NCBI GenBank assembly: GCA_016795505.1 | Contig: JAEUHH010000062.1 | Location: 1 to 64,000 of the forward strand | Length of the DNA: 64,000 nt | Direction of reading: 5' to 3' | Origin: Verrucomicrobiales bacterium | Lineage (GTDB): Bacteria > Verrucomicrobiota > Verrucomicrobiia > Verrucomicrobiales > DEV007 | Shown here: positions 1 to 64,000 of the stretch, one piece after another | Numbering within the stretch: the stretch's first letter is position 1 | Layout of the letters: every line of letters starts with the position of its first letter | Made by a program: the position numbers and the translations under genes | Notes under the pieces: model-generated | The model's database searches: none | What the model was told of the DNA's origin: nothing | Seen by the model: the letters and a program-made list of their open reading frames with translations, nothing else

Positions 1-1
1 A

Positions 2-1231
2 CTCGACGGCAGCAGCGCCCTGCTGGCCTACGACCGGGCGGGCAATGCCACCAAGACCGTGCCCGGCACCGACGGGGATTGGTCGAAAGGCTTCCAACCC
101 GTCTGGGATGCCTGGAATCGGATTGTCGAGGTGAAGGATGAGAACGGCGCCACCATCCAGCAGAACGCCTACGACGGTCTGACCCGCCGCATCACCCGGA
201 AAACCGGTGGCGAGGTCATCCACACCTACTGGAGCGACCGCTGGAAGCCGCTGGAGGAGCGGATCGATGCCGACACCACCGCCGCCCGGCAGTATCTCTG
301 GGGCGAGCGCCCCGGTCACCGGGACGAACTGGTGTTGCGGGACCGCGACACCGACGGGAACGGCACGCTCGACGAGCGGCTCTACGCGACGATGGATTAT
401 TTCAACGGGACCGCCATGCTGGACACCTCGGGAGCCGTTCAGGAACGCTACGCCTATTCGGCCTTCGGGGTGCTGCGGGTGAGGGCGGCGGACTTCACGC
501 CAAAGACCGGGTCGGACTACGACTGGGAGTTCGGGTTCCAGGGGCAGTTCCGGGACGAGGAAACAGGATGGCTCAACTACGGCTACCGGTTCTATGTGCC
601 CGAATTGGGACGGTGGATCAATCGAGATCTTATTGAAGAAATTGGCGGCAAAAATCTGTTCGCTTTGAATCCAAATGACGGCTTGAACTATCACGATCAC
701 CTGGGACTCGCGGAACAAGATTATAGTTGTTGTGACGACCGAACTATTCAAACGGGGCGCGATGAACTAGAAAAGCGCTACAAAGAAGCGCTAGAACAAT
801 TCCGGCGTAGAAACATCCTCCCAGGAGGCAGCGGCATCCGGAGCTGCAAAAACACTTCTTTAGCCGTGATAAATTCGTTTCTGCCATATCCGAAATGTTG
901 GACATGCGAACTGGAAGCTGCCGATAGAATGCCTTACGGTTTTGGAGGTGACCACCAAGTCGTCCTTTGCTTCGCTACCAAAAAAGACGGAACTAAAGGA
1001 AAAGAAGTTAGCTTCGATTTTTGGAGCGGAAATCAAACGGGTGAAGACCCAAAGAATTTTCGAAGCAAGTGGAATTATCCGAAACCCACCGACGCAACCG
1101 TTCCCCCAATCGGCGAGGATTGCAAACATACTATTCCTAAAACCAAAATGGACAGCATGATGAAAAGTCGATGGGATCAAATGGAAGAAATGAGGAGGCC
1201 GATTGGAAAACCCATTGGAAAACATAAATAA
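2..1231 (+). CDS. Rhs-family polymorphic toxin, C-terminal part (5' end outside window)
   Basis: The reading frame is open from the first base, so this is the 3' part of a longer rhs gene; the GTG at 59 is internal. Numbered from that GTG, residues 1-195 are Rhs/YD core ending in the conserved GRWINRD region. The remaining residues form a variable tip encoded by visibly more AT-rich DNA. In the tip, Cys263 (RSCKNTS), His299 (GDHQVV, opening a strand) and Asp320 (VSFDFW) have the order and spacing of a transglutaminase/papain-fold triad. A cysteine-rich PKCWTC motif lies between the first two. The toxin role is inferred from Rhs architecture and the triad is a reading of motifs, not a proven match. 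The next gene overlaps its 3' end by 29 bp, as expected for a toxin-immunity pair. Confidence 0.85.
   Translation, partial: LDGSSALLAYDRAGNATKTVPGTDGDWSKGFQPVWDAWNRIVEVKDENGATIQQNAYDGLTRRITRKTGGEVIHTYWSDRWKPLEERIDADTTAARQYLWGERPGHRDELVLRDRDTDGNGTLDERLYATMDYFNGTAMLDTSGAVQERYAYSAFGVLRVRAADFTPKTGSDYDWEFGFQGQFRDEETGWLNYGYRFYVPELGRWINRDLIEEIGGKNLFALNPNDGLNYHDHLGLAEQDYSCCDDRTIQTGRDELEKRYKEALEQFRRRNILPGGSGIRSCKNTSLAVINSFLPYPKCWTCELEAADRMPYGFGGDHQVVLCFATKKDGTKGKEVSFDFWSGNQTGEDPKNFRSKWNYPKPTDATVPPIGEDCKHTIPKTKMDSMMKSRWDQMEEMRRPIGKPIGKHK
3..639 (+). repeat. Direct repeat R1, copy 1 (Rhs core DNA)
   Basis: This segment is nearly identical to 2537-3173. The match runs through the codons for the GRWINRD region and stops abruptly at 639/3173, exactly where the two Rhs proteins switch to unrelated tips. 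It marks the core/tip boundary at which recombination can exchange toxin ends. Confidence 0.9.
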
Positions 1232-1446
1232 CGCGATGAAAGCCTTCGTGAATTTTCCAACCACGCTTGCAGCTCTGTTTTTTCTTCCGTTTTGCTCTAC
1301 TTCGAAAACCTCCCCAATTCTAATTGCCATCTCCCAAGCAAGGCAATTTCAGGCCTCCTTAGCGCACTTTCGAGACAGGAATGAAGGAGCCTTTCCTAAA
1401 TCCATCAACGATCTTGAAAGCTTCAGCAAAGAGGTGTTAAAGGAGG
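1061..1446 (+). repeat. Direct repeat R2, copy 1 (Rhs tip end plus immunity start)
   Basis: This segment spans the last part of the first Rhs tip and the first two thirds of the downstream lipoprotein gene. It recurs, with small deletions and substitutions, at 4747-5118. The left edge in both places is the shared decamer CGAAGCAAGT. Confidence 0.85.
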
Positions 1447-1649
1447 ATCTATCTTCAAAATGGGTTCTCTACGGAAATCATATAAAAAGTAGTTATATTT
1501 GGGTTTATATCCAACCCGGCAGTCATGCGATGCCCAATTCCGTTGTCTTTTGGAGTCCCGAGCCTGTTGAGGGAAGCGTGATTGTAGGTTTTGCGGACGG
1601 TGATATTGAGGTAATAAAGGACGTTACAACAAGATCTTTAAATAGGTAG
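1203..1649 (+). CDS. Small lipoprotein, candidate immunity partner of the Rhs tip
   Basis: This 148-residue protein starts inside the end of the rhs gene. A hydrophobic segment at about residues 17-31 ends in LPFC, which looks like a lipobox, so a lipid-anchored envelope protein is likely. The mature part contains ISQARQFQ and a FPKSINDL motif that resemble the soluble part of type II pseudopilins of this phylum, but no real pilin N-terminus is present. No enzymatic motif was seen. Position directly behind an Rhs tip, overlap with it and low GC make immunity the best inference. A damaged copy lies at 4886-5101. Function is otherwise unknown. Confidence 0.6.
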   Translation: MENPLENINNAMKAFVNFPTTLAALFFLPFCSTSKTSPILIAISQARQFQASLAHFRDRNEGAFPKSINDLESFSKEVLKEDLSSKWVLYGNHIKSSYIWVYIQPGSHAMPNSVVFWSPEPVEGSVIVGFADGDIEVIKDVTTRSLNR

Positions 1650-1830
1650 ACCAATTTAGGTGCCAAGTAGGAAGTTTAGGCAAACTCGCATAAGCTACTC
1701 CGATCGCCTGAAAAAAATTTTTGACGATATTCATCCAATCCGCTGCCTACAGGCATCCTGAACTCGCTTCCACCCTCCCGGCACCACGCCCGAGGTCACC
1801 GACGCCCACGCCACTCCCTCCTGAAATCCG

Positions 1831-3696
1831 ATGAGCACAAACACCGCCCGCCGCGAATCGATCACCTACCCCAACGGCAGGGTCGCCACCCTCGGCTACG
1901 GGGCCTCCGACAGCATCGACGACCTCTTCAGTCTCGTGCAGTCCGTCGCCATCCAGGGTGAAAGCGGCCACAAAGTCGCCTACGCCCGTACCGGCCTCGG
2001 CCGCTACGTCTCCATCGCCTACCCACAACCCGCTCTACAGATGTCCATGCTGCGCCCCGGCGGCGGGAGCGAGGGCGACGCCGGTGATCCCTACAATGGC
2101 TACGACCGTTTCGGGCGAGTGCAAGAGATGCGCTGGGAGAAGACCTTCGACCACTCCGTCATCGACGGTTGGCAATGGGGCCACAACCGCGCCTCCAACC
2201 GCACCTGGAAGAAGAACCTCGTCGCACCCTCCAGTCAGGACGAGGCCTACCGCTACGACGGGCTCTATCAGGTCCTCGGCGACGCCCTCGGCACGCTCAA
2301 CACGAACCGCTCCGCCATCGGGGGCGTTCCCGGCGAAGCGGAAGCTTTTCGCTATGATCCCACCGGTAATTGTCGTCACGCTACGCGTCACGACCTGGGG
2401 ATGGGTTCCGCTGCGCTTCACCAATCATTGAGCGCTCTCGCGCCAAGCCAGTGGCTCGGCTACCGCAAAGACGAGGATGGCGCGGTCGCGCTCGATCAGT
2501 CCCGCGCCAACAACCAAGACAACCAGCTCACCCAGATCGACGGCAGCAGCGCCCTGCTGGCCTATGACCGGGCGGGCAACGCCACCAAGACCGCGCCCGG
2601 CACCGATGGGGACTGGTCGAAGGGCTTCCAACCCGTCTGGGATGCCTGGAATCGGATCGTGGCGGTGAAGGATGAGAACGGCGCCACCGTGCAGAAGAAC
2701 GCCTACGACGGCCTGACCCGCCGCATCACCCGTGAATCCGACGGCGAGGTCGTCCATACTTACTGGAGCGACCGCTGGAAGCCACTGGAGGAGCGGATCG
2801 ATGCCGGCACCACCGCCGCCCGGCAGTATCTCTGGGGCGAGCGCCCCGGTCACCGGGACGAACTGGTGTTGCGGGACCGCGACACCGACGGGAACGGCAC
2901 GCTCAACGAGCGGCTCTACGCGACGATGGACTACTTCAACGGGACCGCCGTGCTGAACACCTCCGGAACCGTGCTGGAACGCTACGGCTATTCGGCCTTC
3001 GGTGTGGAGCGGGTGATGGCGGCAGACTTCACGCCGAAGACCGGTTCGGACTACGATTGGGAGTTCGGGTTCCAGGGGCAGTTCCGGGACGAGGAAACGG
3101 GATGGAGCAACTATGGATACCGTTTCTATGTGCCAGAATTGGGACGGTGGATCAATCGAGATCTTATTGAAGAGTTAGGTGGTGAAAATCTCTATTCAAA
3201 CGTTACAAACGATCCCATAAATCATTCGGATCACCTTGGTTTGCGAGTTGTGCCAAGACAGGTGCCGATGAAGCAAACCTCTGGTAGGAGGCCAACCCCG
3301 CGCCCGCCGAGGCCACCTAGACCCTCTCCTTCCGGCGGTGACCCAAGAGGAAATCCGAGATACAACGGGTTGCCTGTCCAACCCCAAATTGGCCCACCCG
3401 ACAAGCCGCCTGGTCCATGGAAGTTTCTACCGCCCGGCGATTGCAGCGATTGGAGGCACAGGCAGTTACAAGACATAGTTAATGACAAATGTAAAAAAGA
3501 CACTGCCTGCAGAGGAGATATGTGCTGTCCAGAATTAGATAGAAGACGAATGCTAAATCTAGAGTGCGCGATGGCTCGAGAAAAAATCAACTTCGAGTGT
3601 TTCAGAGGCGGAGACGGTGTCCACAGGGACGCAGTTGCGAAAGCCTATCGGGCAGTCGCGAATTGCGATAAGTGGCGCAGCAAAAAGGGGTGCTAA
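1831..3696 (+). CDS. Orphan-like Rhs core module with a cysteine-rich toxin tip
   Basis: The ATG at 1831 opens a 621-residue protein. An in-frame TGA lies at 1822-1824, so the frame does not extend upstream and the large N-terminal part of a full Rhs protein is missing. The protein holds YD/Rhs repeats, then the conserved GRWINRD and DHLGL core end (about residues 430-470), a proline-rich linker (PRPPRPPRPSP) and a tip of about 90 residues with at least eight cysteines and a CFRGGDGVH motif. I recall similar CF-GGD-H tips in Rhs proteins listed as novel toxin families, but cannot confirm that here. An ankyrin gene follows after 13 bp. It may be a displaced toxin module expressed only after recombination with the upstream full gene. 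Confidence 0.8.
   Translation: MSTNTARRESITYPNGRVATLGYGASDSIDDLFSLVQSVAIQGESGHKVAYARTGLGRYVSIAYPQPALQMSMLRPGGGSEGDAGDPYNGYDRFGRVQEMRWEKTFDHSVIDGWQWGHNRASNRTWKKNLVAPSSQDEAYRYDGLYQVLGDALGTLNTNRSAIGGVPGEAEAFRYDPTGNCRHATRHDLGMGSAALHQSLSALAPSQWLGYRKDEDGAVALDQSRANNQDNQLTQIDGSSALLAYDRAGNATKTAPGTDGDWSKGFQPVWDAWNRIVAVKDENGATVQKNAYDGLTRRITRESDGEVVHTYWSDRWKPLEERIDAGTTAARQYLWGERPGHRDELVLRDRDTDGNGTLNERLYATMDYFNGTAVLNTSGTVLERYGYSAFGVERVMAADFTPKTGSDYDWEFGFQGQFRDEETGWSNYGYRFYVPELGRWINRDLIEELGGENLYSNVTNDPINHSDHLGLRVVPRQVPMKQTSGRRPTPRPPRPPRPSPSGGDPRGNPRYNGLPVQPQIGPPDKPPGPWKFLPPGDCSDWRHRQLQDIVNDKCKKDTACRGDMCCPELDRRRMLNLECAMAREKINFECFRGGDGVHRDAVAKAYRAVANCDKWRSKKGC
2537..3173 (+). repeat. Direct repeat R1, copy 2 (Rhs core DNA)
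   Basis: This is the second copy of the segment at 3-639, with scattered, largely conservative differences. Identity ends at the same codon as in copy 1, after which the tips share no recognisable sequence. Confidence 0.9.
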
Positions 3697-3709
3697 ATAA
3701 CAGTTTTCC

Positions 3710-4231
3710 ATGTCAGATGATTTAGAGGAAATCTTGGAATCGATTCGAGAGGGGGACATCCAATTTCTCGAGTTTCTTGCCGAACATTTACCTAGCTTTC
3801 CGTCCGGCATCGAAGACCAAATTTTAGGAACTCGTTGGATCACCTACGCAATTGACGCGGGATCCCTTGAAAGCGTGCTTTGGATGTTGCGAAACGGCAC
3901 AAAAATCGATTTTGAAGATGGCATGGGATACACGGTTCTCCATTCAGCCATTGAAAGTAAGTCCTCGAAAAAATATGAGATTATGGAAAAATTGCTCGAA
4001 TTTGGCGCTGATGTTAACAAGCGGGGGTTCAATGATTGGACGCCCACACACCTCGCTGCCGCGAGAAATGACGTCAATGCTCTGGAAATTTTGGTAAGAG
4101 CAGGAGCAGATCTCAACGCTAGGACTCGGATTGACAATTTTTCTACACCACTCGAACTGGCAAAGTTGGTTGGCACTTCACCTGACGCTGTTAGTTTTCT
4201 GGAAACCGCCGAGTCCACAATGAATCTTTGA
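3710..4231 (+). CDS. Ankyrin-repeat protein, candidate immunity protein
   Basis: The protein has 173 residues. Ankyrin units are readable from about residue 45: GYTVLHSAIES with LLEFGADVNKRG, then WTPTHLAAARNDVNALEILVRAGADLNAR, then TPLELAKL. The N-terminus is acidic and no signal peptide is seen, so a cytoplasmic protein is likely. It starts 13 bp after the Rhs module and its DNA is similarly AT-rich. Ankyrin proteins are a known class of immunity proteins in polymorphic toxin systems, so binding and neutralising the preceding tip is a reasonable inference. No direct evidence of specificity exists in the sequence. Confidence 0.75.
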   Translation: MSDDLEEILESIREGDIQFLEFLAEHLPSFPSGIEDQILGTRWITYAIDAGSLESVLWMLRNGTKIDFEDGMGYTVLHSAIESKSSKKYEIMEKLLEFGADVNKRGFNDWTPTHLAAARNDVNALEILVRAGADLNARTRIDNFSTPLELAKLVGTSPDAVSFLETAESTMNL

Positions 4232-4279
4232 TTTTCAAATCCATACTTTTCCCAGTTGGCTCTGCACCCGTTCCTTTTT

Positions 4280-4759
4280 ATGATCTTCATCCAAATCGCC
4301 GCTTACCGCGACCCGGAACTCGTTCCCACCATTCGGGACTGCCTCGCCAAGGCTGCCTATCCCGAAGACCTCCGCTTCGGAATTTGCTGGCAGACGGACG
4401 CGGACGACCGGTGCCTTGAACCTTTCTCGAACTCGGACCAGTTTCGGATCCAACGCGTCCCCTGGCATGAAAGCAAGGGACTCTGTTGGGCGCGTTCTCA
4501 AATTCAGAAACTCTACGGCGGCGAGGAATTCACGCTCCAGCTCGATTCCCACCATCGCTTTGCTCCGGGATGGGACAAGTTTCTCCTTGAGTCACTTGAG
4601 GCTTGCGGCAGCGCCAAGCCCATCCTGACCACCTACGCGGGAGTCTATGAGCCCGGCAAGTCAGGAACACCGCCGTCCGGCCCGCTCAAGATGGTGGCGG
4701 ATCGATTTACTCCCTCGGGCACGATTCTTTTCCGGCCTCACCACATCGAAGCAAGTTGA
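4280..4759 (+). pseudogene. Truncated GlcNAc-type glycosyltransferase fragment
   Basis: From the ATG at 4280 the frame gives MIFIQIAAYRDPEL, a CWARS stretch and LQLDSHHRFAPGWD, which fit the eukaryote/bacterial Glycosyltransferase (GlcNAc) family, including its DSH metal-binding motif. An upstream ATG at 4256 is possible but adds an atypical end. The frame stops after about 159 residues, well short of the family length I know (several hundred residues). Its last codons (HIEAS) already lie in DNA that matches the Rhs tip gene at 1061 onward. It is therefore a fragment fused to Rhs debris and probably not functional. Confidence 0.7.
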
Positions 4760-5118
4760 ATCATCCGAAACCCACCGACACAACCGTTCCCCCATTCGGC
4801 GAGGATTGCAAAAATATTCCTAAAACCATAATGGATAGCCTGATGAAAAGTCGATGGGATCAAATGGAAGAAATGAGGAGGCCGATTGGAAAACATAAAT
4901 AACGCGATGAAAGCCATCTTGAATTTTGCGACCGGTCTCACAGCCTTGTTTTTTCTTCCGTTTTGCTCTACTTCGAAAACCTCCCCAACTCTAATTTCAA
5001 TCTCCCAAGCAAGGCAATTTCAAGTTTCTTTAGCGCACTTCCGAGACAGGAATGAAGGAGTCTTTCCTGAATCCATCTACGATCCTGAAAGATTCAGCTA
5101 AGAGGTGTTAAAGAAGGA
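4747..5118 (+). repeat. Direct repeat R2, copy 2 (degenerate)
   Basis: This is a decayed copy of 1061-1446 holding the end of an Rhs tip gene (about 4747-4900, frame lost) and a broken immunity gene. It joins the glycosyltransferase fragment at the decamer CGAAGCAAGT, which points to recombination at short homology. Confidence 0.85.
4886..5101 (+). pseudogene. Broken copy of the candidate immunity lipoprotein gene
   Basis: The frame encodes a close relative of the protein at 1203-1649, sharing the hydrophobic LPFC lipobox segment, ISQARQFQ and the DRNEG stretch. It ends after 71 residues at a TAA where the intact copy has an AAA lysine codon, so the C-terminal half is lost. It marks an old duplication of the tip/immunity cassette rather than a working gene. 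Confidence 0.8.
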
Positions 5119-5207
5119 ATCACAGAATTTCGCTCTGCAATCTTGAAAGAGAGCCGAGAAAGTTTACTATCGCAAAATGTAAAAAATCTTTGAACTAATG
5201 ATGACAG

Positions 5208-5504
5208 ATGAACAATTTGTTCCGTATCCTATTGGTTTTCTCTATTCTCCTTTCGTCTTGCGACCGGAGTCGTGATTCCGCCAAGCCAAACTCCTCGCAT
5301 CTCCCTCGGATTTCTCTCGGAATAAATATCAAGGAAGCCATCGAAACCCTCGGAGAGCCAGCATTTGCACGCCAGGCCTCACCCGACACAACCGAATGTG
5401 CTTTTATTTTTCAAGATCCCATATCAGATATGCGCATATCAGGATACAAGCTTACTTTTAAAAACGATATTCTCGTGAACATCGATGCTATCTTGGGTCA
5501 GTGA
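5208..5504 (+). CDS. Small lipoprotein with BamE/SmpA-like fold signature
   Basis: The protein has 98 residues with a type II signal peptide ending in LLSSC. The mature part reads LGINIKEAIETLGEPAF followed by a stretch of beta-strand character ending VNIDAILG. This resembles the short helix-turn plus GxP start of the BamE/SmpA (OmlA) fold. The gene sits between two broken Rhs pieces and is AT-rich, so it may be a leftover immunity gene whose toxin tip has been lost. A real BamE role is unlikely given the location. Fold assignment is tentative. Confidence 0.5.
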   Translation: MNNLFRILLVFSILLSSCDRSRDSAKPNSSHLPRISLGINIKEAIETLGEPAFARQASPDTTECAFIFQDPISDMRISGYKLTFKNDILVNIDAILGQ

Positions 5505-5539
5505 AGAGTTTCAAATGAATCAGTTTCCGTAAAGAACCC

Positions 5540-5863
5540 ATGAGCACGAACACCGCCCGCCGCGAGTCGATCACCTGCCCCAACGGCCGGGTCGTCACCC
5601 TCGACTGCGGGGCCACCGACCGCATCGACGACCTCTTCAGTCTCGTGCAGTCCGTCCCCATTCAGGCAGAGAGCGACGCCGGAGACCCCTGCGATGGCTA
5701 CGACCGTTTCGGCCGCGTCCAGGAGATGCGCTGGAAAATGACTTCTGGCAGTTCGATCATCGACGGCTGGCAGTGGGGCTACAATTGTCCTTCCGCTTCG
5801 TGCAACGACTTGGAGATCCGTTTCGCTTCGCTCGAGAGAGCGGCCAGAATCTCATCTGGCTGA
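5540..5863 (+). pseudogene. Degenerate Rhs core fragment
   Basis: The frame begins with MSTNTARRESIT exactly as the Rhs module at 1831 does, then follows it with an internal deletion (the segment from GESGHKVAY to GGGSEG is missing). It loses similarity after DGWQWGYN (about 5785). The 107-residue frame has no Rhs end and no tip. It is a third, truncated copy of the same module and almost surely inactive. Confidence 0.8.
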
Positions 5864-6358
5864 GTGGCTTCTCAGTCACGCAGCTCGCTACGCTCCTTCG
5901 TTCGCATCTTGCCATTGAAGATTCTGACTCGCTCTTTTCGGCAAATCTTTTTGGCAAAGGGTCTCATCTTAGGCTTTGTGGGCATCGCCTTCGCCGCTGC
6001 CGTGCGCGGGCAATCGCACGATTTTCACTGATTCACCGGCCACCCACCCTCCGCTCTTCAGCGTCCCAGCGCCAACTCGGGAGCCTCCTATCCGCTCGGA
6101 TCCTGCCGGCCGCAGGCGATTGCCAAACGGGTTCACGGCTTTCCGCTCCGGCCCTGTGCGGATGAGGAATGCAGGCTGGCGGATTGACCAATCCGCGGAA
6201 ATTTGCCAACAATGGGACGAAACCCGCACTCCTTCCCGTTCTGGCGATGGGCGTGCCGCATCCCGACCAGAACACCCGCCCGGAAACTTAACGGAGAAGG
6301 CGGGGTTTGGCTCGGTGCGGTCCACCCAGGCCCCCAATTCCTTCCCCCGGCAACAACC
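5864..6358 (+). other. Intergenic region without a convincing gene
   Basis: Several open frames exist on both strands, but none has a family resemblance, a ribosome binding site or a codon pattern like the neighbours. The first part looks like debris following the Rhs fragment. The last part probably contains the promoter of the PQQ/molybdate operon. Confidence 0.5.
6184..6213 (+). promoter_or_regulatory. Possible promoter of the PQQ/mod operon
   Basis: TTGACC (6184-6189) and AACAAT (6208-6213) are separated by 18 bp. The -35 match is good and the -10 match is weak. It would leave an untranslated leader of about 140 nt before the ATG at 6359. No operator or riboswitch was recognised. Confidence 0.3.
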
Positions 6359-9300
6359 ATGACTTTGATCCACCGATTCATGCGATTCAGCTCTTTTGGC
6401 TGTTCACTCCTCGCCGCATCCCTCGCCCTGACCTGCCCGGGCCAGGATGCCGCCCCCGACGCCCGCACGGTCCTCGATCAATCCGGCGTCAAGGGCGGCT
6501 TCGTCGTCCATGTCGGTGCCCGGGACGGTCGCTTCACTGCCGCACTGCGCGGATCGGAGAGCTATCTCGTCCACGGTCTCGTGCGCGAGGCGGGACAGGT
6601 GAAAGTCGCGCGGGAGGCGATCGCCGCGGCCGGCGGCTACGGGCCGGTCAGCGCGGACGCGTGGGATGGGGCTCACCTCCCCTACGTCGAGGGCACGGTG
6701 AACCTGCTGGTCATTGATCAAGGCGAATCCGTCCCCGATGCGGAGATCGAACGCGTCCTCACCCCGCTCGGAGTCGCCATGACGAAGACCACCGACGGCT
6801 GGAAGCGCCACCAAAAACCCTGGCCCGAGTCGATGGATGAGTGGACGCACTACTACTACGACGCGAAGGGCAACGCCGCCTCGAAGGACAGCGAAGTCGG
6901 CCCGCCCGAGCGGCTCCAGTGGCTGGGCAGCCCGCGGTGGTCGCGCCACCACGACCGCATGGCCTCGATGAGCGCGAAGGTCTCGGCGAAGGGACGCCTT
7001 TTCTACATCATGGACGAGGGCTCGCGCATCAGCATCCTGTTGCCCTCGAAGTTCCACCTCATCGCGCGTGACGCCTTCAATGGCACCGTCCTGTGGAAAA
7101 AGCCGATCGACGAGTGGAGCACGAACCTCTGGCCGCTGAAGACCGGACCGACTTCCCTGACCCGGCGCCTGGTCGCGGATGGCGAACGGATCTTCGTGAC
7201 GATGGGCATCACCGCGCCCGTCTCCGTGATCGAGGCGGCCACCGGGAAGGAGTTGAGGGTGCTTCCGGAAACGAAGGGCACCGAAGAGCTGATGTATGCA
7301 GACGGCATCCTCTACGCCCTCGTCAATCCATCGGCGGAATGGGTGCTCAAGGACTTCGCTCCGCAGCAACAGAGCGACCAGAAGCGGGTCGAAACCGAAT
7401 ACACCTGGGACCAAAAGCCGCGCGTGCTGATGGCTCTCAACCCGGACTCGGGCGAAATCCTGTGGAAGCTCGAGGGACTCGTCGCCCCCCTCACGCCGTC
7501 GGTCGATGGCCGGCGCCTCGCCTACTACGACGGAGAAAAGATCCACTGCCTCGATGCGAAAACCGGCCAGGAAATGTGGGTCAGTCAAGAGGCGCCCCGG
7601 CGTCAGCTCTACGAGTACAATTTCGGACCGCGCCTGCTGTTCTCCGGCGAGACGGTCCTCTTTGCGGGCGGGGATGGATCGATGCGCGGGCTCGACGCGC
7701 CCACCGGCAAGGTGCTGTGGGAGGCGCCGCACGAGAAGTCGGGCTACCGCTCGCCCGAGGATCTCATCGTCAGCGGCGGGCTCGTTTGGAATGCGGGCAC
7801 GCTGCAAGGCAACCAGAGCGGTGAATTCATCGGGCGCGATCTCCGCACCGGCGAGGTGAAGAAGCAATTCCTCCCCGATGTGCCGCCGGATACCTACTGG
7901 TTCCACCACCGCTGCTACATCGCGAAGGCGACCGACAAGTTCCTCATTCCCTCGCGGACCGGGATCGAGTACGTCGACCACGAGCACGAGCACTGGGACC
8001 TGAACCACTGGGTCCGCGGCGCGTGCCTCTACGGCGTGCTGCCCTGCAACGGCCTGACCTACGCCGGTCCGCACAACTGCGCCTGCTACCCCGAGGCCAA
8101 GCTGTTCGGAATGAACGCCCTCGCCCCGAAGGCGAAGCATCCGCTGCCGCCGAACCTGCCCGAGGAAGCCCGGCTGGAGAAGGGGCCCGCCTTTGACATG
8201 GCCGATGAGGAAAATCACCCCCTCGACTGGCCCACCTACCGGCACGATGCGCAGCGGAGCGGCTTTTCCGATCAGGATCTCGCGGCCGACCTCCCGGTGG
8301 CTTGGGAGACGAAGCTCGGGGGCCGCCTCAGCGCGCCGGTCGTCGCGAATGGCAGGGTGTTCGTTTCCTCGGTCGAAACCCACACCCTGCACGCCATCGA
8401 CGGGGCCTCGGGTGAGGAAGCCTGGCATTTCATCGCCGGATCGCGCATCGATTCGCCGCCGACCTGGTATGCGGGCCGGGTCATCTTCGGCTGCATGGAT
8501 GGCAGCGTCTACGCCCTCCGCGCCAGCGACGGGGCACTCTGCTGGCGCTTCCGGGCGACGCCGACCGACCTGCGCCACATGGCCTTCGAGCAGCTCGAGA
8601 GCGTCTGGCCGGTGCATGGCAGCGTGCTCGTCGAGGACGGCGTTGCCAGCTTTGTCTGCGGACGCTCCTGCTTCCTCGATGGTGGCATGAAGTTCTTCCG
8701 CCTCGATGCGAAGACCGGGAAGAAACTCGTCGAGGTCGCCTTCACCGACCGCGATCCCGAGACCGGCAAGCCGCTCGATGAGCTGCACAAGACCCTGCAG
8801 ATGCCGACGGCGCTGAGCGACATCCTGAGCAGCGACGGCAGGGGCACGATCTACCTGCGCTCGCAGAAGATCGACCACCAGGGCCAGCGCGTCGACATCG
8901 CGCCGGTCAGCGGCAACGCCATCGAGCAGGGCGCCGCCCAACGCGGGGATCATCCCCACCTCTTTGCCGCCTTTGGCTACCTGGACGCCGAGTGGTTCCA
9001 CCGCGCGCTCTGGATCTACGGCGAAAACTCGGCCGGCGGTCACAATGGCTATTACCAACCCGGGAAATACACGCCGACGGGGCGCATCCTCGTCTTCGAC
9101 GACGAGAACGTCTACAGCTACGGCCGCGAGGCGAAATACCTGAAGTGGACCACGACGATGGAACACACCCTGCAGGCCTCGAGCAAGGTGCCGCCAAAAG
9201 TGGACGTCGCCGTAGTCGCGGCCGCCGCCGCGGCCGGCAAGGGCGGAGCCAGACCGCCGGGAGTGACTTTTCCGGATGCGAACTCTCTCGATCCCACCGA

Positions 9301-10339
9301 CAAGGCCCTCACCGTGGAATGCTGGATCCTCCCCGACGGCAAGGAGGGCATTCTCATCAACCACGGAGCCGGCCTCATGGGCTACGCCCTGAGCCTTCAG
9401 GCCGGAAAGCCGGTCTTCCACGTCCGGGACGCGGCCACCAAAACCCTCGCGACCGTCGTCGCGCCGGAGGCACTCGGAGACGGCTGGCACCACCTCGCGG
9501 CCGTGCTCGGGACCGATCTGGCGATGACGCTCTACGTCGATGGCGAAGCGGTCGCAAAGGGAACCGCAAAGGGTTTTCCAGGCCGCCCGAAAGCCCCGCT
9601 CAGCTTCGGTGGCGGCGTCGATCAGTGGGTCGGCCCCGACCAGCCCACGCCCTACCGCGGCATGCTCGACCAAGTGGTGATCCACCATCGCCCCCTCGAT
9701 GGGCAGGCGGTTCTGGAGCGCTTCGCGCGGCCCGAGGTGAGTCCCTCCAGCGAGACGGCCCTGTTGTGCACCTTCGACCGTGGCGATGCCCGCGACGAAT
9801 CCGGCAACGGCACCCACGGCGTCAGCACCGCCGTGGAGAGCGGCAAGGGCCGCGCCGGTGCGGCCCTCTGGTTCCGCGCCGTCTCTCCCGTGGCCCAATC
9901 GAATGGGAAGGGCAAAGCGAAAGGCAAGGGCAAGGGTGGCGAAAAGGGAAAAGCCGTCGCCAAGGGCGGAGCTGCCCCGAAAACGCCGGACAGCCACGTG
10001 CAGCACCAATGGGAAACCTATGTGCCCGTCGTGACCCGGGCCATGGCGCTGGCCGGAAAGGATCTGTTCGTCGCCGGGCCGCCCGATGTGCTCGATGAGG
10101 AATACGCCTTCGAGGCCCTTTCCCAGAAAGACCCCGCCATTCAGGAGCAACTCTCCGAGCAGGACGCCGCCCTCGAGGGCAACCGCGGGGCTGTCCTGAT
10201 GCGCATGGATGTGAAGACCGGCGAGCCCGGCGAGCGGCTCGAACTCGACAGCCCACCAGTCTGGGATGGCATGGTCGTCGCCCGCGGCCATCTCTACGTC
10301 GTCACCGTCGATGGACGGGTGAAGCGATTCGGGAAATGA
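6359..10339 (+). CDS. Secreted PQQ-like beta-propeller protein with LamG/concanavalin domain
   Basis: I chose the ATG at 6359 because it starts a typical Sec signal peptide (FGCSLLAASLALTC then GQDA); an upstream in-frame ATG adds an unlikely tail. The protein has 1326 residues. Residues about 30-150 resemble the methyltransferase-like N-domain seen in this PVC family. About 160-960 are PQQ-type propeller blades with repeated AxDAxTGxxxW motifs (for example LDAPTGKVLWE, IDGASGEEAWH, LRASDGALCWRF). About 975-1127 are a LamG-like fold (LTVECWILPDG, GDGWHHLAAVL, LYVDGEAV). A Lys/Gly-rich stretch (about 1183-1204) and a last blade follow. Cofactor and substrate are unknown. It overlaps the next gene by 4 bp and heads the operon. 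Confidence 0.85.
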   Translation: MTLIHRFMRFSSFGCSLLAASLALTCPGQDAAPDARTVLDQSGVKGGFVVHVGARDGRFTAALRGSESYLVHGLVREAGQVKVAREAIAAAGGYGPVSADAWDGAHLPYVEGTVNLLVIDQGESVPDAEIERVLTPLGVAMTKTTDGWKRHQKPWPESMDEWTHYYYDAKGNAASKDSEVGPPERLQWLGSPRWSRHHDRMASMSAKVSAKGRLFYIMDEGSRISILLPSKFHLIARDAFNGTVLWKKPIDEWSTNLWPLKTGPTSLTRRLVADGERIFVTMGITAPVSVIEAATGKELRVLPETKGTEELMYADGILYALVNPSAEWVLKDFAPQQQSDQKRVETEYTWDQKPRVLMALNPDSGEILWKLEGLVAPLTPSVDGRRLAYYDGEKIHCLDAKTGQEMWVSQEAPRRQLYEYNFGPRLLFSGETVLFAGGDGSMRGLDAPTGKVLWEAPHEKSGYRSPEDLIVSGGLVWNAGTLQGNQSGEFIGRDLRTGEVKKQFLPDVPPDTYWFHHRCYIAKATDKFLIPSRTGIEYVDHEHEHWDLNHWVRGACLYGVLPCNGLTYAGPHNCACYPEAKLFGMNALAPKAKHPLPPNLPEEARLEKGPAFDMADEENHPLDWPTYRHDAQRSGFSDQDLAADLPVAWETKLGGRLSAPVVANGRVFVSSVETHTLHAIDGASGEEAWHFIAGSRIDSPPTWYAGRVIFGCMDGSVYALRASDGALCWRFRATPTDLRHMAFEQLESVWPVHGSVLVEDGVASFVCGRSCFLDGGMKFFRLDAKTGKKLVEVAFTDRDPETGKPLDELHKTLQMPTALSDILSSDGRGTIYLRSQKIDHQGQRVDIAPVSGNAIEQGAAQRGDHPHLFAAFGYLDAEWFHRALWIYGENSAGGHNGYYQPGKYTPTGRILVFDDENVYSYGREAKYLKWTTTMEHTLQASSKVPPKVDVAVVAAAAAAGKGGARPPGVTFPDANSLDPTDKALTVECWILPDGKEGILINHGAGLMGYALSLQAGKPVFHVRDAATKTLATVVAPEALGDGWHHLAAVLGTDLAMTLYVDGEAVAKGTAKGFPGRPKAPLSFGGGVDQWVGPDQPTPYRGMLDQVVIHHRPLDGQAVLERFARPEVSPSSETALLCTFDRGDARDESGNGTHGVSTAVESGKGRAGAALWFRAVSPVAQSNGKGKAKGKGKGGEKGKAVAKGGAAPKTPDSHVQHQWETYVPVVTRAMALAGKDLFVAGPPDVLDEEYAFEALSQKDPAIQEQLSEQDAALEGNRGAVLMRMDVKTGEPGERLELDSPPVWDGMVVARGHLYVVTVDGRVKRFGK

Positions 10340-11355
10340 AACCGTCCGCCCGTTACTGCCCAGGCCTGACGGCTCTCGTGTTGTTCGCGGCGGGCATCGC
10401 CTCGGCGTGTACCATCCCCGTGTTTCGCTACGCCCTCGACCGGTGGGAGGCGGACCCCTTTCGCCTCGTCGTGCCGAAGGCCTGGGCGACCGACCGGGAA
10501 AAGGTCAAACTCCTGGTCCCCCTGCGGGGCAATGCCGTCGCGAACGTGCTCGTCGAAGAGAGCGACGATCCCACGCTCGACCGGGCGAGGCTGCTCTTTC
10601 CCCACGATGATCTCCCCCTCTGGGAGGGAGCGCTCGACTCGGCATCGATGGAGCCGCTGCTCGATTCGCCGGCCCGCCGCGCCCTGCTCGAGCGACTGCT
10701 CGCCGGTGACTCCGTCGTCTGGGTCGTGGCCACCCGCGGCTCTGATGGTAAAGAAGCCCTGGATCGCATCGCATCGCGCCTGCGCTTTCTCGAGCAGGTC
10801 GCCGAGCTGCCCGTGCAGAATCCCGACGATCCCGACAGCCAGCTCGGCCCCGGGCCCGAACTGATGCTGAAGTTTTCCGTCCTTCCCCTGTCCCTCGATG
10901 ATCCTGCCGAGCGGACCTTTGCCACGATGCTGGCCGGTCCGGCCCACCCGGCCTTGACCGCCGGCGGAGCGGGCTTTGCGGCGCCCGTTTTCGGTCGCGG
11001 TCGCGTTCTCGGGGCCTGGCCGCTGGACGAGCTCGATGACATCACCCTCGAGGACACCTCCCTCTTTCTGACCGGCCGTTGCTCGTGCCGGGTGAAAAAC
11101 GACAATCCCGGCTGGGACCTGCTCCTGAAAGTCGATTGGGAAAGCGCCCTCAGCCGCGCCGCCGAGGCTCCCCAGAGCAGCGCCCCCGCGGTCGTTCCGC
11201 CGGTGCCCGCCTCGGATCCGGTCGAAATCACCGTGACCCCCGCGGCGTCCCCGGCCCTCTCCGACCGGACACCCCGTCTCTCGTGGGACATCGTCGGCAT
11301 CGGACTGGCCGTGATCTTCGCACTTGCGGGTTGGCGCCTGTGGCGGGTTCGTTGA
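10336..11355 (+). CDS. Unknown secreted protein with C-terminal membrane anchor
   Basis: The 339-residue protein starts in an ATGA overlap with the PQQ gene. It has a signal peptide ending near GIASA, followed at once by CTIPVFRYALDRWEADPF. I recall this opening from uncharacterised PVC proteins often found near transporters. A conserved-looking LPVQNPDDPDSQLG stretch, a CSC motif near residue 255, a Pro/Ala-rich linker and a C-terminal transmembrane helix (IVGIGLAVIFALAGW) follow. The bulk is therefore periplasmic. The two cysteine sites could bind metal or form a disulfide; this is speculation. Its place between the propeller protein and the molybdate binding protein suggests a shared task. 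Confidence 0.65.
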   Translation: MKPSARYCPGLTALVLFAAGIASACTIPVFRYALDRWEADPFRLVVPKAWATDREKVKLLVPLRGNAVANVLVEESDDPTLDRARLLFPHDDLPLWEGALDSASMEPLLDSPARRALLERLLAGDSVVWVVATRGSDGKEALDRIASRLRFLEQVAELPVQNPDDPDSQLGPGPELMLKFSVLPLSLDDPAERTFATMLAGPAHPALTAGGAGFAAPVFGRGRVLGAWPLDELDDITLEDTSLFLTGRCSCRVKNDNPGWDLLLKVDWESALSRAAEAPQSSAPAVVPPVPASDPVEITVTPAASPALSDRTPRLSWDIVGIGLAVIFALAGWRLWRVR

Positions 11356-11373
11356 CCTCCCATCTCAGGTATC

Positions 11374-12906
11374 ATGCCCCGCCGCCTCCTCGCCCTCGTC
11401 TGCTTTGCCATCGCGTCCGCGATCATCGCGCTGCTGTGGCTGCGCTCCGGGTCCGACTCGGCGGCGACCTCCTCTCTCACCGTCTATTGCGCGGCCGGAC
11501 TCAAGAAACCGGTCGAGGCCATCGCGAACGCCTACCGCGAAGAGCTGGGCGTCGAGGTGAACCTGCAATACGGCGGCACCGGGACGCTGCTCAGCCAGAT
11601 CGAAGTGGCGAAACGGGGCGATCTTTTCATCGCGGCCGACGATGGATCGCTCTCCGACGCGGGAAAACGCCAGCTCATCGCCGAGAGCCTGCCCCTGGCG
11701 GTCCAGCGGCCGGTCATCGCGGTCAAATCCGGCAATTCCAAAGGCATCCTGACCCTGTCCGACCTCTCCCGCGACGATGTCCGGCTCGCCCTGGCCAATC
11801 CCGAGGCCGCCAGCATCTCCAAAGTGTCCAAAAAGCTGCTTGGCGACACCTGGGATGGCCTCGCTGCAAAGGCCGCCGTCATGAAACCCACCGTCACCGA
11901 ACTCGCCGCAGATCTCCAGCTCGGCGCGGTCGATGCCGCCATCGTCTGGGATGCGACCGTGCGGCAGTTCGACGGACTCGCCGCTGTCGATCTGCCCGAG
12001 CTTTCCCAGCATCGCGAAAATGCCTCCGCCGCCGTCCTGTCGGCCTGCCAGGACCCCTCGGCCGCTCTTCGCTTCGCCCGTTACCTGGCCGCGCCGGACC
12101 GCGGGGGCAGGATCTTCGAGGCACACGGCTTCACTCCCGCCGGCGGGGACGCCTGGGCGGAGCGTCCCTCACTGGTGCTTTACAGCGGCGGCGTCAACCG
12201 CCTCGCCATCGAGCCGGTCCTGAAGGAGTTCGCCGATCGCGAGAATGTCGAGCTCACCACCGTTTACAATGGCTGCGGCATCCTTTGCGCCGCGATGAAA
12301 GCCATGACCGACACGGCGAACCCCAAATTCCCCGACGTCTACTACGCCTGCGACGTCTGCTTCGTCGCGCCCGTGGCCGAGCAGTTCCCCGAGGCCGTCC
12401 TGCTGACCGAGACAGCCATCGTCATCGCCGTGCCCGAGGGCAATCCCGCCGGCATCAAGACCCTCGCCGACCTCGCCCGTGACGGGCTCCGCGTCGGGCT
12501 GTGCAATGCCGAGCAGAGCACCCTCGGCTTCATGACCACCGCCATGCTGCGACAGACCGGCCTGCTCGACAGCGTGAGAAAAAACGTCGCCGTCGAGGTG
12601 CCCACCGCCGATTTCCTCGTCAACCAGATGCGGGCCGGCAGCCTCGATGCCATCATCGTTTACGAGGTCAACGTGGCTCCCCACCCGACCCTTTTCGACT
12701 CCATCGCCCTGCCGGAGGAGTTCTCCAAGGCCATCCAGCCCTTCGCGGTGCGAAAGGACTCGCCGAACGCGCGGCTGGCCGGCCGGCTGCTGGCTTTTCT
12801 CAGCAGCCGGTCCGCCGTCTTCGAGTCCGCCGGCTTTCGCTGGCGCGGCGACGAGCAGGCGATTCCGAGTGACCGGCTCGACGTGCCGCCCTGGCTGAAA
12901 CCATGA
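11374..12906 (+). CDS. modA: Tandem ModA-type oxyanion-binding protein (two domains in one chain)
   Basis: The protein has 510 residues and an N-terminal membrane/signal segment. Two complete solute-binding domains follow: residues about 32-260 begin LTVYCAAGLKKPVEAIANAY with LQYGGTGTLLSQIE and GDLFIAADDGS, and residues about 265-500 begin LVLYSGGVNRLAIEPVLKEF with TVYNGCGILCAAM and PDVYYACDVCF. Both openings match the ModA/WtpA type of molybdate or tungstate receptors. The second domain carries cysteines where the first has glycine or serine, so the two sites may differ in ligand. Such receptors normally have one domain per chain. It lies 18 bp after the previous gene and overlaps modB by 4 bp. 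Confidence 0.85.
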   Translation: MPRRLLALVCFAIASAIIALLWLRSGSDSAATSSLTVYCAAGLKKPVEAIANAYREELGVEVNLQYGGTGTLLSQIEVAKRGDLFIAADDGSLSDAGKRQLIAESLPLAVQRPVIAVKSGNSKGILTLSDLSRDDVRLALANPEAASISKVSKKLLGDTWDGLAAKAAVMKPTVTELAADLQLGAVDAAIVWDATVRQFDGLAAVDLPELSQHRENASAAVLSACQDPSAALRFARYLAAPDRGGRIFEAHGFTPAGGDAWAERPSLVLYSGGVNRLAIEPVLKEFADRENVELTTVYNGCGILCAAMKAMTDTANPKFPDVYYACDVCFVAPVAEQFPEAVLLTETAIVIAVPEGNPAGIKTLADLARDGLRVGLCNAEQSTLGFMTTAMLRQTGLLDSVRKNVAVEVPTADFLVNQMRAGSLDAIIVYEVNVAPHPTLFDSIALPEEFSKAIQPFAVRKDSPNARLAGRLLAFLSSRSAVFESAGFRWRGDEQAIPSDRLDVPPWLKP

Positions 12907-13688
12907 GCCCGGCCCGCCGCTTCTCACCCTTTTGGACCGTCCTCGGACTCGTCACCGCGGCCTACCTCGGCTTCTGGCTTGCCATGCTCGTCGCCACCGC
13001 GACCTACACCTCCGCCGACGGCGTGGCCAAAGTCCTCCTCTCCCGCGAGATCCTCTACGCGACGGCGCTCAGCCTCGTGACCTGCACCGCCTCGGCCCTG
13101 CTGTCCGCGCTCGTCGCCGTGCCGGTCGCCTACCTCATGTCGCGCAGACGCTTCCCCGGACACGCCTTCATCGATGCCGCCCTCGACATTCCCATCGTCC
13201 TCCCGCCCATGGTGGTGGGGATCTGCCTCCTCATCTTCTTCCAGACCCGCGCCGGCGGCCTCATCGAGCAGGCCATCCCACTGACCTACACCGTCGGCGG
13301 CGTCATCGTCGCCCAGTTTGTCATCGCCGCGGCCTTTGCCATCCGCACGATGCGGAATGTCTTCGACCACCTGTCCCCGAGACCGGAGCAGGTCGCCCTC
13401 ACCCTCGGTGCCTCGCCCGGTCGGGCCTTCTGGCACGTCACCCTGCCCGCGGCCCGGAGCGGTGTCTTCGCCGCCGCCAGCGTGGCCTGGGCCCGCAGCC
13501 TCGGCGAGTTCGGTCCCGTCCTCGTCTTCGCCGGCGCCACGCGGATGAAAACCGAAGTCCTGCCCACCAGCGTCTGGCTCGCCTGGAGCGTCGGAGAACT
13601 CGAGCAGGGCGTCGCCGTCAGCCTGCTCATGATCGTGATTTCCATGATCGTGCTCGCCGCAGTCAAGGCCACCGGAGAACGCGTATGA
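12903..13688 (+). CDS. modB: Molybdate/tungstate ABC transporter permease
   Basis: The 261-residue inner-membrane protein has six or so predicted helices and the ABC permease EAA loop (EQVALTLGASPGRAFWHVTLP, about residues 160-180), where it contacts the ATPase. ARSLGEFGPVLVFAG is typical of ModB/CysT-type permeases. The start is fixed by an ATGA overlap with the receptor gene, and its stop overlaps the start of the ATPase gene, so all three are translationally coupled. Molybdate, tungstate or a related oxyanion is the likely cargo. The sequence alone cannot separate these. Confidence 0.88.
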   Translation: MSPARRFSPFWTVLGLVTAAYLGFWLAMLVATATYTSADGVAKVLLSREILYATALSLVTCTASALLSALVAVPVAYLMSRRRFPGHAFIDAALDIPIVLPPMVVGICLLIFFQTRAGGLIEQAIPLTYTVGGVIVAQFVIAAAFAIRTMRNVFDHLSPRPEQVALTLGASPGRAFWHVTLPAARSGVFAAASVAWARSLGEFGPVLVFAGATRMKTEVLPTSVWLAWSVGELEQGVAVSLLMIVISMIVLAAVKATGERV

Positions 13689-14347
13689 TCCGGGTCGATG
13701 ACATCTCCTGGTCGCCGCCGGGCAAAGGCGCCAAGCCCGTCCTGGACGGCGTCACGTTCGAGGTTCCCCGCGCCACCTATGCCGTCCTCATGGGGAAAAC
13801 CGGATCGGGCAAGACCACCCTGCTGGAGATCCTCTGCGGCCTGCGCCCGCCCTCCACGGGCCGGATCATCATCGATGACCGGGATGTCACCTCGGCCACC
13901 CCCGGCGCGCGCGGTCTCGGCTACGTGCCCCAGGACGGCGCCCTGTTTCCCACCCTGACCGTCCGGGAGCAGATCGGCTTCGGCCTGCGGATGCGGCGCG
14001 TCCCGCCCGATCGCATCGCCGCCACCGTGCACGACGCAGCCGAGCGGGTCGGAGTTTCCCATCTGCTCGACCGCCTGCCTCCCGGCCTGTCCGGCGGCGA
14101 GCGCCAGCGCGTCGCTCTCGCCCGCGCCCTCGCCGTGCAGCCCTCCGTCCTCCTCCTCGACGAGCCCCTCGCCTCCGTCGATGAGGAGACCCAGACCGGC
14201 CTCATGGAGCTGCTCCAGCAGACCCAGCGACAGCACCGCATCACCGTCCTCCACGTCACCCATTCCCGTCGCGAGGCGACCGGCCTGGGAGATCTCCACC
14301 TGCGACTCGAGCACGGGCGGATCGTCGCGCACCCCATCGACGCATGA
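13685..14347 (+). CDS. modC: Molybdate/tungstate ABC transporter ATPase
   Basis: The ATG at 13685 overlaps the modB stop and gives a 220-residue ATPase; open frame further upstream is only a shadow of modB. Walker A is GKTGSGKTT (residues 37-45), the signature is [15 protein letters not shown], Walker B is VLLLDEP, and the switch histidine is in HVTHS. The chain ends soon after the ATPase core, so the C-terminal TOBE/MOP molybdate-sensing domain of classical ModC is missing. Feedback control by intracellular molybdate through that domain is therefore not expected. Confidence 0.9.
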   Translation: MIRVDDISWSPPGKGAKPVLDGVTFEVPRATYAVLMGKTGSGKTTLLEILCGLRPPSTGRIIIDDRDVTSATPGARGLGYVPQDGALFPTLTVREQIGFGLRMRRVPPDRIAATVHDAAERVGVSHLLDRLPPGLSGGERQRVALARALAVQPSVLLLDEPLASVDEETQTGLMELLQQTQRQHRITVLHVTHSRREATGLGDLHLRLEHGRIVAHPIDA

Positions 14348-15120
14348 ATCCCGACCCCGCACCCTCACCCCTCACCGACGAGGAGCGCGCCCGCTACGAG
14401 TGGCAGATGTGGGTGCCCGGCATGGGGGAGATCGGACAGGGTCGCCTCAGAGACACGACCGTGTTTATCTCGCGAGTCGGCGGACTCGGCGGCGTGGTCG
14501 CCCTGGAGCTGGCCGCCGCCGGCGTGGGTCGCCTCATCCTCGCCCACGCGGGAAACCTGAAGCCCTCCGACCTGAACCGCCAACTCCTCCAGACCCACGA
14601 CCACCTCGGCAAGCCCCGCATCGAGAGCATCGTGCGGCGCCTCCGCGAGCTCAATCCCCACTGCGACATCACCGGCCTCGGGGAAAACGTCTGCGAGGAC
14701 AATGTCCGGCGCCTCGTGGCCGGAGCCGACATCCTCGTCGATGCCGCCCCGCTGTTTCAGGAGCGACTCGCCATCAACCGCGCCGCCTTTGCCCTGGGGA
14801 AGCCGCTCGTGGAGTGCGCCATGTATGCCCTGACCGCCCAGATCACCACCTTCCTGCCCGGCCGCACCGGCTGCCTCGAGTGCCAGGTGCCCGAAGTCCC
14901 CCCCGATTGGAAGCGCCAGTTTCCCGTCTTCGGCGCCGTCAGCGGCACCGTTGGCTGCCTCGGCGCGATGGAAGTCATCAAGCTCGCCACCGGTCTCGGC
15001 CAGCCCCTCGCCGACACCATGCTGACCATGGACCTCGCCACCATGCGCTTCCGCCGCGTCGCCATGCGCCGGCGACCCGATTGTGCCGTTTGTGGGGCGG
15101 GGGATTTTGGGGAGGGGTGA
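14344..15120 (+). CDS. ThiF/MoeB/HesA-family E1-like adenylyltransferase
   Basis: The 258-residue protein overlaps modC by 4 bp. It has the nucleotide loop in a variant form (SRVGGLGG at about residues 43-50 rather than GAGGLG), the arginine motif DLNRQLLQ, the aspartate of DILVDAAP, and two zinc-binding cysteine pairs (CLEC about 178-181, CAVC about 249-252). Family members adenylate the C-terminus of ubiquitin-like sulfur carriers such as MoaD or ThiS. Coupling to a molybdate transporter suggests a role in molybdopterin or tungstopterin synthesis. No MoaD-like gene lies nearby. No rhodanese domain is fused. Confidence 0.82.
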   Translation: MNPDPAPSPLTDEERARYEWQMWVPGMGEIGQGRLRDTTVFISRVGGLGGVVALELAAAGVGRLILAHAGNLKPSDLNRQLLQTHDHLGKPRIESIVRRLRELNPHCDITGLGENVCEDNVRRLVAGADILVDAAPLFQERLAINRAAFALGKPLVECAMYALTAQITTFLPGRTGCLECQVPEVPPDWKRQFPVFGAVSGTVGCLGAMEVIKLATGLGQPLADTMLTMDLATMRFRRVAMRRRPDCAVCGAGDFGEG

Positions 15121-15137
15121 GGGCGGTGACAGATCGA

Positions 15138-17915
15138 TCACCGCCGCTTCATCGCCCGGACCAGATCGGCGACCAGCTTCTTCAGCGCGTCCGCGCGCTT
15201 GGGGCCGAATAGATCGCTGGTTTGCAACTCATAGAGCAATACGTCACCCACCGAAATGGCGGGGATGTCGCATTCTTCGAGCCGGACCGGAAAAATGAAG
15301 GCGTTGTCGTCCAGCATTTCTTGGTGCATGAGCACGGCCGTTTTCACCTCAAACTTGGCGACCGTGCGATCTCGGTCATCCACGCTATGCGACCAGCAGG
15401 ACACCACGGCGTTCGCTTTCAGGACGGCGTCCCTCACCTTCGGACGCCACTCTGTGCCATTTCGGATGTGATGTTTGTCCCACCAAACTTGCAGCCCTTC
15501 TTTCTTCAGCGCCTCGCGTAGCGCCTCGATGGCTTCGATATCCTCGCCCAGGTAGGACAAAAAGACGTAGGGCGGTTTTGGGGGTGCCTCGTCATCGACC
15601 TCTTCGCCGTCCATCATGAAATCTCCCAGCCGTCTCGGAGTCTTGGGTGGGGCGGACGAAGCCAAAGGCCCGAGGAGATCGGCGACGACGATTTCCTGAA
15701 AGCCGTGTTTGCCCATATGGCGCGGGTACTTTTTCAGATCTTTCCTTTCCGCCTCTTCCAGTTCGGCCAGCGGGATCGGTGGCGCGTCCGGAAAGTCCGG
15801 ATGGGGCACCAGCCATTCCACGTTCAGTTCGCGATAGGAGCGGTGAATCTCCTCCAAATGCCGCCGCAGCACGGCCAGCAATTCCCCCGGTTTCCTGCCG
15901 GTGCCCGCCACCGTGAAGGCGATTTCCCCCTGGCCGCCCCGGATCTCGTCCCAGCGGGCGTGGACCGAGGACTGGCAACCAGATGGGGCGTCACCCTCCA
16001 GCACGATCCCGTCGCGCCACCAGAGCTGTCGGGGCGACAGTTCGTGGGTCTTGGGGATCAGGCGACTGATCACCCCCACCGGCAGGGTTTCGTAGCGGCA
16101 GATCAAGCGCAAGGCGGAGCGCGGCGGGGCGAGTCCCTCCAGGACCGCCTCAGCCGCCTCGCTCGGACTTTGTTGGAGTTGCGGCGGCACGATCCAGTTG
16201 CCCCCGCTCTCGAAAGCCAGCTCATGGGCCTCCATCACCTTCAGCAGCCAGGCACAGTCCGACGCCGAGTAGCGGGCCGGGTCGAGCCAGCAGCTCAGAT
16301 CCCCGTCGTGGATCAGCCCTTGGGCATTCGCCAGCTCCTTGTGATTCAGCACCTGGTAGAGCCCGCTGGTCAGCCACTCCGGCTCCAGCAGGGCGCGGTC
16401 GTTGTCCTTCACTTTGGAGATGCGCACCAGCAGCCCGGCGTGATCCAGGCAGGCGAGCAGGGCATTGCGACCGCCGGCCTCCTTCAGCCCGGCATCGGCA
16501 CAGACCTGGGCGTAGTAATCGAGATTTACGTGGAATTTCCCGTCCTGCTTCAGGGCGGCCATTTTCTCCTTCACCGCGAAATACTCCGGCGCCCAGGGCA
16601 GCCAGGGTTCCCGCAGTGCGGCCAGTTCGGCGAAAAGCGCTTCCTCCAGTTTCTCCAGCCCCACTCCGGTGGTGCAACTGGTGGGAAACAGCGCCTTCTC
16701 CGGAAAATTCTCCCCGCACTCGGCTGGAAGATCGCGCTCGGTCAGCGGGCAGGACCCATCGTCGCAATGATTCAGCGCCACCAACACCCGAGCATTTTTG
16801 GCCTGGGCGCGGATCAGCTTCATCCAATAGCGGATCTTCGTGGCGGGATCGTCTCCGCCCTTGTTGACGACCAGGATGTAAACTGCCCCCTCGCCCAGAA
16901 AGAGCTTCTGGTGGGTCTCGTGCATCAATTCCTGCCCGCCGAAGTCCCACACTCGCACCATCAACTCCCCTTTGCCGGGAATGTCGGGGATATGCCATTC
17001 CAGAATGTCCACGCCCAGAGTCTGCTTTCGCTTCTTGGCATCGGCCCTTTTCCGATTCACCAGCCAGTTCGCCACCGAGGACTTGCCAGCCATGCCATCG
17101 CCCACCAGCACCACGCGGGCTTCGCGGAAGGGGCGGGCAGTGTGCGCTGCCTTCGCCTTCTGCTGGTCGAAATAGGTGGTCAGGATGTCCCGCGGGCGGG
17201 CAGGGCGAGCAGAAAAGGCGCGGACTTCAATCCTGCGTGGCCCCAACACGGAATCCGGCAACTCCAATTTCGGGTTATCGTGGAGGAATAGCTCCTTGAG
17301 CGTGCCGCGCCGCGACAAAGTGAAAAGTTCCGGCGGCAAACTTTGTAGCTGGCAACCGGACAAGTGGAGACCTTTTAAACTGTATAGGCGGCCAATTGCA
17401 GGGGGGATCTGACACAGCGGGTTCTTGTCAAGAAAGAGTTCAGTTAGACCCGGTTGGCTCAATACCGAGCCTGGCACCTCAGATAGGCCGCAACCCCAGA
17501 GATACAAGATCTCCAGTGCCGGCGGAAGCGGGAACTCGTCAGGATCTACGTTCAGATCGTTTCCACCCAAGTTAAGGAATCGAATAGAAGCCATCTCTCC
17601 CAGCCACTCTGGAACGTGGCGCAGGCCGACAGATCTCAAGGCCAATTGACGCAGTTTCGACAGCCGGCGAAACCCTTTGGGAAGCGTAGAAAGAGTCGCG
17701 TCAGCAATGATTAGTGTCTTTAAATGCGAAAGGGAAAACAGGCTTTCCGGCAGTGCCGGGAGGGCCCCGGAAAGGGTTCCGTCAAATACGGAACCATCTG
17801 GCTGACTCCAAGCTTTGCTCCTTAGACCCAAATAGAGCTCGGGCGCCTTTTCCCGCGCACATCTGGCAATCGCCTCCTCCGCTTCCTGAAATACGATCTT
17901 CTCCTCAGCAGTCAT
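15138..17915 (-). CDS. LRR-ROCO GTPase with C-terminal TIR domain
   Basis: The 925-residue protein has leucine-rich repeats (about residues 60-235, units like LRQLALRSVGLRHVP). A Roc GTPase domain follows with P-loop GDGMAGKS (272-279), WDFGGQE (323-329) and NHCD (382-385) in the place of NKxD. A COR-like region covers about 440-720. The TIR domain starts at about 782 (YVFLSYLGED, LQVWWDKHHI, WSHSV), and Glu856 in AKFEVKTAV sits where TIR NADases keep their catalytic glutamate. No signal peptide or membrane segment is present. The likely model is a cytoplasmic sensor in which LRRs detect a trigger, Roc-COR switches and TIR consumes NAD or signals. It is convergent with the mod operon, 17 bp away, and appears monocistronic. 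Confidence 0.88.
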   Translation of the reverse strand: MTAEEKIVFQEAEEAIARCAREKAPELYLGLRSKAWSQPDGSVFDGTLSGALPALPESLFSLSHLKTLIIADATLSTLPKGFRRLSKLRQLALRSVGLRHVPEWLGEMASIRFLNLGGNDLNVDPDEFPLPPALEILYLWGCGLSEVPGSVLSQPGLTELFLDKNPLCQIPPAIGRLYSLKGLHLSGCQLQSLPPELFTLSRRGTLKELFLHDNPKLELPDSVLGPRRIEVRAFSARPARPRDILTTYFDQQKAKAAHTARPFREARVVLVGDGMAGKSSVANWLVNRKRADAKKRKQTLGVDILEWHIPDIPGKGELMVRVWDFGGQELMHETHQKLFLGEGAVYILVVNKGGDDPATKIRYWMKLIRAQAKNARVLVALNHCDDGSCPLTERDLPAECGENFPEKALFPTSCTTGVGLEKLEEALFAELAALREPWLPWAPEYFAVKEKMAALKQDGKFHVNLDYYAQVCADAGLKEAGGRNALLACLDHAGLLVRISKVKDNDRALLEPEWLTSGLYQVLNHKELANAQGLIHDGDLSCWLDPARYSASDCAWLLKVMEAHELAFESGGNWIVPPQLQQSPSEAAEAVLEGLAPPRSALRLICRYETLPVGVISRLIPKTHELSPRQLWWRDGIVLEGDAPSGCQSSVHARWDEIRGGQGEIAFTVAGTGRKPGELLAVLRRHLEEIHRSYRELNVEWLVPHPDFPDAPPIPLAELEEAERKDLKKYPRHMGKHGFQEIVVADLLGPLASSAPPKTPRRLGDFMMDGEEVDDEAPPKPPYVFLSYLGEDIEAIEALREALKKEGLQVWWDKHHIRNGTEWRPKVRDAVLKANAVVSCWSHSVDDRDRTVAKFEVKTAVLMHQEMLDDNAFIFPVRLEECDIPAISVGDVLLYELQTSDLFGPKRADALKKLVADLVRAMKRR

Positions 17916-18285
17916 GGCACAGGGTATGGCAAAGGTTCATTTCTCCAGCAGGAACACCCAAAAGCCTTGGCCGAGCCACCACCGCCCCAATCACCCCGCC
18001 ACTGCCACAGGCTCGCGACGGCGGAAGCGAAGGCGGGCGGGAGGACCGAGCCCAAGTTCGCTTAGGTGACCGCGATTCCTCCCCGCGTCAAGTCCGGCCC
18101 AATGTCGCTGGAAACAGGCGGAGAGATCGGAAACCGGAAAAGCAGGCCCACCCAAAGAAGCGGCACAAAAACCCCATCCAGCGGCGGACTGCCGCGCCGG
18201 ACGCCTCCTCTCGGATCGAAAAAACCGGTCCGTCAGCCCCGAAGTCGGTCCCCCCGGGCTGGAGACGCGCCCTTTTGCCAAAAGC

Positions 18286-18738
18286 TTACCTCTCCAACCC
18301 GTCGGCGAGCCTCTCCAACCCGTCGGCGAGCCTCTCCAACTCGTCGGCGACCCTCTCCAACTTGTCGGCAACCCTCTCCAACCCGTCGGCGGACCTCTCC
18401 AACCCGTCGGCGACCCTCTCCAATCCGTCGGCGACCCTCTCCAACCCGTCGGCAGGCCTCTCCAACTCGTCGGCGGCGTTCTCCCAGCAATCGAGCTTGC
18501 CGTGGCTCCGTTTCCGGATTCGCCTCGACGGCTCCCATGGACTTCCCCACCGCTTCCCATGGCCCGATCCGGGCTCCGACTCCGATTCCCACCCCAAGCT
18601 AGACCCCATCGGGCCCGCGCCGACCGGCTCCGCCCCGGGGGATCCCACTCCGTTGACCGGCTCCCGATCCTTGGCGAGACGGGTTGAACCCTCGTTTACG
18701 AACCGCCTCGGAACTTTTTCCGAAAAAAGGCTTGCCAA
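18286..18738 (-). CDS. Doubtful small protein ending in a heptad coiled coil
   Basis: A reverse frame of 150 residues starts at MASLFSEKVP and ends with about nine ERLADGL-type heptads, with the TAA falling immediately after the last unit. In this reading the d-position leucine never changes and the a position is mostly Leu or Val, as expected for a selected coiled coil. The forward reading instead varies Ser/Thr/Asp/Gly. The N-terminal half has no recognisable features. No good ribosome binding site was seen. It may be a chance frame. Confidence 0.25.
   Translation of the reverse strand: MASLFSEKVPRRFVNEGSTRLAKDREPVNGVGSPGAEPVGAGPMGSSLGWESESEPGSGHGKRWGSPWEPSRRIRKRSHGKLDCWENAADELERPADGLERVADGLERVADGLERSADGLERVADKLERVADELERLADGLERLADGLER
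18290..18478. repeat. 21-bp minisatellite, nine copies
   Basis: Nine head-to-tail units of 21 bp (consensus CTCTCCAACCCGTCGGCGA plus two variable bases) are followed by one decayed unit. Being a multiple of three, the array reads as a seven-residue repeat on both strands: SNPSASL forward and ERLADGL reverse. There are no spacers between units, so it is not a CRISPR. Confidence 0.92.
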
Positions 18739-18774
18739 AAAATCCGAAAAAGAGGCAAATGCCTCGTCGCCCCT

Positions 18775-19674
18775 ATGCCAGAGCCAATCACATGGGATTC
18801 CGGAGTGAGCTACGATCAGCCAGGGATCGTGTGGGATGGCTTTTTGCCAGAGGAGGCGCCGCCACCCACCACCCCACCTCTACCACCCAACCTGAACCCC
18901 CTGTCTCCGACCATGAACCTGAACACCAGCATCGACTTCCTCAAAGACCGCGTGGACAAGACCCGCAGCGTGCAGGCGAGCATCGCCGCCACCTGGATCT
19001 GGCCCGGCCGGACCCTCGCCGAATGGGACGCCGACAGCGGGGCGCTCGACAAATCCGTCGAAAACAGCCTCGCCCACCTCGCCACCGAGGCCCACACCCG
19101 CGCCGAGGCCGCCCGCGGCGATCTCGATACCCGGCTCGGCGTGATCCACGCCCAGACCGTGGCCGTGGCCGGCATCATGCGCGTGCGCGCCCAGCGCCAG
19201 CCCGAGTTGAAACCAGTGGTCGACGAACTCAGCGCCCGCGCCGACTCCCGCGACGGCATCGAAAAGGAGGGCACCACCCTGCTCTCCGCTTGGAAGCTCG
19301 AATTCGGCGGCGCCGCCTTCGTCCCCGGTCCGGGCCTCGACTACGAGTCCTTCCGCCAGCTTTTCCACGGCCATCCCGGTGATCCCGCCGCCACCCCGCC
19401 CGTGCCGGCCCTGCCCACCCTGCGCGATTTGAAGGAAGCCTACTCCGACCTCTCCACCGTCGACCGCCGCGAAGCCGGCCGTCTCAACGCCAAGCTGATG
19501 ACGGTGGAACGCGACTGTCAGGACTGGTACGCCGAAGCCACCAAGCTCTTCGTCGCCGGCACCGAAATCGGCGACCTGATCCGCTCCCAGGTGCCAACGA
19601 CGACGGATTATGCGGGGACGCCGGAGGAGGAGGAGCCGACGGAGCCGGAGGAACCGACGCCCCCGACTGAATAA
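18775..19674 (+). CDS. Uncharacterised protein with Pro/Glu-rich tail
   Basis: The 299-residue protein starts MPEPITWDSG. A start at the internal Met (18913, MNLNTSIDFL) is also possible. After a proline-rich linker (about residues 28-45) comes a mostly helical body (TLAEWDADSGALDKSVENSL and more). The C-terminus is acidic and proline-rich (EEEEPTEPEEPTPP). No signal peptide, membrane helix or catalytic motif was seen. I do not recognise the family with certainty. The codon pattern is strongly GC-biased at third positions, like the core genes, so it is probably a real gene. It is followed by a toxin-antitoxin-like pair but not obviously linked to it. Confidence 0.65.
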   Translation: MPEPITWDSGVSYDQPGIVWDGFLPEEAPPPTTPPLPPNLNPLSPTMNLNTSIDFLKDRVDKTRSVQASIAATWIWPGRTLAEWDADSGALDKSVENSLAHLATEAHTRAEAARGDLDTRLGVIHAQTVAVAGIMRVRAQRQPELKPVVDELSARADSRDGIEKEGTTLLSAWKLEFGGAAFVPGPGLDYESFRQLFHGHPGDPAATPPVPALPTLRDLKEAYSDLSTVDRREAGRLNAKLMTVERDCQDWYAEATKLFVAGTEIGDLIRSQVPTTTDYAGTPEEEEPTEPEEPTPPTE

Positions 19675-19763
19675 AAGAGCGTTCGCAATCGCGCGGCGGG
19701 CTCCATGAGCAAGCGATTGCCTCGTTCGGGGAAATCACGGATGATCATTTCCACCAGCCTCCC

Positions 19764-20198
19764 ATGCGCCTCTACCTCGACAATTGCTGTTTCAATCGGC
19801 CCTTCGACGATCAGTCCCAGATGCGGGTGCGTCTGGAGACAGAGGCTAAGCTGGCGATCCAGCGTGAGGTCCGAGACGGTCTTGTGGAGTTGGCTTGGTC
19901 TTACCTGTTGGACTATGAGAATGCCGCCAACCCAAGCGAAGAACGCAGGGAAAGCATCACAGTATGGCGAAAATACGCCGTCATAGACACCGCACAGTCG
20001 GAGGAGATCCTGGACATGGCTCACGCTATTCACCAAGAGGGAATCAGGGAATTGGATGCACTCCATCTCGCGGCGGCAATTTCGCTGAAATGCGATATCT
20101 TCCTCACTACCGACAGAGGAATCCTCAAGCGCCGAGAGAAGCTTTCGGGCATTCGGATACTCAACCCCATCGATTATTATGCGAACTCCTATGACTGA
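19764..20198 (+). CDS. PIN-domain protein, VapC-like toxin
   Basis: The 144-residue protein begins MRLYLDNCCFNRPFDD, where Asp6 is the first acidic residue of the PIN nuclease site. RELDALHLAAA and FLTTDRGIL supply the middle and last acidic positions. PIN toxins cleave RNA, commonly tRNA or rRNA. The gene overlaps the following small gene by 20 bp, with the toxin placed first, opposite to the usual VapBC order. No signal peptide is present. Base composition is lower in GC than the neighbouring core genes, in keeping with a mobile toxin-antitoxin pair. Confidence 0.8.
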   Translation: MRLYLDNCCFNRPFDDQSQMRVRLETEAKLAIQREVRDGLVELAWSYLLDYENAANPSEERRESITVWRKYAVIDTAQSEEILDMAHAIHQEGIRELDALHLAAAISLKCDIFLTTDRGILKRREKLSGIRILNPIDYYANSYD

Positions 20199-20397
20199 CT
20201 CGGAAATCCGGTCCTATGGCGCTGCTGCCTTGATGGAATCGCTGGGCGCCGTCGATGCGGAGCGTTTCATTACCTTGATCCTGCGTGAGCCATTTGACTA
20301 CACGCAATGGAGGAAATCGCTTTTTGAGGGGCGGTCGGTTGAGGATATCAGCGCCGCGGCGGCGAAGCGTCGGGAAGAAGCGGATCGGATAGACTAA
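20179..20397 (+). CDS. Small partner of the PIN protein, candidate antitoxin
   Basis: The 72-residue protein starts inside the end of the PIN gene; Met5 (MTDSEIRSYG) is an alternative start. It is helical and charged, with FDYTQWRKSLFEGRSVEDISAAA followed by a basic/acidic tail. No ribbon-helix-helix or AbrB motif is obvious. Overlap and translational coupling with the PIN gene make it the natural antitoxin candidate. I recall such short partners next to PIN genes in other bacteria, but no named family can be assigned here. Confidence 0.6.
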   Translation: MRTPMTDSEIRSYGAAALMESLGAVDAERFITLILREPFDYTQWRKSLFEGRSVEDISAAAAKRREEADRID

Positions 20398-20582
20398 GAG
20401 GGAAAACTCGGTCCCATTCTTCCGCACTTTCTCGCCAAACGGAGAGCCTCGGTTTCGTCGACATCGACGTTCAGACACAGGGCAGCCGCCCCCATGTCCG
20501 CGAAGATTTGCGTGTTCTCATCGCTTCGTTGGGGTCACACTCTGCCGACGATTTGCACTCCGGAAGAGCTGCTTTCCACGCC

Positions 20583-20810
20583 ATGAAGACAGTGCCCGCG
20601 CCTGACAACCTCGCCGAAATCTGGGCGATCAAAGACGCCTTGTCGGCGAGGCACGGCCACAGCCTCAAGGCCACGTGCCGGGCGCTCTATGCCGAGCAGG
20701 CCAAACATCCGGAGGATTTCGTCAATCTCGGAGCCGCCGGGGAGCCAGAGGCCGCCGCAAGGCCCAAGCAAAAGCCAGAGCCAAAGGCCGCCACGGGCCG
20801 CAAGCGCTGA
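20583..20810 (+). CDS. Small hypothetical protein
   Basis: From the ATG at 20583 the frame gives 75 residues: MKTVPAPDNLAEIW, then AIKDALSARHGHSLKATCRALYAEQA, then a Lys/Pro-rich end. The helical middle looks like a conserved short family found beside toxin-antitoxin genes. The frame is open upstream to 20508, but that extension looks non-coding. The gene lies between two toxin-antitoxin-like units and may be a remnant of another. Function is unknown. Confidence 0.4.
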   Translation: MKTVPAPDNLAEIWAIKDALSARHGHSLKATCRALYAEQAKHPEDFVNLGAAGEPEAAARPKQKPEPKAATGRKR

Positions 20811-20815
20811 CCCGT

Positions 20816-20848
20816 CCCCCTCAATACGCCTTCGCAAACACCACCCGC
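20816..20848 (-). repeat. Duplicate of the 3' end of proS
   Basis: The 33 bp here are identical to 21291-21323. Read in reverse they encode RVVFAKAY and a stop, exactly the C-terminus of ProS. The flanks differ. This looks like a small duplication or the scar of a recombination event downstream of proS. Confidence 0.85.
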
Positions 20849-20898
20849 TGGCCCACCGGAAGAGGGAGATGGCTCCGCCAAGTCGGCGGCGATCTTTT

Positions 20899-21150
20899 TC
20901 ACCATGCCGTTTCCTCAGCCAATTCCTCCGCCGGATAATCCACCACCGGGATACCATAATGCCCCAACACGTCGATGAAGCCCCGTTTCGGGTAGCCGGC
21001 CAGTTCGGCGGCTTGTCCGAGCGAGAGGCGGCCCAGTTCAAAAAACTTGAGAGCCATCATCAAGCGGCCCTCGTCCGCATCGACAAAGGGCGGCAACTCG
21101 AACGGCGCTGGCGTGGCGGTGGCGGCGGACATGGGAAAGAAATAGCTCAC
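20899..21150 (-). CDS. UPF0175-family antitoxin-like protein
   Basis: The 83-residue protein carries ALKFFELGRLSLGQAAELAGYPKRGFIDVLGHYGIPVVDY, the hallmark helix-turn-helix-like region of UPF0175 proteins, which usually act as antitoxins to PIN/DUF3368 toxins. A start at Met7 (21132) is also possible. The expected toxin gene should follow on the reverse strand. The frame after the stop (MVKKIAADLAEPSPS) instead runs into a 33-bp copy of the end of proS at 20816-20848. The partner therefore seems lost or replaced. Confidence 0.75.
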   Translation of the reverse strand: MSYFFPMSAATATPAPFELPPFVDADEGRLMMALKFFELGRLSLGQAAELAGYPKRGFIDVLGHYGIPVVDYPAEELAEETAW

Positions 21151-21290
21151 TCCGGGATTGATGGCAATGCGGAAGCCGGCGCGGCGGACGCCGGCCGCCC
21201 ACAGATGGTCCTGCCTGTCAATCTGCTGGCCTCCCTGAATCTGTGGGAGATCCTTCCGTCCTTGCTATCCCTTTCATGCAAAGGGCGCGG

Positions 21291-21323
21291 CCCCCTCAAT
21301 ACGCCTTCGCAAACACCACCCGC
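21291..21323 (-). repeat. 3' end of proS, source copy of the 33-bp duplication
   Basis: This segment belongs to the real proS gene and includes its stop. An identical copy lies about 475 bp downstream in the direction of proS transcription, on the far side of the UPF0175 gene. Confidence 0.85.
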
Positions 21324-22807
21324 CCCTCGGCGGCTTTCCCCGTGCCGATGCAGGTGCCGGGGCCGCCGCGAAGGGCGGGGTCGTTCGGGATGCAGCGGAC
21401 GGTGATCTTCAACTCTTTGGCGAGGGCATCCTCGTCCTCGGCGGAGCCGGCCCAGTGGGCGAGGGCGAAGCCGCCGCCGGTCTGCTCGTTGGCGAAATAG
21501 GCTTTCAACTCGTCCATGGAGCCGACCTCGACCGTGTTGGCCTCGCGGAAGGCGGTGGCGCGCTCCAGCAGGGTGTCGTGAATCGATTGCAGGGTGGCGG
21601 TGATGCTGTCCACGGCCTCGGTCAGGGGGATGAAGGCCTTTTCCTTCGGTCCCTGGTCGCGGCGGGTCAGGGCGACGGACCCGCTCTCCAGATCGCGCGG
21701 CCCGATCTCGATGCGCACCGGCACGCCTTTCTTGATCCACTCCCAGTTCTTCACCCCGCCGCCGAGATCGCGCTCGTCCACCTCGACCCGCACGGGATCG
21801 CCGTGATAGCGCTGCCCACGGAGCTGGGTCGCGAGGTCGCGGCAGGCGGCCAGCACGGCGTCGCGGGTCTCGGGCTTCGGAGTGACGGGCAGGATCACCA
21901 CCTGCGTCGGGGCGATGCGGGGCGGCAGGATGATGCCGTCGTCGTCGCCGTGGGCCATGATCAGGGTGCCGATGAGGCGCGTGCTGACGCCCCAACTCGT
22001 CGTCCAGGCATGCTCGCGTCGGCCTTCGCGGCCCTCGAACTCGATGCCGGCGGCATGGGAGAAATTCTGCCCGAGGAAGTGGGACGTGCCGGCCTGGATC
22101 GCCTTTCGGTCCTGCACCATGGCCTCGACGGTGTAGGTGTTCAGCGCTCCGGGGAAGCGCTCGGCCTCGGTCTTCTCGCCGGGGATCACCGGGATGGCGA
22201 GGTGGTCGCGCAGGAAGCGCTCATAGACGCCGTGCATCAACTTCGTCTCGACCATGGCTTCCTCGGCGGTCTCGTGGGCGGTGTGGCCCTCCTGCCAGAG
22301 GAATTCCGCGGTGCGCAGGAACAGCCGCGGCCGCATCTCCCAGCGCATCACATTGGCCCATTGGTTGATCAGCAGGGGCAGGTCGCGGTAGCTCTGCACC
22401 CAGCGGGCAAAAGCCGCGCCGATGATGGTCTCGGAGGTGGGACGGATGACGAAGGGCTCGGTGAGTTTGCCGGAGGGCACCATCTTGCCATCGACCAGCT
22501 CGAGGCGGTGATGCGTGACCACGGCGCACTCGGTGGCGAAGCCCTCGACGTGGGTGGCCTCTTTTTCCAGATAGCTCACCGGGATGAGCAGGGGAAAGTA
22601 GGCGTTCTTGTGGCCGGTCTCTTTGAAATAGGCGTCGAGCTGGCGCTGGATGAGTTCCCAGATGCCGTAGCCCCACGGCTTGATGACCATGCAGCCGCGG
22701 ACTTCGGAATTCTCCGCCAGATCGGCGGCGCGGACGACCTGCTGATACCACTCCGGGAAATCTTCGGCGCGGGTGGGCGAGATGGCGTTTTGGGAGCCTT
22801 TGGACAT
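21296..22807 (-). CDS. proS: Prolyl-tRNA synthetase, short (archaeal/eukaryotic-like) type
   Basis: I place the start at the ATG at 22807 (MSKGSQNAISPTR), giving 503 residues; the frame upstream is repeat and spacer DNA. Motif 2 and neighbouring regions read FVIRPTSETIIG, NQWANVMRWEMRPRLFLRTAEFLWQEGHTAH, and SWGVSTRLIGTLIMAHGDDDG, all typical of the ProS class without the INS editing insert. The anticodon-binding and C-terminal domains follow and the chain ends in the aromatic YxxY-like FAKAY. It charges tRNA-Pro in the cytoplasm. A dispersed repeat lies about 70 bp before the start. Confidence 0.95.
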   Translation of the reverse strand: MSKGSQNAISPTRAEDFPEWYQQVVRAADLAENSEVRGCMVIKPWGYGIWELIQRQLDAYFKETGHKNAYFPLLIPVSYLEKEATHVEGFATECAVVTHHRLELVDGKMVPSGKLTEPFVIRPTSETIIGAAFARWVQSYRDLPLLINQWANVMRWEMRPRLFLRTAEFLWQEGHTAHETAEEAMVETKLMHGVYERFLRDHLAIPVIPGEKTEAERFPGALNTYTVEAMVQDRKAIQAGTSHFLGQNFSHAAGIEFEGREGRREHAWTTSWGVSTRLIGTLIMAHGDDDGIILPPRIAPTQVVILPVTPKPETRDAVLAACRDLATQLRGQRYHGDPVRVEVDERDLGGGVKNWEWIKKGVPVRIEIGPRDLESGSVALTRRDQGPKEKAFIPLTEAVDSITATLQSIHDTLLERATAFREANTVEVGSMDELKAYFANEQTGGGFALAHWAGSAEDEDALAKELKITVRCIPNDPALRGGPGTCIGTGKAAEGRVVFAKAY

Positions 22808-22877
22808 GGGTAGGGGGGGAGTAAAAGGTGATAGGTGGAAAAGGAAAATGGGCGGCCGGCGACGAGCGCGGGGATTT

Positions 22878-22934
22878 CCGATCAAAGAGGGTTGGTTCGC
22901 CGATGAGACAGGGTACGATCGGCGATCGAACCGG
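22878..22934. repeat. Dispersed palindromic repeat, copy A
   Basis: Three tandem units built on CCGATC...(A)CAGGGT or CCGGGT...GATCGG lie between proS and the small membrane-protein genes. See the separate finding for the family. Confidence 0.75.
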
Positions 22935-22988
22935 GTTGGATCGGAGGGCGAACCCTATTCATTCGCGGGCGGATTGCCAGCGGGGAAA

Positions 22989-23240
22989 TCAGAAGGTGTA
23001 TCCCATCCGGAAAAACAAAACGGTTTCTCCCGTGATCCATTGGTCGATCCTCACCAGCGGGCGAAACAGTGGTTCCATGCTTTGGGCGACCCGACCGGGC
23101 ACGAGTATCACCATCGGTCCCCGGTAGGGACTGAAAGAGGCCTGTAGCCTCCAATAGAGGTACGGCCCCACCCACAGCAGAAGCACGGCCCCCAGCACGC
23201 TGAGCCAATTCCACCGATGGCGTCGCAACCACTTTCGCAT
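22989..23240 (-). CDS. Small single-pass membrane protein, tandem paralogue 2
   Basis: The 83-residue protein has a basic N-terminus, one membrane helix (WLSVLGAVLLLWVGPYLYW) and a periplasm-facing remainder with PLVRIDQWITGETVLFFRMGY. It starts 5 bp after its neighbour at 23246-23584 and resembles it in the YxYWR motif and the PLxxxDxW...VLxxxxxY segment. The two are therefore tandem paralogues in one operon. No known family was recognised. It ends close to a dispersed repeat. Confidence 0.65.
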   Translation of the reverse strand: MRKWLRRHRWNWLSVLGAVLLLWVGPYLYWRLQASFSPYRGPMVILVPGRVAQSMEPLFRPLVRIDQWITGETVLFFRMGYTF

Positions 23241-23245
23241 CGGCG

Positions 23246-23584
23246 TTACTTTTCCCTCGGTTGCAGGCTTTTTTCAACGGCGTCGCCCAGTTCCTGGACC
23301 GCTTCTTTCAGGCCTTGGGCGGCTTCTTCGAGGCGGTCGGCGGGATAGGCGATGTCCCAGCGGAGCACGGTCACGTCTTCGTCGTGCAGCCAGCCATCGG
23401 CGGCGGCGAGGGGGCGATAGAGTTTTTCGGTTCCCCGGGGCACCCAGTCGGGCATGAAGACGGTGCGGTGGGAAAGGAGGCGAACGGAACGCTCGGAGCG
23501 CCAATACCCATAGGAACCGACCCATGCGCCCAGCAGAGCGAGGATGGCCGCGGCGCCGAGGGCGCGGTGGGAGAGCCGGCTCAT
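23246..23584 (-). CDS. Small single-pass membrane protein, tandem paralogue 1
   Basis: The 112-residue protein has one N-terminal membrane helix (GAAAILALLGAWVGSYGYW), then RSERSVRLLSHRTVFMPDW, PLAAADGWLHDEDVTVLRWDIAY, and a charged C-terminal helix (LEEAAQGLKEAVQELGDAVEKSL) that its paralogue lacks. It is the first gene of a two-gene reverse operon. Topology suggests an extracytoplasmic domain tethered to the inner membrane. Function is unknown. Confidence 0.65.
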   Translation of the reverse strand: MSRLSHRALGAAAILALLGAWVGSYGYWRSERSVRLLSHRTVFMPDWVPRGTEKLYRPLAAADGWLHDEDVTVLRWDIAYPADRLEEAAQGLKEAVQELGDAVEKSLQPREK

Positions 23585-23757
23585 TTCCTTTTGTGGATCC
23601 GGGATAGGAGGATGGGCGACTCCGGCCCGGGGCGGGACTGAGGCCGATGCCAGGGAAGTCGGGTGGGAGTCACGGATGCACCCCCGGCTTTACAAGCAGG
23701 CGAACCGGTTGAACCGCGGTCAACCCGCCAGTCAGCCGTCGTTCGCTCCCGGCCGGC

Positions 23758-24444
23758 TCACGCGCCATCCCACGAGCTGTAGATGGCGACGGGCGTGCCG
23801 TGCTTGGTATTGTCAAAAATCATCTGGGCAGCGTCGCTGGGCAGGCGCACGCAGCCGGCGGAGGCCGGGTAGCCGGGCAGGTAGCCGGCATGGACGCCAT
23901 AGACGGAGCCGCTCAGGCGCATCCAGTAGGGCATGCCGACGCCGTAAATGGTGGATATCTTGCCCGAGCGGACCCGCTCGGAGATGCGGAAGCTGCCCCG
24001 CGGCGTGTATTTGCCGGGACGGGCGGTGGAGATGGGCGTCTCGATCGCCACGGAGCCGCTGACGAGCAGGAAGGCCTTTTGCCGCGAGATATCGACGATG
24101 ATGCGGGTGTTTGCCTTGTTGCTCCGGGCGAGCACGGCGGAGTTCACTTTCACCGGCGGGATGACGGGGCCGGTCGGTTTGGTGGGCTTTTTCGCGGTCG
24201 GCGCATCGGCATCGAGGGAGAAAAGCCAGGTGAAGAAGTTTTCCCGGGTGGTATTCACGACCGGCTGCCCCTCGCTGCGGGCCGGAAAGCCGGCGGGCCG
24301 GATGCGGGCATTGCTCGGACCGATCCCGGCTGATCGGACGACCGATCCAGTGGTGGGAGTGGTGCAGGAGACGGCGCCAAAGGCGACCAAACACCCCGCC
24401 AAGGCGAGGACGAGAGAGCGGACAGAGCGGGTGGGCTGGGACAT
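23758..24444 (-). CDS. L,D-transpeptidase (YkuD family) lipoprotein
   Basis: The ATG at 24444 starts a lipoprotein signal ending in AVSC (MSQPTRSVRSLVLALAG); the frame upstream is promoter DNA. The 228-residue protein contains the YkuD core: VDISRQKAFLLVSG, ISTARPGKYTPRGSF and the catalytic HAGYLPGYPASAGCVRLP, with the nucleophilic cysteine in the SAGCVR motif. Such enzymes form 3-3 peptidoglycan cross-links or attach proteins to the wall. A stretch with DADAPTAKKPTKP separates the lipid anchor from the domain. It is divergent from an M23 peptidase gene across 217 bp. Confidence 0.92.
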   Translation of the reverse strand: MSQPTRSVRSLVLALAGCLVAFGAVSCTTPTTGSVVRSAGIGPSNARIRPAGFPARSEGQPVVNTTRENFFTWLFSLDADAPTAKKPTKPTGPVIPPVKVNSAVLARSNKANTRIIVDISRQKAFLLVSGSVAIETPISTARPGKYTPRGSFRISERVRSGKISTIYGVGMPYWMRLSGSVYGVHAGYLPGYPASAGCVRLPSDAAQMIFDNTKHGTPVAIYSSWDGA

Positions 24445-24661
24445 GACAGACGACGGCGGATGACGAAACAGAACGCGACAAGCCGCGGTCCGGAGGGCCC
24501 ACAAACACCTCATTCCCCCTGCCGACCCCCCGGCGGCTCGCGGAAAAGAGTCCCTTTTACGCAATCCGTTGAAAATGGAAAGAGAAAAGTTAACAAATAT
24601 GAAGATTTTATGTTCAATAGCTGCTTGAGTCGGCTCCTTTAGCCAGCAACAGTCCGTTTCC

Positions 24662-25543
24662 ATGGCCCGCCGGCGCACTCAACCGCCTCCTTTCGACGTG
24701 ATGCGCCACCTGTCGCAGTTGGTGCGCCACGTCCTGCCGCTGCTGGTACTGGTGGCGGCGGCTCTTTTCATCGCCTTCATGGTTTGGAACCCCACCATGA
24801 GCGACGATCCGACCGCGGACGCGGACGCCCCCCGGCGCGTCGGTCTGCTGCCGGTGGTGTCGCCGCAGGGAGGGGACGAGGCGCCGCCCTTCGATCCGGC
24901 GTTTGCCCTGCCGCGCCCGATCGATCTGGTCCGCGTGCCGGTGGCGGCCCGATTCGACGCGCCTCTGGGCAGCCCGCTGGGGGCACTCTCTTATAATGCG
25001 CAGCCGTTTCTGACTGCGGGCCATCTCGGCGACGATCTGAATGGCATCGGCGGGGACAATTCCGACCTCGGTGACCCGGTCCACGCCGCCGCGGATGGCG
25101 TCGCGATTTTCTCCGGCCCCGCTGGCGAAGGCTGGGGGAACGTGGTGACCGTGGCGCACCGCCTGCCGGACGGCCGCCACGTGGAGACGCTCTACGGCCA
25201 TCTCGAGCAGGTGCGCGTGCCGGCCGGAGCGCTGGTGCGCCGGGGCGAACGCATCGGCCGGGTGGGCAATGCCAGGGGCCGCTATCTGGCTCATCTGCAT
25301 TTCGAGGTCCGCTCCGGCATTTCGCCCGATCCGGGGCGCGGCTATGGTCCGCTTCCCCAGGGCCGGGAGCCGGCGGAAGCATTTGTCTCCGCTCATCGCG
25401 GCGCACCCGAGGACCGGCAGAACGAGCCGATCGGGGGCGAATGGGACACGCAACTCCCGCGTCCGGAAGATCCCACCGGCGCCGATGGACCGAGCCTGCG
25501 CATCCGCACCGTGACGGAGCCGGCGCCTCCCGCCAAGCCTTAG
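24662..25543 (+). CDS. Membrane-anchored M23-family (LytM-like) peptidase
   Basis: The 293-residue protein has one N-terminal membrane helix (VLPLLVLVAAALFIAFMVW). The zinc site is split between AGHLGDDLNG (H and D) and the final HLHFE, with YGHLEQ in between, as in active LytM peptidases. These enzymes cut peptide cross-links of peptidoglycan in the periplasm. A second Met at residue 14 is an alternative start. The C-terminal 70 residues are Pro/Asp/Glu-rich and unassigned. Pairing with the divergent L,D-transpeptidase suggests linked cell-wall roles. Confidence 0.9.
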   Translation: MARRRTQPPPFDVMRHLSQLVRHVLPLLVLVAAALFIAFMVWNPTMSDDPTADADAPRRVGLLPVVSPQGGDEAPPFDPAFALPRPIDLVRVPVAARFDAPLGSPLGALSYNAQPFLTAGHLGDDLNGIGGDNSDLGDPVHAAADGVAIFSGPAGEGWGNVVTVAHRLPDGRHVETLYGHLEQVRVPAGALVRRGERIGRVGNARGRYLAHLHFEVRSGISPDPGRGYGPLPQGREPAEAFVSAHRGAPEDRQNEPIGGEWDTQLPRPEDPTGADGPSLRIRTVTEPAPPAKP

Positions 25544-25544
25544 T

Positions 25545-25640
25545 GCCAGAGGACTGCGGCAATCCCGGACAGGCTACCGTTGCTGCCTTCCGGCCCTGGC
25601 GGGGTTCGCAAGCCGGCATTCCGCAGCCTCTGACGCGCGC
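25545..25640 (-). ncRNA. ffs: Small bacterial SRP RNA (4.5S type)
   Basis: The reverse strand carries the conserved SRP domain IV hairpin: GCCAGGGCCGGAAGGCAGCA, with the asymmetric and symmetric loops that bind Ffh. The ends of the roughly 95-nt segment pair (CAGAGGCTGCGG with CCGCAGTCCTCTG), closing one long hairpin as in 4.5S RNA. It lies directly behind the M23 gene on the opposite strand. Confidence 0.93.
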
Positions 25641-25741
25641 ATTATAACGGCAATCCCCGCCCGCGCCAGTGCCACGGCAGAAAAGACTTGCCCCGGAGAG
25701 ACGAAGTTTTTAAAACTGCGCAGGAACTTCGCATTTTTGTG

Positions 25742-25770
25742 TTGTGTTCCCGGCGCCTTCTCGCTAGGAT
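25742..25770 (+). promoter_or_regulatory. Probable promoter for the coiled-coil protein genes
   Basis: TTGTGT (25742-25747) and TAGGAT (25765-25770) are exactly 17 bp apart. They lie about 80 bp before the ATG at 25850, with a purine-rich CGGAGA ribosome site just before it. No repressor site was recognised. Confidence 0.5.
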
Positions 25771-25849
25771 GCGACCGATTGGCTTCGCCGGATTGACACG
25801 AACGGAGAAACCGAGAACACGAAATTTCTTAACAGACGGAGATACTGCC

Positions 25850-27142
25850 ATGTGGAAAGTGCTGCTAGTCATTTCAGCCGTGGTGCTGGCTGGGTCGAGC
25901 TTCATCAGTTGGAACAACCAACAGGTGTTGAAGTCCACCCGCACCGAACGGAAGCAGGCCGAAGATCAGCTCGCCCAGCTCGAGAAGACGCTGGAGACGA
26001 AGAAGATGGAACTGGAGATGACGGTCGCCCAGACCGCCGCGCTCCGTGACGAGTCCCAGAAGCTTCAGGTCGAGGTCGACACCGCGAAGGCGAAGATTTC
26101 CGAGCACGACCTGAAGATCAACACCCTCGGCACCCAAAACACCGCCAAGAAAGCGGAGCTGGACGAAGCCCGGAAGTTCCTCGCGGAAATCGGTGACATC
26201 CAGAAGGTGCAGGATGAGTTGAACCTCGTGAAGAGCCAGGTGGAGAAGGAGCAGATCGAAATCGCCTCCATCCAGGACAATGTCGACAAGGCCAAGCTCC
26301 AGACCGAGCGCATGAAAGGCATCGCCGCCGAGCTGGCTGCCCTGAAAAAGGATCAGGAAGAAGGCCGCATTCGCCCGCCCTTCAACAGCTCGGTTCGCCG
26401 CGCCTACAATCAGTGGGGTTTCGTCGTCGTCGAAGGCGGCAACGATCAGGGCGTCGTGAAGCGCGCCCAGCTCGATGTGACCCGCCGCGGCCAGCCCATC
26501 TGCAAGCTGATCGTCACCTCGGTCGAGCCTCAGGAGTGCATCGCCGAGGTCATCCCCGGCTCGATGGTGCCCGGTCAGACGATTCAGGAAGGAGACACCG
26601 TCACCAAGTCCGAAGCCCCCATCCCGCAGCCCGGCATGGCTCCCGTGGGCGCACCGGCCGCCGCCCCCGCCACCACGGCGGCTCCGGGCGCTGATCCCGG
26701 CATGGCTCCGGCTCCGGCAGCTGGGGGAGATCCCTTTGGCGCTCCGGCGGCTCCCGCTGACGGTATGGCTCCGGCGGCTCCCGCCGCTGGGGGGGATCCC
26801 TTCGGGGCTCCGACGTCGCCCGCGCCGGCCGCTCCGGCGGCGAATGACCCGTTTGGCGCTCCCGCCGCTCCGGCAGGTGGTGCCGCTCCGGCTGCCCCCG
26901 CCGCTCCGATGGCTCCGGGCAGCGATCCGTTTGGCGCACCGCCCGCTGCTCCGGCCGCTCCGGCTGGTGGTGCGGCCCCGGCTGCTCCGGCCGCGCCCGG
27001 CAGTGATCCGTTTGGAGCGCCCGCTGCTCCGGCCGCTCCGGCTGGTGGTGCCGCTCCCGCGGCTCCCGGTGGTGCGGCTCCGGCGAGTGACCCCTTCGGT
27101 GCTCCTCCGGCGACCCCGCCGGCCACGCCACCGCAGCAGTGA
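25850..27142 (+). CDS. Membrane-anchored coiled-coil protein with long Ala/Pro-rich tail
   Basis: The ATG at 25850 (MWKVLLVISAVVLAG) begins an N-terminal membrane anchor and gives 430 residues. Residues about 25-170 are a strong coiled coil (QAEDQLAQLEKTLETKKMEL). Then comes a compact beta domain with WGFVVVEGGNDQGVVKRAQLDV and VEPQECIAEVIPGS, resembling the small barrel of MreC-like proteins. The last 150 residues are repeats of DPFGAPAAPA type, probably unstructured and periplasm-exposed. The next gene is a paralogue lacking the tail. A structural role at the envelope is likely, but no family name can be given. Confidence 0.8.
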   Translation: MWKVLLVISAVVLAGSSFISWNNQQVLKSTRTERKQAEDQLAQLEKTLETKKMELEMTVAQTAALRDESQKLQVEVDTAKAKISEHDLKINTLGTQNTAKKAELDEARKFLAEIGDIQKVQDELNLVKSQVEKEQIEIASIQDNVDKAKLQTERMKGIAAELAALKKDQEEGRIRPPFNSSVRRAYNQWGFVVVEGGNDQGVVKRAQLDVTRRGQPICKLIVTSVEPQECIAEVIPGSMVPGQTIQEGDTVTKSEAPIPQPGMAPVGAPAAAPATTAAPGADPGMAPAPAAGGDPFGAPAAPADGMAPAAPAAGGDPFGAPTSPAPAAPAANDPFGAPAAPAGGAAPAAPAAPMAPGSDPFGAPPAAPAAPAGGAAPAAPAAPGSDPFGAPAAPAAPAGGAAPAAPGGAAPASDPFGAPPATPPATPPQQ

Positions 27143-27223
27143 TTGTCCGGCCTTCCCGCGGCCCCTATCCGAGTTTTCCCATTTTCCGATTTTACACGAC
27201 GCACGTTTCAGCAGACGACGATT

Positions 27224-28018
27224 ATGAAAAAGTTCATCATGGCCCTTTCCATCCTCGCCATGGGCGGAGGTGCTTTCCTTGGCGTCTTGAACAAGCAAAC
27301 GCTCACCGATGAGCGCGGCTTCCTCGCCGAAGCGCAAAAGAAAGTCACCGAAAAGAAGAACGAGCTGAATCAGGTCGAGACAGACCTGACGGCCGCCAAG
27401 GAGGAAAGCACCAAAGCCAAGGACGAGCGCGACCAGATCAGCGCGGCCCTGTCCGAAGCCCAGCAGCAGATCAAGCGGCAGGAAGCCCAGATCGCCACCG
27501 CCGAAGCTGAGCTGGAGAAAATGCGGATCGAAAAAGAGGAGATCGACCTCGCCATCAAAAAGATCTTCCCGCCCGGCAGCCCCATCCAGAACATCCAGCA
27601 GTTGCAGCAGGCCCATCAGGCGCTCAAGGATCAACTCACCGAGGTTCAGAACAAGAAGACCGATCTGATGAACCAGATCCAGCAGGCCCAGACCCAGATG
27701 GTGCAGGCCGAGCAGCAGGTCCGCGAGCTGGAGACCTACCAGATCGACCGCGCCAAGCAGATCGCCCTCAATGGTCTGGAGGCAACCGTCATCGCCGTGA
27801 ATCGCAACTTCGGCTTTGTCATGGTCAATGCCGGCAAGAACCTCGGCGTCACGCCCGACTCCGCCATGCTTGTGAAGCGCGGTCAGGACCGCATCGCCCG
27901 CCTTCAGATCCGTGAGCTGGAGCCGAATGTCCTCGTAGCCGATGTGGTGCCCAGCTCGCTCGCCGACGGTGTCCGCGTCCAGCCGGGCGACAAGGTGATC
28001 TTCGAAAACACGAAGTGA
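27224..28018 (+). CDS. Membrane-anchored coiled-coil protein, paralogue without tail
   Basis: The ATG at 27224 (MKKFIMALSILAMGG) gives a membrane anchor and 264 residues. A long coiled coil (about residues 30-180) is rich in Glu, Lys and Gln. The C-terminal beta domain reads NRNFGFVMVNAGKNLGVTPDSAMLVKR and ELEPNVLVADVVPSSLADGV, clearly the same domain as in the preceding protein. It sits 81 bp behind that gene, probably in the same transcript. The two may form a hetero-oligomer through their coiled coils. Confidence 0.8.
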   Translation: MKKFIMALSILAMGGGAFLGVLNKQTLTDERGFLAEAQKKVTEKKNELNQVETDLTAAKEESTKAKDERDQISAALSEAQQQIKRQEAQIATAEAELEKMRIEKEEIDLAIKKIFPPGSPIQNIQQLQQAHQALKDQLTEVQNKKTDLMNQIQQAQTQMVQAEQQVRELETYQIDRAKQIALNGLEATVIAVNRNFGFVMVNAGKNLGVTPDSAMLVKRGQDRIARLQIRELEPNVLVADVVPSSLADGVRVQPGDKVIFENTK

Positions 28019-28068
28019 CCACCGCCGCCGCGTCGAAACTGATCACTTATCACCCATCTCGCGTCGCC

Positions 28069-28242
28069 ATGGTACGAACCGTCCTCGCCCTCGCCCTTTC
28101 CGCAGGCATTTCCCTGCTGGGAGCCAGTTGCGCCAGCAACCAGCCCGAGCCGCCGAAGCCCCGCGTCAGCAGCATGCCGCAGAATCTCCCGCAGTCGTGG
28201 GAAGGCCAGTCCCGCATGGGCGGCATGCCCACGTCCTACTGA
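28069..28242 (+). CDS. Tiny lipoprotein
   Basis: The ATG at 28069 gives 57 residues: a signal peptide ending in LLGASC (lipobox) and a short mature peptide with QPEPPKPRVSSMPQNLPQSWEG. It is the third gene after the two coiled-coil proteins and could be part of the same envelope assembly. Its end overlaps the convergent glycosylase gene by 7 bp. The mature Pro/Ser-rich peptide has no known fold. Confidence 0.6.
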   Translation: MVRTVLALALSAGISLLGASCASNQPEPPKPRVSSMPQNLPQSWEGQSRMGGMPTSY

Positions 28243-28877
28243 CCGGGCGGCTTCGAGACCCACGGACTGCCGGCGGCCAGAAACCGCCATGGCAGATCCT
28301 GCGCCCGCGAAATGCCGATCCGCACATCGGCGACGACGCCCAGTAGGGCCTCCTTGGCGTTGACGGCGGCCGCGGCGAATCCCCGTAACGCCTGACCCCG
28401 CGAGCCCGCATCGGCAGCCAGGTCCCAGCCGTGGTGCTCCCCAGTGATACCGAGCGCCATGCTCAGCTTTCCCGGCCCCGAGCAGAGATCGCGATCCCGC
28501 TCCCGGCCCCGGCGGTGCCGCATCTGGTCCAGCCCCGAGAGCGGCTGCAGCGCCCGCAGCAGCACGAAACCACGCTCGCCGGTGCGGGCGTCCTTGGTCA
28601 GCACATTGGTCAGCCAATACATGCCGTAGTTGAAATAGACGTACGCGGCGCCCGCCTCGTGCCGTTCGACGAACTGTCTCGCTCCCGGCCGGAAAAAGGT
28701 GTGGCAGGCTTCGTCATCGATCTCCGAGTAGGCCTCCGTCTCCACCACCACGCCGGAGCAGCCATCCCAGTGAAACTCGGCCCCGATCAGCTCCCGGGCG
28801 CAGGTGACCGGATCGCGCAGGAAGAACTCGCGCGCCAGCGGCTGATTTCCGATGGTACCCTGTTCGATCGGAGACAT
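28236..28877 (-). CDS. Alkyladenine (3-methyladenine) DNA glycosylase, AAG/MPG type
   Basis: The 213-residue protein matches the AAG family: PLAREFFLRDPVTCARELIGAEF, VVETEAYSEIDDEACH, AAYVYFNYGMYWLTNV, LLRALQPL and GPGKLSMALGI. It removes alkylated purines from DNA. The only possible start before the conserved PLAREFF region is the ATG at 28877, inside a dispersed repeat, so the first residues (MSPIEQGTIGNQ) come from repeat DNA. Downstream on the reverse strand no partner gene is coupled. The 3' end overlaps the small lipoprotein gene. Confidence 0.92.
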   Translation of the reverse strand: MSPIEQGTIGNQPLAREFFLRDPVTCARELIGAEFHWDGCSGVVVETEAYSEIDDEACHTFFRPGARQFVERHEAGAAYVYFNYGMYWLTNVLTKDARTGERGFVLLRALQPLSGLDQMRHRRGRERDRDLCSGPGKLSMALGITGEHHGWDLAADAGSRGQALRGFAAAAVNAKEALLGVVADVRIGISRAQDLPWRFLAAGSPWVSKPPGQ

Positions 28878-28893
28878 GACCCTGTTCGATCGG
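28849..28893. repeat. Dispersed palindromic repeat, copy B (supplies a start codon)
   Basis: Two units read on the reverse strand as CCGATCGAACAGGGT, the second ending in a CATCGG arm. The ATG and first codons of the glycosylase gene lie inside them. Confidence 0.8.
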
Positions 28894-28905
28894 ATTTCAC
28901 CCCCG

Positions 28906-29664
28906 TCACAGCCCGGTCGGATGGTCGATGAAGCTCCAGGGCAGTCCGTAGCGGGCCTCCAGCCACTCCGCGAGGGCCTTCACGCCGAAGGTCTCGGTCG
29001 CATAATGACCGCCGTAGATGACATTCAGCCCCAGTTCCTCGGCCGCCGTGTAGCTCCAGTGGGGTCCCTCCCCGGTGATGAAGGTGTCGATGCCCGTGGC
29101 CGCCATCGCCGCCACCTCCGAGCCGGCGCCGCCGGTGACGAGGCCCACCGACCGCACCCGGCCGGGACCTCCGGGACACAGGTGGACGCCAGCGCCGGTC
29201 GCCGCAGCGACTCTCTCCACCAATTCGTCGCGGTCCAGATCGACCGCCGCCCGCAAGCCTAGCCGGATGCCCTTCCAATCAAAGAACGGCTCGCAGTCCC
29301 CGAGCCCGAGTGCGGCAGCCAGCCGGGCGTTGTTGCCCAGAGTCGGGTGGACATCCAGCGGGATGTGGGCGCTGAAAAGGGCGAGATTGGCATCCAGAGC
29401 CAGCTTCAGTTTTTCATAGACGGCTCCCGTGACCGGCTGCGCGCCGGACCAGAACAGGCCGTGATGCACCAGCAACAGATCCGCGCCGGACGCGACCGCC
29501 TCGCGGACCACCGGCAGGCAGGCATCGACGGCGGCCGCCACCCGGGTCACCGAGCCACCGTTGGCAAGCTGCAGGCCATTGACGGCACCCGGATAGTCGG
29601 GGATCTCCCCGAGCCGCAGTTCGGAGGTGAGGGCAGAGACGATGTCGGCCAGCGGGATGGACAT
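28906..29664 (-). CDS. NIF3-family dinuclear metal protein (YbgI/YqfO-like)
   Basis: The 252-residue protein shows the family landmarks: NGLQLAN, DLLLVHHGLFW, SAHIPLDVHPTLGNNARLA and, near the end, GEGPHWS and GGHYATETFGV. The histidines and the glutamate bind two metals in a ring-shaped hexamer. Members are linked to GTP cyclohydrolase-like or hydrolase roles, but the cellular function is unsettled. The gene is single and divergent from ychF. Confidence 0.92.
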   Translation of the reverse strand: MSIPLADIVSALTSELRLGEIPDYPGAVNGLQLANGGSVTRVAAAVDACLPVVREAVASGADLLLVHHGLFWSGAQPVTGAVYEKLKLALDANLALFSAHIPLDVHPTLGNNARLAAALGLGDCEPFFDWKGIRLGLRAAVDLDRDELVERVAAATGAGVHLCPGGPGRVRSVGLVTGGAGSEVAAMAATGIDTFITGEGPHWSYTAAEELGLNVIYGGHYATETFGVKALAEWLEARYGLPWSFIDHPTGL

Positions 29665-29777
29665 GCGGACAGAAAAGACCCGGAAAGCCGCCCGCGCATC
29701 CGCAAAATGCCACCGGGGCGCCCGCCGGGAAAAAATCGGTGTTCATCTGGCGCGAGCTGTGGTTGTTTCCCCGCCTC

Positions 29778-30893
29778 ATGCTCCAGGCTGGTATCGTAGG
29801 ACTTCCGAACGTCGGTAAATCGACGCTGTTCAATGCCGTGACCCGCACCCGCAAGGCGGAAGCGGCGAACTATCCCTTTTGCACCATCGACCCGAACGTC
29901 GGTGTCGTCGTCGTACCCGACGAGCGGCTCGATGTGCTGGCGACGATCTTCAAGTCGCAGAAGATCCTGCCCGCCGCGATCGAATTCGTCGACATCGCCG
30001 GCCTGGTAAAGGGCGCCAGCCAGGGTGCCGGACTGGGCAATCAATTCCTCGCCAACATCCGCGAGGTCAACGCCATCGTGCAGGTGGTGCGCTGCTTTGA
30101 AAACGACGACATCATCCACGAGTTGGGCTCGGTCGATCCCCTGCGCGACATCGAGATCATCAATGCCGAGCTGATGCTGGCCGACCTGGCCACGCTGGAA
30201 AAGCGGCGCTCCTCCCGCGAGAAAAAGGCGAAAACCGGCGACGCCGAGGCCAAACGCGAGGTCGCGGTGATGGATCTGCTGATCCCGCACCTCGACTCGG
30301 GGCTGCCGGCTCTAACCTGCGAAATGTCCAAGGAAGACGCCGAGGTGATGCGCGACTTCTTCCTGCTCACCGCCAAGCCCACCATTTTCGCGTGCAACGT
30401 GGCCGAAAGCGAACTGGCCGCCGCCACCGAGCGCCCCGACGAGCATCCCATGGTGTCGCGGGTGCGGAAATACGCTGCGGAAACGCACGGTGCGGAGGCT
30501 GTCGTCATCTCCGCCCGCATTGAGGAGGAGATGATCGACCTCGATCCCGCCGAAGCCGCCGAATTCCTCGCCGACATGGGGGTGAAGGACAGCGGCGTTT
30601 CCGCCCTGATCCGGGCCGTCTATCACCTGCTCGGTCTGAGGACCTATCTCACCGCCGGACCGAAGGAGACCCGCGCCTGGACCATCCCGGCGGGTGCCAA
30701 GGCCCCGCAGGCGGCGGGCGTCATCCATTCCGACTTCGAGCGGGGCTTCATCGCCGCCGAAGTGGTCGCCTTCGAGACGCTCAAGGAACTCGGCTCCCTC
30801 GCCGCCGCCCGCGATGCCGGCAAGCTCCGCATCGAGGGCAAGCAGTACGTCGTCGAGGACGGCGACGTGATCGAGTTCCGCTTCAACGTCTGA
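29778..30893 (+). CDS. ychF: Ribosome-associated P-loop ATPase/GTPase YchF (OLA1)
   Basis: I chose the ATG at 29778 because MLQAGIVGLPNVGKST is the normal YchF N-terminus; an earlier ATG at 29739 adds 13 atypical residues. G1 is GLPNVGKST (residues 6-14), followed by NYPFCTIDPN, the G3 region DIAGLVKGAS and the C-terminal TGS-like domain with FERGFIAAEV and VEDGDVIEFRFNV. The noncanonical G4 region (ACNVAES) explains the ATP preference of the family. The full length is 371 residues. It acts at the ribosome and in stress responses. Confidence 0.96.
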   Translation: MLQAGIVGLPNVGKSTLFNAVTRTRKAEAANYPFCTIDPNVGVVVVPDERLDVLATIFKSQKILPAAIEFVDIAGLVKGASQGAGLGNQFLANIREVNAIVQVVRCFENDDIIHELGSVDPLRDIEIINAELMLADLATLEKRRSSREKKAKTGDAEAKREVAVMDLLIPHLDSGLPALTCEMSKEDAEVMRDFFLLTAKPTIFACNVAESELAAATERPDEHPMVSRVRKYAAETHGAEAVVISARIEEEMIDLDPAEAAEFLADMGVKDSGVSALIRAVYHLLGLRTYLTAGPKETRAWTIPAGAKAPQAAGVIHSDFERGFIAAEVVAFETLKELGSLAAARDAGKLRIEGKQYVVEDGDVIEFRFNV

Positions 30894-31017
30894 TTTTCCG
30901 GCGCAAAACCCGCGCGGAGCCCCTGTTCCAGCCGTGGTTTCGGTTGACACCCACGCCAGTCCCAGCTAATGGGGCGGACCGAGGCGCGGCCCCGAAACCT
31001 GCCCTCGCGAGACAGGC

Positions 31018-31536
31018 ATGATGTATCGAGCGGTCACTTTTTCACTGCTGCTGGCGATCTGGTTGGTGTTTTCAGGGATCTACGACGCCTTCCATATCGG
31101 GCTGGGCATTTTGTCCTGCCTTTTCGTCACCTGGATCTCCTCGGATCTGCTGTTCGACGACCGCTCCCTCGGCTTTCGCGCCCGCCTCGGACAGGCCTGG
31201 CGCCTCGGTGGCTATCTGGCGTGGCTCGGCTGGCAGTTGGTCCTTTCCAATCTGCACCTGCTGAAGCTGACGCTGAAGCCCGGCGCCATGGCCGAGGTGG
31301 AGCCCCGCATCACCCTCTACCGCACGGCGTTGAAGTCCGACTTCGAGAAGTTCCTCCTCGCCAACTCCATCACGCTCACGCCGGGGACCATCACCATCAA
31401 GATCCTTGGCGACGACTTCTACATCCACTCCATCAGCAAATTCGCCGCCGATGGCCTCGACGGCCAGATGGAGCGCCGCATCGCCGCGATCTTCGCCCCG
31501 GCCGGGTCAGGATCGCCTTCACCGTCCGCCGATTGA
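31018..31536 (+). CDS. mrpE: Mrp antiporter subunit E
   Basis: The 172-residue protein has N-terminal membrane helices (FSLLLAIWLVFSGIYD and LGILSCLFVTWISSDLLF), a third around YLAWLGWQLVLSNLHLLKL, and the MnhE-type soluble end (SITLTPGTITIKILGDDFYIHSI). It is the first gene of the antiporter operon and begins 124 bp after ychF. The Mrp complex exchanges Na+ for H+ across the inner membrane and supports pH and salt balance. Confidence 0.9.
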   Translation: MMYRAVTFSLLLAIWLVFSGIYDAFHIGLGILSCLFVTWISSDLLFDDRSLGFRARLGQAWRLGGYLAWLGWQLVLSNLHLLKLTLKPGAMAEVEPRITLYRTALKSDFEKFLLANSITLTPGTITIKILGDDFYIHSISKFAADGLDGQMERRIAAIFAPAGSGSPSPSAD

Positions 31537-31544
31537 CCGACGCG

Positions 31545-31868
31545 ATGTTCGAGACCTTTTCCATCATCGCCGGAGCGATCCTGCTGCTGCTCATGCTGCC
31601 CGCCTTTTACCGGGTGGTGGTGGGGCCGACCGCCATCGACCGCATCGTCGCTGTCAATGTCATCGGCACGAAGACCGCCGTGCTGCTGGTCTTCATCGGC
31701 GTGATCTTCGGCCGGGTGGAAATGTTCGTGGATTTCGCCCTGGCCTACGGAATGCTCAATTTCATCGGGTCGCTCGCCGCGGCCCGCTACCTCCACCGGG
31801 TGCGGCCCTTTTACGGAAAAGGCGGCCAACTCGCCGAGGCGGAGGCCACACCGACCGAACGACCATGA
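31545..31868 (+). CDS. mrpF: Mrp antiporter subunit F
   Basis: The ATG at 31545 gives a 107-residue protein with three helices and the typical GPTAIDRIVAVNVIGTK motif of MnhF/PhaF. It begins 8 bp after mrpE and its stop overlaps the start of mrpG in ATGA. The short charged tail (GGQLAEAEATPTERP) is not conserved in the family as I know it. Confidence 0.9.
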   Translation: MFETFSIIAGAILLLLMLPAFYRVVVGPTAIDRIVAVNVIGTKTAVLLVFIGVIFGRVEMFVDFALAYGMLNFIGSLAAARYLHRVRPFYGKGGQLAEAEATPTERP

Positions 31869-32224
31869 TCCTCGACCTCGTCAGCATGCTCCTGATCGCC
31901 GCGGGCCTCCTCTTCTTCGTCGGGGCGGCGGTTGGCTTGGTGCGTTTTCCGGACTTCTACACCCGCATGCACGCCGCCGGCAAGGGCGACACCCTGTCCA
32001 GCCTGCTGGTCATCTCCGGCTTTGCCCTGCATGAGTTCAAGGATTTCGAGGGGATGGACTTCATCCTCGCCCTCAAACTGCTGGCCATCTGTGTCTTCAT
32101 CATGATGACCAGCCCCACCAGCACCCATGCCCTCATCGACGCCGGCTACGAGGATGGCATCGAGCCGGTCATCGCGCCCGATGCCGAGAATGTCCTCGGC
32201 GATCCCACCTCCCGCCAGCCCTGA
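31865..32224 (+). CDS. mrpG: Mrp antiporter subunit G
   Basis: The ATG at 31865 overlaps the mrpF stop. The 119-residue protein shows the MnhG pattern: three helices, VGLVRFPDFYTRMHAAGKGDTL and MMTSPTSTHALIDAGY. A cytoplasmic tail of about 25 residues follows. It is the small third subunit of the E-F-G trio found in all Mrp complexes. Confidence 0.92.
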   Translation: MILDLVSMLLIAAGLLFFVGAAVGLVRFPDFYTRMHAAGKGDTLSSLLVISGFALHEFKDFEGMDFILALKLLAICVFIMMTSPTSTHALIDAGYEDGIEPVIAPDAENVLGDPTSRQP

Positions 32225-32246
32225 GCCACGACCGACCGACTGCGCC

Positions 32247-32492
32247 ATGATCGTCGCCTTCGACATCATCATCCTGATCTTTCTGGTCATCACCGCGGTG
32301 ATCAGCCTCCGGGTCCGCGACCTGCTCGGGGCCACCATGGTGCTGAGCATCTACAGCTTCCTGATGTGCCTGCTGTGGGCTGAAATGGGCGCCGTCGATG
32401 TCGCCTTCACCGAGGCGGCCGTGGGGGCCGGCGTCAGTACCGTGTTCCTCATCGCCACCATCTACCACACCCGTCGCCACTCCTCCGACTGA
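32247..32492 (+). CDS. MbhD/DUF4040-like antiporter subunit
   Basis: The ATG at 32247 gives 81 residues with helices IIILIFLVITAVISL and VLSIYSFLMCLLW and the conserved AFTEAAVGAGVSTVFLIAT. In classical seven-subunit Mrp this segment is the C-terminal part of MrpA. Here it is a free-standing subunit, as in archaeal Mbh/Mrp-like modules. It follows mrpG by 22 bp. Confidence 0.85.
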   Translation: MIVAFDIIILIFLVITAVISLRVRDLLGATMVLSIYSFLMCLLWAEMGAVDVAFTEAAVGAGVSTVFLIATIYHTRRHSSD

Positions 32493-32516
32493 GCCCCCGG
32501 CCTCCCGCGCAAACCC

Positions 32517-33293
32517 ATGAAATGGATCGGACTCATCGCTGTCGTACTCACCGGAGCACTCCTGCTCTCGGCAGTGGGCGATTTTCCCGACTTCGGCGAC
32601 CCGAAAAGCCCGGCCAACGGAGGCGTCGGCGACTTTTCCGTCTCGCAGTATTACATCACCCACACCGAGCAGGACACCAAGGTCCCCAACGTCGTCACCG
32701 CCGTATTGGCTGACTACCGCGGCTACGACACGATGTTCGAGACCACCGTGATTTTCATCGCCGGCATCGGCATCATCGCGATCCTGCGCAGCCATCCGCC
32801 CGGCGGTCGTCGCGGTCCCGCCCATCCCATCGACGCGACCGTCGACGGCGACCACCAGCGCATCATCATCGGCATCACCTGCCGGATCATGATCCCCATC
32901 ATCCAGATCTTCGCCCTCTACGTCGTCGCCCACGGCCATCACAGTCCCGGCGGCGGCTTCCAGGGCGGCGTCATGCTCGGAGCCAGCTTCATCCTGATCG
33001 GTCTGTCCCGCGACTTGCAGGCCGCCCTCGCCCGGTTCTCGGAAAGGCGATTCATCGTCCTCGCCTGCCTCGGCGTCGCCATCTACGCCGGCTTCGGCCT
33101 GCTTTGCCTGTTGCTGGAAAGGAACTTCCTCGACTACGGCGTCCTCGACGGCTTCTTCCACACCGATCCCGTCATGGCCCGCTCGCACGGCATCTTCGCC
33201 GTCGAGGTCGGTGTCGCCTTCACCGTCACAGCCATCATGTTCGCCATCTACGCCAATCTTTCGTCGAAAGGTCGCCTCGACGAAGGCCTGTGA
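32517..33293 (+). CDS. mrpB: MrpB with fused MbhE-like N-terminal part
   Basis: The 258-residue protein begins with a helix and an extracytoplasmic loop, then TMFETTVIFIAGIGIIAILR, which corresponds to the MbhE-like piece. It continues with the MnhB domain from about residue 118 (RIMIPIIQIFALYVVAHGHHSPGGGFQGGVMLG). The HGHHSPGGGFQGG loop is the MnhB hallmark. The split of MrpA-type pieces into neighbouring subunits is consistent along the operon. Confidence 0.88.
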   Translation: MKWIGLIAVVLTGALLLSAVGDFPDFGDPKSPANGGVGDFSVSQYYITHTEQDTKVPNVVTAVLADYRGYDTMFETTVIFIAGIGIIAILRSHPPGGRRGPAHPIDATVDGDHQRIIIGITCRIMIPIIQIFALYVVAHGHHSPGGGFQGGVMLGASFILIGLSRDLQAALARFSERRFIVLACLGVAIYAGFGLLCLLLERNFLDYGVLDGFFHTDPVMARSHGIFAVEVGVAFTVTAIMFAIYANLSSKGRLDEGL

Positions 33294-33319
33294 CCGGCCG
33301 CCTGACTCCCCGACCCGCC

Positions 33320-33763
33320 ATGGATCTGCTGAACCAGTATCTCATCCCCCATTTCAACTACTGGGCCTACGTGATCCTGATGATGATCGGGATGCACGCC
33401 ATGATCGTGAAGAACAACCTGATCAAGAAGCTGATCGGGATGTCCATCTTCCAGACCGCCATCATCCTTTTCTACGTGTCCATCGGCGTCAAGGAAGGCG
33501 CCGACATCCCCGTGCTGCACCACCATGCCCCGGAGGTCGCGGAAAGCCACACGCCTGCCGCTGATCCTCACCACGCCGTCGATCCCGACCACTACGCGAA
33601 TCCCCTGCCGCATGTCCTCATGCTGACCGCCATCGTCGTCGGCGTCTCCACCCTCGGCATGGCCCTCGCCATTTCGCAGTCCATCTACAAGGACTTCGAC
33701 ACTCTGGAGGAAAACGAGATTCTCGCCAAAATCAAACAGGGAGGGCCCGGCATCGATGTCTGA
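33320..33763 (+). CDS. mrpC: Mrp antiporter subunit C (NuoK-like)
   Basis: The ATG at 33320 gives 147 residues with three helices. The NuoK/MnhC motif region reads NLIKKLIGMSIFQTAIILFYVSIG, and the last helix LTAIVVGVSTLGMALAIS is typical. A His-rich loop (LHHHAPEVAESHTPAADPHH) faces the outside and is longer than usual. The 3' end overlaps mrpD by 8 bp. Confidence 0.9.
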   Translation: MDLLNQYLIPHFNYWAYVILMMIGMHAMIVKNNLIKKLIGMSIFQTAIILFYVSIGVKEGADIPVLHHHAPEVAESHTPAADPHHAVDPDHYANPLPHVLMLTAIVVGVSTLGMALAISQSIYKDFDTLEENEILAKIKQGGPGIDV

Positions 33764-35345
33764 GCAGTTGCCCGCCATCCTGCTGGTCGCACCCCTCTTC
33801 GGCGCCCTGTTGATCGGCGTGGCGTCGCCGGGCGATCCGCGGCGCGCCTTTCCCATCGTCCTGCTGTCGCTGTCGATCTCACTGGCGGCCACCGTCGCCC
33901 TGTTGACGAAAGTGGTGTCCTCAGGACCGGTCGACTACTTCCTGGGCGGCTGGGCGGAACCGCTCGGCATCGGCATCCAACTGCGCGTCGATGGCATCAA
34001 TGCCCTGATCCTCGTCTTCATCGCCCTCATCGGGCTGCTCACCGCCATTTTCTCCTATCGCGGCCCCGACGACGGCGAGCCCACCGACAAGGCGCCCCTG
34101 TTTTACATCCTGTATCTGCTCCTCTGCGTGGGATTGCTGGGCATCACCATCACGGGCGACGCCTTCAATGTCTTCGTCCTCGTCGAGATCGCCTCCCTGA
34201 CCAGCTACGGCCTGGTGGCGATGGGTTCCAGCCCGCGCGGCACCCTGGCGGCCTTCAACTACATCATCATGGGGACCATCGGCGCCTCCTTCTACCTCCT
34301 CGGCGTCGGCTATCTCTACATGCGCACCGGGGCGCTGAACATGGCCCAGATCCACTCCCTCATCGCCCTGCCCGAAGTCGCCGCCTCGCAGACGATCCTG
34401 GTCGCCTTCCTGCTCATCCTCGTCGGCGTGTGGATCAAGATGGCCTTTTTCCCGCTCTACGGCTGGTTGCCGAATGCCTACACCTACTGCCCCTCGGGCG
34501 CGAGCGGCATCCTCGCTCCGCTCGTCACCAAAGTCTCGGTCTATGTGATGATCCGGGTGATGCTCAGCGTCTTCGGCGCCGGCTGGGTCTTCCAGAGCGC
34601 CGGCTGGAGCCAGACCGTCGTCTGGCTCGCCGTCATCGCCATCCTCGCCGGCTCCTTCATTGCCCTGGCCCAGGTCGAGCTGAAAAAGATGCTCTCCTAC
34701 CTCATCGTTGCCGAAGTCGGCTACATGGTCGGCGGAGCCTGGCTCGCCAACCACTGGGGCATGGTCGGCGCGATCTACCACATCCTCGCCGACGCCGCGA
34801 TGACGCTCTGCCTCTTCCTGGCGGCCAACATCTTCGTCAAACACGCCGGCGGTGGTCGCATCGACCGGCTCGAGGGCCTCTTCCGCCGGATGCCCGTCGT
34901 CGCGGGCGCCTTCGTCGTTGGTGCGCTGTCCATGATCGGCGTGCCGCCGACCGGCGGTTTCTTCAGCAAGTGGTATCTCATCCGCGGCGGCATCGAAGCC
35001 GGCCAGTGGCCTTTCGTGGCCGCCCTGATCCTCTCCAGCCTGGTGAATGCGGTGCTGTTTTTCCGCATCTTCGAAGTGGCCCACTTCGGGCGCAAACCCG
35101 CCGACGGCCACCACCACCATCCGCCCCACGCCGACGGAGAGCCGTCTCCGGAGCAACAGGGTACCATCGGAGAGACAACCGGGTCTGATCGGAAACCGCG
35201 CCTCACCGCCGTGGCGCCCCTCGTCGCCGCGGCCGCTCTGGTCCTGCTGGTCGGCATCTTCTCCGGTCCCATCGTCGAAATCATCCGCGGGGCTCTCCAG
35301 GGGATGCCCCACGTGGGCGCCGCCGCCCCCCTCATCGGCCGCTGA
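33756..35345 (+). CDS. mrpD: Mrp antiporter subunit D (NuoN/M-like)
   Basis: The 529-residue polytopic protein has about 14 helices. The proton-channel motifs are visible: a glutamate in LVEIASLTSYGLVAMG, the WIKMAFFPLYGWLPNAY helix lysine, and AQVELKKMLSYLIVAEVGYM. Near the C-terminus a His-rich loop runs into EQQGTIGETTGSDRK, which is encoded by a copy of the dispersed repeat inserted in frame before the last helix. This does not break the core fold. It overlaps mrpC by 8 bp. Confidence 0.92.
   Translation: MSEQLPAILLVAPLFGALLIGVASPGDPRRAFPIVLLSLSISLAATVALLTKVVSSGPVDYFLGGWAEPLGIGIQLRVDGINALILVFIALIGLLTAIFSYRGPDDGEPTDKAPLFYILYLLLCVGLLGITITGDAFNVFVLVEIASLTSYGLVAMGSSPRGTLAAFNYIIMGTIGASFYLLGVGYLYMRTGALNMAQIHSLIALPEVAASQTILVAFLLILVGVWIKMAFFPLYGWLPNAYTYCPSGASGILAPLVTKVSVYVMIRVMLSVFGAGWVFQSAGWSQTVVWLAVIAILAGSFIALAQVELKKMLSYLIVAEVGYMVGGAWLANHWGMVGAIYHILADAAMTLCLFLAANIFVKHAGGGRIDRLEGLFRRMPVVAGAFVVGALSMIGVPPTGGFFSKWYLIRGGIEAGQWPFVAALILSSLVNAVLFFRIFEVAHFGRKPADGHHHHPPHADGEPSPEQQGTIGETTGSDRKPRLTAVAPLVAAAALVLLVGIFSGPIVEIIRGALQGMPHVGAAAPLIGR
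35151..35193. repeat. Dispersed palindromic repeat, copy C (in frame inside mrpD)
   Basis: Two units (AACAGGGTACCATCGG and ACCGGGTCTGATCGG) lie in the coding sequence of mrpD and are translated as QQGTIGETTGSDRK in the loop before its last membrane helix. Confidence 0.8.
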
Positions 35346-35374
35346 CCACTGCCATCGATCGCCCCGACTTTTCC

Positions 35375-36877
35375 ATGCCAACCGTCATCCACAGTTCGCT
35401 TCCCCTCTGGGCCTGCCTCGCCTCGCTGCTGGCCGCGCCGGTGATCGTGCTGTTCGGGCGGGAGCCGACCCTGCGCGAGGCGACCACCTTCGCCGCCGGC
35501 CTGCTCAAGTTCGGGCTCGTCCTCGCCATGCTACCGTGGGTGCTGGACGGCAGGACGGTGGAGTACACCCTCATCGAGGGGATCGGCGGCATCCACGCCC
35601 CCATCCGCTTCCGCGTCGACGGGCTGGGCATGCTCTTCGCCCTCGTCGCCTCCAGCCTTTGGATCGTCACCTCGCTCTATGCGGTCGGCTACATGCGCGG
35701 CCTCCACGAGCACTCCCAGACGCGATTTTTTGCCTTTTTCGCCATTTCGCTGTCGGCCACCCTGGGGGTCGCCTTCGCCGGCAACCTGCTCACGCTGTAT
35801 CTGTTCTACGAGATGCTCTCGCTCTCGACCTGGCCGCTGGTGACCCATCATCAGGACAAGGAGGCCCGCAGCGGCGGACGCACCTATCTGGCTTATCTCG
35901 TCGGCACGTCGATCGGCTTTGCCCTGCCGGCCCTGATCTACACCTGGGTCAAAACAGGCGGCGAGATTTCCTTCGGCCCCGAGGGCATCCTGGCCTCGAC
36001 GGACATCGGCCCGGCCCAGGGGATGATCCTGCTGCTCGCCTTTGTCTTCGGTTTTTCCAAAGCCGGACTCATGCCCTTCCACTCCTGGCTGCCCGCCGCC
36101 ATGGTGGCGCCGACACCTGTCTCGGCCCTGCTGCATGCCGTGGCGGTGGTAAAGGTGGGCGTCTTCTGCGTGATCCGCGTCTTCACCGGCGTCTTCGGCG
36201 TCGATCTGCTCTCCCGCCTGGGGGTCGCCACGGTGATCTCGTGGATCGCCGGCTTCACCGTGCTCGCCTCCTCGCTCATCGCGATGAGCCAGGACAATCT
36301 GAAACGCCGGCTCGCCTTTTCCACCATCGGCCAGCTCGCCTACATCGTGCTGGGCGTGTCCCTGCTCAGTGGTCATGCCGTGCAGGGCTCGATGATGCAC
36401 ATCGCGATGCACGCCTTTGGCAAGATCACTCTCTTCTTCTGCGCCGGCGCCATCTTCGTCGCCACGGGGCGGAAGTACGTGAGCCAGTTGGACGGACTCG
36501 GCCGCCGCATGCCGGTGACGATGGCCGCCTTCGCCATCGGCGCGCTCAGCGTGACCGGCCTGCCGCCCACGGGCGGCCTGCTCAGCAAGTTTTACCTCGT
36601 CTGGGGCGCCGCCGAAGCCCATCAGCCCGCCCTGCTGGCGGTCTATCTGATCAGCTCGGTGCTGAACGGCGTCTATTTCTTCCCCATCATCCACCGGGCC
36701 TTCTTCCGCCCTCCCATCGACGCCGGCGAAGACACCCCCGGCACCGGCTGTTGTGCGGGCGAGGCGCCCCTGGCCTGCGTGGTGCCGCTCTCGATCACCG
36801 CCGTCGCCTCCGTGCTTCTGTTTTTCTTCCCCGGCCTGCTCTACGACCTGTCCGCGCTGATGACCGGCGGAAAGTGA
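35375..36877 (+). CDS. Second NuoL/M/N-like antiporter subunit
   Basis: The 500-residue polytopic protein belongs to the same superfamily as MrpD. It has TLYLFYEMLSLSTWPLVTHHQ (channel glutamate), FSKAGLMPFHSWLPAAMVAPTPVSALLHAVAVVKVG (channel lysine and histidine helix) and MSQDNLKRRLAFSTIGQLAYIVLG. It follows mrpD by 29 bp. Classical Mrp has one MrpA and one MrpD; this is an additional proton-pumping-type unit, most like a NuoM/MbhH-type subunit. Confidence 0.88.
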   Translation: MPTVIHSSLPLWACLASLLAAPVIVLFGREPTLREATTFAAGLLKFGLVLAMLPWVLDGRTVEYTLIEGIGGIHAPIRFRVDGLGMLFALVASSLWIVTSLYAVGYMRGLHEHSQTRFFAFFAISLSATLGVAFAGNLLTLYLFYEMLSLSTWPLVTHHQDKEARSGGRTYLAYLVGTSIGFALPALIYTWVKTGGEISFGPEGILASTDIGPAQGMILLLAFVFGFSKAGLMPFHSWLPAAMVAPTPVSALLHAVAVVKVGVFCVIRVFTGVFGVDLLSRLGVATVISWIAGFTVLASSLIAMSQDNLKRRLAFSTIGQLAYIVLGVSLLSGHAVQGSMMHIAMHAFGKITLFFCAGAIFVATGRKYVSQLDGLGRRMPVTMAAFAIGALSVTGLPPTGGLLSKFYLVWGAAEAHQPALLAVYLISSVLNGVYFFPIIHRAFFRPPIDAGEDTPGTGCCAGEAPLACVVPLSITAVASVLLFFFPGLLYDLSALMTGGK

Positions 36878-36905
36878 CCTCATCACGTGCCGCATTTTCC
36901 CACCC

Positions 36906-37100
36906 ATGGCCAACCCGAACGATACCGCCCCGCTCCAGCAGTTGAAGCACGACGCCGTGCCGGGCTACCCGCGCGCCTTCCTGATCTGCTTCGCTGTGAT
37001 GGCCCTGTATCTCCTGCTCATCCTGATCAGCTCCCCCGGTCCGGCCGCATCCCACCATCCTCACCCGAACCATGACGACTCCTCCGCCCCATCCCACTGA
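36906..37100 (+). CDS. Small membrane protein of the antiporter operon
   Basis: The 64-residue protein has one membrane helix (AFLICFAVMALYLLLILIS) and a His/Pro/Asp-rich tail (ASHHPHPNHDDSSAPSH) probably outside the membrane. It starts 28 bp after the second NuoL-like gene and overlaps the next gene by 29 bp. I do not recognise it from standard Mrp operons. The His-rich tail echoes those in MrpC and MrpD. Confidence 0.65.
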   Translation: MANPNDTAPLQQLKHDAVPGYPRAFLICFAVMALYLLLILISSPGPAASHHPHPNHDDSSAPSH

Positions 37101-37386
37101 GCCGCCCGGCTGGTTCGACCGCCCGGAGAATGTCCGGCGCGTCATCTTCGGCCTCTTCGGCGCGTGCGCTTTCTTTGTGCTGCTCGATGTCGGGTTCTGG
37201 CTGTCCGGCTTCGACAAGCACCCCCACTTCCGCTGGGAGCAGTGGCCCGGCTTCTACGCCGTCTATGGCTTCGTCGCCTGCGTGCTGCTGGTGCTGATCG
37301 CGAAACACGTGCTGAGACCGCTGGTCATGCGTGGCGAGGACTACTACGACAACGACGGGAAAGGAGGCGACGAACCCCATGCCTGA
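37072..37386 (+). CDS. Two-helix membrane protein of the antiporter operon
   Basis: The 104-residue protein has helices VIFGLFGACAFFVLLDVGFWL and FYAVYGFVACVLLVLIAKHVL, with FDKHPHFRWEQWPGFYAVYGF between them and a charged C-terminal tail (RGEDYYDNDGKGG). Its start overlaps the previous gene and its end overlaps the next NuoL-like gene by 8 bp, so it is firmly part of the operon. The family is unknown to me. A structural or assembly role is likely. Confidence 0.7.
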   Translation: MTTPPPHPTEPPGWFDRPENVRRVIFGLFGACAFFVLLDVGFWLSGFDKHPHFRWEQWPGFYAVYGFVACVLLVLIAKHVLRPLVMRGEDYYDNDGKGGDEPHA

Positions 37387-39175
37387 GGCCGTCCCGCCCT
37401 TTGTGATTTACCTGATCGGCGCCGCCCTGGTGCCGCTCCTGTCCGGTCGTGTCCGCCAGGTGGCCGCCCTCCTGGTGCCGGTGCTCGGCATGGCCAATTT
37501 CTTCCTCATTGACGCCGGCACCCACTGGACCGTGCCGCTGCTCGACTTCGAGCTCATCCTCGGCCGCGCCGACGCCCGCAGCCTGCTGTTTCTCAACATC
37601 TTCACCGTCCTCTCCTTCGTCGGCATCCTCTACATCCTCCGCGACAACCGGCCGCTCGACCTCGCCGCCGGCCTGCTCTACTCCGGTTGCGCCATGGGCG
37701 TGGTCATGGCCGGCGATCTGGTGACCCTGTTCCTGTTCTGGGAAATGCTCACCCTCGGCGCGACTCTCTGCCTCCTCGCCCGGCGCACCGCGGCGTCCGC
37801 GCAGGCCGCCTACCGCTATCTGCTCGTCCACGTGATGGGTGGCGTGCTGTTGCTGGCCGGTCTGGCCCTGCACCTCGCCGGCGGCGGCAGCCTCGCCTTT
37901 GACCGCATCGACCTCGAGGGCCCCGGCGCCTTGCTCATCTTCCTCGGCTTTGGCGTCAATTGTGCCTGGCCCCTGCTCGGCGCCTGGCTCACCGACACCT
38001 ATCCCGAGGCTTCCATCGGCGGCGTGGTCTTCATGGCCACCTTCACCACCAAGACCGCCGTCTACGTGCTCTCCCGCACCTTCCCCGGCGAACCGTCCCT
38101 GATCTGGATCGGCATGGCCATGGCGACGATCCCGATCTTTTACGCCGTGATCGAAAACGACCTGCGCCGGGTCCTCGCCTACAGCCTGATCAATCAGGTG
38201 GGCTTCATGGTCGTCGGCGTCGGCCTCGGGACGCCACTCTCGCTCAACGGCACCTACGCCCACGCGTATTGCCACATCCTCTACAAGGCCCTGCTCTTCA
38301 TGTCCATCGGTTCCGTCATCTACCGCACCGGACGGTCGAAGGCCACCGAGCTCGGCGGGCTCTACCGCTCCATGCCGTGGACCTGCCTCTTTTGTTGTGT
38401 CGGCGCGGCCAGCATCTCCGCCTTTCCCCTGTTCAGCGGATTCGTCAGCAAATCCATGATCATGAGCGCCGCCGCCGGCGAAGGTCACACCCTCGTCTGG
38501 CTCGCCCTCCTGTTCGCCTCGGCCGGTGTCTTCCACCACGCCGGCATCAAGATCCCCTTCTTCGCCTTTTTCTCCCACGACTCCGGCATCCGGTGTCAGG
38601 AAGCCCCGCTCAATCAGCTGCTCGCCATGGCCATCGTGGCTTTCCTCTGCGTCTTCGTCGGCACCTTCCCCGATGCCTTCCTCTACCCCATGCTGCCGCA
38701 TGCCGAAGCGACCTACGTCCCCTACACCGTCGGACACGTCGCCGACCAGTTGTCCCTGCTCCTGTTCAGCGCCCTGGCCTTCACCCTGTTGATGCGGGCC
38801 GGTCTCTATCCCGCCGAGATCCGCTCCACCAACCTTGATGCCGACTGGTTGTATCGCAAAGGCGGCCGGCTCGCCTATCGCGTCTTCGATCCCCTGCTCA
38901 ACGGACTGAACCGCGCCGCCGCCCGGCTCGTCGTCGGCCGGATCGTGCCCGCCGTGTCCCGGTTCTTCGCCCACGGCCCCGCCCGATTCGCCGCCGCTGC
39001 CCTGACCCCCGCCTGGCGGATCGCCGGACTGTCCGACGACGAGATTTCCCGCCGCCGCGACCAGGTCTATCTCCGCTGCGAGCGCGGCGCCTTCCCCATC
39101 GGGGTCACCGCCTGCCTCGCCGTCTTCCTGCTGGCTCTGCTGTTCATCGTCAGCACCCTGAACCACCGCCACTGA
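37379..39175 (+). CDS. Third NuoL/M/N-like antiporter subunit
   Basis: I place the start at the ATG at 37379 (MPEAVPPFVIYLIGAAL), giving 598 residues; the longer upstream frame is a shadow of the previous gene. Channel motifs read LFLFWEMLTLGATLC (glutamate), ENDLRRVLAYSLINQVGFM and AYCHILYKALLFMSIGSV (lysine). The C-terminal extension of about 150 residues, with one last helix (CLAVFLLALLFIVSTL), is longer than in the second subunit and recalls a NuoL-type arm. With MrpD and the second subunit it makes three antiporter-like units in one operon. Confidence 0.88.
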   Translation: MPEAVPPFVIYLIGAALVPLLSGRVRQVAALLVPVLGMANFFLIDAGTHWTVPLLDFELILGRADARSLLFLNIFTVLSFVGILYILRDNRPLDLAAGLLYSGCAMGVVMAGDLVTLFLFWEMLTLGATLCLLARRTAASAQAAYRYLLVHVMGGVLLLAGLALHLAGGGSLAFDRIDLEGPGALLIFLGFGVNCAWPLLGAWLTDTYPEASIGGVVFMATFTTKTAVYVLSRTFPGEPSLIWIGMAMATIPIFYAVIENDLRRVLAYSLINQVGFMVVGVGLGTPLSLNGTYAHAYCHILYKALLFMSIGSVIYRTGRSKATELGGLYRSMPWTCLFCCVGAASISAFPLFSGFVSKSMIMSAAAGEGHTLVWLALLFASAGVFHHAGIKIPFFAFFSHDSGIRCQEAPLNQLLAMAIVAFLCVFVGTFPDAFLYPMLPHAEATYVPYTVGHVADQLSLLLFSALAFTLLMRAGLYPAEIRSTNLDADWLYRKGGRLAYRVFDPLLNGLNRAAARLVVGRIVPAVSRFFAHGPARFAAAALTPAWRIAGLSDDEISRRRDQVYLRCERGAFPIGVTACLAVFLLALLFIVSTLNHRH

Positions 39176-39182
39176 CCCCGCC

Positions 39183-39779
39183 ATGTTTACCGGCATCATC
39201 GAAGCCCGCGGCGAGGTCCTGTCGCTCGCACCCGTCGCCACCGGCGCCCGGCTCACCCTGCGCGTGCCCTTCGCCGCCGACCTCGCGACCGGGGAAAGCG
39301 TCGCCGTCAATGGCGCCTGCCTCACCGCCACCGGCATCGATCCCGCCGCCGGCACCGTCGGTTTCGATCTCCTCGCCGAGACCCTGCGCGTGACCAATCT
39401 AGGTGACCTCGCCTCCGGCGATGCCGTCAATCTCGAGCGCGCCCTCGCCGTCGGCGACCGTCTCAGCGGCCATTTCGTCCAGGGACATGTCGATTGCGTG
39501 AGCGAGATCCTCGCCTGGGAGCCCGTCGGACAGGATCACCGGCTGGAGATCGCCCTGCCCCCCGCCATGGCCCGCTATGTCATCCGCAAAGGATCCCTCT
39601 GCGTCGATGGCATCTCCCTGACCGTCGCCGACCTTGCCCCCGACCGGATGACCCTCTGGATCATCCCCCACACCGCCGCCGTGACCAATCTCGGCACCGC
39701 CCGAGCCGGCAAGCGGGTGAATCTCGAGTTCGACATGCTCGCCAAGTATCTGGAACGGCTGATGGCTCCGGGGGCGTGA
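39183..39779 (+). CDS. ribE: Riboflavin synthase, alpha subunit type
   Basis: The 198-residue protein starts with the hallmark MFTGIIEARGEV and has the internal duplication of the family: FAADLATGESVAVNGACLTATG in the first barrel and YVIRKGSLCVDGISLTVADL in the second, plus GHFVQGHVD. It converts two 6,7-dimethyl-8-ribityllumazine molecules to riboflavin. It follows the antiporter operon by 7 bp, so read-through is likely. No FMN riboswitch was seen. Confidence 0.95.
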   Translation: MFTGIIEARGEVLSLAPVATGARLTLRVPFAADLATGESVAVNGACLTATGIDPAAGTVGFDLLAETLRVTNLGDLASGDAVNLERALAVGDRLSGHFVQGHVDCVSEILAWEPVGQDHRLEIALPPAMARYVIRKGSLCVDGISLTVADLAPDRMTLWIIPHTAAVTNLGTARAGKRVNLEFDMLAKYLERLMAPGA

Positions 39780-39909
39780 TGGGCCTCCCCGACCGCGGCC
39801 GGTGGTGCCATTGAGAAGCCAAAGAGGCTCAGAGCACCCCAGTGCAGTCCCCATCTTCGCGTCATCGCGCGCTTGCGTCACCCGCGGGGGATCGGCCATC
39901 ATCAGACCC

Positions 39910-40917
39910 ATGAGACAAGTCAAAATCGGAGTCATCGGTCTGGGTTGGTTCGGCGAAAAACACTGCGAAGCCTTTTCCGGCATCCCGCAGGTCGATCTGG
40001 CCGCCATCTGCACCCGCACCGAGTCCCGCCTCCAGGAAGTCGGCGACCGGTTCCGCATCGATCCGGCCAAACGCTACACGGACTACCACGCCCTGCTCGC
40101 CGATCCCGAGATCGAGGCCATCAGCATCACCACCATGTGGGATCAACACGTCGGCCCCGCCGTGGCCGCCCTGGAGGCCGGCAAGCACGTGTTCCTCGAA
40201 AAGCCCATGGCCTCCACCGTCGCCGACTGCGATGCCATCGTCGCTGCTGCCGGCCGAGCCTCGGGCCATTTTCTCGTCGGGCACATCTGCCGCTTCAATC
40301 CCCGCTACGCCGCCGCCCGCGAGGCCATCGCTGCCGGCCGCATCGGCCGGGTCATCTCCATGTATTCCCGTCGCAACCTGCCCGCCTGGGTCGGCGCCAG
40401 CGTCCTCGACAAGATCGGGCCCATCATCGGCGACTGCGTCCACGACACCGACCTCATGTTCTGGATGAGCGGGTCAAAAGCCGTCAGCGCCTACGCCCAG
40501 ACCGTCCAGGTCCGCAGCCATGCGAATCCCGACCTCGGGCAGGTCATGTATCGCCTCGAAAATGGCGCCAGTTGCATCCTCGAGTCCGTCTGGTGCCTCC
40601 CCGACACCACGCCCTTCCAGATCGATGAGCGCCTCGAAATCGTCGGCACCGAGGGCTCCGTATCCATCCACGACACCCACCCGAATCTCATGATCGTCGA
40701 CAAGGACGGCTCCCGCTGTCCCGACACCACCTACTGGCCCGACCTGCGCGGGCAGGTGCGCGGCGCCCTGCGCGACGAACTGGAGTACTTCGCCGACGGC
40801 ATCATCCGCGGTGAGCGACCCACCATCATCACCCCCGAGGAAAGCCGGGAGGCCGTCCGCGCCTGCCTCGCCGCCGAGGAGTCGGCCCGTACCGGCGCCG
40901 TGGTGCCGATCGCCTGA
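39910..40917 (+). CDS. Gfo/Idh/MocA-family oxidoreductase
   Basis: The ATG at 39910 (MRQVKIGVIGLGWFG) gives the correct Rossmann N-terminus and 335 residues; the frame upstream is spacer. GVIGLGWFGEKH binds NAD(P), and HVFLEKPMAST holds the conserved EKP lysine. GDCVHDTDLMFWMSG carries the family's catalytic D-H pattern. Such enzymes oxidise or epimerise sugars and inositols; the substrate cannot be read here. The palindromic repeat copy D lies 12 bp behind the stop. Confidence 0.92.
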   Translation: MRQVKIGVIGLGWFGEKHCEAFSGIPQVDLAAICTRTESRLQEVGDRFRIDPAKRYTDYHALLADPEIEAISITTMWDQHVGPAVAALEAGKHVFLEKPMASTVADCDAIVAAAGRASGHFLVGHICRFNPRYAAAREAIAAGRIGRVISMYSRRNLPAWVGASVLDKIGPIIGDCVHDTDLMFWMSGSKAVSAYAQTVQVRSHANPDLGQVMYRLENGASCILESVWCLPDTTPFQIDERLEIVGTEGSVSIHDTHPNLMIVDKDGSRCPDTTYWPDLRGQVRGALRDELEYFADGIIRGERPTIITPEESREAVRACLAAEESARTGAVVPIA

Positions 40918-40928
40918 CGAATCCACCG

Positions 40929-40973
40929 CCGATCAGACCCTGTCTCATCGCCGATCAAACAGGGTCTGATCGG
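40929..40973. repeat. Dispersed palindromic repeat, copy D (perfect 15-bp inverted repeat)
   Basis: CCGATCAGACCCTGT (40929-40943) is the exact reverse complement of ACAGGGTCTGATCGG (40959-40973), with a 15-nt loop. It could act as a transcription terminator for the oxidoreductase gene, although no T-run follows. Confidence 0.9.
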
Positions 40974-41039
40974 AATCACCCCGTTCCCGCTTTCCTGGGT
41001 TTGTCCCATGCCGAGCCGGCTGGGAAAACGCCCACCGGT

Positions 41040-41762
41040 CTATTCGCGTTCAAGCGCCCAGATCTTGTCACCGGCAGAGAGGCTGGAGCCGTCTTTTGCC
41101 AGGGTCAGCGTCATGGAGGAGCTTTTGTCCCAGATGACAGACACCTTGTCTCGGTCGATGACTTCGTACTTCCAGTTGCCGTTCACCTTGCCGTCTTTGC
41201 CAAAAACCAGTGACTGATAGCCGTCGCCGGCAAAGAGGCGCCAGCGGGTGCCGGGCAGGCCGGTGGGTAGGTCGGTGATCGGACCGCGAATGCCGGAAAG
41301 AACGCGCGATTTCTCCCGGGCGATCTGCTCCGCCAGCGCCGGATCGCGGGTAGCCCGCAGTTGGAAGGTGCCGAGTTGTTGCAGGTAGGCGGCATCGATG
41401 GTCTGCTGCTGTTTGTCGAACTCCAATTGGGCGCGCTGTTCCCCGGTCAGGAGCGCGCGACGGGTGGGCGACAGTTTGCGGGGCAAGGCCTCGGGGAATT
41501 CCAGGCGCAGCTTGCCGGCTTTGACCGCCTGGCGCTCCTGCTCGATGGCGCGGAGCATTTCGGCGTTGCCCGATTGGGTGGCGGCTTGATCGGCGGTAGC
41601 GAGAGCGGCCAGATAGGGCTGGCGGAGGCGATCGATCTCGGCGGCACGCCGCGTGGCGAGGGCGGCGGAGGCCGCCTGATGGCCCTGGGAGAGCGTGGCG
41701 ACGGTCTGGGCGGAGGCGACGCCGGTGAGGCAGGCGAGGATGAGGATGAGGCAGGTTTTCAT
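41040..41762 (-). CDS. Secreted helical protein with C-terminal lipocalin-like domain
   Basis: The 240-residue protein has a signal peptide (MKTCLILILACLTGVASAQ) and a helical, Gln/Ala/Arg-rich middle (about residues 25-170). The compact end domain reads GTRWRLFAGDGYQSLVFGKDGKV...VIWDKSSSMTLTLAKDGSSL, resembling a small beta-barrel domain common in PVC secreted proteins. It overlaps the preceding gene by 4 bp and is the last gene of the sigma/kinase operon. Function is unknown. Confidence 0.75.
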   Translation of the reverse strand: MKTCLILILACLTGVASAQTVATLSQGHQAASAALATRRAAEIDRLRQPYLAALATADQAATQSGNAEMLRAIEQERQAVKAGKLRLEFPEALPRKLSPTRRALLTGEQRAQLEFDKQQQTIDAAYLQQLGTFQLRATRDPALAEQIAREKSRVLSGIRGPITDLPTGLPGTRWRLFAGDGYQSLVFGKDGKVNGNWKYEVIDRDKVSVIWDKSSSMTLTLAKDGSSLSAGDKIWALERE

Positions 41763-41971
41763 GGGTCGGTACGAGTGGGGGTGGATTCGGACATGGGCAG
41801 ATAGGGTTCCCAGCCGAGGTGATCGTGTTTTGCGGCCTGGGCGGCCTCCCAGGTGTCGGCCTCGACGCTCCAGACGAGGCGGGCGTCGTCGGGCAGATCA
41901 CCCGGGTTTTGATCGGCCGGGAAAAAGGTGTGGCAGCCGTCGGAGGCGGAGTGCCAGAGTTCGTAGCGCAT
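41759..41971 (-). CDS. Small conserved protein (MRYELW type)
   Basis: The 70-residue protein begins MRYELWHSASDGCHTFFPADQ and continues LVWSVEADTWEAAQAAKHDHLGWEPY. I recall this short family as uncharacterised cytoplasmic proteins in many bacteria. It lies 19 bp after the kinase gene and overlaps the next gene, so it is co-expressed with them. Confidence 0.75.
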   Translation of the reverse strand: MRYELWHSASDGCHTFFPADQNPGDLPDDARLVWSVEADTWEAAQAAKHDHLGWEPYLPMSESTPTRTDP

Positions 41972-41990
41972 GGTTGGGTAGTTTTGGGGG

Positions 41991-47879
<5,889 letters not shown>

Positions 47880-47939
47880 AAGCGTTCACCGCCCGATGTG
47901 GCGGCAGCAGGAAAAAAATCGAAAAAAAGTCCAACTCCC

Positions 47940-48695
47940 TCATCCCGCCGCCCCCAGCGCCGCGATCACCGCCCGCAACTCATCGTCCACCGCACCCGGA
48001 TCGTCCACCGTGCCCGCCACCTCCTCCCGGACCAGTTCCCGGTAGCGCCTGCGCAGCCGATGCACCGCACTCCGCGCCGAGGCCGCCGCGATGCCCAGCG
48101 CCTCCGCTATCGCCCCGTAATCGATCTCGCCCCGCTCCGCGGTCAGGCAGGTCTTCAGCCGCTCGTAGTCGTCGATTTTGCCTACCGCCTCGTGCTCGGC
48201 CCGCAGCCGGCGCATCGCCGTGTCCAGCAGGGTCAGCGCCCAGCGCTTTTCGTAGACCGCCTCCGGCGACAGGGCCGACGGGTCCGGGATCGCCAGCGCC
48301 TCTGTCGCCGCCCCATCCAGACTGATCGGCATCTGCCCGCCGCCGCGCTTTCGTGCCCGCGACCGATCCCACTCGTTGGCCAAAAATCGCTGCATCGCCA
48401 TCAGCAGGAACGAGCGGAACCGTCCCCGCTCCTGGTCCGCAGCTCCCAGCCACTCCCCGGCCAGCAGCTTTTCAAAGAACGACTGCGTCAGGTCCTGCGC
48501 ATCGTGCACCCCATGGCCCCGCTGCCTCACGTAGGCGAACAGCGGCGGCCAGTATTGTCGGCAGAGTGTCTCCAGCGACCGCGCCGCCTCCGTCGTCGAT
48601 GCCGGATCACGGGCCGACAGCACCATCGACCACCGGGTCGTGTGAAACGCACCCGGCCGGGTGAGATAGGAGGAATCGGATTCGGGCGCGGACAT
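47940..48695 (-). CDS. ECF sigma factor of the kinase-linked group
   Basis: The 251-residue protein has sigma region 2 (LCRQYWPPLFAYVRQRG, HDAQDLTQSFFEKLL) and region 4 (IDYGAIAEALGIAAASARSAVHRLRRRYRELVREEV). The ESD/DSSYLTRPGAFHTTRWSMVL opening is typical of the ECF group encoded beside Ser/Thr kinases in PVC bacteria. It heads the four-gene reverse operon with the giant kinase and two small proteins. No anti-sigma gene is present, so control may run through phosphorylation. A dispersed repeat lies about 95 bp upstream. Confidence 0.92.
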   Translation of the reverse strand: MSAPESDSSYLTRPGAFHTTRWSMVLSARDPASTTEAARSLETLCRQYWPPLFAYVRQRGHGVHDAQDLTQSFFEKLLAGEWLGAADQERGRFRSFLLMAMQRFLANEWDRSRARKRGGGQMPISLDGAATEALAIPDPSALSPEAVYEKRWALTLLDTAMRRLRAEHEAVGKIDDYERLKTCLTAERGEIDYGAIAEALGIAAASARSAVHRLRRRYRELVREEVAGTVDDPGAVDDELRAVIAALGAAG

Positions 48696-48790
48696 CCAGA
48701 CCCATCATAAGCAAATCCCCCCGTTCGTAGCCCGGAAAATCCGTGGACACGCCAAAAGAAGTACCCGGCCGCAACTCCGCTGGCTCACCG

Positions 48791-48857
48791 CCGATCAGAC
48801 AGGGTATCATCGGAGATCCTACCCTGTCTGCTCGCCGATCGAACCGGGTTTGATCGG
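48791..48857. repeat. Dispersed palindromic repeat, copy E
   Basis: Three units (one inverted) lie between the sigma factor start and the esterase gene: CCGATCAGACAGGGT, then ACCCTGTCTGCTCG, then CGATCGAACCGGGTTTGATC. Confidence 0.85.
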
Positions 48858-48888
48858 AAAACCGGCCTTCCCAGCTGGCGGCTCCCGG

Positions 48889-49989
48889 TCACTCCGCCCC
48901 GGTCCCTTTCAGCGCCTCGATGACAAATGTCACCGGATCGCCCGCCGCCCCGCTGTCCCCGCCGACCACCTGGCATTTCACACCGGCCGCTTGGCACGCC
49001 TTGGCGATTTCCCGCGCGTGGGCCGGATGATGCAGGTAGTGGCCGCGATTCCGCGACGGCCCTTCCTCGCCGCGATTGTTGACGAAGACCGGGGCATCGT
49101 CCGCCGAGATCCACGAGAGCATGTCGCACTCGCGCAGCACCAGGCGGGCCTCGGGCTTTTCCAGATCGCTCATCGCAGCAAAGTGGTAAAACTCGGCCGC
49201 CTCATTGGGCGAAGTCCACCACGCCGGATTGGGGGGGCCGAGGTAGCTCTCCCAGCGCGTCAGGTCGTAGGTCGCCTGGGTGGCCAGCAGCACCGCGGCC
49301 TGGAGACGCGACGACTCGCGCAGCACCGGATCGGCATTCTCGGCATCGGCGAGGTCGTCCCGCGTCGCCAGCCAGAGCGAGGTGCCCGCTCCGGCTGAGC
49401 CGCCCCAGCCGGCGAACCGGTTCTTGTCCAGCCCCCACTCTCCGGCCCGCGAGCGCAGATACTGCACCGCGCGGGCCGCGTCGCGCAGGATGTCCTGGAT
49501 CGGCGCATCCTTGCGGAAGCGGTAGTTGATCGCCGCGCAGGAGATGCCCTGCTGGAGCAGGCGGGCGATCTCTCCGCTCTCACGCCACTTCGCCTTGTCG
49601 CCACCGGTGAAGCCGCCGCCGTGGATGAAGATCACCAGCGGCCGCGGTCCGGCGCCTTCGGCTTTCCAGAAATCGAGCCGGTTGCGCGCGTGCGGGCCGT
49701 AGGGGACATCGGCTGCGGTCGGCTCCGGGGCGGCCGATTTTCCCGGTGCCGGGGTTCCCAGTCCGGCCAGCAGCGATCGGGCGTGAGCGACCGCCTCGTC
49801 GCGCGACAGCGTGCCATCGCGGTTCGCGTCGGCGGCGGGAAAGCGCTTCAGCAGGACCGCGAGCTGCGTTTCGTCGGCCCCCTGCAGCCGCGACAGGGCC
49901 TCGGCGATCCGGTCCTGCGCGAGGAGGCCGGCTTGGGTGGAAAAGAGGGCGAGGGTGCCGAGGAGAATGAGCGGACGATGCGGGTTCAT
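48889..49989 (-). CDS. Secreted alpha/beta hydrolase (esterase) with EF-hand
   Basis: The 366-residue protein has a signal peptide (GTLALFSTQAGLLAQ), one calcium-binding EF-hand (DANRDGTLSRDEA, about residues 53-65), and an esterase domain with the oxyanion motif IHGGGF and the nucleophile elbow GWGGSAGAG. A late histidine (NRGHYLHHP) may complete the triad. The BD-FAE/carboxylesterase-like group often acts on acylated polysaccharides. The gene is divergent from the PVC cytochrome across 123 bp. Confidence 0.88.
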   Translation of the reverse strand: MNPHRPLILLGTLALFSTQAGLLAQDRIAEALSRLQGADETQLAVLLKRFPAADANRDGTLSRDEAVAHARSLLAGLGTPAPGKSAAPEPTAADVPYGPHARNRLDFWKAEGAGPRPLVIFIHGGGFTGGDKAKWRESGEIARLLQQGISCAAINYRFRKDAPIQDILRDAARAVQYLRSRAGEWGLDKNRFAGWGGSAGAGTSLWLATRDDLADAENADPVLRESSRLQAAVLLATQATYDLTRWESYLGPPNPAWWTSPNEAAEFYHFAAMSDLEKPEARLVLRECDMLSWISADDAPVFVNNRGEEGPSRNRGHYLHHPAHAREIAKACQAAGVKCQVVGGDSGAAGDPVTFVIEALKGTGAE

Positions 49990-50112
49990 GGCGGGAGCAG
50001 GCTCGAAGGTAACCCGGTCGGAACCGGCCGGTCAAGCCGCCACCATCGGCAGGCCGTGAACCGCCTTGCCGTCCGGCTGAATCCGGCGACATTGGCGGGC
50101 CCGATTTTTCCC

Positions 50113-53100
50113 ATGAAAACCCTCGCCGCCACCCTGTCACTCGCCTGCCTGCTCGCCCTGTCCGCAGAGGCACGGGCCGAATTGCCCCTCATCCTGAAGG
50201 AGGACTTTTCCAAGGGAGCCGACCGCTGGGAGCCGACCGACGCGAAGGCATGGAAGGTGACGACGCTCCCCGACGGCAACGCAGTGTTCGATTGCGCCGG
50301 CGGTTCGAAGTATGAGCCGCCCCACCGCAGCCCGTTCAACATCGCGCTGCTCAAGGACGTGCTCGTGGGTGATTTCGTCCTCACCGCGCGGGTCATGACC
50401 AAGCAGTCGTCGCGCGCCCACCGCGACATGTGCCTTTTCTTCGGCTATCAGGACCCGGCGAATTTCTACTACGTCCACCTCGGCGAGAAGACGGACGACC
50501 ATGCGAACCAGATCTTCATCGTCAACGATGCCCCGCGGGTGAAGATCTCCGAAAAGGCCTCCGCCGGCACGCCGTGGAAGGACGAGACCTGGCACCAGGT
50601 CAAGATCGTCCGCGAGGCCGCCAGCGGGCTCATCGAGGTCTATTTCGACGACATGACCCAGCCGACTCATGTCGCCCACGACAAGAATTTCATCTGGGGC
50701 CGCATCGGTATCGGCACCTTCGACGATCTCGGATGGTGGGACGATGTGGAACTGCACGGGGTAAAAGTCGAGAAGCCAGCCGCCGCGGCGGACCCGGCTC
50801 CGGCGGCCAAAAATGCCACGGCGGGCGGCCATCCCGACCCGAAGATCCTCGGCTACACCAAGTGGACCCCGGATTTCCAGGTGCCCGACCCGGTCGCCAT
50901 CAGCCTCGATGCCAACGGGGTCGCCTACGTGACCCAGACCCAGCGCCGCAAGTCGCAGGATCTCGACATCCGGCAGAATCTCGACTGGATCCCCGACGAC
51001 CTCAGCTTCATTTCCGTCGAGGACAAACGTGCCTTTTATCTGGAAAGGCTAACGACTGAATTAAGTGATAAAAACCGCACCCGGGTCGAGGATCTCAATG
51101 GCGACGGCAGCCACGACTACCGCGATCTCACCGTGCTCAGCGAGATCGTCCACCGCATCGCCGACACCGATGGCGACGGGCTCGCCGACGAGATGAAGCC
51201 CTACGCCGACGGGTTCAACACCGAGATCACCGGCATCGCCGCCGGCGTGCTGGTCCACGAGGGCAATGTCTATGCGACCATCGCTCCCGACGTGTGGAAA
51301 ATGCGGGACACCGACGGCGACGGCCGGGCCGACCGCCGCGAGGTGCTGGCCCATGGCTTTGGCATGCACATCGCCTACGCAGGGCACGACATGCACGGCC
51401 TCATCGTCGGTCCGGACGGACGGATCTACTGGTCCATCGGCGACAAGGGCGTGCGGGTGAAGACCCGCGAGGGCCGCGACTATCGCTACCCGTTCGAGGG
51501 CGCGGTGCTGCGCTGCGAGCCGGACGGCTCCCACTTCGAGGTCTTCGCCCACGGGCTCCGCAACGTGCAGGAGATCGATTTCGACGCCCACGGCAACTGG
51601 TTCGGGGTGGACAACGACGCCGACATGAAGGGCGAGATGGAGCGCTTCGTTTACATCGTCAACCAGATGGACGCCGGCTGGCGGGCGAACTGGCAGTACC
51701 GCGGCACGGATTTCAATCCCTGGATGGACGAGGGCCTCTCGATCCCGTGGCACGCTGGCCAACCCGCCTACGTCACCCCGGCGATCAGCCAGTACGTCAA
51801 CGGTCCGGCCGGCTTCAAATGGAATCCCGGCACCGCGCTGGGCGAGCCCTACCGCGACTACTTCTTCCTCACCAGCGCGCCGAACGGCCAGCAATATGCC
51901 TTCCAGGCCCGGGAAAAGGGCGCTTCCTTCGAGATGGTCAACGAGCACCAGATCGGCACCGGCATTCCCCTCGTCGGCCTGTCCTTCGGACCCGATGGCG
52001 CTCTCTACGGGGTGGACTGGGGTGGCGGCTACCCGCTCAATCAGAAAGGCGCCGTCTGGCGGATCGACATCCCCGGCGAGGCTGACAGCGAGATCCGCAA
52101 GGACACCGCCCGGCGGCTCCGCGCCGATGTCACGGCGGCGCCCGCCGGCGAGCTGACCGATCAATTGGGACACGCCGACCGCCGCGTCCGGCTCAAGGCC
52201 CAGTTCGAGCTGGCCCGTCGCGATGCTTTTGCCGAACTGGCCGCCGTTTCCGGCAATGAGCGTGCTCCCCGCCTCGCCCGCATCCACGCCCTCTGGGGGC
52301 TCGGCCAACTGACCCGTTACCGCGAGGGCGCCGACTGGGAGCCGCTGCTCGCCCGCCTCGCCGATCCCGACGCGGAGATCCGCGCCCAGGCCGCCCGACT
52401 CCTCGGCGACGGCTTTGCCGCCTCGGTGGCGCTGTCGCCGGCAGAGTTTCCGAACCAACAGGGTCGCCTCTCCGATCGGAACCTGTTGCATCGGAAACTG
52501 ATCCCCCTGCTGAAGGACACCCACGACCGGGTCCGGTTCCACGCCGCCATCGCACTCGGCCATCTCGGCATTTCCGATGCAACGCAGTCGCTGATCGCTT
52601 TTCTGGAGACGGTCAAAGCCGGCGACACCTACCTGCGCCATGCCGGAGTGGTCGGCCTGACCGGCTGCGCCGATTCGGCAACTCTCGGAGCCTTGGGCGA
52701 TCACGCATCGGCCATGGTGCGCGCCGCCGCCGTGGTGGCCCTGCGGCGGCGGGAGGACGCGGCTGTCGCGGCTTTCCTGTCCGACCCGGACCCAGAGATC
52801 GCGGCCGAGGCAGCGCGGGCCATTCACGACGACTGGTCGATTCCAGACGCCCTGCCGGCCCTCGCCGCGGCCCTGGAAACGTCCCGCCACCGCGCCAACG
52901 AGCCCTTTGCCCGTCGCGCCGTCGGGGCGAATTTCCGGCTCGGGACGGCGGAGCATGCCGCCCGCGTGGCCGCCTATGCCGCCGACCCCGGATTGCCCGC
53001 GATCCTGCGACGCGAGGCCTTCGATGCGCTCGGAGAATGGACGAAGCCGCCCGTGCTCGACCGCGTCGTCGGCTGGCATCGACCGCTGCCGGAGCGCGAT

Positions 53101-54123
53101 CCGGCCGTCGTGAAAGCGGCGCTGGAAGGGCACGTCGATGCCCTGCTCACGGATGCCAGCCCGGAGATCCAGCGCCTGACCATGGAGCTGGCCCAGGAAT
53201 TGTCGGTAAGCCTCGCGCCGGAGTCGCTGGTCGCCTTTTTCCGGCAGCCGGACGGACCTGGCGGGCTCCGCGCCCAGGCCCTGCGCTCGCTCGCAGCCGA
53301 GGAGGCGGATGCTCTCGACGATCTTTTATCGCCGGCCCTGAAAGACCGCGCCATCGAGGTCCGCCGCGCCGCGCTGGACCTGCTCGCGGCTCGTGACACG
53401 GCCCGCGCTGCCGCCGAGTTGACGACCGTGTTGGATTCCGACAGAGAGCAGATGACCCTGCGACAGCACGCCATCGGCCTGCTGCCGACCGTCGGCGCCA
53501 GCTCGGTGCTGGCCGGCTGGTTGGGCCGTTGGAAGGACGCGCCCGCCGCGCTGCGGCTCGACCTGTGGGAGGCGGCCGCCCACCCGGCCTTTGTCGATGA
53601 CGCCGCGGTGTCGCAGGCCTTTGGCCGCCTGCGGGAATCGATCGACCAGGCGGCGGCGACGGATCCGCTGGCCGCTTTTGCGATGTGCCTCGAAGGCGGC
53701 GACCCGCAGGCGGGCGAGCGGGTCATCCAGACCAACGTGGCGTCGCAATGCGTCGCCTGTCATCAATTCGGCAACGGACCCGGCAGCACCGTCGGCCCGA
53801 ACCTGAAATCCATCGGCCGTGAAAAAGACCGGGCCTATCTGCTGGAGTCGCTGGTGAATCCCCAGGCCACCGTGACGCCCGGCTATGGCATGATCACCCT
53901 GACGCTCCAGTCGGGCGAATCGATCGCGGGACAGTTCCGCGGGGAGAAGAATGGAATCATCGAGCTGCGCGATCCCGCCGGCCAGTCGCTGAAGGTGAAG
54001 GCCGCCGAGGTGAAGGAGCGCAGTCCCGTCATCTCCACCATGCCGCCAATGGGGCTCATCCTGTCGAAGCGCGAGGTGCGCGACATCGTGGCTTACCTGG
54101 CGAGTTTGAAGGCGAAGAAGTGA
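50113..54123 (+). CDS. PVC-type dehydrogenase with HEAT repeats and c-type cytochrome
   Basis: The ATG at 50113 begins a signal peptide (MKTLAATLSLACLLALSAEA) and gives 1336 residues. Residues about 24-218 are a LamG/DUF1080-like domain (DFVLTARVMTKQ, WWDDVELHGVKV). About 245-655 form the PVC membrane-bound dehydrogenase propeller (DGRIYWSIGDKGV, HGLRNVQEIDFD). About 663-1180 are HEAT repeats. The end is a cytochrome c domain with CVACH near 1213 and MPPMG as the likely axial methionine. It probably oxidises a sugar or aldose at the cell surface. A copy of the dispersed repeat is translated between HEAT repeats. Confidence 0.92.
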   Translation: MKTLAATLSLACLLALSAEARAELPLILKEDFSKGADRWEPTDAKAWKVTTLPDGNAVFDCAGGSKYEPPHRSPFNIALLKDVLVGDFVLTARVMTKQSSRAHRDMCLFFGYQDPANFYYVHLGEKTDDHANQIFIVNDAPRVKISEKASAGTPWKDETWHQVKIVREAASGLIEVYFDDMTQPTHVAHDKNFIWGRIGIGTFDDLGWWDDVELHGVKVEKPAAAADPAPAAKNATAGGHPDPKILGYTKWTPDFQVPDPVAISLDANGVAYVTQTQRRKSQDLDIRQNLDWIPDDLSFISVEDKRAFYLERLTTELSDKNRTRVEDLNGDGSHDYRDLTVLSEIVHRIADTDGDGLADEMKPYADGFNTEITGIAAGVLVHEGNVYATIAPDVWKMRDTDGDGRADRREVLAHGFGMHIAYAGHDMHGLIVGPDGRIYWSIGDKGVRVKTREGRDYRYPFEGAVLRCEPDGSHFEVFAHGLRNVQEIDFDAHGNWFGVDNDADMKGEMERFVYIVNQMDAGWRANWQYRGTDFNPWMDEGLSIPWHAGQPAYVTPAISQYVNGPAGFKWNPGTALGEPYRDYFFLTSAPNGQQYAFQAREKGASFEMVNEHQIGTGIPLVGLSFGPDGALYGVDWGGGYPLNQKGAVWRIDIPGEADSEIRKDTARRLRADVTAAPAGELTDQLGHADRRVRLKAQFELARRDAFAELAAVSGNERAPRLARIHALWGLGQLTRYREGADWEPLLARLADPDAEIRAQAARLLGDGFAASVALSPAEFPNQQGRLSDRNLLHRKLIPLLKDTHDRVRFHAAIALGHLGISDATQSLIAFLETVKAGDTYLRHAGVVGLTGCADSATLGALGDHASAMVRAAAVVALRRREDAAVAAFLSDPDPEIAAEAARAIHDDWSIPDALPALAAALETSRHRANEPFARRAVGANFRLGTAEHAARVAAYAADPGLPAILRREAFDALGEWTKPPVLDRVVGWHRPLPERDPAVVKAALEGHVDALLTDASPEIQRLTMELAQELSVSLAPESLVAFFRQPDGPGGLRAQALRSLAAEEADALDDLLSPALKDRAIEVRRAALDLLAARDTARAAAELTTVLDSDREQMTLRQHAIGLLPTVGASSVLAGWLGRWKDAPAALRLDLWEAAAHPAFVDDAAVSQAFGRLRESIDQAAATDPLAAFAMCLEGGDPQAGERVIQTNVASQCVACHQFGNGPGSTVGPNLKSIGREKDRAYLLESLVNPQATVTPGYGMITLTLQSGESIAGQFRGEKNGIIELRDPAGQSLKVKAAEVKERSPVISTMPPMGLILSKREVRDIVAYLASLKAKK
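52457..52494. repeat. Dispersed palindromic repeat, copy F (in frame inside the PVC cytochrome gene)
   Basis: A degenerate pair of units (AACAGGGT...CTCCGATCGGAACCTGT...CATCGG) is read as NQQGRLSDRNLLHRK between HEAT repeats. It keeps the reading frame. Confidence 0.6.
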
Positions 54124-54154
54124 GTGGTGGCCGTCAGGTGCCGGATGACTATAT

Positions 54155-54604
54155 TCAGTCGGCATCTGGAAGCCGCTCCAGATCTGCGAGATCCTGCAGT
54201 CGGCCTGAGGCCATTTTCGTGGTCCTGAGACTTGCGAGATCTATTACGGGCACCTCAAGCCCATCGATAAACATCATGCGCCTTTGGCCCCAGCACTTCT
54301 GAAATTCGACGCCCGGAAGCGACGTCATCAGATCTATCCGCAGTGGCTCAATGCCGATTCGAACAATTTGATTGGGAGCGGCAAGGCTCTTGGCGGGAAT
54401 CGGTGGAACAATCAAGCCGACCATCTCGCAAGAATTCACGATGGATCGAGCATTCTCTTGGGACGGTTCCACCCAAAGATCCAAGTCAATCGTGCTCCGC
54501 GGGTATCCGTGTAGGATCACTGCATAGCCCCCTACCAACAAGTAGCGGACCTGCTCAGCGTTGAATGACTTCAAAAGTTGCTTGAATTTCGGATCCCAAG
54601 CCAT
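54155..54604 (-). CDS. Nucleotidyltransferase-fold protein, toxin-antitoxin-like
   Basis: The 149-residue protein has VRYLLVGGYAVILHGYPRSTIDLDLWVEPS: the GG motif followed by the paired aspartates of a minimal nucleotidyltransferase. The third carboxylate is probably in IEPLRIDLMTSLPG. Such proteins occur as toxins or as modifiers in two-gene toxin-antitoxin systems. It overlaps the upstream small gene by 50 bp. GC is lower than in its neighbours, which fits a mobile pair. Confidence 0.8.
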   Translation of the reverse strand: MAWDPKFKQLLKSFNAEQVRYLLVGGYAVILHGYPRSTIDLDLWVEPSQENARSIVNSCEMVGLIVPPIPAKSLAAPNQIVRIGIEPLRIDLMTSLPGVEFQKCWGQRRMMFIDGLEVPVIDLASLRTTKMASGRLQDLADLERLPDAD

Positions 54605-54740
54605 TGGGGTAAATGAAGCGCATGAGACGTTCGTGGATATCCAATCTTTCGTCTGGCGTCATACTCCACCAACGCTCGAGCGTTGCCCGCTCAGCGTCAT
54701 CGAATGAGGCTTCGACAATGATTTCGGTTTCGGGGTTCAT
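54555..54740 (-). CDS. Small partner of the nucleotidyltransferase
   Basis: The 61-residue acidic protein (EASFDDAERATLERWWSMTPDERLDIHERLMRF) is helical and precedes the nucleotidyltransferase gene with a 50-bp overlap. Position and size suggest an antitoxin or partner. No DNA-binding motif is obvious. Confidence 0.65.
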   Translation of the reverse strand: MNPETEIIVEASFDDAERATLERWWSMTPDERLDIHERLMRFIYPNGLGSEIQATFEVIQR

Positions 54741-54824
54741 GCGACCTTCGAAGAGCTTGCCACAGCTTGGGCCGTTTTCAGCCGGTTTTCGCCAGGCTTT
54801 TTCTTTCGCCCGGCTCCCCCCTCG

Positions 54825-55649
54825 TCAAATAATCTTCGCCACCCAGGCGACCAGTTCGGCGCCCGGAATGAGGATGGCCTGGGACAGGACGGTGCCGAAG
54901 AAGCGGCTCAGCCACATGCCGATGACACAGGCGCGGAAGTAGGACTCGCTCACCTCGCCCGACACCACCTTGTCCGAAGTGAACGAAAAGTGGGGGTCCA
55001 CCAGCGCGAACATGACGATGGTGCCGATGAAATTGACCACCGCCGAGAGATTGCCCGCCGTCAGGCGCAGTTCCGGGACCAGATAGCCGGCATAGAGGGA
55101 CGAAAAGACGCCGCAGGTGATCAGAGAGATGCCGAGGATATTCATGGCGAAGACCATCCAGGGCAGGCCGCGGGTCCGCTGGACCAGCGTCAGATTCGCC
55201 GCCGCTGGCACCGTGACCTGCCGGATCATGAAAACCCAGGTGTGCGGGCGTAGCAGGGTGAGCAGCAGGGAAAACATCGACGGCCGGGCGTCGAAGCGCT
55301 GCACCGCCCGCGTCACGATGCGCTGGCAGGTCGGGATGAGCAGACCACCCAGCACCGTACCGATCGTCGCCGCCCCGAGCAGCACCCGAAAATCGAACGC
55401 CGCCGCCTCGCGGGCCGCGAGGATGGCCTCCTCGGTGCGCTTGGACAGCAGCGGCGCGAGGATGGCGTTCGAACTGCGGGAGAGGAGCACCATCAGGTTG
55501 AACAACGACAGCGCGAAGGCCAGACGATGCGTCCGCACTCCGGCGATGCGCACGGCGTAGGAGAGGGTGGAGATGAAGTGAATCGCCACCACCAGCGCGG
55601 CGAGAAAGAGCAGGTTGGAATCCATGGGAAACGCCACAAGGTCGGTCAT
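54825..55649 (-). CDS. amj: Amj-type alternate lipid II flippase
   Basis: The 274-residue inner-membrane protein has about six helices and the Amj landmarks: [41 protein letters not shown] in the first third and the repeated glycine-rich helices later. Amj flips lipid II across the membrane in Bacillus subtilis when MurJ is absent. The ATG at 55649 overlaps the cysA stop in ATGA, which favours this start over the Met at 55625. Coupling of a cell-wall flippase to a sulfate transporter operon is unexpected. Confidence 0.82.
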
Positions 55650-56662
55650 TGCGCGGAAACTGCCATGCCGGCTTTTTCCGACTGCGACTGGCGGATCCTC
55701 AAGCCGACCGGGTCTCCCACTGACAGAGCCATCTCATCCACGATCTCGCGCGAGGCCTGCACCTCGATGAAGTCTCCGCCGGCATCCGGCAGTACCGAGA
55801 GCCGGGCGACCGGACCGGCGGAAAAGACATGGCGGATCCGACCGCAGATCTCGGCTTCTCCATCGGCGGCGAAAAGCAAATCGATGTCGTGAGGACGGAC
55901 AAATCGGGTGCCGCCGGGTAGCCTCAGCGCATTGACCTCGCCCAGAAAGCGATGCACGAAGGGTGATGCGGGCTGGTCGTAGATTTTCTGGGGTGGACCC
56001 GCCTGCTCGATGCGCCCCTCATTGAGTATGACGACTTCGTCGGCGAGTTCGAGGGCTTCTTCCTGATCGTGGGTGACGAAGACGGTGGTGACTTGGATGT
56101 CCTCGTGGAACCGGCGCAACCACCGGCGCAGCTCTTTGCGGACTTTCGCGTCGAGGGCTCCGAACGGCTCGTCCAGTAGCAGGACGGAGGGTCTCACCGC
56201 GAGAGCGCGGGCCAGCGCGACCCGTTGCCGTTGACCACCGGACAGCTCTGAGGGCAGTCGCTTTCCATATCCGTCAAGTTGGACCCGCTCCAGAAGCTCC
56301 GTGACAGTCGCGCGGATCTGATCTCGGGGCGGTCGCGTCGATCCGGGCCTGACGGCAAGCCCAAAGGCGATGTTGTCAAAGACCGTCATGTGCGGAAACA
56401 GCGCGTAGTGCTGGAAAACGAAGCCAATCCCGCGTTCGGCGGCGGGCAGATAAGTGACATCGCGACCGTCGAAGGAGATCGCTCCGGCCGAGCCGGCATC
56501 GGGAAAATCGAGTCCGGCGATGATGCGCAGAAGGGTCGTCTTGCCCGAGCCCGAAGGGCCGAGGAGGGCCAGCAGGGAGCGATTCTCGATGTCGAGGCTC
56601 ACCCCATCGAGAGCGACAGTGGAGCCGAAGGTGCGGCGAAGATTTTGAATGTGAATGGACAT
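55646..56662 (-). CDS. cysA: Sulfate/thiosulfate ABC transporter ATPase
   Basis: The 338-residue ATPase has Walker [10 protein letters not shown] (35-43), the CysA-type Q-loop region [17 protein letters not shown], signature [15 protein letters not shown], Walker [14 protein letters not shown] and the switch HDQEEAL. The C-terminal TOBE-like regulatory part ([10 protein letters not shown]) is present. It powers import of sulfate by CysT and CysW and is coupled to amj downstream. Confidence 0.94.
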
Positions 56663-56713
56663 GGAAGAGAGCGGTGATGGGGGATGAAACGGGGGGATAA
56701 AGGTGCGGTCGGC

Positions 56714-57556
56714 TCAATGGCCGCCATGTCCGGTGCGCCACTCGATCAGCGACTTCACCGCCAGGGTGCCGAGGCCGAGCAGGGCCAGGATGGAGGCGCA
56801 GGCAAAGGCCGCGACGAAATTGTATTCATTGTAAAGGATTTCGACATGCAGCGGCAGGGTGTTGGTTTTGCCACGCAGGTGCCCGGAGACGACTGAAACG
56901 GCTCCGAACTCACCCATGGCGCGGGCATTGCAGAGAATGACGCCGTAGAAAAGGGCCCACCGGACCCGCGGCAGCGTGACATGCCAGAAGGTTTTCCAAC
57001 CCGATGCACCTAGGCTGAGGGCCGCCAGTTCCGCATCGCGCCCCTGAGCCTGCATCAGCGGGATCAATTCACGGGCAACGAAGGGAAAGGTGACGAATAC
57101 GGTGGCCAGGACGAGTCCCGGAACCGCGAAGATGATCTGGATGTCGCGCTCGGCGAGCCAGGGACCGAACCATCCCTGCGCACCAAACAACAGCACGTAC
57201 ACCAGTCCGGAAACCACCGGGCTGACCGCAAACGGCAGATCGATGAGCGAGACCAGCAGTTGTTTCCCCTTAAAGTCGTGACGGGCGACCGCCCAGGCGG
57301 CGGCGATGCCAAAGACGGCGTTGAGGGGCACGGAGATCACGGCGACCAGCAGGGTCAGGCGGATGGCGGAAAGGGCATCAGGATGACTCAGTGATACCCG
57401 GTAGGCATCCCAGCCTTTTCGCAGGGCCTCTTGGAACACCGCCACCAGCGGAAGCAGCAGGAAGAGGACGAGGAATCCCATCGCGACGGCGACAAGCAAG
57501 GCCCTCAGCCACAGGGGTTCGGTGGTGGCGGGTCGGATGGGGGCGGACCGTGTCAT
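56714..57556 (-). CDS. cysW: Sulfate ABC transporter permease CysW
   Basis: The ATG at 57556 (MTRSAPIRPATTEPLW) gives 280 residues with six helices. The EAA loop reads DAELAALSLGASGWKTFWHVTLP and the CysW-specific ARAMGEFGAVSVVSGHLRGKTNTLPLHVE follows. An earlier in-frame ATG at 57616 would overlap cysT and is less likely. It pairs with CysT to form the channel. Confidence 0.93.
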   Translation of the reverse strand: MTRSAPIRPATTEPLWLRALLVAVAMGFLVLFLLLPLVAVFQEALRKGWDAYRVSLSHPDALSAIRLTLLVAVISVPLNAVFGIAAAWAVARHDFKGKQLLVSLIDLPFAVSPVVSGLVYVLLFGAQGWFGPWLAERDIQIIFAVPGLVLATVFVTFPFVARELIPLMQAQGRDAELAALSLGASGWKTFWHVTLPRVRWALFYGVILCNARAMGEFGAVSVVSGHLRGKTNTLPLHVEILYNEYNFVAAFACASILALLGLGTLAVKSLIEWRTGHGGH

Positions 57557-57575
57557 AATGTGTCGGATGGAGGGG

Positions 57576-58424
57576 TCAGCGGCGGACGAACCGGCCCTGC
57601 AGCGTGTTGATCGCAAGCAGGACGACGAATGAAATGACCAGCATGATCACCGCGAGCGCGGTGGCCCCGGCATAGTCGTACTGCTCCAGCTTGTTCACGA
57701 TGAGCAGGGGCAGGATCTCCGTTTTCATCGGCAGGTTTCCCGAAATGAAAATGATGGATCCGTACTCGCCGACAGCCCGGGCAAACGCCATGGTGAATCC
57801 GGTGAGAAGCGCCGGAAGCAGTGCCGGAAACACGACCCGGCGTAGCGTGGTGAACCGAGACGCCCCGAGCGACGCGGCCGCCTCTTCCATCTCCCGGTCG
57901 AGTTCGGCGATGACGGGTTGAAGGGTTCTCACGACGAAGGGCAGACCGATGAAGACCATGGCCACGAACACGCCGAGTGGCGTGTAGGCAACCTTGACCG
58001 GAGCCAGCCATTGGCCGATCCAGCCATTTGGCGCATAGATCGCCGTGAGGGCGATCCCGGCCACCGCGGTGGGCAGGGCGAAGGGCATGTCGACGACCGC
58101 ATCGATCAGCCGTTTGGCCGGCAGACGGTAGCGCACCAGTACCCAGGCGAGGATGGTCCCGAAAAGGGCATTGCATCCGGCTGCCGCCACGGAGGCGCCG
58201 ACGCTGAGCTGCAGGGCCGCGAGGACCTGCCGATCCGTGAAGAGCGCGACCCATTGATCAGTGCTCAGCTGGGCCGAGCGGATGAAACAGGCGGCCAGGG
58301 GGATCAAGACAATGAGGCTCAGGTAGGTCACGGCAAAGCCGAGGCTCAGGCCGAAACCAGGAATGACCCGCCGGGATCGGCGGATCACCGAAGCGTTCAG
58401 AGTGATGTTGGACGCGGAGACCAT
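57576..58424 (-). CDS. cysT: Sulfate ABC transporter permease CysT
   Basis: The ATG at 58424 (MVSASNITLNASV) gives 282 residues and lies 4 bp behind the sbp stop. The EAA loop is EMEEAAASLGASRFTTLRRVVFP and the helix after it has ARAVGEYGSIIFISGNLPMKTEI, typical of CysT/CysU. The order sbp-cysT-cysW-cysA is the standard sulfate operon. Confidence 0.93.
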   Translation of the reverse strand: MVSASNITLNASVIRRSRRVIPGFGLSLGFAVTYLSLIVLIPLAACFIRSAQLSTDQWVALFTDRQVLAALQLSVGASVAAAGCNALFGTILAWVLVRYRLPAKRLIDAVVDMPFALPTAVAGIALTAIYAPNGWIGQWLAPVKVAYTPLGVFVAMVFIGLPFVVRTLQPVIAELDREMEEAAASLGASRFTTLRRVVFPALLPALLTGFTMAFARAVGEYGSIIFISGNLPMKTEILPLLIVNKLEQYDYAGATALAVIMLVISFVVLLAINTLQGRFVRR

Positions 58425-58428
58425 GCCG

Positions 58429-59451
58429 TTATTGATTCCTGGTGATCTGGTCGAAAAGGCCGCCATCGGCGAAGTGCTTGGCTTGGGCGTTCGGCCATCC
58501 GCCAAATGCCGCATCGATGGTGAGGAGAGTCACCTTCGGGAATCGCGCGAGATCGGCAGGATCCGCCTGTTCGGGGTCGGCCGGACGGTAATAGTGCTTT
58601 GCAGCCAGTCGTTGGCCGACGGGGCTGTAAAGATACTGGAGATAGGCCGTGGCTAGGTCGAGGGTGCCATGAGATTCAGCGTTGCCGACCACGACGGCCA
58701 CCGGAGGCTCGGCCAGAATGCTGATGCTGGGGACGACGATGTCAAAGCTTGCCTCCCCGAATTCGCGCAAGGCGAGGAATGCCTCGTTTTCCCAAGCGAG
58801 CAGCACATCGCCAATGCCCCGCTGGGCGAAGGTGGTCGTCGAGCCACGGGCACCGCTGTCCAGCACGGGAACGTTCCGGAACAAACGCGTCATATAATCG
58901 ACGACTTTGGTTTCATCGCCCTGATACGTCTGGCTTGCCCACCCCCAGGCAGCCAGGTAGTTCCATCGGGCTCCGCCCGAGGTTTTCGGATTGGGTGTCA
59001 CGACGCCGATGCCCTCCCCGACCAGATCGCCCCAGTCCCGGATGTTCTTCGGATTGCCCTCCCGGACCAAAAACACGATCGTCGAGGTGTAGGGCGAGGA
59101 ATTGTGGGGAAACTGCCGCTGCCAGTCTTTTGGCAGCTTGCCGGTCTGCTCCGCGATCGCGTCGATGTCGTAGGAAAGCGCCAGCGTCACGACATCCGCC
59201 GCCAGACCGTCGATGACAGCACGGGCCTGCTTGGCGGCGCCGCCGTGGCTTTGGTTGATGGTCACGACCTCCCCTGTTTCCGCCGTCCAGTGGCTGATGA
59301 ATGCTTCATTGAATTCCTGATAGAGTTCGCGGGTTGGGTCATAGGAGACGTTCAGCAGCGATCTTCCGGCGTCAGAGTCTCCGCCACCGCAGCCTGTCAG
59401 CAGAAATAGCGCGGCCGCTGGCAGCGCCGCGAAAATCGGGGTCGTTTTCAT
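58429..59451 (-). CDS. sbp: Sulfate-binding lipoprotein
   Basis: The ATG at 59451 starts a lipoprotein signal ending in LLTGC, giving 340 residues. The Sbp/CysP landmarks are [17 protein letters not shown], the [14 protein letters not shown] loop that binds sulfate, and [16 protein letters not shown]. It captures sulfate outside the inner membrane for the CysTWA transporter. A paralogue without a lipobox lies at 62480-63487. Confidence 0.93.
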
Positions 59452-59530
59452 TAGTTTAGCCCAATTCGTTAGTAAAATCCGCGTATCGGCGGACATTTGC
59501 TCTGGTTTCAGTTCCGGGAGGTCGTTGCGA

Positions 59531-60109
59531 TCAGCGGGATTCGTGCCCTTCGGTCAGCAGGGCCAGGAAGCCTTCGGCCGGGTCGGCGTGGCGCTTTTCC
59601 GGCGGCTGTTTCGGGGGCAATCCGGTCGGATCGACCGAGGACGGCTCGACAAAGGGAATGGGCAAATTGTCGCGGCGCAGTTTGCGCAGGGTGACCTCCA
59701 CGACCTGAGCGAGGGAATAACGGTCGAGGATATTCGCCACCGCGTTGCGGACATCGATCATCAGCATGCGCAGACCGCAATGGGCCTCATCCTCACAGGT
59801 GCAGGGCTGATAGAAGGCTTCGCTGGCGCAGGGGATGGGCGCCAGCATGCCGTCGAGCAGACGGATCACCCGGCCGATTTTGATCTCGCTGGGAGGAGTT
59901 TCGAGAAAATAGCCACCATACTTGCCCCGCTTGGTGCCGACGATGCCTTCCTGACGCAGATCGGCGAGAATTTGTTCGACGAACTTCAGGGGCAGCCGTT
60001 CAAGCTGGGCCAGTTCCGATGCCGAGACCAAATCCCGACCGACTTCATGAGCCATGCCGAGCTTGATCAGGGTGCGAAGGCCATATTCTCCCCGCTTTGA
60101 AAGCTTCAT
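59531..60109 (-). CDS. Rrf2-family transcription regulator, likely sulfur regulator
   Basis: The 192-residue protein has the Rrf2 winged helix ([46 protein letters not shown]). Then four cysteines occur in [18 protein letters not shown], at about the place where IscR-type members bind an iron-sulfur cluster, but with different spacing. The C-terminal 40 residues are a Pro-rich extension. It sits just upstream of the sulfate operon on the same strand. A CymR/IscR-like role in sulfur control is the natural inference. Confidence 0.88.
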
Positions 60110-60152
60110 ATCGCAAAGTAGAAATCTTTAATGTTGATTGGTCAAGTAGAAT
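60110..60152 (-). promoter_or_regulatory. Promoter/operator region of the Rrf2 gene
   Basis: Read in reverse, TTGACC and TCTACT are 17 bp apart just before the ATG. The sequence TTGACCAATCAA contains inverted TTGA/TCAA arms, and TTCTACTT occurs twice, which could be an autoregulatory Rrf2 site. The spacing places the start of transcription very close to the ATG, so the exact elements are uncertain. Confidence 0.4.
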
Positions 60153-60920
60153 TTAAAACTTTTCATTCAACCCTGACGGGGGCTTGGAGAGGAAGTTGAG
60201 CGCGGCCGATCCGGCCGATATGAGGCTGTCGATGCGCTGGGCGAGTGGCAGGCGGCCCGGAGCTTCGAAGGTGTAGGACCGCACCGGCCAGGTCCGGGTC
60301 AGCCAGATAGCCTCGGGCCAGCCTTCCGGCTCGTCCGGATCCGGCGCGTGGGTGATCCAGCCCGGAGCGCAGAGCGCGTGGTCATCCACCGGACCTTCGG
60401 ATTGGAGCGGAAAATCACCGGCCACGCTCATCAGAATCGACGGCGCCAGCGATGGGCCGGGACCGGTGGCGATTTCATACAGGTAGAAGCCATCGGCTTC
60501 CCAGTCTTCGTGGAACGAGAGATGGATCGAACATGGTTTCGACTGATGGCGCCACCAATCGATCAGGGCGTTGGTTTCCGCCGCCGATCGACGCAGAAAA
60601 TCGCGGTTCAGATCGACGCCGTCCGCATTTTCCCGGCGGTTGAGGCGCCATCCCGACGGATTCAGGAGCGGCATCACGACCCAGTCGTATGCGTCGTCCC
60701 AGTTTGCCATCTCCAACAGCCGGATCAGAGCCTCCGGCCCACTTCTTTCATCGCCATGGATACCAGACGACAGGAACACCACGGTGGCGTCGGGGGTCGA
60801 TGCGCGGCGGGTCCAAATCCACAGATCATCGCCAGCCACCCGTCCCACCCGGTCGCTTTGAAAGCCCGCCTCAGTCGCAGCTTCGGAGACTTGCTGATAC
60901 ATGCTGGCAACGCAATCCAT
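60153..60920 (-). CDS. M14-family zinc carboxypeptidase-like hydrolase
   Basis: The 255-residue protein keeps the zinc residues of M14 enzymes: HGDERSGPE (His and Glu) and the later histidine in HLSFHEDWE. SYTFEAPG has a glutamate in the position of the general base. DGVDLNRDF is the substrate-arginine region. Small M14 enzymes of this type trim peptidoglycan peptides or dipeptides. The first 50 bp overlap the end of the phosphoesterase gene; a later start at 60902 (MYQQVSEAA) would shorten the overlap. Confidence 0.88.
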   Translation of the reverse strand: MDCVASMYQQVSEAATEAGFQSDRVGRVAGDDLWIWTRRASTPDATVVFLSSGIHGDERSGPEALIRLLEMANWDDAYDWVVMPLLNPSGWRLNRRENADGVDLNRDFLRRSAAETNALIDWWRHQSKPCSIHLSFHEDWEADGFYLYEIATGPGPSLAPSILMSVAGDFPLQSEGPVDDHALCAPGWITHAPDPDEPEGWPEAIWLTRTWPVRSYTFEAPGRLPLAQRIDSLISAGSAALNFLSKPPSGLNEKF

Positions 60921-61620
60921 GTTCTGCTTTCGATTCCAATCCGTCCATTATTGGCACAACGGTCGGGATGTTGCGCAGGCAAAACACACCATCCCGCCAG
61001 ATCGCGTACGAACCTGCCGGTTCGCCACCCTTGGGCCGGCCGACGCTCCCGGGATTGACGACGAGAGTCGAACCCACCCGCCGCAAGAATGGTCGATGCG
61101 TGTGTCCCACCAGCAGCACATCCGGATTTCCCGCTCGGCGGATCTCGCCTTGCCACGCCGCTTCCGGCGCATCGCCGCGGAGATAGCCCTCCAGTGGATC
61201 GCTGGGCAGGGCATGGCCCGCCCACCACACTTCGGCTTCCGTGCGCAGCCTCACCGATTCCGGAAGGCTCGCGAGAAAAGCCCGGTCAGCAGGTGGCAAC
61301 CTCCGTCGGGTATCCCTCAGGGTTTCGGCCAACTCATCCCTACCAGCACTGGAATAGCGGGGCAGGGCACCCGTCACTGCCGCGATATCGTGATTGCCGC
61401 GAAGTGCCCGGCCGGGGCGGACATGCCGGGCACCCCAGCGCACGCAGGCTGCAGGCTCGGGGCCGTAGTTGACCCAGTCGCCGAGGCACAGGATATCGGT
61501 TGCATCCGGCTCCGCCTGAAGCACAGCTCTCAAGGCATTCCAGTTCCCGTGGATGTCAGAAAGAATGAGCAACCGGGTGCCAGATACGATCCAACCGCCG
61601 TCCACTATGGGGTCACTCAT
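60871..61620 (-). CDS. Metallophosphoesterase
   Basis: The 249-residue protein has all metal-binding motifs of the calcineurin-like family: LSDIHGNW, CLGDWVNYG, LRGNHD, and LVGHTHRPF, followed by VVNPGSVGRPKGG, typical of YfcE-like enzymes. Substrate is unknown. It overlaps the alpha/beta hydrolase upstream by 8 bp and the M14 gene downstream by 50 bp, so the three form an operon. Confidence 0.93.
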   Translation of the reverse strand: MSDPIVDGGWIVSGTRLLILSDIHGNWNALRAVLQAEPDATDILCLGDWVNYGPEPAACVRWGARHVRPGRALRGNHDIAAVTGALPRYSSAGRDELAETLRDTRRRLPPADRAFLASLPESVRLRTEAEVWWAGHALPSDPLEGYLRGDAPEAAWQGEIRRAGNPDVLLVGHTHRPFLRRVGSTLVVNPGSVGRPKGGEPAGSYAIWRDGVFCLRNIPTVVPIMDGLESKAEHGLRCQHVSASLRSCD

Positions 61621-62278
61621 GACGAGCCAGCGCAGGCAAGCGGCGGGAAGAGACTCTCACCGGCCTGACTGACCGGGGGCCAAACAAATCCCCGTCCACT
61701 TGCAGGCACCATCGCAGCGGAAAGGGCCAGGGACCGAAGCCGCTCTCCAGATTCACATGGCGCGCCTCGTCGGGCAGTTTCAGGAATGGCAGGCCCAGCG
61801 GCAGGGCGTACTCCGAAACGAAACCCCACACGCACAGGGGATCGTTTTCCGAGCCCACCAACAAGACCCGCCCCGCCGCCTCGTGAATAAGCCGCCGGTC
61901 AAAACGAAGCGCCCTCCGGCCCACCACGCGGCCCACACGATCGACATCGACCCCGCCCGGAGGCGCGACCAGCAGCGCCCGTGAAAGCGGAATCGCTTGC
62001 GGAATGCTCGCATAGTAGAGCCACAACAGCGCCCCCAATGAGTGTGCCACGAGGACCGAGCCGGGGCCCGCGACGCGTAGGATGTCATGCAGTTCATCCA
62101 TCCAATCGATCAGATTCGGTTGGCTTTTGTCTGGGAGCTCGGGCATGAGCACCCGGTGGCCCCGGCGATTCAGTTCGCCAGCCAGCCACTCCTGCCAGTG
62201 GCCCTGGGGCGACCCATCGAGGCCATGCAAGATGACGAAGGTCGGTGCGGCAGGGTACCGTTCAAATTGCTCATTCAT
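61613..62278 (-). CDS. Alpha/beta hydrolase (RBBP9/YdeN-like)
   Basis: The ATG at 62278 (MNEQFERYPAAPTFVILHG) starts just past a dispersed repeat and gives 221 residues. FVILHGLDGSPQGHWQEWL and VLVAHSLGALLWLYY (nucleophile serine) match RBBP9-type serine hydrolases. A late aspartate (SENDPLC) and histidine (EARHVNLESG) complete the triad. It is the first gene of the three-gene hydrolase operon. Confidence 0.85.
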   Translation of the reverse strand: MNEQFERYPAAPTFVILHGLDGSPQGHWQEWLAGELNRRGHRVLMPELPDKSQPNLIDWMDELHDILRVAGPGSVLVAHSLGALLWLYYASIPQAIPLSRALLVAPPGGVDVDRVGRVVGRRALRFDRRLIHEAAGRVLLVGSENDPLCVWGFVSEYALPLGLPFLKLPDEARHVNLESGFGPWPFPLRWCLQVDGDLFGPRSVRPVRVSSRRLPALARHE

Positions 62279-62283
62279 GGTTT

Positions 62284-62328
62284 CCGATGAAACAGGGTGG
62301 CATCTCCAATCCAACAGGGTCTGATCGG
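62284..62328. repeat. Dispersed palindromic repeat, copy G
   Basis: Two units (CCGATGAAACAGGGT and CCAACAGGGTCTGATCGG) lie immediately before the start of the RBBP9-like hydrolase gene. Confidence 0.8.
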
Positions 62329-62394
62329 AAAAAGGCTCCTTAAATTGTCAATCAACCGACCGTCCCGGCTGACGATGACCGCGGCGAGAACCAA

Positions 62395-62424
62395 GCCCGC
62401 CGGAGCCTGGGGACTCCGGCGGGC
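62395..62424 (-). terminator. Perfect 11-bp hairpin behind the second sbp gene
   Basis: GCCCGCCGGAG and CTCCGGCGGGC pair perfectly around an 8-nt loop, 56 bp behind the sbp stop on the reverse strand. The following T-run is poor, so it may be a transcript stabiliser rather than a strong intrinsic terminator. Confidence 0.5.
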
Positions 62425-62479
62425 AACCATTGCTTGTTGTTATGGTCCAACCTCGGGAAAGATCGATCGCCCTATCACC

Positions 62480-63487
62480 TCACGGTTTGTAGATCCGGTC
62501 GAAGTAGCCCCCGTCACCAAAGTGGGTCTTCTGCGCTTTCTGCCAGCCACCGAAGATGTCCGCATCGATGGTGACGAGGTCGGTCTTCACGAAGCGCGCC
62601 ACATCCCTGGGATCAGCGTGCTCCGGGCTGATGGGACGGTAGAAATGCTTCGCTGCGAGGCGTTGTCCATCAGCCGAGTAGAGGTATTCCAAGTAGGCTT
62701 TGGCCCGCTCCGTGTTGCCCTTTTTCTCTGCATTCCTGTCGACCACGGTCACAGGCGGTTGGGCCAGAATGCTCAGGGAGGGGACGATGATTTCGAAGTT
62801 GTCTTCGCCGAACTCCTTCAAGGCGAGGAAGGCCTCGTTTTCCCATGACAACAACACGTCACCGATCTGTCGTTGGACAAAGGTGGTCGTCGAGCCGCGC
62901 GCCCCGGAATCGAGCACCGGCACGTTCTTGTAGAGCTTCGTGATATAGTCCACGACCTTCGACTCATCGCCGCCGTGGGTCTTATGCGCCCAAGCCCAGG
63001 CCGCGAGGTAATTCCAGCGGGCGCCGCCGGAGGTCTTCGGATTCGGCGTGATGATTTGCACACCTTCCTTCGTCAGATCGCCCCAGTCCCTGATGCCCTT
63101 CGGGTTGCCCTTGCGGACGAGGAAGACGATCGTGGAGGTGTAGGGTGAACTGGCGTTCGGCAATCGGCTCTGCCAGTCGGCCGGCAAAAGACCGGCCTCT
63201 GACGAAATAGCGTCGATGTCATACGCCAGCGCAAGAGTCACCACATCGGCCTGGAGGCCATCAATGACCGCGCGGGCCTGTTTGCCGGCACCGCCGTGGG
63301 ATTGGACGATGGTGATGTCCTCTCCTTTGGTGGCTTTCCAGTGTTTTGCGAAGATCTCGTTGAATTCCTGGTAGAATTCACGGGTCGGATCGTAGGAGAC
63401 GTTCAGCAGTTCGGCCGCGGCAGCGGTCCCAGCAAGAGCCAGTCCGGTGAGGATGGCGAGAGTGAGTTTCAGGTGTCGTAACTTCAT
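62480..63487 (-). CDS. sbp: Second sulfate-binding protein, periplasmic
   Basis: The ATG at 63487 ([20 protein letters not shown]) starts a Sec signal with an AAA cleavage site and no lipobox, giving 335 residues. The body is closely similar to the lipoprotein Sbp: [47 protein letters not shown]. It is preceded on the same strand by a porin gene, 57 bp apart, with no transporter of its own. It may share the CysTWA complex or bind a different oxyanion. Confidence 0.92.
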
Positions 63488-63544
63488 TGGGTTCTTATGG
63501 TTTTGGTTTGGCTTTTGGTTTGTTGAGAAAAGCAGCAATTGAGA

Positions 63545-64000
63545 TCAAAAGGACAGGCGCACGCCGGTCAGGTAGGTCCAGCCATCGAAGTCGCCGCCAT
63601 TCCCGCCGCCATCGATGTCGGCGTATTCGGCCCCGGCGAGCAGCTTCAGCTTGTCGCCGTGGATGAAGTACTGGGTGCCGAGATAGAAGGCGTTGTAGGT
63701 CTCGCCCCGCCCGCTGCCGGTCAGAGAGGGCGCGCGGCGTTCGTAACGCGACTGGGCCTGGACAGAATCCGGACCGTCTCCCAAAGAGAATGAATAGCGG
63801 CCCACCAGCTGGAGCTTCTCGGGAATCAGGTCATAGGTGGGCTGGAGAAAGAACCCCGCCGCATTGGCGGAGAAACCGGTGCCGGCGAAGACCTCACTGA
63901 CAAAGCTCCAGCGCCCGTCCTGCAGCCACAGCGTGGTGGAGAACAGGTTTTCATAACGGTTCAGCACCGTGCTGTTCGGTTCAATTTCGCTGCGCAGGTA
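63545..64000 (-). CDS. Outer-membrane porin, C-terminal part (5' end outside window)
   Basis: The frame is open to the window edge, giving the last 151 residues. Alternating polar and hydrophobic strands (LFSTTLWLQDGRWSFVSEVF, KLQLVGRYSFSLG, YNAFYLGTQYFIHGDKLKLLAGAEYADID) and the terminal phenylalanine of LTGVRLSF fit a phosphate-selective porin O/P-type barrel. Its adjacency to sbp suggests uptake of sulfate across the outer membrane. Confidence 0.8.
   Translation of the reverse strand, partial: YLRSEIEPNSTVLNRYENLFSTTLWLQDGRWSFVSEVFAGTGFSANAAGFFLQPTYDLIPEKLQLVGRYSFSLGDGPDSVQAQSRYERRAPSLTGSGRGETYNAFYLGTQYFIHGDKLKLLAGAEYADIDGGGNGGDFDGWTYLTGVRLSF

Follow-up and report, generated by a model that had tools for sequence, protein, structure and literature searches.

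An Rhs protein of Verrucomicrobiales with a predicted papain/transglutaminase-like toxin tip and a putative exported immunity partner

What kind of protein is the variable tip of the Rhs gene at the start of this Verrucomicrobiales contig, and in which compartment would it act? The gene occupies positions 2..1231 on the plus strand of the window (the whole stretch of 64,000 nucleotides that was analysed) and encodes the C-terminal 409 residues of an Rhs protein (TIGR03696 Rhs_assc_core, E = 2.8e-17; PF05593); the N-terminus is missing because base 1 of the window is the first base of the contig (C9). The Rhs repeat-associated core, i.e., the end of the conserved part, lies at 455..709 (+), with the TIGR03696 match stopping at residue 236 of 409 and a non-conserved tip following directly. 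Family alignments, AF2 models and fold comparison identify this tip, at 710..1228 (+), as a predicted papain/transglutaminase-like toxin domain of 173 residues, with a conserved core at approximately 710-1081. The neighbouring Rhs gene at 1831-3696 has nearly the same core joined to an Ntox16 tip—the core is kept while the tip varies. With an Rhs_assc_core immediately before the tip, tip variation of this kind and a small linked candidate immunity gene, the Rhs protein of the window looks like a polymorphic toxin.

The initial annotation had singled out Cys263, His299 and Asp320 of this open reading frame, and all three are indeed present, encoded on the plus strand at 845..847, 953..955 and 1016..1018, respectively. 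Numbered within the tip, they become Cys46, the proposed nucleophile at the N-terminus of a helix (residues 46-56), His82, the first residue of strand 2, and Asp103, directly after strand 3, the latter two placed by the AF2 model and the alignment. The PKCWTC motif, regarded at that stage as an added feature, is found at 890-907; its CWxC part (C63-W64-T65-C66, 896..907, +), at the start of strand 1, is invariant in the alignment and kept in all ten tips of the family described below. The alignment further highlights the Cys7-Cys8 pair at the start of the first helix (728..733, +), of which Cys8 is aligned as invariant, and Cys87, invariant and located within strand 2 (968..970, +).

A search of genomes from the phylum returned the first relatives of the tip, in G329 (E = 1e-13) and G405 (E = 3e-6), and profile searches later added G585, G622, G516, G477 and G518, then G670 and finally G503 (E = 5e-10). 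The ten tips, window included, all come from genomes of the order Verrucomicrobiales, where the family is rare (10 of the 387 genomes sampled). The end of an Rhs core precedes every tip except that of G503, whose contig starts inside the tip. At identities to the window tip of 19-42% across the aligned members, nine aligned tips (window included) share the invariant residues C8, G16, C46, C63, W64, C66, H82, C87 and D103. The G503 tip, found only afterwards with the profile of nine and not used to define the invariant positions, keeps the triad, the CWxC motif and the remaining cysteines, and therefore provides a fair out-of-sample test. Because nine other Rhs tips keep all three residues, the Cys-His-Asp set is not a matter of chance.

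Searches outside these genomes were less productive. An alignment-based contig scan yielded three Verrucomicrobia records for carriers of the family, namely two MAGs of Akkermansiaceae and a Verrucomicrobia MAG, and no relative was found in a single-sequence scan of genome contigs, in a tblastn search of plasmids or among the viral contigs searched. Weak matches in other Verrucomicrobiota orders (E = 1e-3 to 0.1) were discarded, those inspected being unrelated proteins or wrong frames. The tip and the aligned family had no match among Pfam, NCBIfam and PDB sequences; a sub-threshold GP38 Pfam row for one member (E = 0.033) was taken as chance. Specifically, the eight tips scanned (all but those of G670 and G503) gave no match to Transglut_core (PF01841) at E up to 10, no Pfam match to NLPC_P60 (PF00877) and, across the whole of Pfam-A, none to Tox-PL-2 (PF15643), Gln_amidase (PF15644) or Tox-PLDMTX (PF15645). 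The profile search against polymorphic toxin families that had been proposed as a check thus gave no Pfam or NCBIfam match. Judged by its sequence, the tip represents an unnamed Rhs toxin family.

To what kind of fold could such a family belong? AF2 models from the same four sequences were obtained for the window tip (mean pLDDT 59.5, pTM 0.56) and for the G622 tip (locus L055; pLDDT 70.2, pTM 0.71). Both predict a long helix, a helix started by the Cys, a strand, a strand started by the His and a strand ending just before the Asp—in the models, the helix-Cys, strand, His-strand, strand-Asp order of papain/transglutaminase enzymes. The earlier placement of Cys, His and Asp before, at and after strands is borne out in both models, with Cys at a helix N-terminus, His opening strand 2 and Asp immediately past the end of strand 3. 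When the G622 model was compared with known structures using VIA-align, rows 1-27 were all structures that we take, from their titles and established knowledge, to belong to the papain/transglutaminase superfamily (Z 5.9 to 3.8), and the first unrelated row was number 28 (Z 3.5); Z values below 8 may reflect a common arrangement and all values here are below 6, and the fold argument rests on the uniformity of this list, not on any single Z. The best match was TglA of S. pyogenes (9crn; Z 5.9, rmsd 4.4, 113 aligned), followed by LapG (4fgo; Z 5.8, rmsd 4.0, 113 aligned), with arylamine N-acetyltransferases, RavJ, VASH1, the transglutaminase 4xz7 and the pseudomurein endoisopeptidases PeiP (Z 4.6) and PeiW (Z 4.5) among the other neighbours. 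In the comparison of the window model, the top rows were SpvD (Z 5.3) and RavJ (Z 5.0), and lower rows contained NTAQ1, CPR-C4 and a Josephin-type clippase, mixed with unrelated rows.

Other comparisons were less informative. Foldseek E-values were not significant for either model, the list for the G622 model including the papain-like proteins NEDD8 protease, SpvD and MOA. An hhalign comparison of the family with Transglut_core and NlpC_P60, represented by transglutaminase and NlpC/P60 domains from the same genomes, was not significant and no better than column-shuffled decoys; one alignment with Cys on Cys and His on His lacked significance and was not used. A viral structure library gave nothing convincing. 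No thioredoxin-like structure appeared in the fold comparison of the window or the G622 model, and a thioredoxin-like role for CWxC was set aside, the models being without such a fold. Taken together, the invariance across ten divergent members and the structure comparison support the papain/transglutaminase-type fold and Cys-His-Asp triad suggested in the initial annotation, and the tip, as modelled, looks like a papain/transglutaminase-type cysteine enzyme.

The gene directly downstream bears on where such an enzyme would act. With an ATG start, the proposed exported immunity protein spans 1239..1649 (+); its signal-peptide-like N-terminus (1239..1298, +) reads MKAFVNFPTTLAALFFLPFC. The signal sequence is cleaner from this ATG, which follows the toxin stop by 7 nt, than from TTG 1203, an alternative start overlapping the toxin gene (GAGGAGG at 1192-1198, with a spacing of only 4 nt). 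The overlap of partner and toxin genes assumed earlier holds only if TTG 1203 is used, and with the ATG the partner starts 7 nt past the stop. The RNA structure at the gene junction is not unusual. The usual lipobox after a signal sequence is [LVI][ASTVI][GAS]C, the residue at -1 being [AGS]. The window partner reads LPFC, and lipid anchoring of this copy is uncertain because this non-canonical lipobox has Phe at -1; of the earlier proposal of a lipid-anchored partner, export is well supported and lipidation of the window copy is not.

The homologous partners extend this picture. Canonical lipoboxes occur in four of them (G585, IIAC; G516, LGGC; G518, MAGC; G670, TLGC), the partners of G329 and the window are lipoprotein-like, and the remaining ones carry a signal peptide (G477), an N-terminal anchor or signal (G503 and G622) or two TM helices (G405). 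Export was scored by eye, with no signal-peptide program involved. On this basis, a partner that is exported or membrane-anchored lies directly downstream of the tip in 10 of 10 cases—not ten independent events, because the partners are related to each other—versus an exported or TM partner in 8 of 26 other Rhs tips of the same genomes, three of these control tips being without a candidate partner (Fisher p = 3e-4, computed for 9/9 vs 8/26). At the level of the family, the envelope-directed partner proposed at the outset is thus supported. A profile of four partner mature domains next ranked the partners of G518, G503, G329 and G670 above 962 background ORFs, with E > 1 for the last two, and a seven-member profile built without G503 retrieved the G503 partner at E = 6.8e-5, again ahead of the 962 background ORFs. 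Judging from these ranks, eight of the partners are probably members of a single divergent family that features a P...DL motif and a Trp; the partners of G622 and G405 differ from it. The partner is probably the cognate immunity protein of the toxin, and we refer to it as a putative one.

Further Rhs remains lie downstream in the window. The Ntox16 tip of the second Rhs gene (1831-3696) matches at E = 1.7e-15, and a small ankyrin-repeat protein at 3710-4231 is its likely partner. A decayed second copy of the toxin end and partner, the latter cut by a nonsense codon, lies at 4746..5118 (+), with 87% DNA identity over 373 bases; it adjoins a partial GlcNAc glycosyltransferase ORF (PF11397, 4256-4759), an arrangement resembling a recombination scar. 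At 5208-5504 there is a small lipoprotein-like ORF (MNNLFRILLVFSILLSSC...) whose BamE-like match is sub-threshold (E = 0.13) and which may be an orphan immunity gene. A further Rhs fragment at 5540-5863 (MSTNTARRESITCPNGRVV...) soon loses its frame, and the region resembles an array of Rhs relics.

How could the tip leave the producing cell? The only full-length relative, G329 (2035 aa), starts with MKLSFASSRLARLAACLALPFVLLPSSLRADC, a Sec signal, and the start of its partner gene overlaps the toxin stop by 4 nt. In G622 and G518, the tip is preceded by a signal peptide and no more than a short remnant of the Rhs core. The T6SS sheath protein TssC/VipB (PF05943) was absent in 8 of the 9 carriers tested (G000 included, G503 outside the test), most of these genomes being drafts. 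Given the Sec signal of G329 and the lack of a T6SS sheath in most carriers, the tip most likely travels via Sec and the periplasm, and the exported partner after every tip suggests the envelope of competing bacteria as the toxin's site of action. The invariant cysteines would suit disulfide bonds made in the periplasm, or might hold a metal.

Several loci are of interest in their own right. In the mini-Rhs proteins encoded at L055 (405-860 and upstream), L050 and L088, the Rhs shell is missing and a Sec signal peptide runs directly into the final stretch of the Rhs core (YxPxxGRWLNRDPI), followed by a toxin tip. A T6SS sheath protein (VipB/TssC) is present in a single tested carrier, G516, the genome of L137. 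Exported partners also follow other cysteine-rich Rhs tips (6-11 Cys) at L070, L077, L084, L087 and L093, and Cys counts are higher in tips whose partner is exported than in the remaining tips (one-sided p = 0.04, in a small sample).

The explanation that we consider probable is an envelope-acting papain/transglutaminase-like Rhs toxin, exported by Sec and paired with an exported immunity protein. We infer the catalysis, disulfides, immunity and site of action in this model, which would run as follows. Within a polymorphic Rhs system, the tip would serve as the toxin, namely a small thiol enzyme of the papain/transglutaminase superfamily using Cys46-His82-Asp103; the Rhs shell would leave through Sec, and the tip would act in the envelope (periplasm) of neighbouring diderm bacteria. 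There it would most likely be a thiol hydrolase, attacking an amide or peptide bond in either peptidoglycan or a protein of the envelope; the four further invariant cysteines would most likely form disulfides that stabilise the domain once it has left the cytoplasm. The directly downstream gene would encode the cognate immunity protein, itself exported and either anchored or released in the periplasm, where it would bind and block the toxin. A bolder version, which we entertain only tentatively, is that the tips constitute a toxin family of their own within the superfamily—disulfide-stabilised, Sec-exported on Rhs shells or as stand-alone signal-peptide mini-Rhs proteins, killing via an envelope component that known Rhs toxins do not attack and matched by an exported immunity family.

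Other readings of the same data differ in the bond or the compartment concerned. A peptidoglycan amidase or endopeptidase with an NlpC/P60- or C71-like role, cutting stem peptides or crosslinks of the recipient wall and being neither protease nor protein modifier, would agree with the exported partners, with PeiP and PeiW among the structural neighbours and with the known occurrence in Rhs proteins of papain-like envelope toxins, Tox-NLPC/P60 for instance (PMC3482391); we find it somewhat unlikely, as the third residue is Asp where many NlpC/P60 enzymes have His, and the tip has neither an NlpC_P60 profile match nor a wall-binding domain. Modification of proteins in place of bond cleavage, by a transglutaminase, deamidase or acyltransferase, is an unlikely alternative: the nearest structures include transglutaminases (9crn, 4xz7) and arylamine N-acetyltransferases, and the C-H-D triad is that of transglutaminases, yet the superfamily is functionally mixed and sequence does not separate transamidation from hydrolysis. 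Regarding the compartment, the exported partner might guard only the producer while the toxin transits its own periplasm, the true target being extracellular or cytoplasmic. Such transit follows from the Sec signal of G329 and the missing T6SS in most carriers; in these genomes, however, 18 of the 26 other Rhs tips manage without an exported partner while presumably using the same exit route, and we think this reading quite unlikely.

The remaining alternatives question the enzyme itself. The conserved cysteines might form a metal site or a CxxC redox centre, the Cys-His-Asp likeness being secondary, since CWxC is spaced like a CxxC motif and its two cysteines, together with C8 and C87, bring the invariant cysteines other than C46 to four. 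We give this little credence, because the cysteines are no more invariant than His and Asp and neither fold comparison contains a thioredoxin-like row. An inactive or non-toxic domain, e.g., a peptide-binding anchor, has precedents in Rhs toxins with inactive transglutaminase domains (PMC3482391), but these known domains are N-terminal and have lost triad residues; here, a variable C-terminal tip keeps the triad in 10 of 10 members and has a linked partner, making inactivity extremely improbable. An envelope thiol hydrolase, neutralised by its exported immunity protein, is the prediction that we regard as most likely.

The locus provides an unnamed, predicted toxin/immunity pair in which the residues worth testing are well defined. 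It comes from Verrucomicrobiota, and our literature search found little on the delivery of such toxins in this phylum. The exported partners offer a direct handle on the toxin's place of action; should envelope action prove true, Rhs tips would reach the periplasm without a T6SS and would add a thiol-enzyme activity there.

How does this pair compare with known systems? Tox-PL1/2/3, Tox-PLC39, Tox-NLPC/P60 and Tox-TGase share with the tip a C-H-D triad, a papain-like fold, which in the tip is a predicted one, and a position at the C-terminal tip of Rhs or other polymorphic toxins (PMC3482391); in contrast, the tip has no Pfam or NCBIfam profile match to any of them, carries the extra invariant C8, CWxC and C87 together with a linked exported partner, and was found here only in Verrucomicrobiales. 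The transglutaminase core (PF01841; TglA, 9crn) resembles the tip in its Cys at a helix start, its HxW-like strand and its Asp after the next strand, and provides the best structural match (Z 5.9), whereas its hhalign comparison with the family was not significant. The second-best match (Z 5.8), LapG of peptidase family C93 (4fgo), is a periplasmic enzyme with a C-H-D triad (PMC4359373) and has the fold order predicted for the tip, the same triad type and the periplasmic setting proposed for it; unlike the tip, LapG serves as a housekeeping protease of adhesins, contains calcium in its structure and is no toxin, and no sequence relation was found. The VgrG2b C-terminus parallels our proposal as a periplasm-acting antibacterial effector with exported immunity of the PA0261 family, whose members are lipoproteins or TM-anchored or periplasmic proteins, depending on the species (PMC6899460), but it is a metallopeptidase of unrelated sequence fused to a T6SS spike. 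The 'new effector class' put forward in the initial annotation is too strong, because papain-like and transglutaminase-like toxin domains are already known in polymorphic toxins, Rhs proteins included (PMC3482391), as are envelope-acting effectors with exported lipoprotein or TM-anchored immunity (PMC6899460); what is new here is the toxin family and its pairing with the partner family.
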